NCBI GenBank assembly: GCA_937930845.1
Contig: CALHBJ010000007.1
Span: 62,001-126,000, forward strand
Direction: 5' to 3'
DNA length: 64,000 nucleotides
Origin: an uncultured Rhizobiaceae group bacterium
GTDB taxonomy: Bacteria > Pseudomonadota > Alphaproteobacteria > Rhizobiales > Rhizobiaceae
In this document: one piece after another, positions 1 through 64,000 of the stretch
How positions within the stretch are numbered: position 1 is the stretch's first letter
Layout: every line of letters starts with the position of its first letter
The notes under the pieces: model-generated
What the model saw: only the letters and a program-made list of their open reading frames with translations
What the model was told of the DNA's origin: nothing
The model's database searches: none
Program-made: the position numbers and the translations under genes

Positions 1-175
1 CGGGGCGTCAAAAAAACGGCGATAAGGATATGGTTCACACTTCACCAAGGGATCCTCAAAGAAACGCCGTACATCATCCAAACCAATTTTCTGCCCCGTA
101 TCCGGATTGATGATTTCGCGATTCCATTCGGGAGGGGGTTCCCAAAGGGATAAGATGGTGTGTTTGAGTTGTCAT
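1..175 (-). pseudogene. Partial gene at the window edge with an apparent frameshift; unknown function
   Basis: An ATG at 175 overlaps the stop of the upstream Imm11-like gene (ATGA overlap), so translational coupling is likely. The first codons read MTTQTHHLIPLGTP, then the frame closes. A different frame reads on as PEWNREIINPDTG and FFEDPLVKCEPYPYRRFF to the window edge, and that frame has no start codon of its own. Removing one C from the C5 run (plus-strand G run 134-138) would join the two into one protein. This is either a real frameshift or a homopolymer sequencing error. The His-His pair near the N-terminus recalls HNH/AHH-type toxin nucleases, but the visible part is too short to assign a family. 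The gene continues outside the window. Confidence 0.45.
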
Positions 176-873
176 TGAGCTTGCGCCTTCGCCTTGGCGC
201 TATAGTACTCATATTGATCTCGCAGTATGGCTTCGAGATGGGGGGGATAGTGTTTGACCATGTCTTCCAGATTATCGTCCATCCAGTCGAGCCAGACGCC
301 GATCTCGCGGCGTACATTCCACACCTCATCCACTACTTTAACGTTGGAATAGACCCGCATGTTCTTGGTATCGAGAGGCTGCAAACGCTCCCAAAGTTCA
401 TCGGAAAACACGATCGCATGTGGCCCATGAAAAAGATTTCCCCACAGATGATACCCGGTCACTTCCGACCGACTGAGATAATAGGTCTCGATACTGTGGC
501 TTTTCAGTCCGTGCAGGGGCTCGCCACTATGAGCTTTCCACCAGTGGCCGTCGAAACCTGACCGCCAGGACAGGACTGCTCCCACCCCCTGACCGGATAA
601 AAACCAATAATATTGATCTTCGACAGGTGATCCATCCTTGTTGAACATCTCAAGCGGATAGAAATGATGGACACCCGGTTCAAGGTCTTCGATAGCATCC
701 TTGACCCTTTGATTGGCAAAGGTGCCATGTTCCCCGCCGAAGATAAACTCGGTCATTTTGCGCTTGTTGAAGCGATAAGCTTTCGTGGGGATGCCTCCTC
801 TAACCCGTTCCTCGTGACTGATGTCGAAGGTAAACTCCGGGGGGCTGATTGCAAATTCTACGTATTTCGGCAT
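172..873 (-). CDS. Imm11/DUF1629-like immunity-type protein
   Basis: The protein is 233 aa, begins MPKYVEFAISPPEF, and has no signal peptide or membrane segment, so it should be cytoplasmic. The overall shape resembles the Imm11 (DUF1629) family, known as immunity proteins of polymorphic toxin systems: a middle region with a 'W...G..HGLKSHSIE' stretch, then 'GPHAIVFSDELWERL', where the family typically has an F-x-S-x-x-L motif. The ATG at 873 overlaps the TGA of the preceding 57 aa gene (TGATG), and its own stop overlaps the next start (ATGA), so it lies in a tightly coupled operon. The in-frame TTG at 876 is an alternative start. The family call is a recollection of sequence style, not a search result. 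The neighbouring toxin-like N-terminal motifs support an immunity role. Confidence 0.6.
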   Translation of the reverse strand: MPKYVEFAISPPEFTFDISHEERVRGGIPTKAYRFNKRKMTEFIFGGEHGTFANQRVKDAIEDLEPGVHHFYPLEMFNKDGSPVEDQYYWFLSGQGVGAVLSWRSGFDGHWWKAHSGEPLHGLKSHSIETYYLSRSEVTGYHLWGNLFHGPHAIVFSDELWERLQPLDTKNMRVYSNVKVVDEVWNVRREIGVWLDWMDDNLEDMVKHYPPHLEAILRDQYEYYSAKAKAQAQ

Positions 874-1046
874 CAAGAAGCTCTTTCAATCACTACTGTA
901 TTGTCATTCGCAGCATTACGAACCGCATCTGCAACGGCAAAATCGTTAGACATGGCACCCTCACCATCAGAGATGCCTGCACCATATCCGCGGTTGTATG
1001 CGTCCATTGAAAGAATCGCCAAAAAAAGTTCTTTAGAAATAGTCAC
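873..1046 (-). CDS. 57 aa protein with the N-terminal motif of the upstream lipase-like protein; truncated toxin stub
   Basis: This short gene starts at a GTG that overlaps the stop of the upstream gene (GTGA) and ends in a TGA that overlaps the next ATG (TGATG). The peptide begins MTISKELFLAILSMDAYNRG and resembles the start of the lipase-like protein at 1971-2966 (DVLYALLALDSYNR) in both spacing and the LxxDxYNR core. I remember this type of N-terminus from large alphaproteobacterial secreted or toxin-like proteins. Here it stops after 57 residues, with no catalytic domain. It is probably the remnant of a second toxin copy whose 3' part was lost and whose end was joined to the immunity gene. 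It could instead be a functional short protein, because the coupling on both sides is intact. Confidence 0.6.
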   Translation of the reverse strand: MTISKELFLAILSMDAYNRGYGAGISDGEGAMSNDFAVADAVRNAANDNTVVIERAS

Positions 1047-1768
1047 TTCTTTAACTCCGTGGAGAAGGAATTCGCACTTAAGGAATTTGCGAACCGTTTG
1101 TTAGAATCGGCATTTCCAAAGCGGTCGCCATCCAATCGATTTGGCCAAATATCGACCAACCACCCCAACACCTGCTCCAGCGGCCCTTCAGTCACCGGCT
1201 CATCGGTGATCTCCAGCATTATGGCCTTCACCGCATAGCCGGGACCGAAAGTGGCAGCGAGGTTGTCCGGGTCCACGCGCTTCACAGTTTCGGGTTTGGA
1301 AACGTCGTCAAAGGTTACAAGCAGGGGATACTGGAACCTTGGAACTTCAATCACACCCGCCGCACGGCCCTTTTTGGTCGCCACTTCGTCGAACAGACCC
1401 TTATTGATAACCCGTCCTTTGCTTCCCGAAATGCTGGCGGGTGCCACCGAGCCAACATATTCCGAACCACCGGGGCCGCGCAGCAGCGCGAATAAATAAC
1501 GCCCGTTCCCAAGATCCAGAACGACCGCCTCGCCCTTGATCTCAAGATCATATCCCATGCCCTGCGATTTAATTCGGTGCTCCCCCCAATACACCGAAGA
1601 CACCGACGCCCCTTGCACCGGGCCACCAGGTGTTTGCACAGCAATCGTCATCTTTTGCTTCCAGGCGAATACTTCTTTGTGAGGGAAAACGGCCAGCTTA
1701 AGATAGGCCCAAATAAGGAGCCCAATCAGCACAAGCGCAAGAATCCCGAGGAATTTCAGAAATTTCAT
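1043..1768 (-). CDS. Membrane-anchored hypothetical protein, paralogue of the lipoprotein at 2969-3691
   Basis: The protein is 241 aa. Residues 5-25 form one hydrophobic segment (FLGILALVLIGLLIWAYL), after which the rest is soluble, so it is probably a signal-anchored protein facing the periplasm. It aligns by eye with the 240 aa lipoprotein at 2969-3691: both have a beta-rich region with '.AVxLxL.N', then 'P.LVTF.D..K.ET...V.P..L...FG', then an 'E.TD.P.T.G' block. The lengths are almost identical. Each copy precedes a gene with the LDxYNR N-terminus, so this protein may be the immunity or accessory partner of a neighbouring toxin. That role is inferred from position only; I do not recognise the family. 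Confidence 0.7.
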   Translation of the reverse strand: MKFLKFLGILALVLIGLLIWAYLKLAVFPHKEVFAWKQKMTIAVQTPGGPVQGASVSSVYWGEHRIKSQGMGYDLEIKGEAVVLDLGNGRYLFALLRGPGGSEYVGSVAPASISGSKGRVINKGLFDEVATKKGRAAGVIEVPRFQYPLLVTFDDVSKPETVKRVDPDNLAATFGPGYAVKAIMLEITDEPVTEGPLEQVLGWLVDIWPNRLDGDRFGNADSNKRFANSLSANSFSTELKK

Positions 1769-1821
1769 ACCAGCGAACCCCGATGTTCTGCGTCTGTCAT
1801 CATCATGAACGACCTTCCCAT
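1765..1821 (-). CDS. Possible 18 aa leader ORF coupled to the downstream gene
   Basis: An ATG at 1821 lies 9 nt after a good Shine-Dalgarno (GGAGAGG) and encodes 18 residues beginning MGRSFMMMTDAEH. Its TGA overlaps the ATG of the 241 aa gene (ATGA). The gene at 1768 has no comparable ribosome binding site of its own, so the leader may load ribosomes for it. It could also be what remains of an older start region in this rearranged locus. Confidence 0.35.
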   Translation of the reverse strand: MGRSFMMMTDAEHRGSLV

Positions 1822-1970
1822 TTTATTCCTCTCCGTTGCATTGTGTGCGAACAGAAATAACCAGCAGGCCAATATCTGTAGCCGCGTATGATGCAGCATA
1901 GCCGCGCAATCGACTGCTGGCCTTTTGAAAACACGGGATCCGCGCGCAGCTTCACCGCCAGCGCACGGGC

Positions 1971-2966
1971 CTATACTTCTTTGATATCTGAAAAATGTCG
2001 CAGTTGTTGCGTGCATATGGCCCCCCAACCACGCGATATTCCCTCACGCACGAGTGGACACATTTCCCATGGGCATTTCAAGGCCGGAGTGGCGTCAGCC
2101 AAATCCTCAATTTTCTTTGTATATGATTGCACATAAAGACTGACCGCTGTTCCCAACAACGGCCCTAAAGCACGAGCACCAGCAGCAAGTTCGCCTGTCA
2201 TGCGAAATGATGTTATGGAATCAGCATCAGGAATTACAAATGGGGTGAATGAAAAACCAGGAACATCAGCCACCTCGCCCTGCAAGACCTGCTCAAGCGC
2301 CTGAATAATGGCTTCAACACCGTTTTCAACATTCTGATCTATGAAAGTATTAATGGCCGTCCTCAGCGCCATGCCGATATAAGGAATTTCGTTAAAAATC
2401 GTTGTCTGATCATTCGTCAGTGAGCCAACATACCCCGCTAAAGAGCCACCAAGCGAATGGCCTGTCAGGATAATTTCATTGGTTTGCTCGCCCTCGGCAA
2501 GCGTGGGAAATATTTTGTTTCCCGAAATCAACTCGTAGAATTTTTGAGCGTAATATGGCTGAAGCTTTGCATTCAGCGGTTCAAATGTTTCTGGGTCAAG
2601 CGCATTAAAGGACGTGAGCCGTCCTTGGACGACATCTGTGAGAAGCTCCAACAGACCTTCAGGAGTACCGGTATTGAAATCCGTTCCCCGATAGGAGATC
2701 AGATCTTGGAAACTGGATTCTTCGTCACCCGGTTTTGTCGTGTCTATTTTGTAATGAGATGCACTGAAACCAGCAGTCTGAGAGCCCAAGAGCGTTGCTT
2801 CTTCATCGTTTTCAAAACGATCAGAAGACTCCTGAAACGTAGCTGTTCCAATTTGCGAGCTAAGTTCGTTGCGATCCTTCTCCGACATCTTACGATTATC
2901 GTTGTCGCGATGCCTATTATAAGAATCGAGCGCCAGAAGCGCATAGAGAACATCTTGTTTATCCAT
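1971..2966 (-). CDS. Class 3 lipase-like protein, 3' end replaced by repeat sequence
   Basis: The protein is 331 aa. It begins MDKQDVLYALLALDSYNR, the same N-terminal motif as the stub at 873-1046. It has an alpha/beta-hydrolase core with ISYRGTDF (about residues 90-97) and a GHSLGG nucleophile elbow with Ser171, typical of class 3 lipases. No histidine follows the GHSLGG until the last 36 residues, and those are encoded by the 98 bp direct repeat copy at 1987-2084. The native C-terminus, and probably the catalytic His, therefore appear to be lost. The ATG at 2966 is preferred because GAGGG lies 8 nt upstream; a TTG at 2972 would overlap the preceding stop. Bacterial relatives include secreted or injected lipase toxins; activity of this version is doubtful. 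Confidence 0.75.
   Translation of the reverse strand: MDKQDVLYALLALDSYNRHRDNDNRKMSEKDRNELSSQIGTATFQESSDRFENDEEATLLGSQTAGFSASHYKIDTTKPGDEESSFQDLISYRGTDFNTGTPEGLLELLTDVVQGRLTSFNALDPETFEPLNAKLQPYYAQKFYELISGNKIFPTLAEGEQTNEIILTGHSLGGSLAGYVGSLTNDQTTIFNEIPYIGMALRTAINTFIDQNVENGVEAIIQALEQVLQGEVADVPGFSFTPFVIPDADSITSFRMTGELAAGARALGPLLGTAVSLYVQSYTKKIEDLADATPALKCPWEMCPLVREGISRGWGAICTQQLRHFSDIKEV
1987..2084. repeat. Direct repeat copy A (98 bp), inside the lipase 3' end
   Basis: This copy is about 94% identical to 3704-3801 (six mismatches by eye), offset by 1717 bp in the same orientation. Copy B lies upstream of the lipoprotein gene, where a promoter or 5' region is expected. Copy A forms the last 36 codons of the lipase-like gene. 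This arrangement suggests duplication or recombination of a [repeat + immunity-like gene + toxin] unit. Confidence 0.9.
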
Positions 2967-2968
2967 AC

Positions 2969-3691
2969 TCAATACCCTCTTCTATAAAAATCACCGGGTG
3001 CAACTTTTTGCGGAAACCCCTTATCAACCCCAGGTATGAGCTTCCCACTGGCATCCCGCAAAGGGAACGTTTCGCGGTAACTGGGATTGGCTTTCCACAT
3101 CACAGGGAGCCGATCACGAAACCCGCTATCGGTCGGCGCATCATCCGTAAACTCGAACCACATTCCTTTAAAACGCACATTCGACCCAAACAATCTCGGA
3201 AAGTCAGCAGGCTTCACCTCGAACAAAGTCTCGCGCTTGGCTTCATCACGAAAGGCCACCATAAGCGGGAGGAGTTTTGCGTTACCACCGATAGGCCGAA
3301 CTGGGTAACGTCCCTCCAGCGCCCGCAATTTTGGAAAATCGCCCAATTTGCCATTTGCCTTCATCCCGAATGAATCGAGTATTTGAAAGGCCCAATAATT
3401 ACCATTTGTACGCCGATTATCCGTCATATACGCATTTATGATGTAAACCGTACCCAAATTGGGCAATTCTAACGCAACAGCCTCGGCATTGGTTTTAATA
3501 TACATCCGCCCGTGTTTTTTACCGTCTGATGTCCAGCGCGTCCCCATCACTGCCGAACCCTCGACAATTTTCCCATTCACTTCTGCCTGCGCAATTACGC
3601 GAATGTTGCGTGTCACCGTATTTTCGGAAGACGAACACCCAGCCAACGCCAAAACCGCGCACAGCATTGCAATCGCGCCAAACAATCTCAT
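2969..3691 (-). CDS. Lipoprotein, paralogue of the 1043-1768 product; putative immunity or accessory protein
   Basis: The protein is 240 aa. The ATG at 3691 gives a classic lipoprotein signal peptide, MRLFGAIAMLCAVLALAGC, with lipobox LAGC and Cys19 as the lipidation site. An upstream in-frame ATG at 3745 would add 18 residues that lie partly in the direct repeat, so the shorter start is preferred; it also matches the length of the 241 aa paralogue. The mature part has 'AVALELPNLGTVYI', 'PLMVAFRDEAKRETLFEV' and 'FEFTDDAPTDSG' blocks shared with that paralogue. Its stop lies 2 nt before the lipase ATG, so the pair is co-translated. Lipoproteins in this position often neutralise a periplasmic lipase toxin. 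That is an inference; the family is unknown to me. Confidence 0.7.
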   Translation of the reverse strand: MRLFGAIAMLCAVLALAGCSSSENTVTRNIRVIAQAEVNGKIVEGSAVMGTRWTSDGKKHGRMYIKTNAEAVALELPNLGTVYIINAYMTDNRRTNGNYWAFQILDSFGMKANGKLGDFPKLRALEGRYPVRPIGGNAKLLPLMVAFRDEAKRETLFEVKPADFPRLFGSNVRFKGMWFEFTDDAPTDSGFRDRLPVMWKANPSYRETFPLRDASGKLIPGVDKGFPQKVAPGDFYRRGY

Positions 3692-3703
3692 AAATCCAAC
3701 AAT

Positions 3704-3801
3704 TCTGAAAAAAGTCGCAGTTGTTGCGTGCATATGGCCCCCCAACCACGCGATATTCCCTCACGCACACCTGAACACACTTCCCATGGGCATTTCAAGG
3801 C
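3704..3801. repeat. Direct repeat copy B (98 bp), upstream of the lipoprotein gene
   Basis: This is the partner of 1987-2084. It begins about a dozen bases upstream of the lipoprotein start, so it probably carries the promoter or 5' untranslated region of the toxin/immunity operon. It includes a run of six C and the block CATATGG. Confidence 0.9.
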
Positions 3802-4067
3802 TCGTTCGTGTTGGCGGTGAATAGATGAAGACTGATTTTGTTAAAATGAGAGACAACACCTGCGCGGCTCGTTTCGACTTGGGAAAATCAGTGCAATACC
3901 TTCCAGCCATGACACGTGTTCACCACATGTTGAGTAGGAGTTGTATCCGTTCAGCTAGCGTTCATGTTCCGTATGGTTAATTATCTGCATATTAGTTCAG
4001 ACAGGATGCACTTTGAGAATTCGTCTCTGCGCGAGCCGCCTGAACATTTATGAAAGGGTATTGTCCC
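3802..4067. other. Divergent intergenic region between the island and the secreted His/Arg-rich gene
   Basis: This stretch separates the minus-strand island from the plus-strand gene at 4068. It should hold promoters for both sides. A 51-codon plus-strand frame (3825-3980) has no clear ribosome binding site and no recognisable composition. I see no further structure. Confidence 0.5.
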
Positions 4068-4481
4068 ATGAAACCATTTTCCTCACTTATTGCTGCTGTG
4101 CTGGCATTTTCTGTTGTCGCCACGGCAATGGTTCCCGCACATGCCGCACCACTGCGCACCAATAAATCGGTTTCCAGTGACACATCCCAACTGGTGGTGC
4201 CGGTGCACAAGCGCAGGCGTTATCGCCACAGGCACGACAACAGCGGCGCAATCATTGGTGCGCTCATTGGTGGCGCGATCATAGGGCATTCCATTTCGCG
4301 CAATCGTCACTATGGAAAACGCAGATACCGCAGCAGCGGACGCTATTATCGCGGTGGTCGTCACTTCCGTGGTGGGCGTCATTACCGCAGCGGACGTCAC
4401 TATCGTCGCAACCGTCACCACCGCAGCCGCTATTACCGCAACTATCGCGGCAGCTGCCGCGCCGGTTGCTCTAACCGATAG
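4068..4481 (+). CDS. Secreted His/Arg/Tyr/Gly-rich protein with a glycine-zipper segment
   Basis: The protein is 137 aa. Residues 1-27 are a signal peptide ending MVPAHA-A. A short region follows, then KRRRYRHRHDN, then a glycine-zipper-like hydrophobic stretch (GAIIGALIGGAIIG). The rest is a low-complexity tail of RYYRGGRHFRGGRHYRSGRHY type repeats. The ATG at 4068 has GAAAGGG about 9 nt upstream; the ATG 18 nt earlier has none. Alphaproteobacteria carry many small envelope proteins of this design, with unknown roles. The His-rich tail could bind metal ions, and the strong positive charge could bind polyanions of the cell surface. A strong terminator follows, so the gene is likely monocistronic. 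Confidence 0.8.
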   Translation: MKPFSSLIAAVLAFSVVATAMVPAHAAPLRTNKSVSSDTSQLVVPVHKRRRYRHRHDNSGAIIGALIGGAIIGHSISRNRHYGKRRYRSSGRYYRGGRHFRGGRHYRSGRHYRRNRHHRSRYYRNYRGSCRAGCSNR

Positions 4482-4512
4482 ACCAAACTCAACTAATTCT
4501 CCGGGAAGAGAT

Positions 4513-4557
4513 AGCCCGCTTGCTGACAGTCTAAGGTCAGTGAGCGGGCTTTATTTT
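4513..4557 (+). terminator. Intrinsic terminator after the His/Arg-rich gene
   Basis: The hairpin AGCCCGCTTGCTGAC / GTCAGTGAGCGGGCT has an 8 nt loop and is followed by TTATTTTATT. The stem has two imperfect positions. It lies 32 nt after the stop codon. Confidence 0.85.
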
Positions 4558-4605
4558 ATTCGCTCTTGACGAGAATCGCCGTCCAATTTAGCCAATTCGT
4601 AAAGG

Positions 4606-4681
4606 GCCGCTTTAGCTCAGCTGGTAGAGCATCGCATTCGTAATGCGGAGGTCACGTGTTCGAGTCACGTAAGCGGCACCA
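4606..4681 (+). tRNA. tRNA-Thr (anticodon CGT)
   Basis: The 76 nt sequence folds as a canonical tRNA. The acceptor stem is GCCGCTT/AAGCGGC, the D-loop carries AGCTCAGCTGGTAGAGC, the anticodon stem TCGCA/TGCGG holds loop TTCGTAA with anticodon CGT at 4639-4641, and the T arm is GTGTTCGAGTCAC. The discriminator base is A and the CCA end is encoded. It reads the Thr codon ACG. Confidence 0.97.
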
Positions 4682-4892
4682 TCTTGCCCCCGCTCTTTGT
4701 AAGCCCTGCTCTTAGAAGCTTTCTGCCATTCGCCATCATTAATCAGCCGCGCCGCCTGCCCTAATTTGACCGTTAGCGCAGCCGCAAACGCCATTGGGTT
4801 GCGGCGGCAACACGCCCAATATTGACCTTGCGATTTTTTTGCATATTACTCTGTATTCAGACTGTCATACAAATTATTGGTGGGAAAACACG

Positions 4893-6629
4893 ATGTCGCA
4901 AGCTTCAGCGGCCCAGACCTTAAACGGCGCTCAGATCATTTTGCGGATGCTGGAACTGCATGGGGTTCAACATGTGTTTGGCCTGCCAGGTGAAACAACA
5001 ATCGGCTGGTACAAGGAGTGGAAGAGCAATTCCAACATTGAATTTGTATTAACCCGTGATGAGAGAACAGCGTCCTATGCCGCTGAATCCTATGCAAAAA
5101 TCACAGGTCGGCCTTGCGTTCTGGAAGCCCCAAGCCCCGGCGTCACCCATTGCACACCCGGCATTACGGAAGCCTATCTTAGCTCTGTTCCGATCATCTA
5201 TTTCAGTTCAGACATTCCCATCAACCAGGACAAAAAGCATGGTCTGACGGGTGTTGATCAAACCGCCCTGTACCAAAGCATTTGCAAGGAATCCTTTGTT
5301 TTCACCAATGCTGGCGAAATTCCCTTTCTCATGCGGCGCGCCTTTCGAGTGGCAACATCGGGAAGGCCTGCCCCTGTGCACATTCGTGTGCCAATCAATA
5401 TTTTTGGCGAAGAGGCGCTGGTGAACGACCTGTATGCGGAGCCGGAATATCAGTTTTATCCAGCCCACCGCCCGGTCGCTGATCACTCCAAGATTCGTCA
5501 AGCCATCGATATCCTGCTGAAAGCCAAGAAGCCGGTCATCGTGTGCGGACAAGGCGGGCTGATTTCCAAAGCGTCTGAAATATTGCTGGAACTGGCGGAA
5601 TTGTTGCAGATCCCGGTGGGAACAACGACCCCCGGCAAGGGCACAATTCCCGAAAATCACCCTTTGGCGCTGCGGGTCATCGGTGGCCGCGGCGGCATGG
5701 AATATTCCAACAGCTATGTTCATGACGCCGATACGGTGTTCTTCGTCGGCACAAATACGGACAGCGCAGCAACCGATCACTGGAAATTATACGGCGATCC
5801 AATGACCAAGACATTCCTGCATCTGGACATCGCCGAAGCCCATGTGGGTAACAATTTTCCACTCGCCGTGGGAATGGTGGGCGATGCCCGCGCCAGCCTT
5901 GAATATATGGTGGAAATTCTAAAGACAGAGCACCCCAAATTGCAGCGCGACACGGTGGACCTCAACCCGATCAAGGTGGAAGCTCTCAACAAGGTCTTTA
6001 ATTCCAATATTGAAATGCCGGCGGGCACAGTATCGCCGGTCAAGCTGACCCAGGCACTGGACAAGATATTGCCAGCCAACGCCATTGTCACATCCGAACC
6101 GGGTGTGAGCGCAATTTATCCGTCTGCCCTGCTCACAATCAAAGAGGCTGGACGCCGATACATCACCAATTACTCCATGGGCGCGCTTGGATATTCCGTC
6201 CCGGCCGGGCTTGGCGCTTCCTATGCCAGCGATGGTCCAGTCATATCGTTTACCGGCGATGGCTCGTTTGGTTTTGTCATAGGCGATATGGAAACGATCA
6301 AGCGCAGCGGTAAAAACGTCACCATCATCCTCACCCGCAATGACACTTTTGGCTGGATCCGTGGCGAAGCCATCCTGCTCGATGATGTGGACGAACCCTG
6401 GTCCACGGACTTTGGCGCGGTCGACTATATCAAGCTTGCGGAAGCATTTGGGTTTCAAACCGCGCGCATCACATCCGCTGACGAGATTGAATCCGTGTTG
6501 AGCGCAGCAATCGAACATGAAGGCGCAAGCTTCATTGAGATGATGGTGCCGTCGCAAGACAAGATTGTGCCCTTTGTGCCGTCCTGGGTGCGCGCCGCCA
6601 AAGCCAAGAACCTGCCCTATTTCGAATAG
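4893..6629 (+). CDS. Thiamine-pyrophosphate-dependent enzyme, acetolactate-synthase-like
   Basis: The protein is 578 aa and has the three-domain layout of the acetolactate synthase/benzoylformate decarboxylase superfamily. The N-terminal PYR domain has VFGLPGETT and the catalytic Glu57 in RDERTASYAAE. The central domain includes KKPVIVCGQGG. The C-terminal PP domain has the TPP/Mg motif FTGDGSFGF followed by the Asn in TRNDTFGW. The ATG at 4893 follows GGTGGG; an upstream in-frame ATG at 4794 lacks homology. Family members cleave or form C-C bonds next to a carbonyl (2-keto acids). The neighbours (racemase, DadA-like oxidase, TRAP importer) suggest a catabolic 2-keto acid step rather than branched-chain amino acid synthesis. 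The exact substrate cannot be read from the sequence. Confidence 0.88.
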   Translation: MSQASAAQTLNGAQIILRMLELHGVQHVFGLPGETTIGWYKEWKSNSNIEFVLTRDERTASYAAESYAKITGRPCVLEAPSPGVTHCTPGITEAYLSSVPIIYFSSDIPINQDKKHGLTGVDQTALYQSICKESFVFTNAGEIPFLMRRAFRVATSGRPAPVHIRVPINIFGEEALVNDLYAEPEYQFYPAHRPVADHSKIRQAIDILLKAKKPVIVCGQGGLISKASEILLELAELLQIPVGTTTPGKGTIPENHPLALRVIGGRGGMEYSNSYVHDADTVFFVGTNTDSAATDHWKLYGDPMTKTFLHLDIAEAHVGNNFPLAVGMVGDARASLEYMVEILKTEHPKLQRDTVDLNPIKVEALNKVFNSNIEMPAGTVSPVKLTQALDKILPANAIVTSEPGVSAIYPSALLTIKEAGRRYITNYSMGALGYSVPAGLGASYASDGPVISFTGDGSFGFVIGDMETIKRSGKNVTIILTRNDTFGWIRGEAILLDDVDEPWSTDFGAVDYIKLAEAFGFQTARITSADEIESVLSAAIEHEGASFIEMMVPSQDKIVPFVPSWVRAAKAKNLPYFE

Positions 6630-6656
6630 AACGGGTCAGGGGAAATTAAAAACGGG

Positions 6657-7412
6657 TCAGAAAAGACCCGCGCGGGGATCATCAAGCTCCAGCCGAAACC
6701 GGTCTGGAACCAATGCCTGATGAAACCAATTGACGAATGAATAGATTGAGAAAACCGGCAGCCCCGTGACCTTTCTAACGTCATGGGCGTAGGGCACCAT
6801 ATTTGTACACTCCAATACGATTGCCCCAATATCCCGGTCCGTTTGCACAATTTCCTTTGCCGCATCGATCATGTCCTGGCGACAGGCGGCAAAGTCGATG
6901 GCCTCATGGTCGTCAAGGATGGAACGGGTAAAGGCACGCCCATTGTCAGTGCCAAAAATGGGTATATCTTCCGCGTTAGCGACCCCGGCGGCCTTAAGGT
7001 GAGCAAGCGTGAGTGTTTCCTTGGAAATCGTCAGCACCGCAACCTTTTTCCCAGGCGGCAACAATGTTTGCACCATGGGAATTTGCATGAGCGAGGACGT
7101 GGCAACCGGAACAGGAATGGCTTTTGAAATTTTTTCCTGGGTAAGTGCTAGAAACCCGCAATTGGTGGTTATTCCATCGCATCCGGTTTCAACAAGTTCA
7201 TGGGCAGCAGCGATAAAATCATCCACCAGATCCATGGGGTCATGTCGCACCACCTTGTCGGGACTGGCCCCTTTCACAACCCGATACTGCACGGGAAAGG
7301 GCCATGTGGTGGCATTGCCAATGTCACCGTGGATGCGTGGGAAACGCGCTTCCAGCATCAATATGCCGAGCACGGCTCCATAAACGGACTTTCCACCATA
7401 TTCCATCGCCAT
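6657..7412 (-). CDS. Aspartate/glutamate racemase-family protein
   Basis: The protein is 251 aa. It carries the two cysteines expected of cofactor-independent Asp/Glu/hydantoin racemases and arylmalonate decarboxylases: one in ITTNCGFLAL (about residue 83) and one in VLECTNMVPY (about residue 200). The family uses the pair, or a single Cys, for proton abstraction at an alpha carbon. The start is 24 nt after the stop of the GntR regulator, so the two form one operon. A second ATG two codons downstream is an alternative start. Together with the divergent DadA-like oxidase it could interconvert D/L forms of an imported amino or hydroxy acid. The substrate is unknown. Confidence 0.85.
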   Translation of the reverse strand: MAMEYGGKSVYGAVLGILMLEARFPRIHGDIGNATTWPFPVQYRVVKGASPDKVVRHDPMDLVDDFIAAAHELVETGCDGITTNCGFLALTQEKISKAIPVPVATSSLMQIPMVQTLLPPGKKVAVLTISKETLTLAHLKAAGVANAEDIPIFGTDNGRAFTRSILDDHEAIDFAACRQDMIDAAKEIVQTDRDIGAIVLECTNMVPYAHDVRKVTGLPVFSIYSFVNWFHQALVPDRFRLELDDPRAGLF

Positions 7413-7436
7413 AGGTCTATTCTTTCGTTTTCTGGT

Positions 7437-8099
7437 TCAGTGCCGGGGGACGTAGAGCTGCGAAAATGCTTTTTCCACAGTTTCAATGGCCTCATTATTA
7501 CTTTTCTTAATGTGCTTACGCATGAGTTCCACGGCGAGCCCTTGGTCACGGGCGATGACAGGCTTGAATATGCTTTCATGGGCCGCATGGGTGATGTCTA
7601 TTTTTTCACGCATGGATATCCACCGCACATAGCGAATGCGCGCATAGGTCAACTCAATCATGTTCTTGAGTTCAGGATTGCCTGACAAATTTGCTATCTT
7701 GAGGTGAAATTCCTCATCCAGCGTGACAATTTCCCGGGCTGGTGCGCTATCGGTATATCGCGGGGCAATGTCGTGGAGATATTGCTGAAAGTGCGCTAAC
7801 TCCTCATCACTGGCCCGTTCGGTGGCCAGGCGAATGGCATCTGCTTCCAGTGCCTCACGCAATTCATAAAGATGCACCACAAGTTGCGGATTAAGAGGCT
7901 GGCAAAAGAACCCTCGCCCCCCTTCAAAAGCCAATAGTCCCTCGGCGGCCAAACGGTTCATCGCCTCGCGCAACGGTGTGCGGCTGGCGCCAAGCTTTTT
8001 CGACAACTCGCTCTCATTGATTCGCTCTGCCGGTTTAAACTCAAAATTGGCAGCCATCTCGCGGACCTGCTCATAGACCAAATTTGCACTTGTGTTCAT
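7437..8099 (-). CDS. GntR-family transcriptional regulator (FCD/FadR type)
   Basis: The protein is 220 aa. The N-terminal winged helix-turn-helix contains ESELSKKLGASRTPLREAMN (about residues 30-50), the hallmark of GntR regulators. The C-terminal all-helical FCD ligand domain includes LREALEADAIRLA and EFHLKIANLSGN with metal-type His positions. The start at 8099 has GGAG about 9 nt upstream; an ATG at 8108 sits too close to it. The gene is divergent from the DadA-like gene, with two palindromic operator-like sites between them, and co-directional with the racemase. It probably represses the catabolic locus and senses its substrate or a breakdown product. Confidence 0.9.
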   Translation of the reverse strand: MNTSANLVYEQVREMAANFEFKPAERINESELSKKLGASRTPLREAMNRLAAEGLLAFEGGRGFFCQPLNPQLVVHLYELREALEADAIRLATERASDEELAHFQQYLHDIAPRYTDSAPAREIVTLDEEFHLKIANLSGNPELKNMIELTYARIRYVRWISMREKIDITHAAHESIFKPVIARDQGLAVELMRKHIKKSNNEAIETVEKAFSQLYVPRH

Positions 8100-8161
8100 T
8101 GCTGCCATGCTCCGTTTCTGGTTACATCCTTTCACAACTGGCCGCACAATTGTCAAATAGC

Positions 8162-8195
8162 TTGTAGACAAAATTGGACACCATGCTGTATACAA
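8162..8195. promoter_or_regulatory. Two near-palindromic operator-like sites between the GntR and DadA-like genes
   Basis: TTGTAGACAA (8162-8171) and TGTATACAA (8187-8195) are spaced 25 nt start to start. Both resemble the TTGTATACAA-type half-palindromes often bound by FCD-class GntR regulators. Their place in the divergent promoter region fits autoregulation and control of the DadA/TRAP genes. Confidence 0.5.
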
Positions 8196-8237
8196 TGTTG
8201 AGTTATCATATGCATGAGATCAAGTTTCCGGGCACAT

Positions 8238-9494
8238 ATGGCGAAATCTAACCCAAAGAAAACAGTCGTCATTGTAGGCGCTGGCATTGTTGGTGTGTCG
8301 ACGGCCATCTGGTTGCAACGGGCTGGACATCGGGTTGTGGTCATTGACAAGACAGGCCCTGCCGCCGGTGCATCCTATGGAAATGCCGGGGTATTGGCAG
8401 CAGCTTCAATTGTTCCCGTCTCAATGCCCGGCCTTTGGAAAAAAGCTCCAGGCATGTTGTTCGACCGCAATGCGCCGCTGTTCATGCGCTGGAGCTATTT
8501 CCCCAAGGCGATTCCCTTTCTGATCAAATTCCTGCTCAACGGAAACATTTCTCGCGTCAACAAAATCGCAGATAGCCTTTCCCTGTTGCTGCACGATTGC
8601 GCCGACCAACATGCAGCGGTCGCCAAAGGAACCGGGGCAGAAAAATATATCACCCACGGCGATTATGTTTTTGGTTTCAAAGACCGGGCAGTTTACGACG
8701 CCGATCAATTGGGCTGGCGCATGCGCAAAGACCGTGACCATCCGTTTGAAGAAATGGATGCCGACCAATTGGCAAATTATGACCCGGCCATGGCCGGGCG
8801 ATTTGGCTTTGCCGTTCGGTGCCCCAACCATGGCCGTATCAGTGATCCGGGAAAATATGTAACGGCACTGATGGCCCATGTGGAGAATGAAGGCGGCGAG
8901 TTTATCAAGGCCGAAGTTGAAGACACGATCGTCAAGAATGGCAAGGTCACCCATGTTGTGACGAATACTGGCATGGTTGAGGCCGATGAGGTGGTGATCG
9001 CCACCGGCGTCTGGTCCAACAAACTGGTCAATAAACTGGGTGGCAAAGTGCCGTTAGAAGCCGAACGCGGCTATCACATCGAATTCGTCAATCCCAGCAT
9101 CATGCCAAAATCGCCGATGATGGTTGCCAGTGGCCGTTTTGTCATGACCCCCATGGAGGGGCGACTGCGCTGTGCTGGCGTTGTTGAATTTGGTGGCTTG
9201 AGCGAAAGGCGCAACCGCAAGGCCATCGAATTGCTCAAGCGGCAAACATTGGATTTGCTGCCGGAACTGACTTACGACCGCATTGACGAATGGATGGGCT
9301 TTCGCCCTTCGACAACAGATTCATTGCCTGTCATCGGGGCATTCGACAAAGTACCCAATGTATGGTCAGCTTTTGGGCACCAGCATATTGGCCTGTCGGG
9401 AGGTCCAAAAACAGGTCGCTGGGTAGCACAGATGATCGATGGGCAAATGCCCAACGCTGATCTCGCCCCCTTTGCGATAAACCGTTTCCAGTAA
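8238..9494 (+). CDS. FAD-dependent D-amino-acid dehydrogenase-like oxidoreductase (DadA family)
   Basis: The protein is 418 aa. The FAD-binding GxGxxG lies at the N-terminus in TVVIVGAGIVGVSTAIWL, followed by the acidic end of strand 2 (VVVIDK) and ASYGNAGVLA, as in DadA proteins. The C-terminus has the second FAD contact in GHQHIGLSGGPKTGR. Family members oxidise D-amino acids to 2-keto acids and pass electrons to the respiratory chain. The ATG at 8238 gives the compact family-like start; an ATG at 8214 is possible. A TRAP transporter begins 42 nt downstream, so import and oxidation are probably coupled. The substrate may be a D-amino acid or an N-substituted amino acid. Confidence 0.85.
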   Translation: MAKSNPKKTVVIVGAGIVGVSTAIWLQRAGHRVVVIDKTGPAAGASYGNAGVLAAASIVPVSMPGLWKKAPGMLFDRNAPLFMRWSYFPKAIPFLIKFLLNGNISRVNKIADSLSLLLHDCADQHAAVAKGTGAEKYITHGDYVFGFKDRAVYDADQLGWRMRKDRDHPFEEMDADQLANYDPAMAGRFGFAVRCPNHGRISDPGKYVTALMAHVENEGGEFIKAEVEDTIVKNGKVTHVVTNTGMVEADEVVIATGVWSNKLVNKLGGKVPLEAERGYHIEFVNPSIMPKSPMMVASGRFVMTPMEGRLRCAGVVEFGGLSERRNRKAIELLKRQTLDLLPELTYDRIDEWMGFRPSTTDSLPVIGAFDKVPNVWSAFGHQHIGLSGGPKTGRWVAQMIDGQMPNADLAPFAINRFQ

Positions 9495-9536
9495 GGGAAG
9501 AACAAAACCTAAAACTAATTCAATAGGGAGAAGACA

Positions 9537-10511
9537 ATGAAAAAAATCTTATCAATTCTTGCCAGCGGCGTTGCAGGCATGACAATCGCAAGCTCAGCCA
9601 TGGCGGAAGACTGGGATATGCCAATGGCGTATTCAGCCACCAATTTCCATTCTGAAAAAGGTGTCGAATTCGCCGATAAAGTGCGCAAATACACCAATGG
9701 CAAAATCAACATCACCGTTCACCCCGGTGGTTCGCTGTTTAAAGGCGGCGAAATCAAACGCGCTGTGCAAACTGGCCAGGCGCCAATCGGTGAGCGCTTC
9801 ATGTCAGCACACGCCAATGAAGTGCCCCTGCTTGGCTGGGACAACCTGCCCTTCATCGCAACGACCTATGAAGACAACGACAAGCTTTGGGCCGCAGCAA
9901 AAGACAAAGTCAACGCGGCATTGTCAGACCTTAACCTGGTCGCTTTGTACACATGCCCATGGCCGGGCCAGGGTTTTTACTTCAAAAAACCCGTTACCTC
10001 GTCATCGGACACCAAGGGCGTGAAATTCCGTTCCTACAACACGGCAACGGCAACTTTTGCCGAAGAACTGGGCATGATCCCCGTACAGGTTGAAGCTGCG
10101 GAACTCTCTCAGGCGCTGGCAACCGGTGTGGCAGAAGCGTTTATCTCTTCGGGTTCAACTGGTTATGACCGCAAAGTTTGGGAGCATCTGACACACTATT
10201 ACAAGGTCAATGCTTGGTTGCCGCGCAACTATGTGATGGTCAACAAAGGCGTGTGGGAAGCCCTCGATGACGCGACCAAGGCCGGTGTTCAAAAAGCCGC
10301 CGACGAGACCGGCGCTGCCTGTTCGGCGAAGTCTGCTGAACTGGCCAGCTGGTATTTCGAGCAGTTGGCGAAAAACGGCATGAAGGTGGAAGATGCCGGA
10401 CCAGACTTCCTCAAGGAGTTGCAGTCAATCGGTAGCAAAATGACCGCCGACTGGCTGAAAACGGCAGGCGCAGATGGCCAGGCCATCTTGGACGCCTACA
10501 AGGCTAACTAA
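9537..10511 (+). CDS. dctP: TRAP transporter substrate-binding protein (DctP family)
   Basis: The protein is 324 aa with a signal peptide that ends after SSAMAE. The mature part follows the DctP fold: an early 'VRKYTNGKINITVHPGGSLF' region, a 'RAVQTGQAPIGERF' loop, then 'GVKFRSYNTATATFAEELGMIPV' with the Arg that usually clamps a ligand carboxylate (about residue 162). It binds an acidic solute in the periplasm and delivers it to DctQM. GGGAG upstream of the ATG is a good ribosome binding site. The gene is separated from dctQ by an intrinsic terminator, which fits the higher demand for the binding protein. Confidence 0.93.
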   Translation: MKKILSILASGVAGMTIASSAMAEDWDMPMAYSATNFHSEKGVEFADKVRKYTNGKINITVHPGGSLFKGGEIKRAVQTGQAPIGERFMSAHANEVPLLGWDNLPFIATTYEDNDKLWAAAKDKVNAALSDLNLVALYTCPWPGQGFYFKKPVTSSSDTKGVKFRSYNTATATFAEELGMIPVQVEAAELSQALATGVAEAFISSGSTGYDRKVWEHLTHYYKVNAWLPRNYVMVNKGVWEALDDATKAGVQKAADETGAACSAKSAELASWYFEQLAKNGMKVEDAGPDFLKELQSIGSKMTADWLKTAGADGQAILDAYKAN

Positions 10512-10520
10512 CTAACGAAC

Positions 10521-10556
10521 AGCCCCGCAGCGTAAAAACTGCGGGGCCTTTATTTT
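10521..10556 (+). terminator. Intrinsic terminator/attenuator between dctP and dctQ
   Basis: A perfect 8 bp stem, CCCCGCAG/CTGCGGGG, with an 8 nt loop is followed by CCTTTATTTT. It lies 11 nt after the dctP stop and 20 nt before the dctQ start. Partial read-through would give an excess of the binding protein over the membrane subunits. Confidence 0.88.
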
Positions 10557-10575
10557 CTAAAGGGGGACTTAAGCT

Positions 10576-11289
10576 GTGAGAGACTGGCAACCTTTTCTGG
10601 GTGTGCCGCTATGGTTTTGGTTGTTCGTTTTGCCAACCTTGATTGCGGCTTTTTGTTTATTCAGACCTGATGCTGCCCGGCGCATTCTGGCGCCCGTTTG
10701 GCGCGTTCTGGACCGGGTCTATCTCGGTTCCGGCATCATCGCCGCCTGTTTCATGGTAATGATCCTCCTGCTCATCGTCGGCCAAATGCTTGCGCGCTGG
10801 TCGAATGTCACATTCCCCGGCTCAACCGAATATGCAGGCTATGCCATGGCTGCGACTTCGTTTTTCGCCCTGGCCCATGCCCTCACCCGCGGCGCACATA
10901 TTCGCGTATCTGTGCTGCTGAACATGAACGGCTTCCTTCGGTTTTGGCTTGACGCTTTCGCCATGCTGATTGCCGCACTGACCGCCACATATTTTGCCCG
11001 CTATGCGATCAAGACCAATTTGCTTTCAGAACTGCTCAATGATCGAACACAGGGGCAGGATTTTGTACCCGAATGGCTGCTGACCTTCTTTGCCATGTTT
11101 GCCAATTCCCCCGCCAATTGGGCACAGATGTGGTCTCAAACCAGCGCAGAATGGGTCTATACGCCCGTGTGGTTGCCGCAAATTCCCATGTCGATCGGCA
11201 CAACGCTGTTGGCCCTGTCTATTTGGGACATGCTCACCCGTTTGCTTGCCAACGGTGAAACTTCAATTATCCGGGAGACAGTGGAATGA
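10576..11289 (+). CDS. dctQ: TRAP transporter small permease subunit (DctQ family)
   Basis: The protein is 237 aa and starts at a GTG with AGGGGG 9 nt upstream. An extra N-terminal hydrophobic segment (FLGVPLWFWLFVLPTLIAAF) precedes the usual four-helix DctQ core, which contains YLGSGIIAACFMVMILLLIVGQ, 'GSTEYAGYAMAATSFFALAHAL', and 'RGAHIRVSVLL' as in the family. This makes it longer than the typical 160-190 aa. It pairs with DctM in the membrane. The stop overlaps the dctM ATG by 4 nt (ATGA), giving coupled translation. Confidence 0.88.
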   Translation: MRDWQPFLGVPLWFWLFVLPTLIAAFCLFRPDAARRILAPVWRVLDRVYLGSGIIAACFMVMILLLIVGQMLARWSNVTFPGSTEYAGYAMAATSFFALAHALTRGAHIRVSVLLNMNGFLRFWLDAFAMLIAALTATYFARYAIKTNLLSELLNDRTQGQDFVPEWLLTFFAMFANSPANWAQMWSQTSAEWVYTPVWLPQIPMSIGTTLLALSIWDMLTRLLANGETSIIRETVE

Positions 11290-12602
11290 CCGAATTCTAC
11301 GCAACCGTAATCTTCCTATTCGTTCTGTTTTTGCTGCTGGGATCTTCCGTATGGATCGGGCTGGCGCTCATGGGCGTTGCCTGGGTTGGGATGGAATTGT
11401 TCACTTCCCGTCCCGCCGGTGACGCGATGATTACAACCATATGGACCGGTGCGTCCAGTTGGACACTCACGGCGCTGCCGCTGTTTATCTGGATGGGTGA
11501 AATTCTTTATCGAACGCGCTTGTCCCAGGACATGTTCCGCGGTTTGGCACCGTGGCTGCGTTGGTTGCCAGGCGGTTTGCTCCACACCAACATTGCTGGT
11601 TGTACGATTTTTGCCGCAGTCTCCGGTTCGTCCGCCGCGACGCTGACAACCGTTGGGAAAATGTCGATCCCGGAACTGCGCCGCAGGGGCTATCCCGAAT
11701 ATATGATCATTGGCACCCTCGCCGGTGCAGCCACATTGGGGCTGATGATCCCGCCATCGCTGACCCTGATCGTCTATGGCGTGACGATCAATGAATCGAT
11801 CACCAAACTGTTCATGGCCGGCATCTTTCCCGGCCTGGTACTGGCTGGCCTGTTCATGGCGTATATCGTGGCGTGGCATTTTGTAAAACCCGATCAGCGC
11901 CCTGAACCAGACCCACCCATGAGTTTTAGAACGATGGTTTCCGAAAGCCGGTTTCTCATACCCGTATTGGTTCTGGTTTTCGTGGTTATCGGGTCAATGT
12001 ATCTGGGATATGCAACGGCCACAGAAGCGGCGGCCGTGGGCGTGTTGGGATCATTGGTCCTGGCGGCCCTGCAACGGTCTTTGAACTGGGATACATTTGC
12101 ACAATCGCTGATGGGCGCCACACGCACTTCTGCCATGGTGGCCTTCATTCTCATGGGGGCGGCCTTCCTGTCCCTGGCCATGGGCTTCACCGGCCTGCCA
12201 CGCGCATTGGCGGCCTGGATCGACGAGCTGGGGCTTTCCCCCATCGTTCTGATCGCCGCTTTGACGATATTCTACGTGATCCTTGGCATGTTCTTGGATG
12301 GCATTTCGTCTGTCGTTTTGACCATGGCCATCGTTGAACCGATGATCCGCCAGGCCGGTATTGATGTCATCTGGTTTGGTATCTTTATCGTGGTGGTCGT
12401 TGAAATGGCGCAGGTAACGCCACCCATCGGCTTTAATCTGTTCGTTCTGCAGGGAATGACCAAGCACGAAATTTCCTACATTTCCAAAACAGCCATACCC
12501 ATGGTTGGCTTGATGCTGTTGATGGTTATCATCCTGGTGGTCTGGCCCGAACTTGCCACATGGCTGCCGGAAAACATCAGGCAGGCCCCAACGCCCTCCT
12601 GA
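11286..12602 (+). CDS. dctM: TRAP transporter large permease subunit (DctM family)
   Basis: The protein is 438 aa with about 12 hydrophobic segments. Family landmarks include SGSSAATLTTVGKMSIPELRR (the conserved SGSSxA loop), 'GAATLGLMIPPSLTLIVYG' and, near the end, 'TPPIGFNLFVLQGM'. It is the sodium-coupled translocation subunit that moves solute from the binding protein into the cytoplasm. It is the last gene of the dctPQM set and overlaps dctQ by 4 nt. The transporter probably feeds the DadA-like oxidase and TPP enzyme upstream. Confidence 0.93.
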   Translation: MTEFYATVIFLFVLFLLLGSSVWIGLALMGVAWVGMELFTSRPAGDAMITTIWTGASSWTLTALPLFIWMGEILYRTRLSQDMFRGLAPWLRWLPGGLLHTNIAGCTIFAAVSGSSAATLTTVGKMSIPELRRRGYPEYMIIGTLAGAATLGLMIPPSLTLIVYGVTINESITKLFMAGIFPGLVLAGLFMAYIVAWHFVKPDQRPEPDPPMSFRTMVSESRFLIPVLVLVFVVIGSMYLGYATATEAAAVGVLGSLVLAALQRSLNWDTFAQSLMGATRTSAMVAFILMGAAFLSLAMGFTGLPRALAAWIDELGLSPIVLIAALTIFYVILGMFLDGISSVVLTMAIVEPMIRQAGIDVIWFGIFIVVVVEMAQVTPPIGFNLFVLQGMTKHEISYISKTAIPMVGLMLLMVIILVVWPELATWLPENIRQAPTPS

Positions 12603-12621
12603 GCATGGCCTGTGTAACCCG

Positions 12622-12656
12622 ATGCCCGCCCCATCTCATCGTGATTGGGCGGGCCA
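12622..12656 (+). terminator. Hairpin after dctM, possible terminator
   Basis: The inverted repeat GCCCGCCC/GGGCGGGC has a 15 nt loop and lies about 20 nt after the dctM stop. There is no T-run after it, so it may need Rho or serve mainly to stabilise the mRNA end. Confidence 0.4.
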
Positions 12657-12723
12657 TCGAAGACCGGCAAAGTGAACAAAGATGAGCAGGAGTGACAGCG
12701 CTCCAATTCGCACTTGGCGTGCG

Positions 12724-12966
12724 TTACGCCCACCAAACACCAATAAGCCGCCACGTGATATAGCTGGCCAACAGCCAGCCAATAAACATTCCACCCCACA
12801 GGGTGATGGCGTAGCGATGTTTGGTTTGCGGGTGCGCATCTGCACCATTGGCAAGACCGCGAAACAGGAACACAGAAGGCAATATGCCAACGGGAACGCC
12901 CAGCATGCCAATCAGGCAGCTAATGGCGGTACGGATAGACAATAAACTATCTAAATCACTCTCCAC
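12724..12966 (-). CDS. Small membrane protein, unknown
   Basis: The 80 aa protein starts at a GTG with AGAGGG four bases upstream. Two hydrophobic segments are visible: ISCLIGMLGVPVGILPSVFLF, and LWGGMFIGWLLASYITWRLI near the C-terminus, joined by a hydrophilic loop (NGADAHPQTKHRY). I do not recognise the family. It is flanked by convergent dctM and by the end of the BMP transporter operon upstream-strand spacing, and shows no obvious link to either. The membrane profile supports a real gene, but its short length keeps confidence moderate. Confidence 0.55.
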   Translation of the reverse strand: MESDLDSLLSIRTAISCLIGMLGVPVGILPSVFLFRGLANGADAHPQTKHRYAITLWGGMFIGWLLASYITWRLIGVWWA

Positions 12967-13060
12967 GGAACCCTCTACCCTTCCTGAGATTTCGCTCCAT
13001 CTGGAACGTCAAAGGGCGCCGCACGGCCTGCGCGACGCCCAATGAAAGTGCTTGTCTGGC

Positions 13061-14137
13061 TTACTGTGGCAGCTTGTCGTCCACGCCTTTAACGTAGAAA
13101 TTCATGCCAAGCATTGTGCCAATGTCTGACTTCTCGCCAGCCTTCAGCCATTCGGTTCCGTCCTGCTTCATGATTGGGCCGGTGAAAGGCTCAAACTCGC
13201 CAGACTTGATTTTGGCTTCGGTTTCGGCGGCCATTTTGGCCACATCTTCTGGCATATTGGTATATGGCGCCATAACCACATTGCCTTCAGCCATGCCGTG
13301 CCACACGTCCTGCTGCTTCCAGGTGTCTTCCATGACCGCTTTCACGCGCTCGACGTAATATGGGCCCCATTCATCGATGATCGATGTCAGCTGGGTTTCT
13401 GGTCCAAACTTGATCATGTCCGAAGCCTGACCAAACGCCTTGATGCCGCGTTCCGCTGCTACCTGCATGGCAGCAGTGGAATCGGTGTGCTGTGTAAGAA
13501 TGTCCACGCCCTGGTCGATCAGCGCCTTGGCCGCATCTGCTTCCTTGGGCGGGTCAAACCATGTGGATACCCAAACAACTTTCAGTTTGAAGTCTGGATT
13601 GACCGATTGTGCGCCCAGGATGAACGAGTTGATGCCACGAACAACTTCAGGAATTGGGAATGATGCAATATATCCGGCAACACCAGTTTTTGACATTTTT
13701 GCCGCGATCTGACCCTGAACATAGCGCCCTTGATAGAATTTGGAAGAATAAGTCGAAACATTGGCATGTTCACGCTTATAGCCGGTCGCATGCTCAAATT
13801 TCACATCGGGGAACTTGGCCGCCGCTTTGTTTGTCGGGTCCATATAGTTGAACGATGTTGTGAAAATGATGTTGCAGCCTGAACGGGCAAAAGCCTCGAT
13901 CGGACGTTGGGCTTCTGCCGATTCCGGCACGTTTTCCAGATAGGCAGTTTCAACCTTATCGCCAAACGCAGCCTCTACGGATTTGCGCCCCTGATCGTGC
14001 TGGTAGGTCCAGCCGAAATCGCCTGTTGGGCCGATATAGATAAAGCAGGCTTTGGTTTTGGCATGACCGTCAGCCAGTGCGGCTGTCGATACAAGTGCTG
14101 CGGCCGAAGCGGCCAACGCAATTACAAGATTTTTCAT
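13061..14137 (-). CDS. BMP-family ABC transporter substrate-binding protein (PnrA/nucleoside type)
   Basis: The protein is 358 aa with an N-terminal signal peptide ending at AALADG. The BMP/PnrA fold is indicated by CFIYIGPTGDFGWTYQHDQG at the start of the mature part, 'GCNIIFTTSFNYMDPTNKAA' and 'VDILTQHTDSTAAMQVAAERG'. The family binds purine nucleosides or related compounds in the periplasm. It is the last gene of an ATPase-permease-permease-binding protein operon, with a gap of 81 nt after the second permease. The ligand could be a nucleoside, xanthine or similar base; the sequence does not decide. Confidence 0.9.
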   Translation of the reverse strand: MKNLVIALAASAAALVSTAALADGHAKTKACFIYIGPTGDFGWTYQHDQGRKSVEAAFGDKVETAYLENVPESAEAQRPIEAFARSGCNIIFTTSFNYMDPTNKAAAKFPDVKFEHATGYKREHANVSTYSSKFYQGRYVQGQIAAKMSKTGVAGYIASFPIPEVVRGINSFILGAQSVNPDFKLKVVWVSTWFDPPKEADAAKALIDQGVDILTQHTDSTAAMQVAAERGIKAFGQASDMIKFGPETQLTSIIDEWGPYYVERVKAVMEDTWKQQDVWHGMAEGNVVMAPYTNMPEDVAKMAAETEAKIKSGEFEPFTGPIMKQDGTEWLKAGEKSDIGTMLGMNFYVKGVDDKLPQ

Positions 14138-14218
14138 AGTCTGTCCCTGTGTTTGAGAATTGTAGTCTCTGTGGTTATTTAATATGCGAATACAGTTTGT
14201 TATCGCATTTAGTTAATC

Positions 14219-15145
14219 TTATTTATCCGGTACAAATGACTGTCCAAGCGCCGAAGGTGTGTTGATCATTGTGAGGCGTCGATTGCGCGCAATCAAGACC
14301 AGTACGAGAATGGTGGCCAGATAAGGCAATGAGGTGAGGAACTGGGCTGGAATATTCACGCCCTGCGCCTGTACATGGAATTGAGCAATGGTGACTGCGC
14401 CGAACAAATAAGCTCCCACCAGCACGCGCACGGGGCGCCAGGAGGCAAAGACCACAAGTGCCAAAGCAATCCAGCCCCGCCCCGCCGTCATCCCTTCCAC
14501 CCATTGGGGAACATAAACCAGCGACAGATGCGCACCGGCAAGCCCGGCACATGCGCCACCAAATAATACGGCGAGATAACGCACCTTGATCACATTGATG
14601 CCCAGAGCATGGGCAGAAACATGGCTGTCGCCCACGGCGCGCAAGGTCAGTCCGGCGCGGGATTTGAACAGGAACCAGCTGACACCAAACACCAGGGCAA
14701 TTGAGATGTAGAAAATCAAATCCTGACCGAACACCAATTGGCCCACAAGCGGCAGATCAGAAAGGACAGGAATGTGTATCGCCTCCATGCGGATGCCGGG
14801 CTGACCAACAAATGATTCCCCCACCATGCCGGAAAGCCCCAGGCCCAATATTGTCAACGCCAGTCCTGTGGCCACCTGATTGGTGACCAGGGTGAGTGTC
14901 AAAAACGCAAAGAGCCATGAAAACGCAGCGCCGGCAAACACTGCAATCACGGCCCCCATATAAGGGTTTCCCGTCACCTGGGCCGTGGCAAAACCGGCAA
15001 CGGCACCGACGATCATCATGCCTTCCACGCCAAGATTGAGCACCCCTGCCCGTTCCGACACCAATTCGCCCAAAGCTGCCAACAAGAGCGGCGTTGAGGC
15101 TGCGCAAATGGAAATTAGTATGCTGATCCAGACATCGACACCCAT
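14219..15145 (-). CDS. ABC transporter permease (nucleoside/BMP type), second subunit
   Basis: The protein is 308 aa with about 8-9 hydrophobic segments. It carries the RbsC/LivH-superfamily signature near the N-terminus, PLLLAALGELVSERAGVLNLG, in which ERAGVLNLGVEG is the characteristic loop of the second permease in BMP-type importers, plus 'SRAGLTLRAVGDSHVSAHALGI'. Its first codon overlaps the last base of the preceding permease stop (15145), so the two are translated together. It forms the membrane channel with the other permease and is powered by the two-domain ATPase. Confidence 0.92.
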   Translation of the reverse strand: MGVDVWISILISICAASTPLLLAALGELVSERAGVLNLGVEGMMIVGAVAGFATAQVTGNPYMGAVIAVFAGAAFSWLFAFLTLTLVTNQVATGLALTILGLGLSGMVGESFVGQPGIRMEAIHIPVLSDLPLVGQLVFGQDLIFYISIALVFGVSWFLFKSRAGLTLRAVGDSHVSAHALGINVIKVRYLAVLFGGACAGLAGAHLSLVYVPQWVEGMTAGRGWIALALVVFASWRPVRVLVGAYLFGAVTIAQFHVQAQGVNIPAQFLTSLPYLATILVLVLIARNRRLTMINTPSALGQSFVPDK

Positions 15146-16233
15146 TAGGCAACTCCCTGCGATATGTGCCGACGGGGCCGAACAATCCGAATGCGATAGT
15201 GAATGAGCGTGTCACACGCCAATACGAAAAACAGCAACAGGCCCTGAAACACCCGCGCGGCGCGGTCAGATACTTGCAAGGTGATCTGCGCCGCTTCTCC
15301 GCCAATTGCAGACAAAGCAAGCACAAGCGCGGCAGCCACAATGCCAAGCGGGTTCAGGCGGCCCAGAAATGCGACGATAATGGCCGTAAACCCATATCCA
15401 AGGGACAATTTATCATCAAGCTTTTCCACCGAGCCCGACACTTCAGCAATGCCAGCTAATCCAGCCAGCGCTCCGGACAGGAGGAACGCAAACAGGGTCA
15501 TTTTCTTGGCGTCAAACCCGGCAAAACGGCCCGCACGCGGGCTTTGGCCGAGCACCGCAACTTCAAACCCCTTGGTAGTGCGCGCCAGCATGAACCAGAC
15601 GATAACAGCCACGACAATGGCAATAATCGTCCCGTAATGGGCGTCACTCGTCGCCCAAAGCTCAGGCAATACGGCGGATGAGTTAAACGATTTTGTTCCA
15701 GGAAACCCCATGCCCTGGGGATTACGCCACGGGCCGCGCACCAACCAGTCGACAAATTGTTGGGCCACATAGACCAGCATCAGGCTGGTCAATATTTCAT
15801 TCGTACCAAAGCGGGCTTTCAATATGCCGGGAATGAAGGCGTAAAGCGCACCGCCCACCATGCCCATCAGCATCATAAGCGGCAAAAGCAACGGCGATTG
15901 CCAATCGTTGAACAATACCGGCAACATGGCACCAAACATGCCGCCAATCAGATATTGCCCTTCCGCGCCGATGTTCCAATTACCGGATCGGAAGGCAACA
16001 GCCAGCCCAACGGCAATCAAGACCAGCGGCGTTGCCTTGACCAATATCTGTTCCCGGCTCCATGTATCCGTCAGGGGTTCAACGAAATAGGTATAGAGCG
16101 AACTGATGGGTGGTTTGCCCAAAATCAGAAACATGATCGCACCCGCCACGAGGGTCAAAAGCAGCGCCAGAAAAGGCGAAAACGCGGAAAACAGGCGCGA
16201 TGCGATGGGGCGTTTTTGCAGCTCAATACGCAT
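15145..16233 (-). CDS. ABC transporter permease (nucleoside/BMP type), first subunit
   Basis: The protein is 362 aa with about ten hydrophobic segments. It contains FRSGNWNIGAEGQYLIGGMF, the GxxNIGAEGQ loop typical of the first permease of these importers, and 'KARFGTNEILTSLMLVYVA' with the EIL(T/S)S(L/M)M block. It starts 2 nt after the stop of the ATPase gene and overlaps the second permease by 1 nt, which marks one operon. Confidence 0.92.
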   Translation of the reverse strand: MRIELQKRPIASRLFSAFSPFLALLLTLVAGAIMFLILGKPPISSLYTYFVEPLTDTWSREQILVKATPLVLIAVGLAVAFRSGNWNIGAEGQYLIGGMFGAMLPVLFNDWQSPLLLPLMMLMGMVGGALYAFIPGILKARFGTNEILTSLMLVYVAQQFVDWLVRGPWRNPQGMGFPGTKSFNSSAVLPELWATSDAHYGTIIAIVVAVIVWFMLARTTKGFEVAVLGQSPRAGRFAGFDAKKMTLFAFLLSGALAGLAGIAEVSGSVEKLDDKLSLGYGFTAIIVAFLGRLNPLGIVAAALVLALSAIGGEAAQITLQVSDRAARVFQGLLLFFVLACDTLIHYRIRIVRPRRHISQGVA

Positions 16234-16235
16234 GG

Positions 16236-17843
16236 CTAAGCCGCCTCCAGGTGAGAAAACCCACCACTGGAAGCCATCATCAAACCAATTTGCTCCCGCG
16301 TCAGCTCTGATGCTCTAATGGGTTGCGACAAATGCCCATCGGCAATGACACAAATCCGGTCAGAAATTTCAAACAACTCGTCCAGGTCCTGACTGATCAT
16401 GACCACCGCAGACCCTTTAGCAGCCAAATCAATCAGCGACTGGCGAATATGTGCCGCCGCCCCCGCATCCACGCCCCATGTGGGTTGGTTGACGACCAAC
16501 ACAACGGGATTGCGTTCAAGCTCTCTGCCCATAATGAATTTTTGCAAATTGCCACCAGACAAAGCCCCCGCGGGCGGGTTGGGCGCTGATTTGCGCACAT
16601 CCATCATCTCGCACACTTTTGCAGAAAGTTTTTCCACCGCGTTACGAAGTATGATCTTAAGCCTGCCGCCTGAACGCAATGTGTCACCATCGCTGGCATG
16701 GCGGGCAAGATACAGATTATCGGAAAGCGCCATAGTTGGCACGGCACCATGGCCCAACCGTTCTTCCGGCACAAAGGCGGCACCAATCAGCCGACGCCCT
16801 GAAATATCCACCTGCCCCACTGCTTGACCGGCGATCTGCACCGCTTGCGCGTCGTCACACAGTTCTTCTCCCGAAAGGGCGGCAAATAATTCGCCCTGGC
16901 CATTTCCCGCAATCCCCGCAATGCCCAGTATTTCACCGCCAGACACACTCATATTGATGTTTTTAAGTTCCACCGCGAATGGATTGTTAAAAGCCAGCTT
17001 CAGATTTTCAACCTGCAACAGTGTCTTGCGTTCCCCAGTTTTTACGTCACGCTGAACAACCTCACCAATATTCGCGCCCACCATTTTGGACGCCAATGAA
17101 CCTGCGGTTTCCCCACGTGGGTCGCACGCATCAACAACCTTGCCATGGCGCATGATAGTCGCGCGCGTACACAGGCGCTGAACTTCTTCCAGGCGGTGGG
17201 AAATATAGAGTACCGAACGCCCCTCATCACGCAGCCTGAACAGGGTTTCAAACAGCGTATCAGCTTCCTGCGGGGTTAAAACCGATGTTGGTTCATCCAG
17301 TATGATCAGTGCCGGATCCTGCATCAAACAGCGAATGATCTCCACGCGCTGACGCTCGCCCACAGACAGATCGCCCACCACCGCATAGGGGTCCAGCGGC
17401 AAACCATAGGTGTTCGACAATTCGCGGGCCCGCTCTGCCGTATCCTGCAGCGGTGCATCACTATCAAAGGAAAGTGCGATATTTTCTGCAACGGTGAGCG
17501 CTTCAAACAGGGAAAAATGCTGAAAAACCATCCCGATACCCAGCGCTCGGGCTTCCGAAGGCGACCTGTTGATGACCGGCTGCCCGCGCCAGAACAATTG
17601 CCCGCCATCCGCCTGGAGCGATCCAAACAGGATTTTCACCAGTGTGGATTTCCCCGCGCCATTTTCGCCCAGCAATGCATGGATTTCGCCTTCGCGAATG
17701 GACAGATCAACAGCATCATTGGCCCGCAATTCACCAAAAATCTTGGTGATGCCACTCGCCTCCATCAACACCGAAGCGCTGCTGTCTTGTGACTTTTGCA
17801 ATGTTGACTGCCCTGACAATGCAACCTCATCGATGCAACACAC
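16236..17843 (-). CDS. ABC transporter ATP-binding protein with two nucleotide-binding domains (nucleoside importer type)
   Basis: The protein is about 535 aa. NBD1 has Walker A GENGAGKSTL, signature LSVGERQR and Walker B ALIILDEPTS. NBD2 has signature LSGGNLQK, but its Walker B reads VVLVVNQPTWGVD, with Asn and Gln where Asp-Glu are usual, and its Walker A is degenerate. This is the known asymmetric layout of RbsA/YufO-like fused ATPases. The first GTG (17843) has no clear ribosome binding site. A TTG at 17819 has GAGG five bases upstream and may be the true start; homology begins near residue 27. It is the first gene of the importer operon. Confidence 0.9.
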   Translation of the reverse strand: MCCIDEVALSGQSTLQKSQDSSASVLMEASGITKIFGELRANDAVDLSIREGEIHALLGENGAGKSTLVKILFGSLQADGGQLFWRGQPVINRSPSEARALGIGMVFQHFSLFEALTVAENIALSFDSDAPLQDTAERARELSNTYGLPLDPYAVVGDLSVGERQRVEIIRCLMQDPALIILDEPTSVLTPQEADTLFETLFRLRDEGRSVLYISHRLEEVQRLCTRATIMRHGKVVDACDPRGETAGSLASKMVGANIGEVVQRDVKTGERKTLLQVENLKLAFNNPFAVELKNINMSVSGGEILGIAGIAGNGQGELFAALSGEELCDDAQAVQIAGQAVGQVDISGRRLIGAAFVPEERLGHGAVPTMALSDNLYLARHASDGDTLRSGGRLKIILRNAVEKLSAKVCEMMDVRKSAPNPPAGALSGGNLQKFIMGRELERNPVVLVVNQPTWGVDAGAAAHIRQSLIDLAAKGSAVVMISQDLDELFEISDRICVIADGHLSQPIRASELTREQIGLMMASSGGFSHLEAA

Positions 17844-17904
17844 GTGTGGTGATCAGGTCCGCCCCCCTAACCGCAGACACCCTAGCCCCAGTCACATCAC
17901 CGCG

Positions 17905-19122
17905 CTAGCGATCAATTGGCGTTTCCCCCAACTTGACAGACCCGTCACTTTCGCGCTCACGATCGACAAGTTCGCCGGTTAGCAGCAGGGACAAGGCAGC
18001 CAGGGGAGCAATCACCAGCAGGGCAATGCTCAAACTGCTCGCATCTGCAATAAATCCAATTGCAGGGGGTGCGACCATGAAAGCGGTGAATGAAATCATC
18101 GACATGGCCGCCACGTTGTCGGCAGCATCGCCAGGGCGCCGTGCCGCCGCCGTCATGCACAATGGGTACACGATGGCCACACCAAGGCCGGACAACAGGG
18201 CACCAATAAACGCAATCAACACCGTTGGTGCCAATGCAAAAGTACAAATACCAACGGTCGCAGCCACGGCTGATACCCGTGCCACGTTCAAAGGTCCAAA
18301 CCGTTCCAACAAGTTGTCGCCCGCAAGGCGGGTTGTCGCCATGACAGTCGCAAAGGCTGCAAAAATGGACCCAACGGCGAGCGGCCCACCCTCCAGAACA
18401 TCGCGCACAAATAACGCAGACCAGTCGATAAATGCCCCTTCAACCAGCATGATCCCAATGGGCATCATGCATAGGAGAAGGATTGATTTGCTGGGCAATT
18501 TAAACGCGCTCTTGTGCGCTTTGGGGGTGGTACTGGCTTGCGGCTCCGGCAGGCCAAATGATGCCCAGATACCCACCACTGCGATGAGCGGCATAATGAT
18601 GAGGAAGTGTGCAGCAACATCAAATCCAAAACGGGCAAACATCGTCCCAAAGATAACACCAACCAGGGAGCCAATGCTCCAAAAACCGTGGGCCGCAGAC
18701 ATGACCCGCCGCCCCTGCTGGCGTTCCCACAAGTCGGCTGCTGTGTTCATGCCAATTTCCAGCGCACCAATGCTCATGCCTGCGAGAATCAGAACCACAT
18801 TTAACATCAGACCTGCAGAAGAAAATGGAACAAGCGTGATGAACCCAGCCCAGCAGGGTACGGCAATCGCGCAGGTCCACCGCAGGCCAATACGGTCAAT
18901 ATATCTCCCCCCGGCGAGAAACGAAATCAAAGTACCAAGGGACAAGACAAACAGGCTGGCACCGAGCTGCGAGGCAGAAAAGCCAAAGGCGTCCTTCACA
19001 TCGGGGATGCGTGGTATCCAGTTTCCCAACACAAAACTTTCGCTGAAAAACACCACGAATATGGCAAACCTGCCCGCAGCGGCTTTGCCCCGTCCGTCCA
19101 AGCCGGTCATTTCAAGTGCCAT
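17905..19122 (-). CDS. MFS transporter
   Basis: The protein is 405 aa with about 12 hydrophobic segments. A typical MFS intracellular loop-2 motif is seen in SFLAGGRYIDRIGLRW (G-x-x-x-D-R-x-G), and 'AALEIGMNTAADLWERQQGRRVMSAAHGFWSIGSLVG' style sequence resembles the YbjJ-like group. The substrate is unknown. The gene ends 60 nt before the ABC ATPase start region and starts 21 nt after the terC-like gene, so it may be read with that gene. A long frame on the opposite strand across the whole gene is a shadow. Confidence 0.85.
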   Translation of the reverse strand: MALEMTGLDGRGKAAAGRFAIFVVFFSESFVLGNWIPRIPDVKDAFGFSASQLGASLFVLSLGTLISFLAGGRYIDRIGLRWTCAIAVPCWAGFITLVPFSSAGLMLNVVLILAGMSIGALEIGMNTAADLWERQQGRRVMSAAHGFWSIGSLVGVIFGTMFARFGFDVAAHFLIIMPLIAVVGIWASFGLPEPQASTTPKAHKSAFKLPSKSILLLCMMPIGIMLVEGAFIDWSALFVRDVLEGGPLAVGSIFAAFATVMATTRLAGDNLLERFGPLNVARVSAVAATVGICTFALAPTVLIAFIGALLSGLGVAIVYPLCMTAAARRPGDAADNVAAMSMISFTAFMVAPPAIGFIADASSLSIALLVIAPLAALSLLLTGELVDRERESDGSVKLGETPIDR

Positions 19123-19143
19123 ACCGCGTTGCCGCCTTAACTA

Positions 19144-19878
19144 TTAGGGGTTTGACTTTCGATTGCGCTTGCGCGCCGAACCGGCTGCAATGTTGAGGGT
19201 TTCAACCAGAACCGAAAATGCCATAGCCGCATAGATATATCCACGCGGTATGTGCAGACCAAATCCATCGGCAACCAGCGACACGCCGATCAACAGCAGA
19301 AAGGCCAATGCCAGCACTTTGGTGGTGGGGTGGCGGCGAATGAATCGGGAAATGGCACCGGAGGCAAAATACATCACGCCAACGGCGACAATCACAGCGC
19401 AGATCATAACCTGCACATGTTCCGCCATGCCAATAGCTGTGACAATGGAATCGATCGAAAACACCATGTCCACAATCGCAATCTGCCCAACGATGGCAGC
19501 AAATGTGGCGCTGACCATGCCGGGCGTCATTTTACCCTCTGCCTCGCCTTCCACGGCCATGTGAATTTCCGAAGTCGCTTTATAGATCAGGAACGCGCCG
19601 CCCACGATGAGAATGAGGTCACGCCAGGAATATGAATGATTAAACAGCGTGAACAGTTCCGCTTTCAGGCCGATAATCCATGTGAGTACAAACAGGAGTA
19701 AAATTCGAAAGATCAGCGCCATGGCCAATCCAAGCTTGCGTGCAAGCTCCGCACGTTCGGCAGGCAAACGGTTGATAATCACACTGATGAAAACGATATT
19801 GTCGATGCCCAGCACGATTTCCATAACCGTGAGAGTGGCGAAACTTGCCCAAACGGTGGGATCGGACAAGAGCAACAT
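19144..19878 (-). CDS. TerC-family integral membrane protein
   Basis: The protein is 244 aa with about seven hydrophobic segments. It has the TerC hallmark EIVLGIDNIVFISVI near the N-terminus and a matching 'QIAIVDMVFSIDSIVTAIGM' in the second half; the acidic residues in these helices are conserved and proposed to bind metal ions. The family is linked to tellurite resistance and, more generally, to metal (manganese/calcium) export. It lies between the phosphatidylcholine synthase and the MFS gene on the same strand, with only 6 nt to pcs, so co-transcription is likely. Confidence 0.9.
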   Translation of the reverse strand: MLLLSDPTVWASFATLTVMEIVLGIDNIVFISVIINRLPAERAELARKLGLAMALIFRILLLFVLTWIIGLKAELFTLFNHSYSWRDLILIVGGAFLIYKATSEIHMAVEGEAEGKMTPGMVSATFAAIVGQIAIVDMVFSIDSIVTAIGMAEHVQVMICAVIVAVGVMYFASGAISRFIRRHPTTKVLALAFLLLIGVSLVADGFGLHIPRGYIYAAMAFSVLVETLNIAAGSARKRNRKSNP

Positions 19879-19884
19879 GAGCGC

Positions 19885-20598
19885 CTATGCCGCCTTGCCC
19901 AGAATCTGCAGCACAAATCCAACGCAATACAGATAGATGCCCGATACCGTGATGCCGATGATCGCCAACAGCGGCACCGGGTAACCGAAATACTGGTTGG
20001 CCAAAGCCGTGGCACCACAGGCAGCCCACAAGGCGAGCATTCCCAAGGTAAATGGTCGCCAGATGCGCACGCGCACAGGGTGGACATAAAGCCAGGGAAT
20101 AAAGGTTAAAAGGGCGGACAACGCGACAACCGATGCCGCAACGTACCAGTTTGGTTGCAGCACATAGAGCGTGAACACGACCATGTTCCAGCAAATCGGG
20201 AAGCCAATGAAGCAATTGTCCCGGCTCTTCATGCGCGTGTCTGCGTAATAGATAGCACTGGTGCAAACAATGAGAGCCGCGCTCATGAAAGAGGCATATT
20301 CCTGCAACATGCCCATCTGATAGAGCGCGAATGCAGGGATCATCGCGAATGTGACGTAGTCGATAATGTTGTCCAGCGTTTCTCCAGACCAGTTCGGCAA
20401 GACATTTTTTACGTCAAAATGCCTTGCCAGTGGCCCGTCCACGCCATCCACCAACAACGCAATACCCAGCCAGAACCACATGCTCACAAAGCGCCCCTCG
20501 CCCGCTGCCACAATGGACAAAAAGGCCAGAAAAGCGCCAGATGCTGTGAACAGATGGATCGAAAAGGCGATCAGTACGTTGTTAGGCGGACGGTTCAT
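19885..20598 (-). CDS. pcs: Phosphatidylcholine synthase
   Basis: The protein is 237 aa with about eight hydrophobic segments. The CDP-alcohol phosphotransferase motif is complete: Asp51, Asp54-Gly55, Ala58-Arg59, Gly72, Asp76 and Asp80. It condenses CDP-diacylglycerol with choline to give phosphatidylcholine in one step at the inner membrane, a pathway typical of rhizobia, Brucella and relatives. Length and the 'PNWSGETLDNIIDY' stretch fit Pcs rather than Pgs or Pss. It follows the DUF1326 gene by 6 nt and precedes the TerC gene by 6 nt in one run. CdsA at 49382-50188 makes its lipid substrate. Confidence 0.92.
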   Translation of the reverse strand: MNRPPNNVLIAFSIHLFTASGAFLAFLSIVAAGEGRFVSMWFWLGIALLVDGVDGPLARHFDVKNVLPNWSGETLDNIIDYVTFAMIPAFALYQMGMLQEYASFMSAALIVCTSAIYYADTRMKSRDNCFIGFPICWNMVVFTLYVLQPNWYVAASVVALSALLTFIPWLYVHPVRVRIWRPFTLGMLALWAACGATALANQYFGYPVPLLAIIGITVSGIYLYCVGFVLQILGKAA

Positions 20599-20604
20599 GC
20601 CGTA

Positions 20605-21216
20605 TCAGCTGTGCCAGTCAAGCTTGCAGACTTCCGCCGACAAACCTTCGAAATTCCAGTTACGGCCAAACGCGCGGAACTTGCTGCGGTTGGATCGTGC
20701 AACGATGATCTCCTCTGCAATCCAGTATTGCGAGTTCTTGATAACCGTATCCTCTCCCTTTTCCTTACCGACAATGGGAGTTACCGAGCCATCAAGGATT
20801 TTTGGTATCTTCACATTCCGTGTTTTGCCTTCGGTTTCATAGGAAATCTGTTCGTGCTTCACGCCAAGGAAATTGCCCACCAGAATGGAAAGCAGGTGGG
20901 TGGTGCCTCCGGCCTTACCGGTGAAAATCTTGGTCAGAGCTTTGGTCGCATAAATCGATGCGCGTTCATCGACAAACAAACCGGCAGTCCAGTTGCCGCG
21001 GCTCATATAGCCTGGAATTTCCATCATTAGACCAAGATTGAGGCCAGACAGGTCAACATCACCGAAATGCCCATCATCCACGCGGAAACCTGCCCAGGTC
21101 TGGCAATAGCCTTCCGTTGGCGGGTGGTCACCCAGCGACAGCACGCAAGGGCAAAACACCTTGCAGTTACAAGCCAAGACCAATTCACCCTTAAGGCTCC
21201 AGCTCTCTTTTTTCAT
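20605..21216 (-). CDS. DUF1326 family protein, cysteine-rich N-terminus
   Basis: The protein is 203 aa with a tight cysteine cluster near the N-terminus (ACNCKVFCPC: Cys16, 18, 22, 24), the hallmark of DUF1326, and no signal peptide. The cluster suggests metal binding, but the function of the family is unknown to me. The next upstream gene on the strand encodes a DUF2182 membrane protein, 55 nt away; the two families often occur together. They probably act as a pair, with the soluble protein handling the metal and the membrane protein as partner. Confidence 0.85.
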   Translation of the reverse strand: MKKESWSLKGELVLACNCKVFCPCVLSLGDHPPTEGYCQTWAGFRVDDGHFGDVDLSGLNLGLMMEIPGYMSRGNWTAGLFVDERASIYATKALTKIFTGKAGGTTHLLSILVGNFLGVKHEQISYETEGKTRNVKIPKILDGSVTPIVGKEKGEDTVIKNSQYWIAEEIIVARSNRSKFRAFGRNWNFEGLSAEVCKLDWHS

Positions 21217-21271
21217 TCAACACATTCCCATCATGTTCAGGAGAATAATCCGCCTGGATATTGAGTTTAAC

Positions 21272-22237
21272 TTATACGGACCCGGATAAAGACAACGCAG
21301 TCAGAATCCCTCCCCAAGCAAGCAATATGCCGCCAGATGCACGGGAAGTCACTTTCCCAGTGCCACTTTTTTCAAGGATCGCAAACAGGGTAAAAAACGC
21401 CATCCACGTAAGGTTCATTGTACCCACCACAAACATCACCAGCATCAATGCCCAGCAACAGCCCACACAATAGGTGCCCTGTTCAAAGCCAAGCTTGAAA
21501 ATCCGGCGCCATGAAGTGCTCCAGCGTCCAAATAATATGGAAAACGGGTTGCGACACTTTTCCAGACAGGCTTGCCGCAGATTGCTGAATTGATAGGCGC
21601 CGGCGACGATCAGGATCAAGCCGCCGGTGATCCCGTGCAGCGGCGAGACGCCATCACTCGTCGCGCCAAGTGCAACCAGGGACAGCTGCACAAAACTGGC
21701 GACAACGGCAAACATCGCCCAAACGGCAAGATATCCAAGCGCCAGCACAAACAGAGGCACCACTTTTTCCCCTTTGCGCGCAGCCACATCGGCGATGTCA
21801 CCATAGGTGCGAAACATCGGTGCGGCCGAGGGCAACATCATTGCAATGGACATGGTTATCCACATTGCAAATCCGGCAAAGAAGGCCGCAAGGGAAAATC
21901 CGCTGGAAAATTGCGGCGTGCACAGCCGCACAAGCATGGCGATCAAAGGCGATTGCGATGGGCTGATGGACAATTCCTCCAACCAACCTTCAAGAAAGCC
22001 CATGCCTGGCCCCAGCCCGGCTACGCTGCCGCCATTCACCCCGGCCGCCAAAAATACAATCCACACCCAGCCGGTCACCACGGCAAGCAATGTAAAGCCA
22101 TAGACAAATAACCGGGGATTGAGGCTGCCCCGGGCAATTGCGCCATCCACCACGGTCAGCTGCTGATATCGGTCAAGACCGATGTCGGCATCATCATCCA
22201 TGAATGTTTTCTGGTCGGTCAATTGGCCGCGTCCCAT
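21272..22237 (-). CDS. DUF2182 family predicted metal-binding integral membrane protein
   Basis: The protein is 321 aa from the ATG at 22237 (MGRGQLTDQK); longer upstream codons lack homology. About six to seven hydrophobic segments are visible. It has the family features 'FAGFAMWITMSIAMMLPSAAPM' (a Met-rich helix with W-x-x-M-x-x-AMM) and 'GTYCVGCCWALMLVMFVVGTMN' (paired cysteines followed by a Met-rich helix). The Met and Cys content suggests soft-metal contact, such as copper, but this is inference. It is the first gene of the DUF2182-DUF1326-pcs-terC run and is divergent from the UbiH-like gene. Confidence 0.85.
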   Translation of the reverse strand: MGRGQLTDQKTFMDDDADIGLDRYQQLTVVDGAIARGSLNPRLFVYGFTLLAVVTGWVWIVFLAAGVNGGSVAGLGPGMGFLEGWLEELSISPSQSPLIAMLVRLCTPQFSSGFSLAAFFAGFAMWITMSIAMMLPSAAPMFRTYGDIADVAARKGEKVVPLFVLALGYLAVWAMFAVVASFVQLSLVALGATSDGVSPLHGITGGLILIVAGAYQFSNLRQACLEKCRNPFSILFGRWSTSWRRIFKLGFEQGTYCVGCCWALMLVMFVVGTMNLTWMAFFTLFAILEKSGTGKVTSRASGGILLAWGGILTALSLSGSV

Positions 22238-22320
22238 GTGAGCACTTCTCGCCTGATCCTGCTTTGCCAAGCGCGTCTGGTGCCTATATTGAGAACATGC
22301 ACTAGCGCGGGAGCAAACCC

Positions 22321-23583
22321 ATGACAACTGGTTCAAATGTGTTGGAAACGTCAATCGCCTGTGTGGGCGGTGGGATTGTTGGTCTTGTTGCTGCATTGAG
22401 GCTGTCACAAGTCACGGCACATAAGGGCGAGCGACTGGCATTCATTGCACTCCAACGCCCCTCAACCGATCCCAGGACCACGGCAATTTTGGCCCCGTCT
22501 ATTGCCAGGCTCAAAGAGCTTGGCGTGTGGGACGATATCGAAGCGGAATCGGCCCCGCTGAAAACCATGCGCTTGATTGATGGCTCAAACCGGTTGTTGC
22601 GCGCGCCGGTTGCCGATTTCAGGTCAACCGAACTGGGTCAGGATCAATTTGGTTTTAACGTCCCCAATGCGGCCATGGTGGACAGATTGGAAAAACGCAT
22701 TGCCGCCGACACCAATATCGATAGGTTCGACGCCCTCGTCGACGGCATTGAGCTGGAAGGAGGCAAGGCTGTCTTGTCTCTATCAAATGGACAGGTATTG
22801 GCCGCCCATACGGTTGTGGCCGCAGATGGACGCCATTCCAAACTGCGCGAAGCTGCTGGGATTACCACAAGACAATGGCGCTATCCGCAAACGGCTTTGG
22901 TGCTTTCTTTCACCCACACGCTCGATCACGAGGGCATATCCACGGAATTTCACCGCAAAACCGGCCCGTTTACCCAGGTGCCACTGCCGCCCAAACCGGG
23001 AGCACCGCGCCGCTCTTCGCTGGTTTGGGTCGTAGACCCTGGCGAGGTCGACGATCTCATGGCGGCAGACAATGCTGCCCTTGCCCGTTGCATTGAACAA
23101 ATCATGGGGTCTTATCTGGGCAAAGTCACTCTTGAAGTGCGCCCCCAGGCCATTGAACTCAGCGGGATGACCGCCAATCGGTTTGCTGCCCAGGGAGTGG
23201 CCCTGGTGGGCGAAGCCGCCCATGTGTTTCCGCCAATCGGTGCCCAGGGCTTTAATCTGGGACTGCGCGATGTCATGGCTTTGGCACAGGCGCTGGAAGA
23301 CACCCCTGATCTCACTCATACTGAACGCGCCCTGACCGCCTATGATTCTGGACGCCGTTCGGATGTGCTCACCCGCACCGGGGGTGTCGATCTGCTCAAC
23401 CGATCGCTGCTGAGCAATTTCCTGCCCGTACAGGCAGCCCGAGTGGCAGGATTATCGGCCTTGGCCCATCTGTCGCCCCTGCGCAAATTGGCCATGAAGG
23501 CCGGGCTGGGCGACAGCCCATTGTTGCCGTCCCCGTCTAGCGTTGTGGAAAAAGGTCGTGCGGCAATGCGCCGGTGGCAATGA
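22321..23583 (+). CDS. UbiH/UbiF/COQ6-type FAD-dependent hydroxylase
   Basis: The protein is 420 aa. FAD-binding GGGIVGL is near the N-terminus, the DG motif is VVAADGRHSKLRE (about residue 163), and the GD-type motif is VALVGEAAHVFPPIGAQGFNLGLRDV, with Glu where Asp is more usual. The RTTAIL stretch about 60 residues in is typical of ubiquinone-biosynthesis hydroxylases. It likely hydroxylates a ring position of a ubiquinone precursor. Its last 47 bases overlap the 3' end of the convergent AEC carrier gene. Which ring position it serves (UbiL/UbiM/UbiH) cannot be decided here. Confidence 0.88.
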   Translation: MTTGSNVLETSIACVGGGIVGLVAALRLSQVTAHKGERLAFIALQRPSTDPRTTAILAPSIARLKELGVWDDIEAESAPLKTMRLIDGSNRLLRAPVADFRSTELGQDQFGFNVPNAAMVDRLEKRIAADTNIDRFDALVDGIELEGGKAVLSLSNGQVLAAHTVVAADGRHSKLREAAGITTRQWRYPQTALVLSFTHTLDHEGISTEFHRKTGPFTQVPLPPKPGAPRRSSLVWVVDPGEVDDLMAADNAALARCIEQIMGSYLGKVTLEVRPQAIELSGMTANRFAAQGVALVGEAAHVFPPIGAQGFNLGLRDVMALAQALEDTPDLTHTERALTAYDSGRRSDVLTRTGGVDLLNRSLLSNFLPVQAARVAGLSALAHLSPLRKLAMKAGLGDSPLLPSPSSVVEKGRAAMRRWQ

Positions 23584-24508
23584 TGTAAAGCAGGCCGGTC
23601 ACGGTAACCACAGACACAATGGTGGAAATCAACACCATGCTGGAGGCGCGGTTGACCCATACGTCATATTGTTGGGCAATCACGAATACATTTGTGGCGG
23701 TGGGCAACGAAGCCAACAAAACCGCTGTGTAGACCCACACCGGTTCAAAATCTCCAACCCAGCTCAGCAATAAATAGACAATCAGCGGGTGGACAATCAG
23801 CTTGATCGGCACCAGGGCACCCAGAACCCGGGGCATGCTGCCCCTTGGGGACACGGCCACTGTCACCCCCATGGCAAACAGCGCGCAGGGAGCGGCGGCA
23901 TTGGACAGATAATCCAGCAATTTATCCGCAGCCGCTGGCGGTTTGAACTCAATGAAGGCCGCACCCACTCCGACAATCGTGGCAATGATAAACGGATGTG
24001 TAAATATGCGTTTTAAAACAACCAGGCTGGTTTTCCATGTCGATTGACGCGGCCCTTCACCACCGATCGCCATCATGAATGGTGCCATGGCAAAATGCAG
24101 CGTATTGTCAAAACAGAATATCAGCGCCACCGGCACCACAGCTTCCTCGCCCAGCGCAGCAATGGCGAGGCCCGGTCCCATATACCCGATATTGCCATAG
24201 GCACCGGCCAGTCCCTGGATTGTACTTTCGGGAATATCCCCATCGGAAGAAAACACGCCCACGCAAAAGGCGATGGCAAACGCGCAATAGGTTCCCAGCA
24301 GGGAAGCGAAAATGAATCCCCAGCTGGTCAATTTTTCCACCGGCGTTTCCGCCAGCAAATTGAAGAAAAGCGCAGGCAAAGCGATATACACAATAAAGAA
24401 ATTCATCCATGCCAGCCCTTCAACCGGCAATTGACGCACCTTTGCTGCAACGAATCCAAGCAGGATCAGCCCAAAAAACGGCATGGCCAGGCTAAGAATG
24501 TCCGACAA
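23537..24508 (-). CDS. AEC-family (auxin efflux carrier-like) transporter
   Basis: The protein is 323 aa with about ten hydrophobic segments in two halves and 'GAYGNIGYMGPGLAIAALGE', the N-x-G-x-x-G region of the AEC fold, in the first half. The family exports or imports organic acids such as malate or malonate. Here the substrate is unknown. The start is a TTG at 24508 with AGGAG five bases upstream. The 3' end overlaps the convergent UbiH-like gene by 47 bp, which is uncommon and forces the two coding sequences to share bases. Confidence 0.85.
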   Translation of the reverse strand: MSDILSLAMPFFGLILLGFVAAKVRQLPVEGLAWMNFFIVYIALPALFFNLLAETPVEKLTSWGFIFASLLGTYCAFAIAFCVGVFSSDGDIPESTIQGLAGAYGNIGYMGPGLAIAALGEEAVVPVALIFCFDNTLHFAMAPFMMAIGGEGPRQSTWKTSLVVLKRIFTHPFIIATIVGVGAAFIEFKPPAAADKLLDYLSNAAAPCALFAMGVTVAVSPRGSMPRVLGALVPIKLIVHPLIVYLLLSWVGDFEPVWVYTAVLLASLPTATNVFVIAQQYDVWVNRASSMVLISTIVSVVTVTGLLYIIATGALPHDLFPQR

Positions 24509-24787
24509 AGCAACTCCTGATCATGACGCAATCAAAGCGCGTTCCTTGGATTCCCGTCCAAAAAAACACGCCATATTGGGTGTAGAGCCAGCGCCTGTGC
24601 CGCAATGTACCGGCAAGCCCTGCATCTTCAACCGGCTAAAGGTGGATGACTGTTGGGTCAAGCCGGATCATTGGCAAGTTTGACGTTACGACACCCACAG
24701 ACAGGGCTTCACACGGGGGCTTACTCGGTGGTAACATGGCAAAAGAAAGTACCTGAGTCCGCAGATGCCTACTTGGAATTCGGAAAT

Positions 24788-25114
24788 ATGATCAAAGTTG
24801 CCAAATTTCAGATCGGTCAGGTCGTCAAACACCGGATTTACCCGTTTCGCGGTGTGGTTTTCGATGTGGATCCGATTTTCGACAATACCGACGAATGGTA
24901 CGATGCGATCCCTGAGGAAATTCGCCCAACCAAGGATCAGCCTTTTTACCACCTGTTCGCGGAAAATGACGAGAGCGAATACATCGCCTATGTTTCAGAG
25001 CAGAACCTGCTCGAAGACGATACGGCTAATCCTCTGCGCCACCCGCAGATTGATGAAGTGTTCCAGCGCGACAGCGATGGCAATTATGTGGCCCGGGATA
25101 CCTACAGCCACTAG
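24788..25114 (+). CDS. hspQ: Heat shock protein HspQ
   Basis: The protein is 108 aa from the ATG at 24788. It has 'AKFQIGQVVKHRIYPFRGVVFDVDP' style sequence and 'PFYHLFAEND....YVSEQNLLED', typical of HspQ (YccV), which binds hemimethylated DNA in vitro and acts as an enhancer and substrate of Lon in enterobacteria. A longer upstream frame exists but lacks homology. It is monocistronic, convergent with the IalB gene, and the two share a terminator hairpin. Heat-shock control is known for the family, but I could not identify a sigma-32 promoter with confidence. Confidence 0.93.
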   Translation: MIKVAKFQIGQVVKHRIYPFRGVVFDVDPIFDNTDEWYDAIPEEIRPTKDQPFYHLFAENDESEYIAYVSEQNLLEDDTANPLRHPQIDEVFQRDSDGNYVARDTYSH

Positions 25115-25164
25115 CTGCAATCCTGCCTGACCCAACAACAAACCAAGCCTGTATATTGTGACAA

Positions 25165-25197
25165 TAAAAAAGGCCGGACATTTGCCCGGCCTTTGAT
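25165..25197. terminator. Bidirectional intrinsic terminator between hspQ and the IalB gene
   Basis: The stem AAAGGCCGG/CCGGCCTTT is flanked on the minus-strand side by a strong T-run (TTTTTTATT) and on the plus side by TTTGATCATTTT. It should stop both convergent transcripts, more strongly that of the IalB gene. Confidence 0.88.
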
Positions 25198-25223
25198 CAT
25201 TTTATGCAATTTAAAAGCCGTGA

Positions 25224-25853
25224 TTAATTGCCCTGCTTGGCGGCATCCTGCGCCGCCTTCAGCTTGTCAGCGGTTTCTTTCGCCTTACGCTTCAATTCTT
25301 CTTCAAGCTTCTTATTGCGCTCGGCCACTTCGTCCCGCTTGAGCGGCGGTCCGTCAAACGCTTTGGTGAAGCCTGACAGGGTAACCTTTACCGGGTTTTT
25401 CTGCGCGCGATAATTGGTGGATGTCAAAGTAATCTCGCCACCCCCCTTTAGCGCTTTCACAAGACCTTCGCTCAGCTGAATTTCTGCCAGGCAACGATTG
25501 GGCAGACAAATGCTGTAAGGCACGGTGTTGACCTTGCCCTTGTCGATTTGAACCTTGATGCCTTCAGGAATGTAACGCCCAGACGGCACGGCCACCTGGA
25601 AAATGCGGCGATTCGTTTTGCCTTTGGACTGCAGCAGGTTCACACCGGTGATCAATTGGCCAGTATTGGTGAGGATGTTGAACTGCACGTTGCAAATATC
25701 ATTATCGCTCACCTTGGAGCAGACCTTCACCCACTCGCGCGCCTTTTGGGCGTGGGCATCGGTCATAGGCCCAAAAGTACCTGCCATGGCCAAAGCGCCC
25801 AGAACCGCCGCTTTTGACGTTGTCACCATGTGAGTTTTTGCTGCGTGGATCAT
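25224..25853 (-). CDS. Invasion-associated locus B (IalB) family protein
   Basis: The protein is 209 aa. The first about 35 residues form a signal peptide (ALAMAGTFGPMTDAHA-Q). The mature domain shows the IalB pattern: EWVKVCSK...ICNVQ, then 'FQVAVPSGRYIPEGIKVQID' and 'PYSICLPNRCLAEIQL', with four cysteines that can form two disulfides. A charged, Lys/Glu-rich coiled-coil tail of about 40 residues follows (KLEEELKRKAKETADK). IalB proteins were named in Bartonella but occur widely in free-living alphaproteobacteria, where the role is unclear; a periplasmic or surface function is likely. Confidence 0.9.
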   Translation of the reverse strand: MIHAAKTHMVTTSKAAVLGALAMAGTFGPMTDAHAQKAREWVKVCSKVSDNDICNVQFNILTNTGQLITGVNLLQSKGKTNRRIFQVAVPSGRYIPEGIKVQIDKGKVNTVPYSICLPNRCLAEIQLSEGLVKALKGGGEITLTSTNYRAQKNPVKVTLSGFTKAFDGPPLKRDEVAERNKKLEEELKRKAKETADKLKAAQDAAKQGN

Positions 25854-26190
25854 TGATTGCTTCCTGCGATATCCAAAATTAGTTAGCTTGCGCCATGCGC
25901 GAAGGAGTGCACAATCGTTTGAGTTCAGGCTGCAAGCTGTCGCCTGAAGCCATTGGTCTCAAATAAGGCACGAGCATGACACGCGACGATGGTGAGCCAT
26001 TTACGCGCTTATTGTTCGAAAAACCAGTGCACCTGAGCAACACTCTGCCGCTTTTGCGCGCTGCTTGTTCCTGCATGGGGCTTGAGACACAAAGGCCCAG
26101 CAAGTGCTACACTCATGTAAGGGCGAATCGCGGCACAAACTTTCAAAAAAGCCGTGAACCGGCGCACTCCAGCGGGCGGAATGGAAATCA
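25854..26190. other. Divergent intergenic region, IalB gene / YejA-like gene
   Basis: About 340 bases lie between divergent genes. Promoters for both are expected here. Several short frames on both strands lack ribosome binding sites and protein-like composition. I see no hairpin with a T-run and no repeat. Confidence 0.5.
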
Positions 26191-28044
26191 ATGAAACTGA
26201 ACTTGGCACTTCTTAGAATTGCAGCTTGTTCCCTTGCCGCCATATTTGGCGCGATGGGCACGAACCTGCGTGCGGCCTGGGCAGAACCCAGCCACGGCAT
26301 CGCCATGCGCGGGGTACCCGCCCTGCCCGCAAACTACGACCATTTTGGATATGTAAACCCTGACGCGCCCAAGGGCGGTAAGCTGGTTTACGGTGTGCAG
26401 GGATCTTTTGACGATCTCAATCCGTTCGACCTTAAGAGCATCCGTACCGGCGGGCGCGGCGTGTGGGATCCGGTGTTCGGCAATCTGGTTTATGAAAGCC
26501 TGTTGAAGCGCAACAAGGATGAGGCTTTTTCTCTTTACGGTTTGCTCGCTCAAAAGGTTGAACTGCCTGAAGATCGTTCGTGGATTGAGTTTCATCTGGA
26601 CCCACGCGCCCGGTTTTCCGACGACAAGCCCGTTACTGTTGATGATGTGATTTTCACATTCGATCTGTTGAAAGAAAAAGGCCGCCCTCCTTATTCCAGC
26701 CGCATGAAGCAAGTTGAGAAGATGGAACAAACCGGACCGCGCAGTGTGCGCATCTGGTTCAATGACCTCGCCTCGCGGGAAACACCCTTGCTGTTTGGCC
26801 TGATGCCGGTTCTGCCCAAACATGCCATTGATGCCGATGCCTTCGGCTCTTCAACTCTGGAGCCGCCAATTGGCACCGGCCCCTATACGATCACAGAAGT
26901 CCGTCCGGGCGAACGCCTGGTCTATACGCGCAATCCCAACTACTGGGGCCGGGACATTCCTTCACAGCGGGGGTTCTTCAATTTCGACACCATCCAGGTC
27001 GACTATTACCGAGCGCCCACGGCGCAATTTGAGGCCTTTAAAAAGGGGCTGTTTGATCTCTATCCAGAAAACAGTCCGGCGAAATGGCGTACGGCCTATG
27101 ATTTTGGCGCGGCAAATGATGGCCGCGTGATCAAGGAACAATTTCGCAACCAGACCCCAAGCGGCATGTTGGGACTGGTGTTCAACACGAGGCGCGCCAA
27201 ATTTGCCGATGTGAGAATACGTAAGGCACTGGCGACCATTTTTGACTTCGAATGGGCCAACGAGAATCTGTTTTTCGGAGCCTATACACGCACAACCTCC
27301 TACTGGCAGGAATCGGTCCTTTCATCGTTTCAGATCCCAGCGAGTGAAGGCGAACGAAAATTGCTTGCCGCCTATCCTGGGGCCGTTTCGCCGGACGTAC
27401 TCAACGGCACCTATCACGCGCCAAAAGCGGACGGTACGGGTCGTGACCGCAAACAATTGCGCTCCGCGCTCAGTCTGTTTCGTGAAGCAGGTTACGCATT
27501 AAAGGACGGAAAACTGGTCGACCCCAATGGCGAACCATTGGTTGTTGAATTGTTAGCCGCAGGCGGCGCTGGAATCAGCGGTCAGGACATCCAACGGCTA
27601 GCCCTTTCGTTTAAAAACACAGCCGCCAAACTCGGCGTCGGCATTGAGGTGCGACTGGTCGATGACAGCCAGTATCAACAGCGCAAAGGTGCGTTCGACT
27701 ATGATCTCACGGTCGTCAAATATTCCTCATCCTTGTCTCCAGGTGCCGAACAGACCTTCCGCTGGGGCTCTCAATCCCGAGACCTGGAAGGCAGCTTCAA
27801 TTTTGCCGGCACCGCCGAACCGGTCATCGATTTTTTGATCGACAAACTGTTGGCAGCCAAGACAGAACAGGAGTTCACCGATGCAGTGCGGGCTTATGAC
27901 CGTGTTTTGATTTCCGGTCACTACGTTGTTCCCCTATATCATCAGGCACAGAGTTTCCTCGCGCGTTGGGCCCATATCGAACGCCCAACAGCAGAACCCC
28001 TTTACGGACCGCAATATTCCAGTTGGTGGTCAGGAGCCAGATAA
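26191..28044 (+). CDS. Extracellular solute-binding protein family 5, YejA-like (peptide ABC transporter)
   Basis: The protein is 617 aa with a signal peptide ending near LRAAWAEP. The mature part has the YejA-type opening 'GVPALPANYDHFGYVNPDAPKGG' and the family-5 markers FDDLNPFDLK, 'RWSDGKP'-like RFSDDKPVTVDDVIFTFDLL and GTGPYTITEVRPG. Such proteins bind oligopeptides in the periplasm, and YejA works with YejBEF. The partner permeases are not in this window: the next gene encodes a DsbA-like protein one base later, so the binding protein either uses a distant transporter or lost its operon partners. Confidence 0.9.
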   Translation: MKLNLALLRIAACSLAAIFGAMGTNLRAAWAEPSHGIAMRGVPALPANYDHFGYVNPDAPKGGKLVYGVQGSFDDLNPFDLKSIRTGGRGVWDPVFGNLVYESLLKRNKDEAFSLYGLLAQKVELPEDRSWIEFHLDPRARFSDDKPVTVDDVIFTFDLLKEKGRPPYSSRMKQVEKMEQTGPRSVRIWFNDLASRETPLLFGLMPVLPKHAIDADAFGSSTLEPPIGTGPYTITEVRPGERLVYTRNPNYWGRDIPSQRGFFNFDTIQVDYYRAPTAQFEAFKKGLFDLYPENSPAKWRTAYDFGAANDGRVIKEQFRNQTPSGMLGLVFNTRRAKFADVRIRKALATIFDFEWANENLFFGAYTRTTSYWQESVLSSFQIPASEGERKLLAAYPGAVSPDVLNGTYHAPKADGTGRDRKQLRSALSLFREAGYALKDGKLVDPNGEPLVVELLAAGGAGISGQDIQRLALSFKNTAAKLGVGIEVRLVDDSQYQQRKGAFDYDLTVVKYSSSLSPGAEQTFRWGSQSRDLEGSFNFAGTAEPVIDFLIDKLLAAKTEQEFTDAVRAYDRVLISGHYVVPLYHQAQSFLARWAHIERPTAEPLYGPQYSSWWSGAR

Positions 28045-28045
28045 C

Positions 28046-28747
28046 ATGTCTAACGAAGCCGCCGCATCGCAAAAAACCACCATTCAAATGGATGTCGTCT
28101 CCGATGTCATGTGCCCCTGGTGCTACATTGGCAAACGCCGCCTGGAGGCCGCCTTGGAGAAAGTCAGCGATGTGGACGTTGATATTCGCTGGCGCCCCTT
28201 CCAACTGGACCCGACTTTGCCACCGGAAGGCCGCGACCGGCGCGAATATCTGGAAACCAAATTTGGCGGCCCTGAGCGTGCCCAGGAAATCTATTCCCGC
28301 ATCGAAGACGCAGGGCGCGGCGAAGACCTTGATTTCAATTTCAGCAAGATCGAAGTGTCGCCAAACACCATCGACGCCCACCGTGTCATTCGTTGGTCAG
28401 CCAATGAAGGCCCCCATGTGCAAGACAAGTTGGTGGAAATATTGTTCAAGCTGTATTTCATGGAAGGCGGTCATATCGGTGACCATGACGTACTGGTCGA
28501 GGCCGCCACTCAGGCCGGCATGGATGGACCAGTGGTGCGCGCATTGCTCGCCACGGACAAAGACCGCGATGAAGTGATCAACGAAGTCGCCACCGCCCAG
28601 CAAATGGGCGTAACTGGCGTCCCGTGCTTTATCATCGACAATCGCTATGCGGTGATGGGGGCGCAAGACGCCGATCACATTGCCGAAGCCATCCGCCAGG
28701 CAGCGCAAATGCGCACTGACGAAGCATCCGGCACTGAGTCAGGCTGA
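28046..28747 (+). CDS. DsbA-family oxidoreductase, FrnE-like
   Basis: The protein is 233 aa with no signal peptide and is therefore cytoplasmic. The thioredoxin-like active site is C23-P-W-C26 (VMCPWCYIGK), the FrnE form of the CxxC motif. The cis-Pro loop is TGVPCFIIDN near residue 195, followed by GAQ. A helical insertion (residues 60-160) separates the two halves, as in the 2-hydroxychromene-2-carboxylate isomerase/FrnE branch. It may act as a dithiol-disulfide isomerase or in oxidative stress protection. The ATG is one base after the YejA-like stop, so co-translation is likely. Confidence 0.9.
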   Translation: MSNEAAASQKTTIQMDVVSDVMCPWCYIGKRRLEAALEKVSDVDVDIRWRPFQLDPTLPPEGRDRREYLETKFGGPERAQEIYSRIEDAGRGEDLDFNFSKIEVSPNTIDAHRVIRWSANEGPHVQDKLVEILFKLYFMEGGHIGDHDVLVEAATQAGMDGPVVRALLATDKDRDEVINEVATAQQMGVTGVPCFIIDNRYAVMGAQDADHIAEAIRQAAQMRTDEASGTESG

Positions 28748-28766
28748 ACAGTTTAGCAACAGCTCA

Positions 28767-29603
28767 TCACAAGCCTTTGGCAATCCGGTCAAACGCCTGC
28801 AATTGATCAATCAATGCGGGCATTTGATCGATAAGCACCATATTGGGGCCATCTGACGAACTTGTATTGTCGGGATCATCATGGGTTTCGATGAACAGAC
28901 CGGCCACACCCACAGCAACTGCGGCCCGGGCCAGACTTGCCACGAATTCGCGCTGACCGCCGGTCGAACCGCCCTGCCCGCCGGGCTGCTGCACTGAATG
29001 GGTTGCGTCAAAGACCACTGGCGCACCCATGGCGGCCATTGTGGGCAGGCCACGGAAATCATTGACAAGCGTATTATAACCAAAGCTGGTGCCACGTTCG
29101 GTCATCAGCACATTTGGATTGCCACTTTCCACAATCTTGCCCAGCACATTTTTCATGTCCCAGGGGGCCAGAAACTGTCCTTTTTTGACGTTGATCACAT
29201 TGCCGGTTTGGGCCGCAGCCACCAACAAATCAGTCTGCCTGCACAAAAATGCCGGTATCTGCAGCACATCCACATGGGGCGCGACCAGCGCGCAATGTTC
29301 TGCGGTATGCACATCCGTGATGGTCGCAAAGCCAAATTCCCGGCGCAGATCGGCAAAAATCTCCAGAGATGCTTCAAGGCCAATGCCCCGCGACGCGCCC
29401 AGACTGGTGCGATTGGCCTTATCAAATGAAGATTTATAAACGAGGCCGATATCGGCCTTGGCGCAAATCTCCTTCAACATGCCAGCCATGTGAAAGGCGT
29501 GATCGCGGCTTTCCATCTGGCAAGGCCCGGCAATCAGGGAAAACGGCGCGGTCTGGTCAAAAACCACATTGCCTGCCGCTACGCGGCTGTTTGCTTTGCT
29601 CAT
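28767..29603 (-). CDS. kdsA: 3-deoxy-8-phosphooctulonate synthase
   Basis: The protein is 278 aa, the usual length of KdsA. Recognisable blocks are SLIAGPCQMESRDHA, VYKSSFDKANRTS, 'GFATITDVH', 'NVKKGQFLAPWDM', 'TERGTSFGYNTLVNDFRGL', and 'DATHSVQQPGG'. It condenses phosphoenolpyruvate and arabinose-5-phosphate into Kdo-8-phosphate for lipopolysaccharide inner core synthesis in the cytoplasm. The Asn in 'INVKKGQ' (where metal-dependent enzymes have Cys) points to the metal-independent class. Its ATG overlaps the stop of the VOC protein gene upstream by 4 nt, an odd pairing that suggests a shared operon. Confidence 0.95.
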   Translation of the reverse strand: MSKANSRVAAGNVVFDQTAPFSLIAGPCQMESRDHAFHMAGMLKEICAKADIGLVYKSSFDKANRTSLGASRGIGLEASLEIFADLRREFGFATITDVHTAEHCALVAPHVDVLQIPAFLCRQTDLLVAAAQTGNVINVKKGQFLAPWDMKNVLGKIVESGNPNVLMTERGTSFGYNTLVNDFRGLPTMAAMGAPVVFDATHSVQQPGGQGGSTGGQREFVASLARAAVAVGVAGLFIETHDDPDNTSSSDGPNMVLIDQMPALIDQLQAFDRIAKGL

Positions 29604-30505
29604 TGGGGTTTCCCAAAAATTAGAGTGGTGCCTTGTCCGGTCGCAGGCGGCACGACAATTGTTCCGCGATGTTGAGAATAGGCAACGCCCTGCGCATCAA
29701 AATGCCGGGTAAGTACGGAAATATCACGCACATCAAGAACCGCAGCCTCAAACAACAATCCGCGTTCGGTTCCGCTGGCTTCAATTCCATAAAATGCACG
29801 CAAACCGTCTGGTGTAAGCACAGTGATCTCGCAATTATCGGCGGCAAAAGACATGCCGAATGAATCAGCCTCCATTTCCCGTTGATTGAGATAATCCTGA
29901 AAGAAATATTGGAAATCTGTCGGGTTGGTCTCGCTCATCAGGATCTTTCGCAAGCCGACCACACCATTGGCATGGGCCTGAAGGGCTGATCTGTCCACTT
30001 TGGGCGGGTCGAGAACCTGGCAGGTAAAAAAATCTGCATCGGGGCTGCGCGGATCAGCGGCAAATGCCAGGTGGAATGACACACGGCCCTTTTGACCGTC
30101 CGGCGTGGCAAAGGAACGGCCGAATTTCACCATCTTGCCGCCGGAGATTCCGCGTTTTTGAAACGCCTTGTGATCGGCCCTGGCATCGCCAGACTTCAGA
30201 ACCATGTGGGAAAAACCTTCCACACCCCGGCGGAACCGATAGCTTTGGTCGTTGCGCACAAATGTATGGCCTTTGAGCGCCTTGGCCTCGCAGGTTTCGC
30301 GATGGGCAATTCCCAACGGTTCCAGAAAAGTACCATCGGCGAAGAACACACAACAATTTTCCGTGCCGAAGGGATGAACCCCGGTCGGCGCTACGGTAAA
30401 GCCAAGGGCCTCGTAGCGGGCACGGGCCACTTCCACTTCCGCAACGGGCAGAACCAGATGGTCCACACTGCGCGGGGCAAGATTATTTTCAGATGAGATT
30501 TTCAT
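29600..30505 (-). CDS. VOC-family protein, glyoxalase-like
   Basis: The protein is 301 aa from the ATG at 30505, which has AGGAG upstream; a longer frame lacks homology. The beta-alpha-beta-beta-beta VOC modules are suggested by VDHLVLPVAEVEVARARYEALGF at the N-terminus and a central 'GVEGFSHMVLKSGDARAD' block. His15 and related residues are candidates for metal binding. It fits the Glyoxalase_3-like group, whose reactions are mostly unknown. The gene overlaps kdsA by 4 nt. A link to Kdo synthesis is possible but unsupported by function. Confidence 0.82.
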   Translation of the reverse strand: MKISSENNLAPRSVDHLVLPVAEVEVARARYEALGFTVAPTGVHPFGTENCCVFFADGTFLEPLGIAHRETCEAKALKGHTFVRNDQSYRFRRGVEGFSHMVLKSGDARADHKAFQKRGISGGKMVKFGRSFATPDGQKGRVSFHLAFAADPRSPDADFFTCQVLDPPKVDRSALQAHANGVVGLRKILMSETNPTDFQYFFQDYLNQREMEADSFGMSFAADNCEITVLTPDGLRAFYGIEASGTERGLLFEAAVLDVRDISVLTRHFDAQGVAYSQHRGTIVVPPATGQGTTLIFGKPQ

Positions 30506-30641
30506 GTGCTTCTCCTGCCGCAAGACAAGGCGATGATCAAGCGGTTGATCGCGATGACCTGCCCAAATGAGGTGCCGGGACACAATTGATTTTGTTACCC
30601 ACATCATTGTCATTGCTATCGCCGGTCCATAAAGATGGGCG

Positions 30642-31859
30642 ATGAGCGCAATTGATGCAAATACCCTGGATGGAACCCCTGAGCATGTGGGCTGGCGTTC
30701 GCCGGCACTGCTGCTCATGCTCATGGCGGCCGCCATGCAATTGTCATTCGCATCATGGTCAGCTCTACAATATAACTTTGCCTATGAATTGCTGGGCTTC
30801 ACTGGTCGGGAAATCGGCATTCAGCAATCAATCCGCGAGATACCGGGTTTCCTGTCGTTTGCGGCTGTGTTTTTCCTGTTTGCCATGCGTGAGCAGACGT
30901 TTGGCATGGTGTCCCTTGTTCTCCTGGGTTTAGGCACCGCCGCCACGGGCCTGTTTCCCACTGCAATGGGCTTTTACATCACCACTTTCATTGGCTCGGT
31001 AGGGTTTCATTACTATGAGACCATGCACCAATCCTTGACCCTGCAATGGTTGCCGAAGAAAACCGCAGCCCGCACCATGGGCAAAATACTGTCGGTCGCC
31101 AGCATTGCCCAACTGGCAGCCTATGCGCTGATCTTTGTTGTTGGCAGTTTTTTCGATCTTAGTTTTACCACCCTGTTCATAATCGCAGGCGGCATAACGC
31201 TGCTCATGGTGCTGGCCATGATGGTCGCTTTTCCGGTGTTTAAGGAAACGACCCCCCAGTTGAAAACGCTGGTGATCCGCAAACGCTATTGGCTCTATTA
31301 CGCCATCACATTTATGGCAGGTGCCCGCCGTCAGATTTTTCTGGTTTTCGCCAGTTGGATGATGGTCGCGCGATTTGGCTATTCGTTCCACGATGTGGCG
31401 GCACTGTTTTTCGTCAACTCTGCCATCATGATGGCATTGGCCCCATTTGTCGGGCGGTTGATCCAACATGTGGGCGACCGCAACTCGTTGCTGATCCAAT
31501 ATGTTGGTCTGGCGTTCGTCTTCACCGCCTATGCATTTGTCACCAGTCCAACAATCGCAATCGCGCTCTACATCCTGGATCACGCATTCTTTTCCCTTGA
31601 AATCGCGAAGAAAACCTATTTCCAAAAGATTGCCGATCCCCAGGACATCGCGGGCTCCACCGGCGTGGCTTTCACCATCAACCACATTGCTGCGGTGTTC
31701 ATACCCGTCAGCTTTGGCCTGTTATGGTTGTACAGCCCCGCCGCAGTTTTCCTGTCTGGTACGGCCATGGCACTCATTTCACTGGTCCTGGCATTGTTTG
31801 TGCCCACCAATCCCACACGCGAATACCCGGACATTTTTTCTGCCCGTTCCACAAATTGA
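30642..31859 (+). CDS. MFS transporter
   Basis: The protein is 405 aa with about 12 hydrophobic segments. It lacks a strong consensus loop-2 motif but shows typical MFS features, such as 'FVGRLIQHVGDRNSLLIQYVG' between helices 8 and 9, and 'YYETMHQSLTLQWLPKKTAARTMGKILS' in the first half. The substrate is unknown. It is divergent from the VOC/kdsA pair and followed by two DUF922 genes on the same strand after 89 nt. I see no operon partner that would indicate its substrate. Confidence 0.83.
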   Translation: MSAIDANTLDGTPEHVGWRSPALLLMLMAAAMQLSFASWSALQYNFAYELLGFTGREIGIQQSIREIPGFLSFAAVFFLFAMREQTFGMVSLVLLGLGTAATGLFPTAMGFYITTFIGSVGFHYYETMHQSLTLQWLPKKTAARTMGKILSVASIAQLAAYALIFVVGSFFDLSFTTLFIIAGGITLLMVLAMMVAFPVFKETTPQLKTLVIRKRYWLYYAITFMAGARRQIFLVFASWMMVARFGYSFHDVAALFFVNSAIMMALAPFVGRLIQHVGDRNSLLIQYVGLAFVFTAYAFVTSPTIAIALYILDHAFFSLEIAKKTYFQKIADPQDIAGSTGVAFTINHIAAVFIPVSFGLLWLYSPAAVFLSGTAMALISLVLALFVPTNPTREYPDIFSARSTN

Positions 31860-31948
31860 TAAACCAACATGTGACAATGAGTTGAAGTGATCTCGCCACA
31901 TTTATTCCATAGTCTCAACCAAATCAGTGAAACCGGCTTGATCGCGCA

Positions 31949-32557
31949 ATGAAGTTTTCCAACAGAATTCCCGTTAAAGCGGCGGTGGCCATGGCGACTT
32001 TGGTTCTGGCGGGATGTCAAACCATCACCCAAAGCCGTGTTTCTGTTGATTATTATGCGATATCGGGAAATTCCACAGCTGCCCTGGATCGGGAAATACA
32101 ACGTAAAGGCCCCATGCTCGATGGTGGCCGACACGCCGTTGCCGTGGCCCGCATCCGGATTGTGCCCAACATCAAATATGAAACAAAAAGCGGTTTGTGC
32201 CGTGTCTCCAATGCTAGGGTGAATGTGGACGCCAAGGTCACGCTGCCCCGCTGGACAGGAAGACCCACGGCCTCCAAGTCACTGGGCGAAGCCTGGGACA
32301 ATATCGACCGCTACACCCGTCTCCATGAATCGATTCATGTGGCGATTGCGTTTCGCTACGCCAAAGAAATCGAAAATGCGACACTGGCACTCACCCAGGC
32401 GCGCAGTTGCAATACGCTCAAGCGCCACGTGAGAGAAATCATCGCCATCAAACTAAAACAGCATGACTACACCCAAAAGAAATTTGATGCCGATGAGCAG
32501 GCGCGTTTTGCCAAACTGGCCGCAGAAAGTCGCCGGAAAAAACGTTCCGGCACCTAG
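31949..32557 (+). CDS. DUF922 family lipoprotein, predicted Zn-dependent protease
   Basis: The protein is 202 aa. A lipoprotein signal with lipobox LAGC gives Cys23 as the acyl site. The domain resembles DUF922: an early YYAISGNSTAALDREIQRKGP (the 'Y.I.G.t...L...i...GP' motif) and a zinc motif HESIHVAIA with His126-Glu127 and His130 of HExxH. The final part is Lys/Arg-rich. The family is called a secreted Zn-dependent protease on the basis of the HExxH; I know of no defined substrate. A second copy follows 147 nt downstream (32705-33295). Confidence 0.85.
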   Translation: MKFSNRIPVKAAVAMATLVLAGCQTITQSRVSVDYYAISGNSTAALDREIQRKGPMLDGGRHAVAVARIRIVPNIKYETKSGLCRVSNARVNVDAKVTLPRWTGRPTASKSLGEAWDNIDRYTRLHESIHVAIAFRYAKEIENATLALTQARSCNTLKRHVREIIAIKLKQHDYTQKKFDADEQARFAKLAAESRRKKRSGT

Positions 32558-32704
32558 GGTCAGGACTCACTAATCACAGTGGTCACGCCCACGGCGACTT
32601 CACCACAATGTGCAGGAAACATTAATACAATTGTCAGGTTTGACTTTGAATTTTTGCCCGTGTGACTTAGCTTGTTGCCCAAGGTCTGGCGGAGATTTTC
32701 GGTT

Positions 32705-33295
32705 TTGAAACTTCTATCGATACCACTGGCTTTCGCAGCCATTCTAATTGCGGTTTCCGCTGTTCAGGCACAATCGGTGAAGATCAAAGAACGAACGAAA
32801 TTCTATTCGATCACCGGCAAGACCGCACCTGAATTTGCCCGTGCCATGACAAAGCGGGGCCCTTATTCCCGCCAACACCGCCGCCGCGCCTGGGCAACCG
32901 CTGCCCGCTCGATGACCTACCAGCTCACACGGCAAAAAACGGCCCGTGGCTGCAAACTGGTCGACGCGGCCGTGGCGCTGAAGATTACGTATAATCTGCC
33001 CAAATTGCGCAATGAACGTTCCCTGTCCGCCAGACAACGCAAAAAATGGCGAAAGATGTATGCGCTGCTGGAAAAGCATGAGCGCGTTCACGGGCGTTTC
33101 TACAAGGAATTTGCCCGTGATGCGCACCGCAAACTGCTGAGATTGCCAACTGGATCGAACTGTAGAGCCCTTGATCGTTCCGCCGCCAAGCTGGTGAAAC
33201 GCCTGTCGGCCAAAGACAGTGCCCGCAATGACAGGTTTGATCGCAACGATGGCCGAAACTACAGCCGGATGCGCCGGATCTATACCAGCAGCTAA
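32705..33295 (+). CDS. DUF922 family secreted protein, predicted Zn-dependent protease, second copy
   Basis: The protein is 196 aa from a TTG at 32705 with GGAG 10 nt upstream; an earlier TTG at 32672 adds 11 residues. Residues 1-23 form a signal peptide ending VQAQ. It shares with the upstream DUF922 gene the opening 'FYSITGKTAPEFARAMTKRGPYS' and the zinc motif HERVHGRF (His115, Glu116, His119). The protein is very basic (Arg/Lys-rich tail). It differs from its partner in export mode: soluble rather than lipidated. The pair probably arose by duplication. The role is unknown. Confidence 0.83.
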   Translation: MKLLSIPLAFAAILIAVSAVQAQSVKIKERTKFYSITGKTAPEFARAMTKRGPYSRQHRRRAWATAARSMTYQLTRQKTARGCKLVDAAVALKITYNLPKLRNERSLSARQRKKWRKMYALLEKHERVHGRFYKEFARDAHRKLLRLPTGSNCRALDRSAAKLVKRLSAKDSARNDRFDRNDGRNYSRMRRIYTSS

Positions 33296-33316
33296 AACGC
33301 TCGACCGGCGATGTTC

Positions 33317-34396
<1,080 letters not shown>

Positions 34397-34494
34397 TCAA
34401 ATCATCCAAATACAAGGAATGACTTTCTATCAAACAACCAAAGGATGGAAAATTTCGTCCAACAACGCCCAGGCGTCTCCGCAAAGCGCTAAAA

Positions 34495-34839
<345 letters not shown>

Positions 34840-34972
34840 CTAAATCTGATGAGCGATTTAGCCCCACAGCATCAAGAGTCAAGCACAACCCGCATAAACA
34901 GCCAGTGTGAACACAGATGTGATGCCGGGATGAGACCAGATTACGAAATCTGATGGCTTTTGGGCTGATTGC

Positions 34973-35374
34973 CTAATTCAGCAATTCTTCAATATAGGCA
35001 TTGGCACTGTCCACAGCGCCCTGAAGTTCAGAAATGTCGTTGAGATGGGCAGTTTCGGGATGAATTTGCTCCACCTGCTCCACAACACGCCAAGCGCCAA
35101 TGCCGCGGGCGGATCCCAGGATCGTGTGGGCGGCCATCTTACGCTCGTCCTGTGTTTTCGCCATTTTCAACCGGTTCATGTAAAGTTGCGACTGGCTTTT
35201 GAACAGGGAAAGTACCTCGCGCTCAAGTTCCCGGTCACACAAAGTCTGGCGCGACAGAAAGACAAGGTCGATTGGGTTGCTTTGGGCCGTTTTCTGCGAC
35301 GGCCCCTTCCCGGCTGATGACTGAACGGCACAGGCCCCATGCGCTGTAGAAAATGAAGATTTGAACTGTGCCAT
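34973..35374 (-). CDS. Hpt (histidine phosphotransfer) domain protein
   Basis: The protein is 133 aa from the ATG at 35374. The N-terminal 30 residues look disordered, and the rest is helical with the Hpt core AAHTILGSARGIGAWRV, in which the His is the phosphorylation site and G-S-A-R-x-x-G-A is the family pattern. Such proteins carry phosphate between response regulators and hybrid kinases in the cytoplasm. It is divergent from the giant growth-pole-ring-like gene, and a link between this phosphotransfer protein and polar growth is possible. No kinase or regulator lies nearby. Confidence 0.8.
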   Translation of the reverse strand: MAQFKSSFSTAHGACAVQSSAGKGPSQKTAQSNPIDLVFLSRQTLCDRELEREVLSLFKSQSQLYMNRLKMAKTQDERKMAAHTILGSARGIGAWRVVEQVEQIHPETAHLNDISELQGAVDSANAYIEELLN

Positions 35375-35853
35375 CACGCTGCTTCCCTGCAATTGACAAA
35401 CCCGAAGGGCTGCCCCCGGAAATTAAACTTGCACCTGTCATATTGACGACCGGTTAACTGTGGCCACAGGTATGGGCGCTATGGTTTACGATTGGTAAAC
35501 AGCGAACTTTGTTTGCGCTCACTCGCGCCATGCTCCCAGATTTAAATTTCGGCCCGGTCACACACACGAAATCAGTGCAAACGTTAACCAAAATTAACGA
35601 ATTAGGCCGTTCTGGTGCGCCTTGCAGTACCCATTGCCCGTTCAACACCCTATTATGGTGAGATTGTCGAGCGGTCGGGAAACTTGAAAAAACGCAACTT
35701 TTGCGTGACTTGTGTTTCAAAAAACCTCTCTTCTGCGACAATATTTTTTGGTTTTGCCCACCGTTATTTTGGTGGGTCTGACTGCGGCGGTATGTGTGAT
35801 TCTGAATTTTTCAATCAGGATTGCAAAACAAGACAGTAAACGAGGCACAACGC
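35375..35853. other. Divergent intergenic region, Hpt gene / growth-pole-ring-like gene
   Basis: Almost 480 bases with no convincing small gene. It should contain promoters for both directions. An inverted repeat CCCACC/GGTGGG lies at 35758-35777, close to the ribosome binding site of the large gene; it has no T-run and may be a binding site or an mRNA 5' hairpin. Confidence 0.5.
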
Positions 35854-38800
35854 ATGGCTAAGCGCCCCACATCCAAACGATCCACTGCAGATGACGCACT
35901 GGTGGCGGTGGAAGAAGCTTTGAAAATTGACTTCAGCGAGCAGGCGCAAGCCGATACCCGTGAAGAATTGGTCTCGCGCAATCCCAGTGCCGCAGCGCCC
36001 AATACATCATCGCAAAGTGTTGTCAGCCCAACCGCTGCTGCCGCAAACGACGACACCTATGCTGCCAGTGCCGCCCGCTTTGCAGCCTCTCTCAATCGCC
36101 GCCCGTCAAACGGTGTCTTGTGGTTTGCAACCCTGTTGAGCTTGTTTTGGATCGGCATCGCCAGTTGGGCGGGCTATCAGATTATTGGCCCCAGCCTTTT
36201 TGAAGCAAACACCTGGCTGTCATTCTTCACGCGCCCGGACCTGATGTATTTTGCTGCCAGCATCGTGTTGCCGCTGCTGTTGATCTGGGGGTATGCCATT
36301 ATGGTGCGCCGGTCCCAGGAACTGCGCATTGCTGCGCGGTCCATGACCGAAGCCGCCTACCGCTTGATGGAACCAGAGACGGAAGCCACGGGCACGGTGC
36401 GCAGTGTCGGCCATGCCGTGCGCTCAGAGGTAACAGCCCTCACCGATGGTATTGAACGGGCCATGGCCCGCGCCACCGAACTGGAAACGCTGATCCACGG
36501 CGAAGTCAGTTCCCTTGAAAATTCCTATTCGGAAAACGAATTGCGCATGCGTGGACTGGTGGAAGAACTCGCCAATGAACGCGAAGCCATTGTCAACCAT
36601 TCCGAACGGGTACGTTCCTCCATTGCCGGTGCCAGCGAGACATTGAAGGACGACCTCAATCTGTCTGCCCAGCAAATCGCTGAAAACGTATCCCTGGCCC
36701 AACAGCAATTCAGCACGTCGCTCACCAACACCAACGAAACCATGAAATTGTCCCTGGCCGAGGCTGGTGAAAACCTGCTGGGTCAATTGATGCAAAGCAG
36801 CGATCAGATCGGCGAACGTATTGAAACCGCCGGCGGCACGATTGCGACCCGTCTCGACGACACCACCTTGCGCGCCAACGAAGCCGTGGAAAATCTTTCT
36901 TCCACACTCACAGGTGCCGCAGAAGTTGCCTCACAAACACTGATCAACAACGTCACCGAGGCACAACAGCGGGTCTTGTTGTCCAATGAGCAGGTTGTAG
37001 AGCAATTGTCCCAGGCGGCAGCTAAAGCCGCAACGGCCCTTGAAGACACTCAGGCCGGATTGGATTTCTCCGGCAATTCACTCACCGAGGCGCTTACCCA
37101 ACGCGGACAGGAACTGACCGATCAAATCAGCGGCGTAGGCGACACGATTTCCCAACGCTTGTCGACTGTCAGTGCCGAAGCTGTTCAAAAAGCGCAGGAA
37201 ACCCAGGCCGAAATAGACATGGCCGCTCAGGTGATGGCGCAAACACTGGCCGATCAGGGCCAGCAGATTGCGGGCCAAGTTACCGCCAGCACGCAAGAAG
37301 TCACCAATCAACTTCTGGGCAGCACCAATCAGGCCACACAGGCACTTGAAGAAACCAAAGCCGGCATGGCCGTTGTCGCCGACAACATGGCCCAGACACT
37401 GGCAGCCCAGGGCGAGCAAATCACATCCCAGCTTGCCAACACCGCCGATGATGTGACCAACCGCCTGTTGGGCGTATCCAACCAGGCCGCCCAAACCGTT
37501 GAGGATACCAAAGCCGGTATTGCCCAGGCCACAGAGGCGCTCAATGCGTCAATTGAACAGCAAGGCCAATTATTGAGCGAACGGGCCATGCAGACCGGTG
37601 ATGAGGTTGCAGCCCGCTTAATGGGTGTGTCCAATCAGGCCAGTGAAGCCGTGGAAGCCACCCAAGCCGGTGTCTCATTCGTTGCTGAAAACCTCGTCAG
37701 CATGCTTTCAAGCCAAAGCAATGATTTCACTGACCGTATCGAGCTAGCAGGCGCCAACGTGCTGGATCAGATCAAGTCCACAAGTGCCGCCGCTGCAGAC
37801 AATATCGAAGCCGTTCAGGCAACGCTGGGCTTCGCAGCAGAAAATCTGACGGAAGTTTTCGACACCAAGGGCACCGAGATTGCCAACCGAGTTGAAACCA
37901 GTTCCGAGAATCTCATACAGCGCCTTGAAGCTACTGGTTCTGTAACCAGCCATGCGATCGAACTCAAAACCGGCGAATTCGCCAACCATGTTGAACAGGC
38001 CGGAGCTAAAGTGCTGGATCGCCTCACTTTGGCCAGCACCACAACTTCACAAAACATAGAGGCCGTTCAAGCCACGCTTGGCTTTGCTGCAGAAAACCTC
38101 ACAGAAGTATTCGACACCAAAGGGGCAGAGATCACCAACCGTGTTGATGCCAGCTCAGAAAACCTCATCCACCGCCTTGAAGCGGCAGGCACAGCCACCA
38201 GCAATGCAATCGAATTGAAGACTGGCGAACTCGCAGACAGGATCGACTTCCTGTCCAGTTCCATGCAGTCTTCCATCGGCGAGAAATTTGACGGCATCGA
38301 ACAACAGATCGCCATGCAGGGTTCCACCGTTGTGGACCAGTTGGGCAACAAGGCAATCGAATTGAACGACCTGTTGGCACAACGCACCAGCGAAATTTCA
38401 AACGCCTTCGAACACGGTCGTAATTCCCTGCGCGGAGACTTTGAAACACAGCTTTCCGAAACCTCGGAAACCATGGCCAGCAAGGCAATGGAACTCAGCC
38501 TTTCCCTGGCTGCTCGCATGGACGAAATCAACGCCAGTGTTGGCGACCAGGCCGAGCGCGTGGGGACACAGATGTCCGAACGTGCCGAGCAGGTGCGCGA
38601 GCGCCTCACCGATCGCCTTTCAGCCATCGACCGCGCCATCGTGGAAGGTACGGAAGCAGCAGACCGCAAGTTGCAGGAACGCGCCGCGTCCATGCAGGAA
38701 ACGTTTGCCGAACAGGTCGGTGCCATCGACAGCACTTTGGGTGCCCGTGTTGATGCCATTGGTTCTACCCTCGATGCGGGTGCCGAGCGGGTCAACGACG

Positions 38801-40989
38801 CCCTGTCGGCACGTTCAGCCGAACTGGCCTCACGCCTTTCTGAAAACCTCGAAGCAATTACCAATTCGCTGACCACAGAATCTTCAAAAGCGCAAAATGC
38901 GCTTGTCGGCGCCCTTCAGGGAGCCGAAGAACGCATCGCTGCCCAGATCGACGCGGTGGATGGCGCCATCGCCAGTCGCGCCGATAAGGTCACAACAACC
39001 CTTGCGGACCGCACCAGCGAGTTGAACACAATGCTGGCGGCCCGCTCTCGCGAATTAAGCCAGTTGCTGTCGCGCGACACCCTGCCCTTGCTGCGCAATT
39101 TCGAAACCCAGGGAGCCGAAGTTGCCGCAACCCTGGCCCGCTCCACGGAAGAAATTGCCGATGGTATTTCCAGCCGATTGCAGGAAACGGCTGGCACTTT
39201 GCGAGCGTCTGCCGATGATGCTGCAAGCAAGTTGGAAGGCATGATCACAGCCTCCAACGAACGCATGGAACTGGCAGCACAGGCGGCAGCAGAAGACCTG
39301 GCGACCCGCTATATTTCTTTGGAAGATCGCACGGGTGCGCTGGTCGAAAAACTGTCACAGACATCCCAGGCGCTTGCCAATGTGGTGGAAGCCGAAAGCG
39401 CCAACCTTGTGGCCACTGGTGATACAATGACACGCCAGATGGCAGAAACGGCCGAAGAAGTGAGCGCCCGGGTGCGTTCCGACAGCGAAGCCATGGTCAA
39501 TATCATCACGGCCAAATCGACCGCATCGGTTGAGGCGCTCAGCGCCACCAACAACCAGCTTAAAGGCGAAGTCGGCGACCTGCTGCATCGCCTGGCCCAG
39601 TCCAACGATCTGCTGTCCACATTGATCACAAACGCAGATGAAAATCTCACCAGTGCACAAAATACGCTGGCGTCCAGGACTGATGAATTCAAGTCCACGG
39701 TGGCCCAGGCATCTGATGATCTCAATACATCCTCCAACATCATCGAAGCCAATTATCTGGGGCTCAAAGATGTGTCTGCCACCGTTCTGGTGGAGATCGC
39801 CGAAATCGCCAGCCGCTTCAGCGAACAAAGCGATGCACTCAACGCCGTGTCGCGCCTGCTGGACGACACCCAAAGCAACATCGCTGTGAGCCTGGATGAT
39901 CGTCGCGACGCCATCGAAGCAATCACCAACGGCTTGGTGACCAAGTCTGCTGACCTGGAAGAACTGATGCGCCGCTTCACCCAGTTGATGGCCGATTCAG
40001 TAACAACCGCAGAAGATCGCGCCCAGCATCTGACCGCCGGTCTTTCGCAATCCGTCGACGCCGCAGCCGCCGAAGCCACGGAGCGCTTTACCCAGGCCAC
40101 CGTCGAAATGCGCAATGCCGCCCATGATTTGCGTCAGGATCTGGCAACCACACGCAATGAACTCAAAAAGAGCGTGATTGATTTGCCCGATGAGACCAAG
40201 GAAAGCACCACAGCCATGCGCCGTGTTGTTTCCGACCAGATCAAGGCTCTCAAAGACCTGTCAGAAATCGTTGCGCGCAATCCACGGGTTCAAGATGCCG
40301 CATCCAGCAATGCGCCTGCCCCGGTGGCCGCTGCTCTTGCAAGTGTGGCCGCAGTGCCAGCCGCACCAGCACCAGTGCGTCAGCCTGCACCCATGGTGAC
40401 ACGCACATCGCCCAAGCCGCCCATTCCGGTGCGCCAGCCGCAAGCTGCTGTTACGCCACCTGCGCCGCAACCGGCAGCTCCGGCTAATCCCGCCCCCATT
40501 CCCACGCTACGTGGCGGTCTGGATTTTGATGCAGGCACACCAAACCAGCAACGCCCACCGGCAGGAAACGGATGGGTCAGTGATCTGTTGCGCCGGGCCA
40601 GTGAAGCAGATGAACCCGTGACGACCCCGGCTCCAAGAGCCCGGGCAACGGGAGATTCGCTGAACAATCTCTCCGCAGAAATCGCAAAATCCATCGACCA
40701 CGATGTCGCCGTCAATTTGTGGGGCCGTTACCAGGCAGGTGAGCGCGGCGTATTCAGCCGAGACATCTACACGCCCCAGGGCCGCCAGACCTTCGACGAA
40801 ATATCCACGAAATATGCCAGTGACAGCAATTTCAGGGAAAGTGTCGACCGCTATGTGACGGATTTCGAACGGCTGATTGCCGATGTGGCGAAAAACGACC
40901 GGGACAACATCATGACCCAAACCTACCTCACATCAGACACGGGCAAGGTTTATACAATGCTGGCCCATGCTGCAGGACGTTTCGACTAA
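35854..40989 (+). CDS. Giant coiled-coil membrane protein, growth pole ring (GPR)-like
   Basis: The protein is 1711 aa; the ATG at 35854 has GAGG upstream. After a charged N-terminal region, two membrane segments lie at about residues 83-105 (GVLWFATLLSLFWIGIASWA) and 127-147. The rest is a long amphipathic, Ala/Glu/Gln/Thr-rich helix region with internal repeats: five 51-residue units (37102-37866) and an 84-residue unit given twice (from about 37808 and 38060). Near the end is a Pro/Ala-rich linker, then a conserved-looking domain of about 110 residues (SIDHDVAVNLWGRYQAGERG to HAAGRFD). This matches the design of GPR, a large apolipoprotein-like protein at the growing pole of Agrobacterium. 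Assignment is by architecture. Confidence 0.72.
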   Translation: MAKRPTSKRSTADDALVAVEEALKIDFSEQAQADTREELVSRNPSAAAPNTSSQSVVSPTAAAANDDTYAASAARFAASLNRRPSNGVLWFATLLSLFWIGIASWAGYQIIGPSLFEANTWLSFFTRPDLMYFAASIVLPLLLIWGYAIMVRRSQELRIAARSMTEAAYRLMEPETEATGTVRSVGHAVRSEVTALTDGIERAMARATELETLIHGEVSSLENSYSENELRMRGLVEELANEREAIVNHSERVRSSIAGASETLKDDLNLSAQQIAENVSLAQQQFSTSLTNTNETMKLSLAEAGENLLGQLMQSSDQIGERIETAGGTIATRLDDTTLRANEAVENLSSTLTGAAEVASQTLINNVTEAQQRVLLSNEQVVEQLSQAAAKAATALEDTQAGLDFSGNSLTEALTQRGQELTDQISGVGDTISQRLSTVSAEAVQKAQETQAEIDMAAQVMAQTLADQGQQIAGQVTASTQEVTNQLLGSTNQATQALEETKAGMAVVADNMAQTLAAQGEQITSQLANTADDVTNRLLGVSNQAAQTVEDTKAGIAQATEALNASIEQQGQLLSERAMQTGDEVAARLMGVSNQASEAVEATQAGVSFVAENLVSMLSSQSNDFTDRIELAGANVLDQIKSTSAAAADNIEAVQATLGFAAENLTEVFDTKGTEIANRVETSSENLIQRLEATGSVTSHAIELKTGEFANHVEQAGAKVLDRLTLASTTTSQNIEAVQATLGFAAENLTEVFDTKGAEITNRVDASSENLIHRLEAAGTATSNAIELKTGELADRIDFLSSSMQSSIGEKFDGIEQQIAMQGSTVVDQLGNKAIELNDLLAQRTSEISNAFEHGRNSLRGDFETQLSETSETMASKAMELSLSLAARMDEINASVGDQAERVGTQMSERAEQVRERLTDRLSAIDRAIVEGTEAADRKLQERAASMQETFAEQVGAIDSTLGARVDAIGSTLDAGAERVNDALSARSAELASRLSENLEAITNSLTTESSKAQNALVGALQGAEERIAAQIDAVDGAIASRADKVTTTLADRTSELNTMLAARSRELSQLLSRDTLPLLRNFETQGAEVAATLARSTEEIADGISSRLQETAGTLRASADDAASKLEGMITASNERMELAAQAAAEDLATRYISLEDRTGALVEKLSQTSQALANVVEAESANLVATGDTMTRQMAETAEEVSARVRSDSEAMVNIITAKSTASVEALSATNNQLKGEVGDLLHRLAQSNDLLSTLITNADENLTSAQNTLASRTDEFKSTVAQASDDLNTSSNIIEANYLGLKDVSATVLVEIAEIASRFSEQSDALNAVSRLLDDTQSNIAVSLDDRRDAIEAITNGLVTKSADLEELMRRFTQLMADSVTTAEDRAQHLTAGLSQSVDAAAAEATERFTQATVEMRNAAHDLRQDLATTRNELKKSVIDLPDETKESTTAMRRVVSDQIKALKDLSEIVARNPRVQDAASSNAPAPVAAALASVAAVPAAPAPVRQPAPMVTRTSPKPPIPVRQPQAAVTPPAPQPAAPANPAPIPTLRGGLDFDAGTPNQQRPPAGNGWVSDLLRRASEADEPVTTPAPRARATGDSLNNLSAEIAKSIDHDVAVNLWGRYQAGERGVFSRDIYTPQGRQTFDEISTKYASDSNFRESVDRYVTDFERLIADVAKNDRDNIMTQTYLTSDTGKVYTMLAHAAGRFD

Positions 40990-41018
40990 CTTCAGGGCAA
41001 ACCAATCGCGCTGAGTCT

Positions 41019-41042
41019 CATGTCCCACATATGTGGGGCATG
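41019..41042. repeat. Near-perfect 24 bp palindrome between convergent genes
   Basis: CATGTCCCACATATGTGGGGCATG is a palindrome apart from one base pair. It lies between the ends of the GPR-like gene and lpxB. No T-run follows on either side. It may act as a bidirectional transcript-end hairpin or a protein-binding site. Confidence 0.5.
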
Positions 41043-41086
41043 GGCATTCACGCAACGAATTGATGCCAGCCAAATCTATGTCGCGC

Positions 41087-42268
41087 TTATTCGCTTTCCA
41101 GGCGGGCGGCATCATCTGCTGAAAGTGCATGGTCCAAAATAATCCCGGCACCAATCACAGAAGGCGCCTGCTCCGTTTCCATACGCTCAGCCACCTCCGC
41201 AAACCCGGCAAGCTGATAGTCTCTTGCCGGGCCATCGGCCAGCAATTCCTCCGCATAGCGCGCAATGCGGCCAGGGCGGACCATGTCGTTAAATTCCTCT
41301 GGAACCAAAACCCGGTCCACGATCAGGTTGGGCAGATTTGACGACCAGATGGTAATCATCCAACGAACCGGCAGTGTGGCTGGGTCGAGAATATAACAGG
41401 CCACCATCGGCACCCTGTGCAATGCCAATTGCAGGGCAACTGTGCCGGAAGCTGCAATCGCAGCGCGCGCCCTTGGGAACAAACGGTCATTGTCTGCGCT
41501 GCTGGTAATTTCCACATCCACGGACCAATTGGCCGTTTCCCGCTCAATAAGTGCGCGCATGTGGGGGACAGAAGGAACAACAACGCGAAAAATAACGTCT
41601 CTTTGTTTCATTATTTCAATAGCTTTGCCAAAAGGCTTCAACAATCGCTTTACTTCACTGCCGCGCGACCCTGGCAAAACAAGCAAGATGGGAACATCAT
41701 CATCTTCATCGCGTTCAACCGGTGGCATGGAAGCAATCTGCCGCGCCAAAGGATGCCCCACATAAGTCGCCGAAGGACCATTTAAATCCGCCAAAGCTTT
41801 GGGTTCGAACGGCAATAATGCCAGCACGTGATCAATGAACGCCGTCATCTTGGCAGCGCGGCCAGACCGCCAGGCCCACACGCTGGGGCACACATAATCG
41901 ACTATCGGCACATGGGGCATGCGCTTGCGCACGCGCCTGGCAACCGCATGGGTAAAATCGGGACTGTCAATCAACAGCACAAGGTCCGGCTTTTTGGCCA
42001 CCACATCATCCACCGTTTGATAGACACGGCGAATGATCTTCGGCAACCGGCCAATAACCGCCGAAATACCCATGACGGCAATCTCTTCAATATCAAATAG
42101 TGAAGTGACACCAAGTGCTTTTGTGCGTTCGCCTGCCAGGCCAACAATTTCTATCGTCTGCCCCCGTTCAGTTGCCTGTCGTTCAAGCTCCGCAATGAGA
42201 TCGGCACCCAAAGCGTCTCCGGAATCTTCCCCCAGGACAAAGTAAATCCGAAGACGGTCCTTAGCCAT
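41087..42268 (-). CDS. lpxB: Lipid-A-disaccharide synthase
   Basis: The protein is 393 aa from the ATG at 42268. Typical LpxB blocks are YFVLGEDSGDALGADL at the start, 'VLLIDSPDFTHAVARRVR', 'VDYVCPSVWAWRSGRAAKM', 'VLPGSRGSEVKRLL' and 'ASGTVALQLALHRVPMV'. It joins UDP-2,3-diacylglucosamine and lipid X into the tetraacyl disaccharide of lipid A at the inner face of the cytoplasmic membrane. Its start overlaps lpxI by 8 nt. It is the last gene of the rseP-bamA-lpxD-fabZ-lpxA-lpxI-lpxB run. Confidence 0.95.
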   Translation of the reverse strand: MAKDRLRIYFVLGEDSGDALGADLIAELERQATERGQTIEIVGLAGERTKALGVTSLFDIEEIAVMGISAVIGRLPKIIRRVYQTVDDVVAKKPDLVLLIDSPDFTHAVARRVRKRMPHVPIVDYVCPSVWAWRSGRAAKMTAFIDHVLALLPFEPKALADLNGPSATYVGHPLARQIASMPPVERDEDDDVPILLVLPGSRGSEVKRLLKPFGKAIEIMKQRDVIFRVVVPSVPHMRALIERETANWSVDVEITSSADNDRLFPRARAAIAASGTVALQLALHRVPMVACYILDPATLPVRWMITIWSSNLPNLIVDRVLVPEEFNDMVRPGRIARYAEELLADGPARDYQLAGFAEVAERMETEQAPSVIGAGIILDHALSADDAARLESE

Positions 42269-43151
42269 TGGCGGCCACCGGTTGAGATGCATCAAAGCCA
42301 TAGATGAATATCTTGTGCTTGCGTGCAAGCGCCAGCGTTTCATCCCGTTCCACGATGATGGATTTACCTGCCTCGACGCCAATGCCTTTAAGGCCTGCCG
42401 CCGCCGCGTTTTCAATGGTTTTGGGGCCGATTGTCGGCAGGTCTACCCGCTCATCCTGGCCAGGTTTGGTGCGCTTCACCAATACGCCACCGGTATTGGC
42501 AGGCATGCGGCCCTCAGCACGCAATTGCTGCACCCGGCCAAGCATGGAATCAGTTCCCTCAATGCCTTCAACCGCCACGGCGCGCCGCCCCACAACAATA
42601 CATGCCTGGCCAATGTCAAACGTGCCCAGACTTTCGGTCACGGCGATCCCTTCCGCAATACTGGCAAGTTCAGCCTTGCCAGGTTTCTGCGACGTGTTCG
42701 GGCCCTGTCTACACAAGAGTTCAGGCATAAGTTCTGCTACTCCGCAAACGTGATAGCCACGCTTTTCGAAAATTCCAATCACGCCGCTCAATATCGTGTT
42801 GTCGCCGCCAAGCAAAGCTGAAAGCAAACTGGGAACTGTCAACAATGCCCCAAAATCCATTTTGGAAATCTGAATTGCAGGGCGATCCACCCCTCCGGCC
42901 AGGATTATTTGGCGGATGCCTTCACGTTTTAGAACATTGAAAAGCTTGCCAATCTGGCCCCATTCAATAATGGAATGGGGGTGTTCCTTAATACCCGGCT
43001 CCGCTTCCCCGGCAATGCCAATGATAAATGCGCCACGGTTTTGCGCCTTGAGACCCTTGATGATTTCGAACGGCAGCACACCGCTGCCAGCGATGATGCC
43101 CACCGGCGGCAGCGCGTGATCCAACCCGGATTGAGTGTCGATTGACGCCAT
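42261..43151 (-). CDS. lpxI: UDP-2,3-diacylglucosamine diphosphatase LpxI
   Basis: The protein is 296 aa. LpxI features are PVGIIAGSGVLPFEIIKG at the N-terminus, 'ILAGGVDRPAIQISKMD', 'GDNTILSGVIGIFEKRGY', and 'RRAVAVEGIEGTDSMLGRV' in the C-terminal domain. It hydrolyses UDP-diacylglucosamine to lipid X and UMP, the alphaproteobacterial replacement for LpxH. It lies between lpxA (15 nt gap) and lpxB (8 nt overlap) in the lipid A cluster. Confidence 0.93.
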   Translation of the reverse strand: MASIDTQSGLDHALPPVGIIAGSGVLPFEIIKGLKAQNRGAFIIGIAGEAEPGIKEHPHSIIEWGQIGKLFNVLKREGIRQIILAGGVDRPAIQISKMDFGALLTVPSLLSALLGGDNTILSGVIGIFEKRGYHVCGVAELMPELLCRQGPNTSQKPGKAELASIAEGIAVTESLGTFDIGQACIVVGRRAVAVEGIEGTDSMLGRVQQLRAEGRMPANTGGVLVKRTKPGQDERVDLPTIGPKTIENAAAAGLKGIGVEAGKSIIVERDETLALARKHKIFIYGFDASQPVAANG

Positions 43152-43166
43152 GGGGCACTTATATCG

Positions 43167-43967
43167 CTAAATATTGGCCGGAGTACAAAGGGAACGATCG
43201 GCAGATGCCAGAATAAAATCCAGAACTTCGCTCACGAGATCGTCCTTGGAATCGTTGCGAAGCTGTTGGGCAATCTGCTGAACCGGCACCTCACCGGAGA
43301 ACAATTCCTTGTAGACACCCCGCAACGCATGAATGCTTTGACGGGGAACGCCGGTGCGCTTCATGCCAATGAGATTGAGCCCGGAGAGATCCGCCCGGTT
43401 GCCGATGGCCATGCCAAAGGGAATGACATCCCCTTCAATTCCCGCAAGCCCACCAATAAATGCGTGGTGGCCAATGCGGCAAAACTGATGGGCCGCAGAT
43501 CCCCCCCCAAAAATGACAAAATCACCGACCACACAATGACCGGCCAGCATGACATTGTTTGAAAATATGACGTTATTGCCCACCATACAGTCGTGCGCCA
43601 CGTGGGAACCGGCCAAAAACGTGCAGCGGTCCCCCACCTGGGTCGTGCCGCCACCGCCCTGGGTTCCTGGATTAATGGTCACATATTCACGAATGGTGCA
43701 GTCACTGCCAATGGCCAGAGAAACGTCTTCTCCCTGATATTTCAGATCTTGTGGCTCATGGCCGATGGACGCAAATGGAAACAGGCGCGTGCGTGCGCCA
43801 ATCGCCGTGTCCCCAACCACGCTCACATGGGATTTCAGTTCCACACCGTCGCCGAGGCGCACTTGATTGCCCACGTGACAGAACGGGCCAATCGACACGC
43901 CCTCTCCCAACACAGCGCCATCTTCAACAATTGAACTGGGATGCACGCCTGCGCGATCACTGATCAT
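43167..43967 (-). CDS. lpxA: UDP-N-acetylglucosamine acyltransferase
   Basis: The protein is 266 aa with a left-handed beta-helix of hexapeptide repeats (for example [19 protein letters not shown]) and the family block '[20 protein letters not shown]', '[20 protein letters not shown]', then '[20 protein letters not shown]' before the helical C-terminus. The catalytic His is in the SHVAHDC stretch. It acylates UDP-GlcNAc, the first step of lipid A synthesis. It overlaps the 3' end of fabZ by 11 nt. Confidence 0.96.
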
Positions 43968-44427
43968 CGCGGTTTACCATCATGGCGCTGATTTCGGCCT
44001 CGGCAGCCTTCTGGTCGCCCACCATGGCAACACAGGCAAATTTGAAAACATTGCGCTTTTGACGAATCTTGGTGATCACATATTCCAACACATCGCCCGG
44101 CACGACCGTGCGGCGAAATTTCGCCTTATCAATGGTCATGAAATAGGTGGTTTTCGGCTCGCCCTGATAATGCTCCTGGGCGCAAATGGCCCCTGCGGTC
44201 TGCGCCATTCCCTCGATAATCAACACACCCGGCATAATCGGCGTGTGGGGAAAATGGCCGGTAAAATGCGGTTCATTGAACGTCACATTCTTGATTCCGC
44301 GCGCAGAATTATCGCGATCCACATCCACAATCTTATCGACAAGCAAAAATGGGTATCGGTGCGGCAGCAATTCCATCAACCGTTTGATGTCGATGGTCGC
44401 CAATTCCTTGGATTCAATATCACTCAC
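43957..44427 (-). CDS. fabZ: 3-hydroxyacyl-ACP dehydratase FabZ
   Basis: The protein is 156 aa from a GTG at 44427 with AAGGAG six bases upstream; an upstream ATG (44463) would give 168 aa. Hot-dog fold motifs are [14 protein letters not shown], '[26 protein letters not shown]' with the catalytic His and Glu. It dehydrates 3-hydroxyacyl-ACP in fatty acid synthesis and, in this cluster, competes with LpxA and LpxD for the acyl-ACP pool. It overlaps lpxD by 8 nt and lpxA by 11 nt, a sign of tight co-translation. Confidence 0.95.
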
Positions 44428-45496
44428 GTCCAGCTCCTTTGCCCCGCTCTTCGGCGAATGCATCTCTTCGCAATTTTGCTACTTCCCTCAGCCAGTGCTT
44501 GATCGGTCGTGCGGGCACACCGCCCCACACAGCACCGGGCGGGACATCACCGGAAACACCGCTCAATCCCGCAATCTGAGCTCCATCACCAATTTTGATA
44601 TGGCCATTTATGGCCGCCCGACCACCTAACACCACATAGTTCCCCAGTTCGGAACTGCCCGCAATGCCCGTCTGGGAAACCACAACACAATGGCGTCCAA
44701 TAACCACGTTGTGGCCGATCATGACCTGATCGTCGATTTTGGTGCCCTCACCGATAATCGTGTCGCGGTTTGATCCCCGGTCGACACAGGTATTGGCACC
44801 AATCTCCACATCATCCTGGAGAACGACCCGGCCAATTTGTGGAATTTTAAGATGTCCGCCCGGCCCCATGGCAAAACCAAAACCGTCACCGCCAATACGT
44901 ACACCCGAATGAAGGATCACCCGATCCCCCACAATTGCATGTATGACACTTGCATGGGCACTGATGGACGACATGCGACCAATCTTACAATTGCTGCCAA
45001 CGACCGCACCGGGGCCGATATACGCGCCCTGCCCGATATGGGCACCGGAACCAATCACCGCACCGGCCTCCACCGTCACATCGCCATCAAGGATCGCATC
45101 GGGTGCAATATGGGCGGCAGCGGAAATGCCATCAGCCAATATTGGCAAGGGGCGCATGGCCCCTGGGAACAGCAGACCAGCAACCTGGGCAAACGCCTTG
45201 TTGGGTTGATCAGAAATCAGTGTTGCAACGGATTTTGGAACCCGCTCCACATTACGCGGATTGCAGATCACGGCAGCAGCGCGCGTTTCCTGAATGGCTT
45301 TTAGATATTTTGGGTTATCTAGAAACGTCAGAGCGCCCACAGGCGCTGCTTCAAGCGGTCCCACCTCCGAAATCTGCACTTCGCCATCATCGCCATCACG
45401 CAATGTCAACGACAGCCGGTCCGCGATCTCGATGAGTGAAAGCGGAGTGGGAGACTCAAAGAATGATATGGATTGCGCCACTAAATCTTGATCCAT
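44420..45496 (-). CDS. lpxD: UDP-3-O-(3-hydroxyacyl)glucosamine N-acyltransferase
   Basis: The protein is 358 aa. The N-terminal uridine-binding domain includes '[15 protein letters not shown]', followed by a hexapeptide beta-helix from '[20 protein letters not shown]' to the family block '[15 protein letters not shown]' with the catalytic His region '[18 protein letters not shown]'. A C-terminal helix ends the protein. It adds the second acyl chain in lipid A synthesis. It lies 60 nt downstream of bamA, as in many Gram-negatives. Confidence 0.96.
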
Positions 45497-45556
45497 TCAC
45501 ATAAAAATGCGGGCCCTGACTTTCGCCCGGACCCGCACAATAACAACGCGCAACAA

Positions 45557-47896
45557 TCAGAACTTGGTGCTTACACCAAAGCGGAAGAACTGAGTGTCGT
45601 CGAAATCTGCTTTGGCAACCGGATGGGCAAAGTCTGCCCGCAGGGGACCAAATGGCGAATCCCAAATAAGGGATGCACCCACCGATGCACGCACTTCTGA
45701 ACTGTCATCGACTGTCGTACCGTCAAAATCATTGTCCCAGAGCGAGCCTGCATCAGCGAATACAGCTGCCCGCACACCATAGGAACGTGGCAATAGGGGC
45801 AACGGAAATTCGACTTCAGCCGTTACATTCCAATAGTGCTGACCGCCAAGCGCCTCGCCCGTACCCGCATCACGCGGGCCATAGCCACGAACACCATCAA
45901 AGCCACGAATTTGCTCACCGCCGAAGAAGAAGTGATCCGTGATCCGCAGGGAATCATCGCCAAATGGCGTGATATTACCCGCCGCTGCCACACCTTTTGC
46001 AACAATGTCCAAATCTTCCGACAGAAGGTAATAACCTGTCACGCGAGCCTGGGTCTTCACGTAGAACGCATCGCCACCAAGCCCGGCAAAATCCTGACCA
46101 AAGCGCGCAAAGAAGCCATCACGCGGGTTTCTCGTATTGTCGAGCCGGTTATAGGTAAAGTTATAGCCAACAGATGATGTGAAATACGGGCTACGGTCGA
46201 TTGTATCCTGGGTCGCCGCAGATGGTGTTGCGCCATCTTCCGCTTCCAGCTCTTCATAGCGCGCTGTGTAGTTCACACCCAAACTCAACCTGTCCGTAAT
46301 TGGCGCAGCAGCGCGCAATTTAAACGAAGTTACAGATGAGTCATAAAGGACATCATTGCTGGCGGTTGAGGTTTCCTGAACAAAATCAAATCCAGCAGAA
46401 ACCCTGTTGCCCAAGAAATAGGGCTCAGTGAAAGAAACCTGATATTTTTCAACATCTTCACCGAAACCACCAACAACCTTAATGAATTGGCCACGACCAA
46501 GGAAGTTGCGTTCGGACAGGGCAATTTCAGCAATTGGGCCGTTGGACGTTGAGTAACCACCACCCAGCGAGATTTCACCAGTTGACTTGTCTTTCACCTG
46601 AACAACAACGATCACCCGGTCAGCGGCAGAACCGGGACGTGTTGTCACGGTGACAGTTTCAAAGAAACCAAGCGCCTGCAAACGACGTGTGCCCTTATTG
46701 ACCAGAACACGGTTATACGCATCGCCTTCGGAAATATCGAACTCCCGGCGGATCACATATCCACGTGTACGTGTATTACCGAACACTTCGATACGCTCCA
46801 CATAGGAACGCGGCCCGTCATCGACAAAGAAAGTCAGGTTGATGGTGCGCGAGTCATAGTCACGATCCCCGCGAGGTGTCACCTCAGCAAATGCGTATCC
46901 GCCATTCGAAATAGCCTCGGTCATCTTGACCAGGGTCCGTTCGATCTTGCGGGCGCTATAGGTTTCGCCCGACGCGATCAAAAGAGATTCCTGCAACACG
47001 GCTTCATCAACCTGTGGCAAAGCATTGTCGATGGAAATCGTGCCAAACGTATAACGCTCACCCTCGTCCACGGTGAAAGTGATCGTGTAGGCGTTATCCT
47101 GCTGATCGAAATCAGCAACCGCTGATATGATGCGGAAATCGGCATAACCGTTGTTGAAGTAAAAACGGCTAAGGCGATCTTCGTCGGCCTTCAAACGGTC
47201 TGGATCAAACACATCGTCGCGCTTCAACCAGCTCAGGAAATTACTTTCATTATGGGAGATGACTTCGCCCAAACGACGGTCCCCATAGGCATTGTTGCCG
47301 ATGAACTCGATATTCGCGATTTTCGTCCGGCCGCCCTCATTGATCTGGAACACCACGTTAACGCGGTTATTTTCCAGAACATCCACGCGGGATGAAACTG
47401 TGGCAGAAGCCCGCCCGGAACGGCGCACGGCTTCACGCACCCGCTCGGTATCGCTTTCTAGCTTTTCACGGCTGAAAATACCCAGGCTTTTCGACTGGAC
47501 AATATTTTCAAGCAATTCGTCGCGAACCTTGTCGTTACCTTCAAACAACACAAGGTTGATGGTTGGGTTCTCTTCCACTTCAACAATCAGCGTAGAACCG
47601 GACTGGGAAATTCGCACATCAGCAAACAGGCCAGTGGCAAAAAGCTGACGCAATGATTCATCAGTATCAAACGACGTGAAGTTCTTGCCGGGCTGGATGG
47701 TCAGGTACGAGCGAACCGTTTCAGCTTCAATACGCTGATTGCCACGCACACTGATGGTGCGCACAACCGCAGCTTCAGCCTCGACTGAAAGGCTTGCAAT
47801 CGTCGCCACGCCCGCCCCTGTGACTGTGGTCAAAATCGCAATCGTCATCGCCAAGGTGCGGACAAGATTCATTGCGGAGATCATTTGAAACTTCAT
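45557..47896 (-). CDS. bamA: Outer membrane protein assembly factor BamA
   Basis: The protein is 779 aa with a signal peptide of about 40 residues, then five POTRA repeats (for example RTISVRGNQRIEAETVRSYL at the first and RIEVFGNTRTRGYVIRREF at the last), and a C-terminal 16-strand barrel that ends with a terminal Phe (FRFGVSTKF). The conserved barrel loop is GGEQIRGFDGVRGYGPRD. It inserts outer membrane proteins. The gene follows rseP, separated by 235 nt with a likely own promoter, and precedes lpxD. The early residues carry three Met (positions 1, 5, 9), so the start is ambiguous by a few codons. Confidence 0.96.
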   Translation of the reverse strand: MKFQMISAMNLVRTLAMTIAILTTVTGAGVATIASLSVEAEAAVVRTISVRGNQRIEAETVRSYLTIQPGKNFTSFDTDESLRQLFATGLFADVRISQSGSTLIVEVEENPTINLVLFEGNDKVRDELLENIVQSKSLGIFSREKLESDTERVREAVRRSGRASATVSSRVDVLENNRVNVVFQINEGGRTKIANIEFIGNNAYGDRRLGEVISHNESNFLSWLKRDDVFDPDRLKADEDRLSRFYFNNGYADFRIISAVADFDQQDNAYTITFTVDEGERYTFGTISIDNALPQVDEAVLQESLLIASGETYSARKIERTLVKMTEAISNGGYAFAEVTPRGDRDYDSRTINLTFFVDDGPRSYVERIEVFGNTRTRGYVIRREFDISEGDAYNRVLVNKGTRRLQALGFFETVTVTTRPGSAADRVIVVVQVKDKSTGEISLGGGYSTSNGPIAEIALSERNFLGRGQFIKVVGGFGEDVEKYQVSFTEPYFLGNRVSAGFDFVQETSTASNDVLYDSSVTSFKLRAAAPITDRLSLGVNYTARYEELEAEDGATPSAATQDTIDRSPYFTSSVGYNFTYNRLDNTRNPRDGFFARFGQDFAGLGGDAFYVKTQARVTGYYLLSEDLDIVAKGVAAAGNITPFGDDSLRITDHFFFGGEQIRGFDGVRGYGPRDAGTGEALGGQHYWNVTAEVEFPLPLLPRSYGVRAAVFADAGSLWDNDFDGTTVDDSSEVRASVGASLIWDSPFGPLRADFAHPVAKADFDDTQFFRFGVSTKF

Positions 47897-48131
47897 CTGA
47901 AATTCTGCTTTCGAACTATGGCCACCAGGCCAAGGTCAATACCCCTTTGAAGGAACCACTTTAGAGACACAAATTTGGACTCAAATGCGGCGCACTTCGA
48001 CAATTGTTAATTGTTTGTACAGGACTTTTTTACCGTTGCAACCACTGTCAACAAACCTCATTGCCAAAATGTTTCATTCATGGCGGAAAGGCCACACTTG
48101 GTGGGGTATTGGTGAATAAAGTGTTAACAAA

Positions 48132-49280
48132 TCAGACCCAGCCGAACAGCCTTCGGATGTCATTTGACGAGGCAAACAGCATCATCACGAGAATACAGGT
48201 CAAACCGATTCTAAATGCCACACCCTGGGCCCGCTCCGTCAAAGCCTTGCCGCGCAAGGCTTCCAGGCCATAAAACAGCAGATGTCCACCGTCCAACACG
48301 GGAATCGGCAGCAGGTTCATCAGCCCGATGCTCACTGAAAGTGCCGCAGCCAGCGACATCAGTTGCAATACACCAAGTGTTGCAACCTGAGACGTCATTT
48401 GACCAATACCAATCGGCCCGCGCAACTGGCTGGCATCCTGCTTACCGGTCACCAATTCGCGCAGGAAATGATAGGTGCGCGACACGATCAGCCAGATGGA
48501 ATCGAGGCTTTTGACAAATGCCTGGCCAAAACCCAGCGGCTCGCTGATAAAATTGGCCGGATCACGGCTGGGGCCGATCCCAACCAGGCCGGACTGATAA
48601 GTATTGCCAAACTGATCCTTGCGTGTGGTCATGCGCGGCGTTGCCAGCAATTCCAGCTGCTCGCCACCACGCTCCACCACAAATTTCAACGTCCGGTCCG
48701 AGCTGATCATGGTGTAACGGGCAACATCCTGGAAGCTGCGGATATCATTGCCATCCACGGCCACAACGCGGTCACCCAGTTTAAACCCGGCCTCCGATGC
48801 GGCAGAATTTTCAGTAATGGCCCCAATCACCGGGGCAATGCGGCTTTCGCCAAAATACATAAACAGGCTGGTATAAATGACGATTGCCAGCAGGAAGTTG
48901 GCTATGGGACCGGCGGCAACCACCGCAGATTTGCGCCACAGCGCCTTGTCTTCGAATGCCCCTTCCCGCTCATCGCCGCTCATCTGCGACAATGCGTCGT
49001 GGTCCGTGCGACTGCTGGCATCCGCATCGCCAAAAAATTTCACATATCCGCCCAAGGGAATGGCACACAATTTCCAGCGCGTCCCCAACCGGTCATTGAA
49101 CCCAAGCAGTTCCGGCCCGAATCCAACAGCAAAAACATCCACTTTCACCTTGTTCCAGCGCGCCACCAGAAAATGACCAAGCTCATGAAAGAACACAACA
49201 ATGGTCAATACAAATATAAACGGAATCACGGATCCGATTATGAATGAAAACAGGTTTGAAATCAGTGATACGGGATCCAT
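48132..49280 (-). CDS. rseP: RIP metalloprotease RseP
   Basis: The protein is 382 aa from the ATG at 49280. The zinc motif HELGH lies at residues 32-36 in the first membrane helix, the PDZ domain is in the middle ('ASEAGFKLGDRVVAVDGNDI'), and the second catalytic motif is PVLDGGHL near the C-terminus, where the Asp is the third zinc ligand. Site-2 proteases cleave transmembrane anti-sigma factors and signal peptides. The gene lies between cdsA and bamA; no dxr gene is present between cdsA and rseP. Confidence 0.95.
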   Translation of the reverse strand: MDPVSLISNLFSFIIGSVIPFIFVLTIVVFFHELGHFLVARWNKVKVDVFAVGFGPELLGFNDRLGTRWKLCAIPLGGYVKFFGDADASSRTDHDALSQMSGDEREGAFEDKALWRKSAVVAAGPIANFLLAIVIYTSLFMYFGESRIAPVIGAITENSAASEAGFKLGDRVVAVDGNDIRSFQDVARYTMISSDRTLKFVVERGGEQLELLATPRMTTRKDQFGNTYQSGLVGIGPSRDPANFISEPLGFGQAFVKSLDSIWLIVSRTYHFLRELVTGKQDASQLRGPIGIGQMTSQVATLGVLQLMSLAAALSVSIGLMNLLPIPVLDGGHLLFYGLEALRGKALTERAQGVAFRIGLTCILVMMLFASSNDIRRLFGWV

Positions 49281-49381
49281 GCGGTTCCAGTTCCTTAAGT
49301 GTCTTCGCGGCAATTAATGCCTGGAAAAAGCGGTTTTTCGACCCGGAATGAATTCCACGGAAATACCGGCAATAGTGAGGC

Positions 49382-50188
49382 CTAACTGATACCAAGACCA
49401 ATGAAAACAGCCGCAACCACCGAAGCGGTCAATAGACCATCTACCCGGTCAAGGAAACCGCCATGGCCGGGAATAAGCTGGCTGGAATCTTTAACACCAA
49501 ACACGCGCTTCACGCCCGATTCAAACAAGTCCCCGATTTGTGATGCGATGCTCAACAACAGTGCCGCAATCGCTAAGCCCCACAAGGGCGTCTCAAGCGA
49601 CATGGCGGTCCAGATCACGGCCAATACCACCGCCGCCAACGCGCCACCAACGGCGCCCGACCAGGTTTTGTTGGGCGATATGGCGGCCATAAGTTTTGGC
49701 CCGCCGAAATGGCGGCCTGCAAAATAGGCCCCCACATCAGTTACCCAAACCACGAGAAAAACAAACATCAGCGGGGCAAAACCCGCAAATTCACGGATTA
49801 TCGGCAAGGTGAGCACGGGTATAGCACAATACAATGCCCCCAGGCCCAACCACCGGATCTCCCTCTCCTCAACACCGTCATGGACGATTTCGAGAACAAG
49901 CCCAACCACCAGAAACACACCAAGGGCAATCCACACAAATCCAAACAGGGAACCGGCCAGCAAACCCACAAAGCATAGGGTTATCAGGGCTTCCGGCGCA
50001 TCGAACGGCGTTACACTGACCATTTCATGCCACTCATAATACAAAACAAGTGACAACAGCGCGCACATCAACGCAAACGGCGCACCGCCCAAATAGGAAA
50101 ACAGCAAAACGATGAGCACGAGAACAACAGCCGAGACGACCCGTTGGGTCAGTTCTGACCGATCGGCAAGTTTAGCGCGTGTGTTCAT
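49382..50188 (-). CDS. cdsA: Phosphatidate cytidylyltransferase
   Basis: The protein is 268 aa with about eight hydrophobic segments and the C-terminal CDP-diglyceride synthase signature [20 protein letters not shown], followed by [13 protein letters not shown]. It makes CDP-diacylglycerol, the precursor of phosphatidylglycerol, phosphatidylethanolamine and, through Pcs at 19885-20598, phosphatidylcholine. Its ATG overlaps the uppS stop by 4 nt. Confidence 0.95.
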
Positions 50189-50964
50189 GCGCCGGCCTTG
50201 GCCACAAGACCGCCATAACGCCGATCACGCGCCACATATTCGGCAATGGCTTTTTCAAGTTCGGCTTTGTTGAAATCGGGCCACAGGCAATCAAGAAATA
50301 CAAATTCAGAATAGGCCGCCTGCCACAAAAGGAAATTCGACAATCTCTTTTCGCCCGATGTGCGGATAATCAGATCAGGATCGCGCCACTCGGCAGTATC
50401 AAGTGCGCCACATATCATTCCCGTATCAACATCATCTGCCGCAATCGCGCCGGACGCCACCTGAGTGGCGATTTTTCGCATGGCCCGGGTCAATTCATCA
50501 CGCGCGCCATAGTTGAACGCGATGACCAGGCGGGTCGATGTGTTGTTGCGGGTGAGGTTCTCAGCTTCTTCAAGCAAAGGCTTGATGTCAGAGGGAACAT
50601 TATCCCGTTCGCCGATGATGCAGACACGCACATTCTCCTTGTGCAGGTCGGCCAGATCCCGGCGGATAAACAATTTCAGCAATCCCATCAGGTCACTGAC
50701 TTCGCGGGCCGGGCGGCTCCAGTTTTCAGAGGAAAATGAGAACAGGGTCAGTGTTTTAATGCCCAACTCACCGGCTGCACGCACAGCCGAACGCACCGCT
50801 TCAACACCCTTGCGATGCCCCTGGGTGCGGGGAAGGCCGCGGGCCTCTGCCCAGCGACCATTGCCATCCATAATAATGGCAACATGTTCAGGCACGATCT
50901 GGCCGATGCCCACAGGATCGCCAGACTGTCCCACATTCAAATCAGCAGATGATGTCCCGGACAT
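50185..50964 (-). CDS. uppS: Isoprenyl transferase (undecaprenyl diphosphate synthase)
   Basis: The protein is 259 aa. Family blocks are [19 protein letters not shown] with the catalytic Asp, '[14 protein letters not shown]', and '[20 protein letters not shown]'. It adds cis-isoprene units to farnesyl diphosphate to make the C55 lipid carrier for peptidoglycan and O-antigen synthesis. The N-terminus has about 25 extra residues before the core. It overlaps cdsA by 4 nt and follows frr by 47 nt. Confidence 0.95.
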
Positions 50965-51011
50965 AGTCGTCCTCTCCCAAAAAACGGCGGCACAGGTTCA
51001 GGCAAGCCAGC

Positions 51012-51572
51012 TTAAACCTGCATGATCTCCGCTTCCTTAGCGGCCAGAATCCGATCCGCTTCGCTCACCATGTCATCGGTCATTTTCTGAACCTTTTCCG
51101 AACTGGCGCGCGCTTCGTCCTGACCTATTTCTTTATCTTTTTCGGCTTTTTTGAGGCCTTCCATACCATCACGACGCACATGGCGGATGGCCACCTTGGC
51201 ATTTTCGGCATAGTCGCGGCCCACTTTCACAAGCTCCCGCCGCCGTTCTTCATTGAGATCAGGCAGGGGAATGCGCAGATTTTGGCCGTCCACAACCGGG
51301 TTCAAGCCAAGGCCGGCTTCCCGAACAGCCTTGTCCACCGGGCCAACCATTGATTTGTCCCAGATTTGCACGGTGATCAGCTTTGGTTCAGGCGCATTCA
51401 CATTGGCGACCTGATTGAGCGGCATTTTCTGCCCGTAAGCGTCCACCATGACCGGATCAAGCAGCGAAGCAGATGCACGACCGGTGCGCAGTCCGCCCAG
51501 ATCCTTGTGCAAGGATGCCAGTGCACCTTCCATCCGTTTTTTGATTTCGTTGAGGTCGATACCGTCTGCCAT
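51012..51572 (-). CDS. frr: Ribosome recycling factor
   Basis: The protein is 186 aa from the ATG at 51572, the usual length of the factor (family start MxxGIDLxEIKxRM); a longer upstream frame exists. Diagnostic blocks are [20 protein letters not shown], '[21 protein letters not shown]' and '[20 protein letters not shown]'. It releases ribosomes from mRNA after termination together with EF-G. The gene lies 58 nt downstream of pyrH. Confidence 0.96.
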
Positions 51573-51630
51573 TGCTTTTTCCAATTGCTCGTCGTTCCAG
51601 CCCGTTGGCTGCAACACTAATGTCAAATAA

Positions 51631-52350
51631 CTAAGTTCTGCTTACCCGGGTAAACGTCCCCTCACCTGCGATCACGCGGGCCAGTTCACCGGGTTGATGA
51701 ATCGAAAATACTACAAGATCGATATCATTGTCGCGCGCCAATGTAACTGCCGACATATCCATAATGCCCAACGCTTTTGACAAGACATCATCATGCGACA
51801 GGGTATCAAAACGGGTGGCATTCTTGTCTTTTCGCGGATCAGCCGAATAGATGCCATCCACCTGTGTTCCTTTAAACACCGCATCAGCACCAAATTCTGC
51901 AGCCCGCAGGGCCGCTGCCGTATCCGATGTAAAATAAGGGCTGCCGGTTCCGCCCGCAAATATGATCACATCGCCAGCGTCGCGCGCGGCGATTAGCCCG
52001 CGCTGTGTGAACTGATCACACACTTGAGGCACAGCCAGTCCGGACAAGACAGTTGCAGGCACGCCACGCTTGTCAAATTCCATGCGCAACGCCAGCGCAT
52101 TCATAATGATGGCCAGCATGCCCATATGATCGCCCGTTACGCGGTCAGCACCTTTTGACGCAAGAGCCACCCCCCGAAACAGGTTTCCACCACCCACAGC
52201 CAGGGCAATCGACACGCCCATGTTTCGGGCTTCGATAATGTCAGCCACAACGCGCTCAACCATTGTGGGATCAATCCCGAAAGACTGCTCGCCCATCAGC
52301 GCTTCACCGGAGATTTTGTACAAGATTCGGGTAAATTGAACCTGCCCCAT
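51631..52350 (-). CDS. pyrH: UMP kinase
   Basis: The protein is 239 aa. Family blocks are '[19 protein letters not shown]', '[13 protein letters not shown]', '[21 protein letters not shown]', and '[20 protein letters not shown]'. It phosphorylates UMP to UDP as a hexamer controlled by GTP and UTP. It is separated from tsf by 742 bp that carry two short plus-strand genes, an unusual insertion between genes that are often adjacent. Confidence 0.96.
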
Positions 52351-52606
52351 CGAATCTGTCGTCCTGTCACATACTGTTCAAAAACTGCGCTGTGATACAC
52401 GAAGGCCGAAACCTTGTCACGCTGCCCCCTCCATACATGGCGTTAATCAGCATGTGTAACAAATGCCAAAATCTTTGACGATCTGCCCAAAAATGGAGTA
52501 AGGGAACCGTGCGGTATTTCAAAACTGGAGTATCCAAGGGGCGATTCCAACATGCGACGACGCCAATATTGGGCGTTATACGTATTTTGTATAAGGGTTT
52601 GGGCAG
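52351..52606. other. Intergenic segment upstream of pyrH and of the first micropeptide gene
   Basis: This divergent stretch should carry the pyrH promoter on the minus strand and the promoter for the first short peptide on the plus strand. Short frames here lack ribosome binding sites. A long minus-strand frame across it looks random in composition. Confidence 0.5.
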
Positions 52607-52702
52607 ATGAAAAAGACTTATGAAAGACCACTGGTACAGCCCCATGGCATGATGAAACCAGCTGGTGGAGATACACCTGTGAGTGGTGTAGCAAAGACCT
52701 GA
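52607..52702 (+). CDS. 31 aa micropeptide with a lasso/RiPP-leader-like motif
   Basis: The ATG at 52607 has AAGGG 9 nt upstream. The peptide begins MKKTYERPLVQPHG and ends ...GVAKT. Tyr5, Pro8, Val10 and Gly14 fit the YxxPxLxxxG signature of lasso-peptide leaders, the part bound by the RRE protein, with Val for Leu. It shares the MKxxYxxP start with the peptides at 52836-52955 and 55705-55803. The second half is Gly/Pro/Val-rich with no Cys. No maturation enzymes are visible in the window, so the gene is either an orphan precursor served by enzymes encoded elsewhere or a peptide with another role. The reading frame is too short to be proved by composition. Confidence 0.5.
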   Translation: MKKTYERPLVQPHGMMKPAGGDTPVSGVAKT

Positions 52703-52835
52703 TCTTTTTAAAACACAACACCTGATCAAGAGCTCAGGAAGCGAAACCACTTTAAAAAAATTAACGAACAGACTGCAGACACAACTTGCAGCTTCACAAA
52801 AATAGCGGGCAGCCCGTTCATACAGGAGCACTACA

Positions 52836-52955
52836 ATGAAAAAGATCTACACAGCCCCCGAAGCGAACAAAGACTACAAAATTCAGGCAATTGCCGCCAC
52901 CATTGTGCTGAGTAATGGCACAGTCATTTCAGACTTTATTGGCGATTTAGAATAA
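52836..52955 (+). CDS. 39 aa micropeptide with a related leader-like start
   Basis: The ATG at 52836 has a strong Shine-Dalgarno (CAGGAG, 7-8 nt upstream), and the gene ends with a double stop (TAATAA) followed by a strong terminator. The peptide begins MKKIYTAPEANKDYK and continues with a hydrophobic centre (IAATIVLSNGTVI) and an acidic end. Tyr5 and Pro8 match the other micropeptides; the later Gly of the lasso leader is absent. It lies 133 nt after the first peptide on the same strand, so the two may share a transcript. This is the best-supported of the short genes. Its function is unknown. Confidence 0.62.
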   Translation: MKKIYTAPEANKDYKIQAIAATIVLSNGTVISDFIGDLE

Positions 52956-52982
52956 TAACCCAGCAGGTTCATTACTTTAAAT

Positions 52983-53023
52983 GAAAAGGGGCAACCGGCC
53001 TGAATGCCGGTTGCCCCTTTTTT
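52983..53023. terminator. Strong bidirectional intrinsic terminator between the micropeptides and tsf
   Basis: AAAAGGGGCAACCGGC pairs perfectly with GCCGGTTGCCCCTTTT across a 6 nt loop. On the plus strand seven T follow; on the minus strand TTTTCATTT follows. It should end both the micropeptide transcript and the convergent rpsB-tsf transcript. Confidence 0.95.
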
Positions 53024-53092
53024 GTGGCCCTTGCCAGTCCGGTTTATCTGGCATTGCGCCTTAAACCGAACGTCTGCAATTCGCCGGGTCGA

Positions 53093-54010
53093 CTAAGCCT
53101 TGTTCATGGCTGCGACTTCAGCGGCGAAATCATCTTCTTCTTTTTCAATGCCCTCGCCCAACTGGAAACGCACGAAGCCTTTCATGGCAATGGGCGCACC
53201 GGCATCTTTTTCAGCGTTTTTCAACGCCTGTTCAACGGTGTTTTCGCCGTCGATCACGAAGGTCTGCGACATCAGCACATTTTCTTCGTAGAACTTGCGC
53301 ACGCGCCCTTCGACCATTTTCTCGATGATGTTTTCTGGCTTGCCGGATTCACGGGCACTTTCAGAGAAGATTTTCTTCTCACGCTCAACAACTTCTGCAT
53401 CCATGTCATCACGGGTTGCAGCAAGCGGGTTTGTGGCAGCCACATGCATGGCGACCTGACGACCGATTGCAGCAAGGACATCAGCATTGCCGGAAGATTC
53501 CAGCGCAACCAACACACCAATCTTGCCCAAGCCGCCGGTAATGGCATTGTGGACATAAGAGGCTACAACCCCTTCGCCCACTTCCATGACAGAAGCACGG
53601 CGCAGGCCCATATTTTCACCGATCGTAGCAATCGCTTTGGTGACATTATCGGCAACAGTCGCACCGTTCAGGTCTGCCGCATTAATCGCATCAACAGAAC
53701 CATCGGTCGTGATGGCTGTTTTGGCGATGTCGGAGACCAAAGCCTGGAACGCTTCGTTGCGGGAAACAAAATCTGTTTCAGAATTGACTTCAACGATTGC
53801 CGCTTTCGAGCCTTCGCTGACAACACCCACAAGGCCTTCAGCCGCCGTGCGGCCAGACTTCTTGTCGGCTTTTGCGATGCCCTTGGTGCGCAACCAGTCA
53901 ATGGCGGCTTCGATGTCGCCATTGTTTTCGTTCAACGCATTTTTGCAATCCATCATGCCTGCGCCAGTTTTGTCGCGCAGTTCTTTTACCAATGCTGCGG
54001 AAATAGCCAT
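53093..54010 (-). CDS. tsf: Elongation factor Ts
   Basis: The protein is 305 aa, the typical alphaproteobacterial length. The N-terminal UBA-like part has [19 protein letters not shown], with the T-G-A-G-M-M-D-C-K signature; the core has '[19 protein letters not shown]' for contact with EF-Tu, and two subdomains follow. It recharges EF-Tu by releasing GDP. The gene lies 212 nt after rpsB on the same strand, with a weak hairpin at the rpsB end. Confidence 0.96.
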
Positions 54011-54211
54011 TTGATTAGCCTTTCGGTTCGTTGCCCATGGTGCCGGATATGTGCTTCGGCGGGCTCATAAAATGTGTCAGTGATACTTGGTGGTTCAAAA
54101 GGGCGGCCCCGCAAAACGGGAACCGCGCTCTATTTGGTTCTGCCCTTATTTGGGGCTGGTCGCCCCCTATGCAAGGCCAACCGTCATTCGCGCCAGCAGG
54201 TGCCGACGCGA

Positions 54212-54231
54212 AAAGGCTAAATTCAGCCTTT
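54212..54231 (-). terminator. Weak hairpin at the rpsB stop, possible attenuator
   Basis: The inverted repeat AAAGGCT/AGCCTTT overlaps the rpsB stop codon on the minus strand and is followed by only two to three T. It may reduce read-through into tsf or protect the rpsB mRNA end. Confidence 0.35.
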
Positions 54232-55308
54232 GACCAATGCCGCAGCCTGGCCCTTCCAGTCTTCAATCTGGGCAGAAGAAAACGGCATGTAGTCGTCTAC
54301 ACGCTGAATGTCTTCGGCGGTCAGCTCAGCGATCTGCTTATAGGTCGTGATGCCCTGCTCATTAAGCTGCTGCTCTGCCACCGGACCAATGCCATTGATG
54401 ACTTTAAGATCATCGCTGTCACCGGCAGGAGCTGAAAACAACGGAGCCGCGGGGGCAGCAGCCTGGGCTGGTGCAGGTTCGGCCGGAGCGGCTTCGGCTA
54501 CGGGAGCTTCAGCAACAGGTGCTGCTTCAACTGCAGGCGCAGGTTCAGCTGGGGTTTCAGCCAGTACAGGCTCAGCAGGCGCTTCGGCCTGGGCACCCAG
54601 ATCGATACCCGATGCACCCTGCTGGCGGGCAATCCCGTCAATCGCTGCTTTAGCGATAAGGTCGCAATAAAGCGCAATAGCGCGTGAGGCATCGTCATTG
54701 CCAGGAATTGGCAAATCAACATGGGCCGTGCTCGAATTGGAATCGAGGATCGCGCAAACGGGAATTTTCAGCTTGCGGGCTTCCTGGATCGCAATCGCTT
54801 CCTTGTTGGTATCAATCACAAAGATCATGTCGGGCGTGCCACCCATGTCCTTGATACCACCAAGCGCGCGCTCAAGCTTGTCCCGCTCGCGGGTAAGCTG
54901 AAGCAATTCTTTTTTGGTGTAGCTGGCCTGTTCACCGGCAAGAAGCTCTTCAAGCTCGCGCAGGCGTTTGATCGAGTTGGAAATGGTCTTCCAGTTGGTC
55001 AACATGCCGCCCAACCAGCGGGCGTTGACGTAATACTGGGCAGAACGGCGCGCGGCATCGGCAACAAGCTCGGAAGCCTGGCGCTTGGTACCCACAAACA
55101 GGATACGACCGCCCTTGGCGACAGTGTCAGAAATTTCTTTCAGCGCAGTGTGCAAAAGCGGCACTGTCTGGGAAAGATCAAGAATATGAATGTTGTTGCG
55201 CTTGCCGAAAATGTATTGATCCATTTTCGGGTTCCAGCGGTGTGTCTGGTGACCAAAGTGTACGCCTGCTTCGAGCAGCTGACGCATAGAAAATTCTGGC
55301 AGAGCCAT
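54223..55308 (-). CDS. rpsB: 30S ribosomal protein S2 with a C-terminal linker and HhH-like domain
   Basis: The protein is 361 aa from the ATG at 55308 ([20 protein letters not shown]), about 110 longer than standard S2. Residues 1-235 are S2, with '[20 protein letters not shown]' and '[13 protein letters not shown]'. An Ala/Pro/Glu-rich linker (about residues 240-300) follows, then a helix-hairpin-helix-like domain, '[20 protein letters not shown]' and '[18 protein letters not shown]'. A similar HhH tail is known on ribosomal protein L21 of rhizobia. On S2 it may aid RNA contact or assembly; this is inference. Confidence 0.95.
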
Positions 55309-55704
55309 GGCTCGCATCTCCTTTTACCGGTTGTGCCTTGCGCGGAAAAGAACGACGCCAAGTTGCGCCGCACCGGAGTGTCGGTCAGTGCCGTGTTATT
55401 GCTAACTGGGGGCTGAGAGATGCCGAAACATCTTTGACCAACACGCATCCGCGTGTGGAATGCGATGGCTTATAGCGGGGTTCGTGCCAGATGCAAGCAC
55501 AAAATCTACCGGGCCACATCGCGCGCATATAAAGCGCTTGAAAGCCATCACCTGGGGTTGCGCGCAGATGGTTGCAGCCCACTGGCGCAAGTGTGGCCGA
55601 GTTGACGGTATATCCGTCAAAATCAAGCATCCCCAACTTAGGCAATTGTCCAACATAGAACCGATCGCCGGTGTCCCTCCGACCGGACTCAAATGTCAGG
55701 TATT
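55309..55704. other. Intergenic region upstream of rpsB
   Basis: This holds the rpsB leader and the candidate promoter. An exact inverted repeat, TTGACGG-5 nt-CCGTCAA, lies at 55602-55620 and looks like an operator or a weak hairpin. No convincing gene is seen below 55705. Confidence 0.5.
55469..55496 (-). promoter_or_regulatory. Candidate sigma-70-type promoter for rpsB
   Basis: TTGCAT (55491-55496) and TATAAG (55469-55474), 16 nt apart on the minus strand, lie about 160 nt upstream of the rpsB start. The leader would then be long enough for regulation by S2, which is known in other bacteria. Confidence 0.4.
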
Positions 55705-55803
55705 TTATTTTGAGCGACGTTCGTCAGAAATCGGAACTTCCGCTGTCACGCTGGCCATTTTTTCGGCCACTGTAATGACTGGTTTTTGATAAGTGCTTTT
55801 CAC
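55705..55803 (-). CDS. 32 aa micropeptide with a lasso/RiPP-leader-like motif
   Basis: The gene starts at a GTG (55803) with AGGG 8 nt upstream. The peptide begins MKSTYQKPVITVAEKMASVT and has a charged end. Tyr5, Pro8, Ile10 and Thr20 match the YxxPxLxxxGxxxxxT pattern of lasso-peptide leaders, with Glu14 in place of Gly. The Thr would mark the end of the leader, leaving an acidic and basic tail of about eleven residues that does not look like a typical lasso core (no Gly or Ala first). It lies on the opposite strand and about 2.8 kb from the other two peptides. It may be co-transcribed with the DUF938 methyltransferase and a 43 aa frame upstream. Confidence 0.5.
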   Translation of the reverse strand: MKSTYQKPVITVAEKMASVTAEVPISDERRSK

Positions 55804-55845
55804 GATAATATCCCTGTAATTTTTATGATATTTGCAAGTAGTGCT

Positions 55846-55977
55846 CTATGTCTTTGAGAACCCAACATACTTTTGCACGAAATCGCCGGGTATTCTACCT
55901 GTTTGGGTAAACACGACACTGCAATATTTCAACATGCTTACCGGCTTGGCGTCAGGATTTCCCCATGACTGTTGCAA
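55846..55977 (-). CDS. Possible 43 aa protein with near-perfect Shine-Dalgarno; unknown
   Basis: A TTG at 55977 lies five bases after AGGAGG, an optimal ribosome binding site, 45 nt after the stop of the DUF938 methyltransferase. The peptide begins MQQSWGNPDAKPVSMLKYCS and ends YVGFSKT; it is moderately hydrophobic with one Cys and has no signal peptide. Its stop lies 42 nt before the third micropeptide. The site and spacing support translation. The family is unknown, and a chance frame cannot be excluded. Confidence 0.4.
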   Translation of the reverse strand: MQQSWGNPDAKPVSMLKYCSVVFTQTGRIPGDFVQKYVGFSKT

Positions 55978-56022
55978 TTTTGCCTCCTGGGGCGAGCCGC
56001 AAACAGACTTTGATCCTGCGTC

Positions 56023-56622
56023 TTATGGCTTACGCCATACCAAAAACTGATTGTTAGACGGCATGGCAGTATCGCTGACAAAGGCCAGCCCGTTTTCCTG
56101 GGCAAACGTGTCAACGGTTTCGAAGTCACGTATTCCACCACCAGGAAACGTCTCCACCAGCCATTGGTTGAAACTTTCATTGCTTTCAGTGGTGAACTGA
56201 CCGGCATATTTAAATGGGCCATAAAACATCATGGCGCCACCGGCTTTCAGACTGGCCGCTGCCCCCTCCACATAGGGTTTCAGGTTTTCCACCGGCATCG
56301 CGTGGATGCAATTGGCGCTGTAAACGGCATCAAATTTGGGGCGTAGTGAGGGCCAGTGCAAAACATCCAGCGCAAATGGAGCTTCAATATTGGGCAATGC
56401 GGCTGTCTTTAAAGTCGCCAATAAGCCCATATCGTCGATATTTCTATCGCTGGGCTGCCAGATAATATCCGCCATTTGACCGGCAAAATGCACCGCATGC
56501 TGTCCCGTACCACTGCCGATTTCCAGCACGCGCGCACCGGGCTGCAAATTGGCGCGCAATTGGGCGCAAATGACTTCTTTGTTGGCATCTGCGGAACGGC
56601 TGAAAGGCAGCGCATTGGTCAT
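56023..56622 (-). CDS. DUF938 family SAM-dependent methyltransferase-like protein
   Basis: The protein is 199 aa with class I methyltransferase motif I, ARVLEIGSGTGQHAVHFA (about residues 34-50), 'WQPSDRNIDD' as the acidic loop, and 'FDAVYSANCIHAMPVE' as motif IV. The N-terminus 'PFSRSADANKEVI' and overall length fit DUF938. The substrate is unknown. The gene is the first of a possible small operon with the 43 aa frame and the third micropeptide; a modification role for the peptide would be an attractive but unproven idea. It diverges from the TauE/SafE gene. Confidence 0.85.
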   Translation of the reverse strand: MTNALPFSRSADANKEVICAQLRANLQPGARVLEIGSGTGQHAVHFAGQMADIIWQPSDRNIDDMGLLATLKTAALPNIEAPFALDVLHWPSLRPKFDAVYSANCIHAMPVENLKPYVEGAAASLKAGGAMMFYGPFKYAGQFTTESNESFNQWLVETFPGGGIRDFETVDTFAQENGLAFVSDTAMPSNNQFLVWRKP

Positions 56623-56762
56623 GGGCTATATCCAGGTTTGGTCATCTTGTGTTGACGGGCTGTGCGACACCTGTTGCGCCCCTTGCACAAATAGCTGATC
56701 GTCGCTGAATTGACTTTACGTTGTCATTTCACACCAGCACAACTCAGTGGCGCCAGTTCATC

Positions 56763-57557
56763 ATGGATGAACCGCACTTTCATCACAGGACCAAGATCAT
56801 TTTCTCCAGCTTAACTGACCCCGCATCAATCCTGATCATCGCAATTGCATTTCTCATCGGCGGGCTGGTCAAAGGGACAGCGGGATTGGGATTGCCGGTC
56901 ATTACGGTTGCCGTGCTCACATTTGCTTTCGGTCTGCCAATTGCCATGGCGCTGATGTTGCTGCCGGGCCTTGTTTCTAATGCCTATCAGGCGCTGGCAG
57001 GCCCTCACCTGACGCCTGCCTTGAAACGCATTGCGGTGTTTCTGCTGCCGTCATTGTGCACCATCTGGTTCGGAACCGGACTGCTCACAACCCTTGATGG
57101 CAAATGGCTGGTGGTCATTTTGGGCGCGATCCTCACAGCCTATGCCCTGATCGGCATATCGGGCTACAGCATCACCATTCCACGGGAAAAAGAACGCTTC
57201 ATCGGCCCTGTATTCGGTGCCGTGAACGGCGTAACGACCGGCATGACCGGTGTGACATCAACCCCAAGTGTCATTTATCTAAATGGTCTTGGTATGGCGC
57301 GTGAAATGTTCATTCAGTCCATGGGGCTGTTGTTCTTCATATCCTATGTGGTGCTGACCTTATCTTTTTGGGCCCGTGATCTGGTGGATTTTGAAAACGC
57401 AACCCTGTCCGCATTCGCTGTTTTGCCCACTATGGCCGGCATCTGGCTGGGTCAAAAACTGCGCCACCGCACCACAGAAGCCTCGTTCAAACGCTTGTTT
57501 TACCGGGTTCTGCTGGTCATTGGACTATATCTGATCCTGCGCTCGCTGTTCTCTTAA
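56763..57557 (+). CDS. TauE/SafE-family membrane permease
   Basis: The protein is 264 aa from the ATG at 56763, with eight hydrophobic segments in two halves. The duplicated family motif is seen as GGLVKGTAGLGLPVITVAVL in the first half and 'GAVNGVTTGMTGVTSTPSVIYL' in the second. The family (formerly DUF81) carries sulfonates, sulfite or organosulfur anions across the inner membrane. A TTG at 56721 is an alternative start. It ends with a 4 nt overlap with the convergent dnaE gene. The substrate is unknown. Confidence 0.87.
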   Translation: MDEPHFHHRTKIIFSSLTDPASILIIAIAFLIGGLVKGTAGLGLPVITVAVLTFAFGLPIAMALMLLPGLVSNAYQALAGPHLTPALKRIAVFLLPSLCTIWFGTGLLTTLDGKWLVVILGAILTAYALIGISGYSITIPREKERFIGPVFGAVNGVTTGMTGVTSTPSVIYLNGLGMAREMFIQSMGLLFFISYVVLTLSFWARDLVDFENATLSAFAVLPTMAGIWLGQKLRHRTTEASFKRLFYRVLLVIGLYLILRSLFS

Positions 57558-60500
57558 ACCAGTTCCACATCCACAACACCGTCAATGGCCTTAATGGCAC
57601 CGGCAATTTGCGGCGAAATGAGACGCTTGCCGGGAATTCGGATTTCCACCTCGCGCTCGCCCTGTCCGTGCAACACGATCAGGCTGACATTGCCCTCCCC
57701 GCGCTTGCCGATCCGCTCGCCAATATTGGCCAGCGGTTTTTCATCACGCACAAATACGTAAAGCTGCCGCTCCACCTTGGCGGCTTCCGATTCCAGACTT
57801 TTGATGGAATTTACCCGCAAAGACGCTCCCTCGGGTTTGTCTTCACCCACCACATTGAGCACCACCGAGTTGCCAGCCACCAGCAACGGCCCAAATGTTT
57901 CCAGGGCTTCGGAAAACATCACCACTTCATATTGCCCGGTGGGGTCCGAAATCTGGGCAATGCCCATGCGATTGCCATTGCGGGTTTTACGATGTTGCAG
58001 GCTCGTCACCGTGCCCGCCAGATTGCCCGGCAAAGACCCGCGCCCCTTGAGCGCCTTTTCAAAGTCAGCATATCGCTGCACCCGCATCCGCTCCAGCGTA
58101 TCGGCATATTCGTCGAGCGGATGGGCAGACATGTAATAACCTACGGCCTGAAATTCCCGGAACAGTTTTTCAGCAGGCGACCACGCCTGCACCGGCGGCA
58201 ATTGCACCTGTTCCTCACCGGTATCACCCCCAAACATATCACTGATGCCGATGGCATTATTGTCGGCAACCCGCGATGCGTGTCCGATCAGGCGTTCCAG
58301 ACCGCCAATCAATTGCTCCCGCGGATGGCCAAAACAGTCGAATGCTCCCGCATGGATCATATTTTCCAGCATCTTGCGATTGACCTGTTTGGGGTCAATT
58401 CGAGAGAAAAAATTCGTCAGGCTGGTGAAAGGGCCGCCCTCCTGGCGGGTTTCCACCACATGGGAAACCGCTTGCGCGCCAACGCCCTTGATGGCGGCCA
58501 ACGCATAAAACACTTTGCCGTCGCGCACAGCAAACGCCACATCAGATGTATTGACTGACGGCGCAACCACTTCAATTTCTGCCCGCCTTGCTTCCCGATA
58601 GAAGTCATGCAGCTTGTCCGTATTGCCCATGTCCAGCGTCATCAACGCGGCGGTGAATTCCACGGGATAGTTGGCCTTCAACCAGGCCGTTTGATAGGAC
58701 ACCAGCGCATAGGCAGCCGCATGGGATTTGTTAAATCCATAGTCGGCAAATTTCGCCAGAACATCGAAGATGAAATCTGCGCGCGCTGCTTTCAGGCCGC
58801 GCTCAACCGCACCATCCACAAACCGCTTGCGCTGCACCTCCATTTCGGACCGGATTTTCTTACCCATGGCCCGGCGCAACATATCCGCTTCACCCAGCGA
58901 ATAGCCCGACAGGATTTGCGCAATCTGCATCACCTGTTCCTGATAGATGATCACGCCCTGGGTTTCTTTCAAAACACCTTCGATTTTCTCGTGATAGAAA
59001 TCCGGCTCTTCTTCGCCGTGCTTTCGCGCATTGTAGACCGGGATATTTTCCATCGGCCCGGGGCGGTAGAGGGCAACAAGCGCAATAATATCTTCAAACT
59101 GGTCAGGCCGCATGCCGATCAGCGCCTTGCGCATCCCCATGGATTCCAACTGGAACACGCCAACGGTCTCGCCCCGCTGCAGCATTTCAAATGTGGCCTG
59201 ATCATCCAGTTCGGGATGGTCAATATCCACTTCCACATTGCGCTGGGCAAGATATTGCTGGGCTTTGCGAATGACCGTGAGCGTTTTCAGCCCCAGAAAG
59301 TCAAACTTCACCAGCCCCGCCTGCTCCACCCATTTCATGTTGAACTGGGTCACCGGCATGTCGGAACGTGGATCCCGATACAGCGGCACCAACTCGTCCA
59401 GCGGGCGGTCGCCAATCACAATACCGGCGGCATGGGTGGAAGCGTGGCGATACAGCCCTTCGAGCTTCAACGCCATCTCAATGAGATTATCGACCTCCGC
59501 TTCGGCATTGCGCGCTTCAATCAATCCCGGTTCGCTCTTTACCGCCTCTGCCAGAGTGGTGGGGTTTGCCGGGTTGTTGGGCACCATTTTGCACAGCCGG
59601 TCGACCTGGGGATACGGCATTTGCAGAACCCGCCCCACATCGCGCAGCACGGCACGGGCTTGCAGGGTTCCAAATGTGATGATCTGGGCAACCTGCTGGC
59701 GCCCATATTTTTCCTGAACATATTGGATCACTTCGTCGCGTCGGTCCTGACAGAAATCGATGTCAAAATCGGGCATGGAAATACGTTCAGGGTTGAGGAA
59801 CCGCTCAAACAGCAGGGAAAAGCGCATCGGGTCGAGGTCGGTCACCGTCAGCGACCAGGCAACCAAAGACCCTGCCCCGGAACCACGGCCCGGTCCCACA
59901 GGTATTCCCTGCTCCTTGGCCCACTTGATAAAGTCGGCAACAATCAGGAAGTAACCGGGGAATTTCATACCCTCGATGATGCCCAGCTCAAATTCCAGCC
60001 GCTTGTCATAATCGGCTCTGTCAAACCCGGGTGCGAGCGGATTGCTGGCAAGGCGCATTTCCAGGCCATCCATGGCCTGTTTGCGCAATTCAGCCGCTTC
60101 GGCCTCCAGCGGATTTTCCCCATGCCCACCGGTGTAAAACGGCAGGATCGGGTCTCTCAACGGCACCTGAAAGGCACAACGCCGGGCGATTTCTACTGTA
60201 TTGTCCAGCGCTTCCGGCAAATCGCTGAACAGGGCATGCATTTCATCAGCGCTCTTGAAATAATGGTCCGGCGTGAGTTTGCGCCGGTCTTCCTCAATGA
60301 CCATGCGGCCTTCGGCAATACAGATCAGCGTGTCATGGGCCAGATAATCATCACGTTTGGCAAAATAGGTTTCATTGGTGGCGACAATCGCCACCCCGGC
60401 GTCAAATGCCCAGTCCAGCAACTGATTTTCTACCGCCTTTGAATACCCCGCATGGCGCTGCAACTCGATGTAAAAGCGGTCTTCGAAGATGTCTTTCAGC

Positions 60501-61078
60501 ACGTCAAAAGCCTGGCGCGCCTGGGATTTTTGACCAGTCAATATTGCGTTGTTGAGTGGGCCTGAGGGGCCGCCGGACAGGGCTATGATCCCTTCTGAAT
60601 GTTTGGAAATTTGCTCCCGCGTGATGTGGGCCCGCGATGCGGCCGCACCATCCATATAGGCCATTGAAACCAGTTTGGTGAGATTGGCGTAGCCCTGTTC
60701 TGTGGCCGCCAGAAATTCCATACACGGCAATTGGCGCATGGCTTCCTGGGTGCTCGCCATGCCCATCGGTTTTTCGCCCTCCCCGTCTTCGGCAGCGATG
60801 CGCAGGTCGACTTCCAGCTTGCAGCCGATAATGGGTTGCAGCCCGGCCTTTACGGCTTTTTGAGAAAATTCCAGCGCACCAAACAGGTTGTTACGGTCTG
60901 TAATGGCAAGGGCCGGTTGATTATCCTCAACGGCCAGATCAATCATACGGGCCAGCGGCACCGCCCCTTCCAACAGGGAATAGGCCGAATGGGCATGCAA
61001 ATGCACAAAGGGACGCTGTCCCGGTTTCGGCATTTTTGGCCCCGCCAAAGCGGCATTCATCTCATCTTTTTTTGACAC
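57554..61078 (-). CDS. dnaE: DNA polymerase III subunit alpha
   Basis: The protein is 1174 aa. In order: N-terminal PHP domain with FVHLHAHSAYSLLEGA, polymerase core with catalytic PDFDIDFCQDRRDEV, fingers with 'KKIRSEMEVQRKRFVDGAVE', tandem HhH near 'AAIKGVGAQAVSHVV', and C-terminal OB fold 'LAGTVTSLQHRKTRNGNRMG'. The start is a GTG at 61078; an ATG at 61060 is an alternative. It is the replicative polymerase subunit, the DnaE1 type. A long frame on the opposite strand is a shadow. Confidence 0.97.
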   Translation of the reverse strand: MSKKDEMNAALAGPKMPKPGQRPFVHLHAHSAYSLLEGAVPLARMIDLAVEDNQPALAITDRNNLFGALEFSQKAVKAGLQPIIGCKLEVDLRIAAEDGEGEKPMGMASTQEAMRQLPCMEFLAATEQGYANLTKLVSMAYMDGAAASRAHITREQISKHSEGIIALSGGPSGPLNNAILTGQKSQARQAFDVLKDIFEDRFYIELQRHAGYSKAVENQLLDWAFDAGVAIVATNETYFAKRDDYLAHDTLICIAEGRMVIEEDRRKLTPDHYFKSADEMHALFSDLPEALDNTVEIARRCAFQVPLRDPILPFYTGGHGENPLEAEAAELRKQAMDGLEMRLASNPLAPGFDRADYDKRLEFELGIIEGMKFPGYFLIVADFIKWAKEQGIPVGPGRGSGAGSLVAWSLTVTDLDPMRFSLLFERFLNPERISMPDFDIDFCQDRRDEVIQYVQEKYGRQQVAQIITFGTLQARAVLRDVGRVLQMPYPQVDRLCKMVPNNPANPTTLAEAVKSEPGLIEARNAEAEVDNLIEMALKLEGLYRHASTHAAGIVIGDRPLDELVPLYRDPRSDMPVTQFNMKWVEQAGLVKFDFLGLKTLTVIRKAQQYLAQRNVEVDIDHPELDDQATFEMLQRGETVGVFQLESMGMRKALIGMRPDQFEDIIALVALYRPGPMENIPVYNARKHGEEEPDFYHEKIEGVLKETQGVIIYQEQVMQIAQILSGYSLGEADMLRRAMGKKIRSEMEVQRKRFVDGAVERGLKAARADFIFDVLAKFADYGFNKSHAAAYALVSYQTAWLKANYPVEFTAALMTLDMGNTDKLHDFYREARRAEIEVVAPSVNTSDVAFAVRDGKVFYALAAIKGVGAQAVSHVVETRQEGGPFTSLTNFFSRIDPKQVNRKMLENMIHAGAFDCFGHPREQLIGGLERLIGHASRVADNNAIGISDMFGGDTGEEQVQLPPVQAWSPAEKLFREFQAVGYYMSAHPLDEYADTLERMRVQRYADFEKALKGRGSLPGNLAGTVTSLQHRKTRNGNRMGIAQISDPTGQYEVVMFSEALETFGPLLVAGNSVVLNVVGEDKPEGASLRVNSIKSLESEAAKVERQLYVFVRDEKPLANIGERIGKRGEGNVSLIVLHGQGEREVEIRIPGKRLISPQIAGAIKAIDGVVDVELV

Positions 61079-61207
61079 GCATCACCGCTTACATTGCTTG
61101 GGCAAACAATGGTCCCATACGGACCACCGGCGGCTTAAAGAGACAATGAAATGACCAGTGCACCGCGCCCCTACCATGGGCGGTATGGGCACAATTCTCA
61201 ATGTTGA

Positions 61208-61297
61208 TCAGGCCAGAATATTCATCCAGGCGAACATCATGAACAGAAAAACACTCATCGAAAGAGCGGAGGCAAAATTACGAATGATAAGGGACAT
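61208..61297 (-). CDS. 29 aa small membrane protein
   Basis: An ATG at 61297 lies 8 nt after a strong Shine-Dalgarno (TTAGGAG). The peptide MSLIIRNFASALSMSVFLFM continues with a hydrophobic stretch ending MNILA. It has one membrane segment of about 18 residues, a positive N-terminus and a Met-rich core, and no other domain. It is on the same strand as dnaE, about 130 nt upstream of it. An overlapping plus-strand frame has no ribosome binding site. Small hydrophobic peptides of this kind usually modulate larger membrane proteins; the target is unknown. Confidence 0.55.
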   Translation of the reverse strand: MSLIIRNFASALSMSVFLFMMFAWMNILA

Positions 61298-61497
61298 GAC
61301 AAACTCCTAACATGTTCACCAACCGCAGAAAATAACGCATCTGCAGCACAATGTTCATGTTATGTTCTTTTTCCAATTCTGTCAAGCAAGTTCTTTACTT
61401 GTTCTTCAAACCCGATGGGGCATGATTAGGAAAACCCATTACATACTAGGCTTGCAGACCGCGCGGCGCCCTGAAAACCAACCCGGAGAGACACCCT
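61298..61497. other. Divergent region between the small membrane protein and the hydrolase
   Basis: About 200 bases with promoters expected for both directions. A GGAGAG ribosome binding site precedes the hydrolase ATG. Nothing else is visible. Confidence 0.5.
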
Positions 61498-62310
61498 ATG
61501 GCATTGTTGAAACGAGCCTTGTTTCTGGCTCTGATCGGATATCTGGGCGTCGCTGCTCTGCTGACATCGCTTCAACGATACATCATCTTCCCCGCCCCCA
61601 GTGACGCAACACTGGCGGCAGTCAACTGGCAGGCCATAGCAGGCCATGACCGGTTCTTTATTGAAACAGCAGATGGCGAAAAACTATCCGCCTGGTATGC
61701 GCCGCCCAAGACCGGCAAGCCCGTATTCCTGTTCTTCCACGGCAATGGTGGCCGGCTGGAGCTAATGTCGCAGCGTTGGCAATACATTCTCGACCAAGGG
61801 TATGGCATATTCACCCTGTCCTATCGCGGATATCCAGGTTCTACCGGGTCTCCCAGTGAGGAAGGCTTGATTGCCGATGCCCAAGCCGGCTGGAAATGGC
61901 TGTCGCAAAAACACACGTCCCAGGAGATTGTCATTCATGGCATGTCGCTGGGTTCCGGTGTTGCAACGGCCCTTGCCCGTGATGTCAAAGCGAAGGCGTT
62001 GGTTCTTGAAGCGCCATTTTCAGCATTAGTAGACGTGGCTGATCATCAATACCCATGGCTGCCGACCCGCTTGTTGACCAAAGACCCATTCCTGTCCCGG
62101 GAACGCATCGCCCAGGTGAATATGCCGGTCTTCATCGCCCACGGCACCCAGGACCGCGTTATTCCGTTTCATCTGGGCGAAAAGCTGTTTAAGCACGCTG
62201 TCGAACCCAAGTCATTAGTTCAGATAGACGGTGGGGGCCATAACACCCTCGTGCGTGACGGTCTCTATTCCCATATCTGGGATTTTTTGGACCGCCTTCC
62301 TGCAAACTAA
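61498..62310 (+). CDS. Membrane-anchored alpha/beta hydrolase (BEM46-like)
   Basis: The protein is 270 aa. Residues 5-25 form a hydrophobic anchor (RALFLALIGYLGVAALL). The hydrolase domain has the oxyanion-hole block FLFFHGNGGRLELM, the nucleophile elbow HGMSLGSG with Ser at about 149, Asp in HGTQDRVIPF, and a terminal His in GGGHNTL. This matches the FrsA/BEM46-type group with an N-terminal anchor. The substrate is unknown. The gene is divergent from dnaE and convergent with the lolD operon, 12 nt apart. Confidence 0.88.
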   Translation: MALLKRALFLALIGYLGVAALLTSLQRYIIFPAPSDATLAAVNWQAIAGHDRFFIETADGEKLSAWYAPPKTGKPVFLFFHGNGGRLELMSQRWQYILDQGYGIFTLSYRGYPGSTGSPSEEGLIADAQAGWKWLSQKHTSQEIVIHGMSLGSGVATALARDVKAKALVLEAPFSALVDVADHQYPWLPTRLLTKDPFLSRERIAQVNMPVFIAHGTQDRVIPFHLGEKLFKHAVEPKSLVQIDGGGHNTLVRDGLYSHIWDFLDRLPAN

Positions 62311-62322
62311 ACAGCAGCGCTA

Positions 62323-63003
62323 TCAGGCGGCGATAATCTTGCCGCCATCAATCGTTACTGTGCGATCCATACGGGCGGCCAGTTCGTGATTATGGGTCGC
62401 AATCAGTGCCGCAAGACCTGTTGAGCGCACGAGGTCGGTGAGCGCACCAAAAACCAGCTCCGAAGTAGAAGGGTCAAGATTGCCGGTCGGTTCATCGGCC
62501 AGAAGCAGGCGCGGCTGATTTGCAACGGCACGGGCAATCGCCACCCGTTGCTGCTCACCACCAGAAAGTTCCGATGGGCGATGGCTGGCGCGCGGTCCAA
62601 TTCCCAAATGTTCCAGCAACTGATTGGCGCGGCGGTCCGCATTCGCAGCCGTGCTCCCGCCCACGAGAAGCGGCAAAGCAATATTCTCCCGAGCATCCAG
62701 TTCCGGCAATAAATGGTGGAACTGATACACGAAACCAATATCAACACGGCGCATTTGTGTGCGCTGATCATCGCTGAGCTGGCCACATTCGCGCCCGCCA
62801 ATGGACAAAGTACCCGCGTCCGGTTTTTCCAGCAGACCCGCCAAATGCAGAAGCGTAGACTTGCCGGCACCAGATGGTGCAACGAGAGCAACAATTTCAC
62901 CGCGCTTGATCTTCAGTTCCGCACCATCGAGCACAGTCAGCGCCTGCGCGCCCTTGCCATAGGTGCGGCGAATGCCGCTCATATTCAATACAGCATCACT
63001 CAT
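62323..63003 (-). CDS. lolD: Lipoprotein-releasing ABC transporter ATP-binding protein LolD
   Basis: The protein is 226 aa from the ATG at 63003. Walker A is [10 protein letters not shown], signature [11 protein letters not shown], Walker [11 protein letters not shown], and the switch His is in IATHNHELA. The '[23 protein letters not shown]' stretch is typical of LolD/MacB-type ATPases. It powers release of lipoproteins from the inner membrane to LolA. It overlaps the LolC/E gene by 8 nt on the same strand. Confidence 0.94.
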
Positions 63004-64000
63004 AGCGCAGCGCTTCCACCGGATCGAGGCGCGCGGCCCGCCAAGCGGGGAACCATGTGGCGACAAGCGACAATATCATCGCCATGGCAACAACCATCAC
63101 CGTTTCACCCGCATCAATTTTGATGGGAATTTCCGTCAAAAAGCGCACGGTGGGATCCCACACATTGGTGCCACTCACCCACGAAATAAAATCTTTGATA
63201 CCGTTTATGTTCAAACAGAATACCAGACCAAGGGCGAAACCGGCCAATGTGCCAAATATGCCAATACTGGAGCCGGTAATCAGGAAAATACGCATCACTG
63301 CTCCACGGGTTGCACCCATGGTCCGCAAAATCGCAATGTCGCTGCCTTTATCTTTCACGAGCATGAACAGCCCGGAAACAATATTCAGCGCCGCCACCAG
63401 CAGGATGAGAGTCAAAATCAGGAACATCACATTGCGCTCAACTTCAAGCGCTTGAAAGAACGTGATATTTCTCTGCCGCCAATCGGTCAGCAAGACCGGG
63501 CGTTCTGAAGCCGCCTCAACGGGTTGTCGCATCTCGCCCACCTGATCGGGGTCTTCAACAAAGGCCTCAATCACCGATACAGTGCCTTCCTTGTTGAAAT
63601 AAAGCTGCGCTTCTTCCAGCGGCATGAAGACGAATATGTTGTCATATTCGCTCATGCCCATCTTGAAGATGGCGGTCACCGGATAGGCTTTTACCCGCGG
63701 CGAAACCCCAAAAGCGGTCTGGTTGCCATTGGGGGTGATCAGCGTGATGGCATCGCCAATACCCAGCCCCAGATTGTTCGCCATGTTAATGCCAATGGCG
63801 ACGCCCTCATCCGTATCAAAACCGTCCAGCGTGCCGTCAACAATCTTGTCGCCAACGGCGGGCAGACGTTTCAAATCCGCTTCGCGCATGCCGCGCACAC
63901 GTGCGCCATTGCCGCCCTGTCCACCCGAGGCCAGCACTTCCCCTTCGATCAATGGCAGGGCCAGTGTGATGCCTTTTAACGCTTCAAGCCTGCGCGCCAC
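62996..64000 (-). CDS. Lipoprotein-releasing ABC transporter permease LolC/LolE (5' end outside the window)
   Basis: The visible 334 residues are the C-terminal part of a LolC/LolE permease. Features are a periplasmic MacB-like domain, then a '[46 protein letters not shown]' type FtsX block, and the end '[18 protein letters not shown]', typical of FtsX-family permeases. The N-terminal membrane helix and start lie beyond base 64000. It works with LolD (8 nt overlap) to extract lipoproteins. The type, LolC or LolE, cannot be decided, and many alphaproteobacteria have only one permease gene. Confidence 0.93.

Follow-up and report, generated by a model that had tools for sequence, protein, structure and literature searches.

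Scattered YxxP-leader peptides in a Rhizobiaceae genome: candidate precursors of phosphorylated linear RiPPs with a remote, cyclase-free gene cluster

Introduction

Between the minus-strand genes pyrH and tsf of an uncultured Rhizobiaceae bacterium lie two very short plus-strand reading frames that begin almost alike. Are these frames genes, what could their products be, and where in the genome are the enzymes that might mature them? We approached these questions in the window (the whole analysed stretch of 64,000 nucleotides), in the remainder of the genome to which it belongs (the source genome) and in genomes of relatives.

Results

The original prediction described two plus-strand reading frames of 31 and 39 codons with ribosome-binding-like sites and a perfect inverted repeat, all of which are present (Table 1). 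The sequence AGGAG lies 7 nt 5' of the ATG of peptide 2 and a weaker AAGGG 9 nt 5' of that of peptide 1; the terminator repeat was read from the sequence, and its inner part was also listed by the repeat and promoter scan of the gap. The GC content of the gap is 46.4% against 53.7% for the window, a value as low occurring in 0.6% of 742-bp windows. The Rfam scan returned sub-threshold matches only, to the rpsB sRNA (RF01815, 29.1 bits, cut-off 40), upstream of rpsB, and to BSnc120, on the terminator. The prediction had also seen no maturation genes, in agreement with a profile search of the window, which found no enzyme genes; the cluster described below sits on another contig, C10.

Table 1. 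Positions of the features discussed. Unprefixed coordinates are window positions; an L prefix marks other loci.
Feature	Position	Strand	Details
pyrH	51631-52350	minus	
pyrH-tsf gap	52351-53092		742 bp
Precursor peptide 1	52607-52702	plus	31 aa; MKKTYERPLVQPHGMMKPAGGDTPVSGVAKT; leader MKKTYERPLVQ.., core candidate around ..TPVSGVAKT (Ser26)
Precursor peptide 2	52836-52955	plus	39 aa; MKKIYTAPEANKDYKIQAIAATIVLSNGTVISDFIGDLE; leader MKKIYTAPEANKDYKIQAIAA, core TIVLSNGTVISDFIGDLE
Bidirectional terminator, peptide 2 / convergent tsf	52984-53021		perfect 16-bp inverted repeat, 6-nt loop, T-run
tsf	53093-54010	minus	
rpsB sRNA match, sub-threshold	55314-55457	minus	
Precursor peptide 3	55705-55803	minus	GTG start; 32 aa; upstream of rpsB; VKSTYQKPVITVAEKMASVTAEVPISDERRSK; leader ..STYQKPVITVAEKMASVTA, core EVPISDERRSK
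P450 group	L017:7911-9200; L017:9758-11071; L019:7419-8771		haem motif FGxxHHxC
Formyl_trans_N-like genes	L018:7472-8401; L078:6737-7723; L120:5440-6453; L163:7613-8713; L119:7422-8375		
Related AMP-binding ligases	L078:12112-13692; L160:3605-5011; L163:5276-6703		40-49% identity; near the cluster in three genomes
Leader fused to Peptidase_S74-like domain	L078:9683-10084; L161:4857-5204		in G013 and G208, respectively

The common start is not confined to the gap. The pattern MKKxYxxP has nine matches in the source genome, eight of them open frames of 31-43 codons and the ninth running into a stop at once, and the reversed pattern used as a control has none. Among 80 relatives, 11 contain one match each (0.14 per relative), and the control pattern matches once in each of 3. 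The eight pattern members are found at four places: three on contig C1, two in the window (C7), two on C10 and one on C13. A profile of these eight revealed a further member, peptide 3 (E 6e-4, peptide 3 being outside the model), which is absent from the original prediction and brings the family in the source genome to nine. Lys2, Tyr5 and Pro8 are common to all nine, most leaders end near EKLxxVTA, and [PTV]-x-S-[GD] occurs in the core of each. Peptide 1 is retrieved from the source genome at E 6e-13, by a profile that contains peptide 1 itself. Neither Pfam nor NCBIfam holds a family above cut-off for the nine peptides scanned (eight from the source genome, peptide 3 not among them), and the NCBIfam scan of seven peptides of relatives gave one that passes NF033521 (lasso_leader_L3). 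A common upstream motif searched for in the eight precursor units of the source genome was not better than in six shuffles. The nine scattered tiny genes look like one peptide-precursor family.

On contig C10, the source genome carries a cluster of a PqqD-type RRE (B1), a lasso-type peptidase (B2), an HprK-like kinase and an NTP_transf_5 protein, with two precursors and a formyltransferase-like gene also beside B2. The Transglut_core3 protein of this genome is a single copy, on C10. B2 passes the NCBIfam model lasso_biosyn_B2 (NF033537; 57.4 bits, cut-off 33) and its Cys71 and His108 are invariant over 10 sequences; the B2 profile has no convincing match in the PDB, and that of the B1 RRE matches TfuB1 best (2e-16). 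The kinase-like protein belongs to no Pfam family. Its His, P-loop Lys and Asp-Asp are invariant over 14 sequences, two of which come from lasso clusters, and HprK structures are the best PDB matches of its profile (2e-6); in the available part of PMC9266682, His-Lys-Asp-Asp is the motif named for lasso-peptide kinases.

Other genes accompany some clusters and precursors. A possible extra tailoring enzyme is a Formyl_trans_N-like protein, encoded close to the clusters in the source genome, G013, G179 and G207 and at the peptide array of G090. In 14 of the 16 cluster loci an AMP-binding gene is present; most of these genes are paralogues unrelated to each other, and only G013, G090 and G207 have an orthologue in common. 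Ten P450 genes were counted among 13 match rows in the source genome. Three of them form a separate group (35-37% identity), all adjoining leader peptides at two places (C1 and C13), from which they start divergently at a distance of 145-190 bp; no family member was found near the other seven, and no P450 gene beside the window peptides. P450s usually carry Gly at a position of the haem motif where the C13 copy has Asp (FGVDHHKC). The group occurs in 6 of 396 other genomes; its relatives come from Kaistia, a MAG of Hyphomicrobiales and plasmids of Mesorhizobium, and some adjoin glycosyltransferases. No leader-like frames were seen by these relatives at nine loci inspected by pattern and by eye (flanks of 1-8 kb), and thus the P450 link is known from the source genome only.

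The leaders and the cyclase-free cluster tend to occur in the same genomes. The leader profile matched 18 of 397 genomes of the order (E <= 0.01); the number of matches in a genome reached 15, weak ones included. B2 was searched for in 34 genomes, comprising the 18 leader-bearing ones, 15 leader-negative ones and the same-genus G013, for which B2 was already known; it was present in 16 of the 18 leader-bearing genomes against one of the 15 leader-negative genomes, which had been chosen from those at hand and were not a random draw. The 23 loci that were read (20 from this survey, C10 of the source genome, G013 and G179) comprise 16 cyclase-free loci with B1, B2, HprK and NTP_transf_5 and seven with a cyclase. 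The cyclase-free cluster was found in 15 of the 18 leader-bearing and in none of the 15 leader-negative genomes (Fisher 1e-6), in seven of ten leader-bearing against none of seven leader-negative genera (p 0.01) and, within genus g68, in 5/5 leader genomes against 0/3 others (p 0.018), all counts being phylogenetically clustered, as same-genus genomes are not independent. The best E-values of the three leader genomes without the cluster (G043, G277 and G388) are the weakest among the 18, and their leader matches may therefore be false. Of the leader-negative genomes, 14 lack B2, and that of G356 stands in a lasso cluster. B2 had already been seen in five genomes of a previous sample of 41 relatives: the source genome, G013, G007, with a lasso cluster, G046, with an adjoining Asn_synthase-like frame (by reading), and G021, below cut-off.

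Most precursors lie apart from these enzymes. B1, B2, HprK and NTP_transf_5 are all missing from the fetched flanks of 37 of the 45 leader loci; 35 of these are also without a cyclase or a P450, two have a P450 only (C1 and C13 of the source genome), and the remaining eight loci carry the cyclase-free set. The flanks measured mostly 4-7 kb, shrinking to about 1 kb on one side where L122 and L170 reach a contig end, and the window was taken whole; lasso-precursor loci, short duplicate loci and S74-type precursors above 60 aa were excluded. In G429, one precursor is at the cluster and the remaining matches are elsewhere. Leader peptides are also found on Mesorhizobium plasmids, where one near such a match is annotated as a 'putative RiPP precursor'.

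Two further arrangements were observed. At four loci of genus g116 (L108, L110, L111 and L112), 4-6 precursors stand in tandem, their leaders nearly identical and their cores different. In G013 and G208, a leader of the same type is fused to a Peptidase_S74-like domain (SDxRLK) near the cyclase-free cluster; the Pfam match is shown for G013, and the end of peptide 3, PISDERRSK, resembles the start of that domain.

The fetched loci yielded 86 unique precursors, and exclusion of two with long S74-like tails left 84 short cores, delimited at a constant distance from the Tyr, with a median length of 10 aa (range 6-22; 70 of the 84 below 14 aa). Every one of the 84 contains Ser after the leader. 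No Ser-less core was observed, whereas permutation of the core residues predicts a mean of 17.4 (sd 2.9) and never gave fewer than 8 in 5000 rounds. None of ten other residues tested fell below its permuted range, Pro coming nearest (13 cores without it, 18.0 expected) and Cys being clumped (60 without it, 47.3 expected). Ser-less cores number 0 of 55 after removal of redundancy and 0 among 90 unique matches of a leader-only profile, six of which (five lasso precursors and one chance frame) dropped out at E 1e-3; the test is partly circular, since core positions were part of the first search profile, whose matches then served to train the leader-only profile.

Discussion

The leader family, the single cyclase-free cluster, the co-occurrence of the two, the Ser in every short core and the kept catalytic residues are the observed basis of our interpretation. 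The reading we favour, with a probability of about two in three, sees the three window peptides as RiPP precursors that are matured in trans into linear products with a phosphorylated Ser and no leader, which would make the system an alphaproteobacterial analogue of the linear polyphosphorylated peptides (LPPs) of Bacillota. The stand-alone RRE encoded on C10 would bind the YxxP leader, the HprK-like kinase would phosphorylate, perhaps polyphosphorylate, the conserved core Ser, NTP_transf_5 may put a nucleotidyl or sugar group on the phosphate, and B2, as a cysteine peptidase, would cut off the leader after ..VTA/IAA. The product, of about 6-22 residues, would stay linear because no cyclase was found. 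At the two P450-bearing loci of the source genome, the adjoining enzyme is a possible local addition to the tailoring. The role of NTP_transf_5 is uncertain because deletion of the NTP transferase had no effect in the LPP study, according to the available part of PMC13381572. We infer binding, phosphorylation, cleavage and the acceptance of the divergent leaders 1 and 2 from the sequences. The suggestion of the original prediction that the two peptides are orphan RiPP precursors hence holds in kind, given that the leader family co-occurs with the PqqD/B2/HprK/NTP_transf_5 cluster, and needs amending in that the enzymes are on another contig of the same genome.

An alternative that leaves the family intact is that peptides 1 and 2 are decayed or unused relics which are no longer recognised. 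The leader of peptide 1 is among the most divergent and lacks the EKLxxVTA end, that of peptide 2 has no large hydrophobic residue at P+2, and as both rank among the lowest-scoring leaders of the family, the two peptides may be decaying. The conservation of the frames in relatives that the original prediction called for was not found in 60 relatives, where the gap DNA had no match and peptide 2 chance-level matches only (E 0.1-0.9, in 3). Neither the locus nor its two peptides are thus conserved in these genomes, but members of the leader family occur elsewhere, and the family itself is not refuted by this result. Moreover, peptide 1 has no sigma-70-like promoter before it in the scan of the gap, which placed both of its promoter-like sites beyond 52927 (two sites, against 1.2 in shuffles). 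Nevertheless, the start, Tyr5, Pro8, the intact frames, the core Ser (in PVSG and VISD, respectively), the ribosome-binding-like sites and the terminator are all retained, and we regard it as unlikely that these peptides are mere relics.

The dispersed layout also invites the idea that B1 and B2 only cleave the peptides, which would then be unmodified short signals, with the kinase and NTP_transf_5 serving just the two C10 precursors. Most precursors are indeed far from the enzymes, and the cores are short and resemble signal peptides in length. However, the dispersed short cores all contain Ser too, a regularity that plain cleavage leaves unexplained, which makes a role for these peptides as unmodified signals improbable.

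The YxxPxLxxxG signature had been read as that of lasso-peptide leaders. In the form YxxPx[LV]xxxG, it fits peptide 1 only, peptide 2 lacking Gly14; the YxxP leader and the lasso-type B1 and B2 would agree with lasso precursors, and peptide 1 weakly matches NF033528 (lasso_cyano; 12 bits, cut-off 33). The signature stands for peptide 1, but its lasso meaning is not supported, as no cyclase was found beside B1 and B2 and nearly all cores are unsuited. No lasso cyclase was found near B1 and B2 on C10, and the sole full-length Asn_synthase of the source genome begins MCGI, like true AsnB. A lasso core has its ring acceptor, Asp or Glu, at position 7-9 and a length of 14 or more. Asp or Glu at 7-9 is present in 12 of the 84 cores, and one core (C1 peptide 3 of the source genome) combines it with a length of at least 14; the other 83 are too short or without the acceptor. 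In addition, each cyclase-bearing locus of the relatives comes with a B2 of its own, and the precursor, at those loci where one was seen, is of another kind. We consider it highly improbable that the window peptides are lasso precursors. Finally, chance frames or upstream regulatory leader frames, as might be suggested by the shortness of the frames and by a place not conserved in the 60 relatives, can be set aside in view of a shared leader profile and of nine pattern matches, eight of which are open frames, where a relative has 0.14 on average.

Phosphorylated linear peptides matured in trans are thus our preferred reading. If it is true, such RiPPs are not limited to Bacillota but occur also in Alphaproteobacteria, where a different peptidase would remove the leader; precursor families located far from their enzymes would escape cluster-based genome mining, and the Ser in every core together with the small enzyme set makes the chemistry directly testable. 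A wider proposal, to which we give somewhat less than even odds, is that in Rhizobiales-type bacteria tiny precursors with one common leader form a repertoire spread over the whole genome and are served by a single remote, cyclase-free and lasso-derived gene set. This set would phosphorylate and then glyco- or nucleotidyl-modify a single invariant Ser, and P450s or formyltransferases might add local tailoring in some cases. Such a system would count as a new class of RiPPs, whose diversity would come from the scattering of precursors and not from clusters.

How does this system compare with known ones? Our literature search among open-licence papers recognised no alphaproteobacterial cyclase-free system. 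The PGAP-annotated 'putative RiPP precursor' of Mesorhizobium sp. AR02 (WP_258589706.1, MKKKYEKPVLTKRDRLGSVTAQVVVISGPVA) has the same leader type and an ISG core, the annotation being a name only, with no maturation system given there. In P450-modified RiPPs such as aminopyruvatide (available part of PMC10635010), the P450 is beside the precursor, an arrangement found at C1 and C13 of the source genome only and not for the window peptides. With lasso peptides, the system shares B1/B2-type leader removal (PqqD; NF033537) but not the macrolactam cyclase (PF00733-type C protein). The phosphorylated lasso peptides of the paeninodin/pseudomycoidin type come closer: B1, B2, an HprK-like kinase with His-Lys-Asp-Asp, a nucleotidyltransferase and a Ser target are common to both, whereas macrolactam cyclase and lasso-competent core are lacking here (compared with the available part of PMC9266682).

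The nearest relation is to the LPPs, described in the available part of PMC13381572 as restricted to Bacillota and as having an RRE, HprK, an NTP transferase, no cyclase, an SpI peptidase and phosphates on core Ser3. Our system appears to work like an LPP system and yet is not LPP proper, as the leader motif and the transporter in the cluster differ. The leader ends here in KREKLxxVTA, and only YxxP is in common with the LPP leader YxxPxVLxHQxIxFETxxS; LPP clusters, as far as that part of the paper describes them, carry an MsbA-like/ABC transporter, for which a profile from lasso ABC proteins found no match in the 16 cyclase-free loci. Unlike in LPPs, as there described, a lasso-type B2 (Transglut_core3) stands in the clusters in place of the SipW-like SpI, and the precursors, mostly of 27-44 aa, belong to Alphaproteobacteria and are mostly away from the enzymes. 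The YxxP leader, the stand-alone RRE, the HprK-like kinase, the NTP transferase, the lack of a cyclase and the core Ser are, by the same account, common to both systems, and the cyclase-free combination of RRE, HprK and NTP transferase that marks LPPs is found in the C10 cluster of the source genome and in 15 other clusters.
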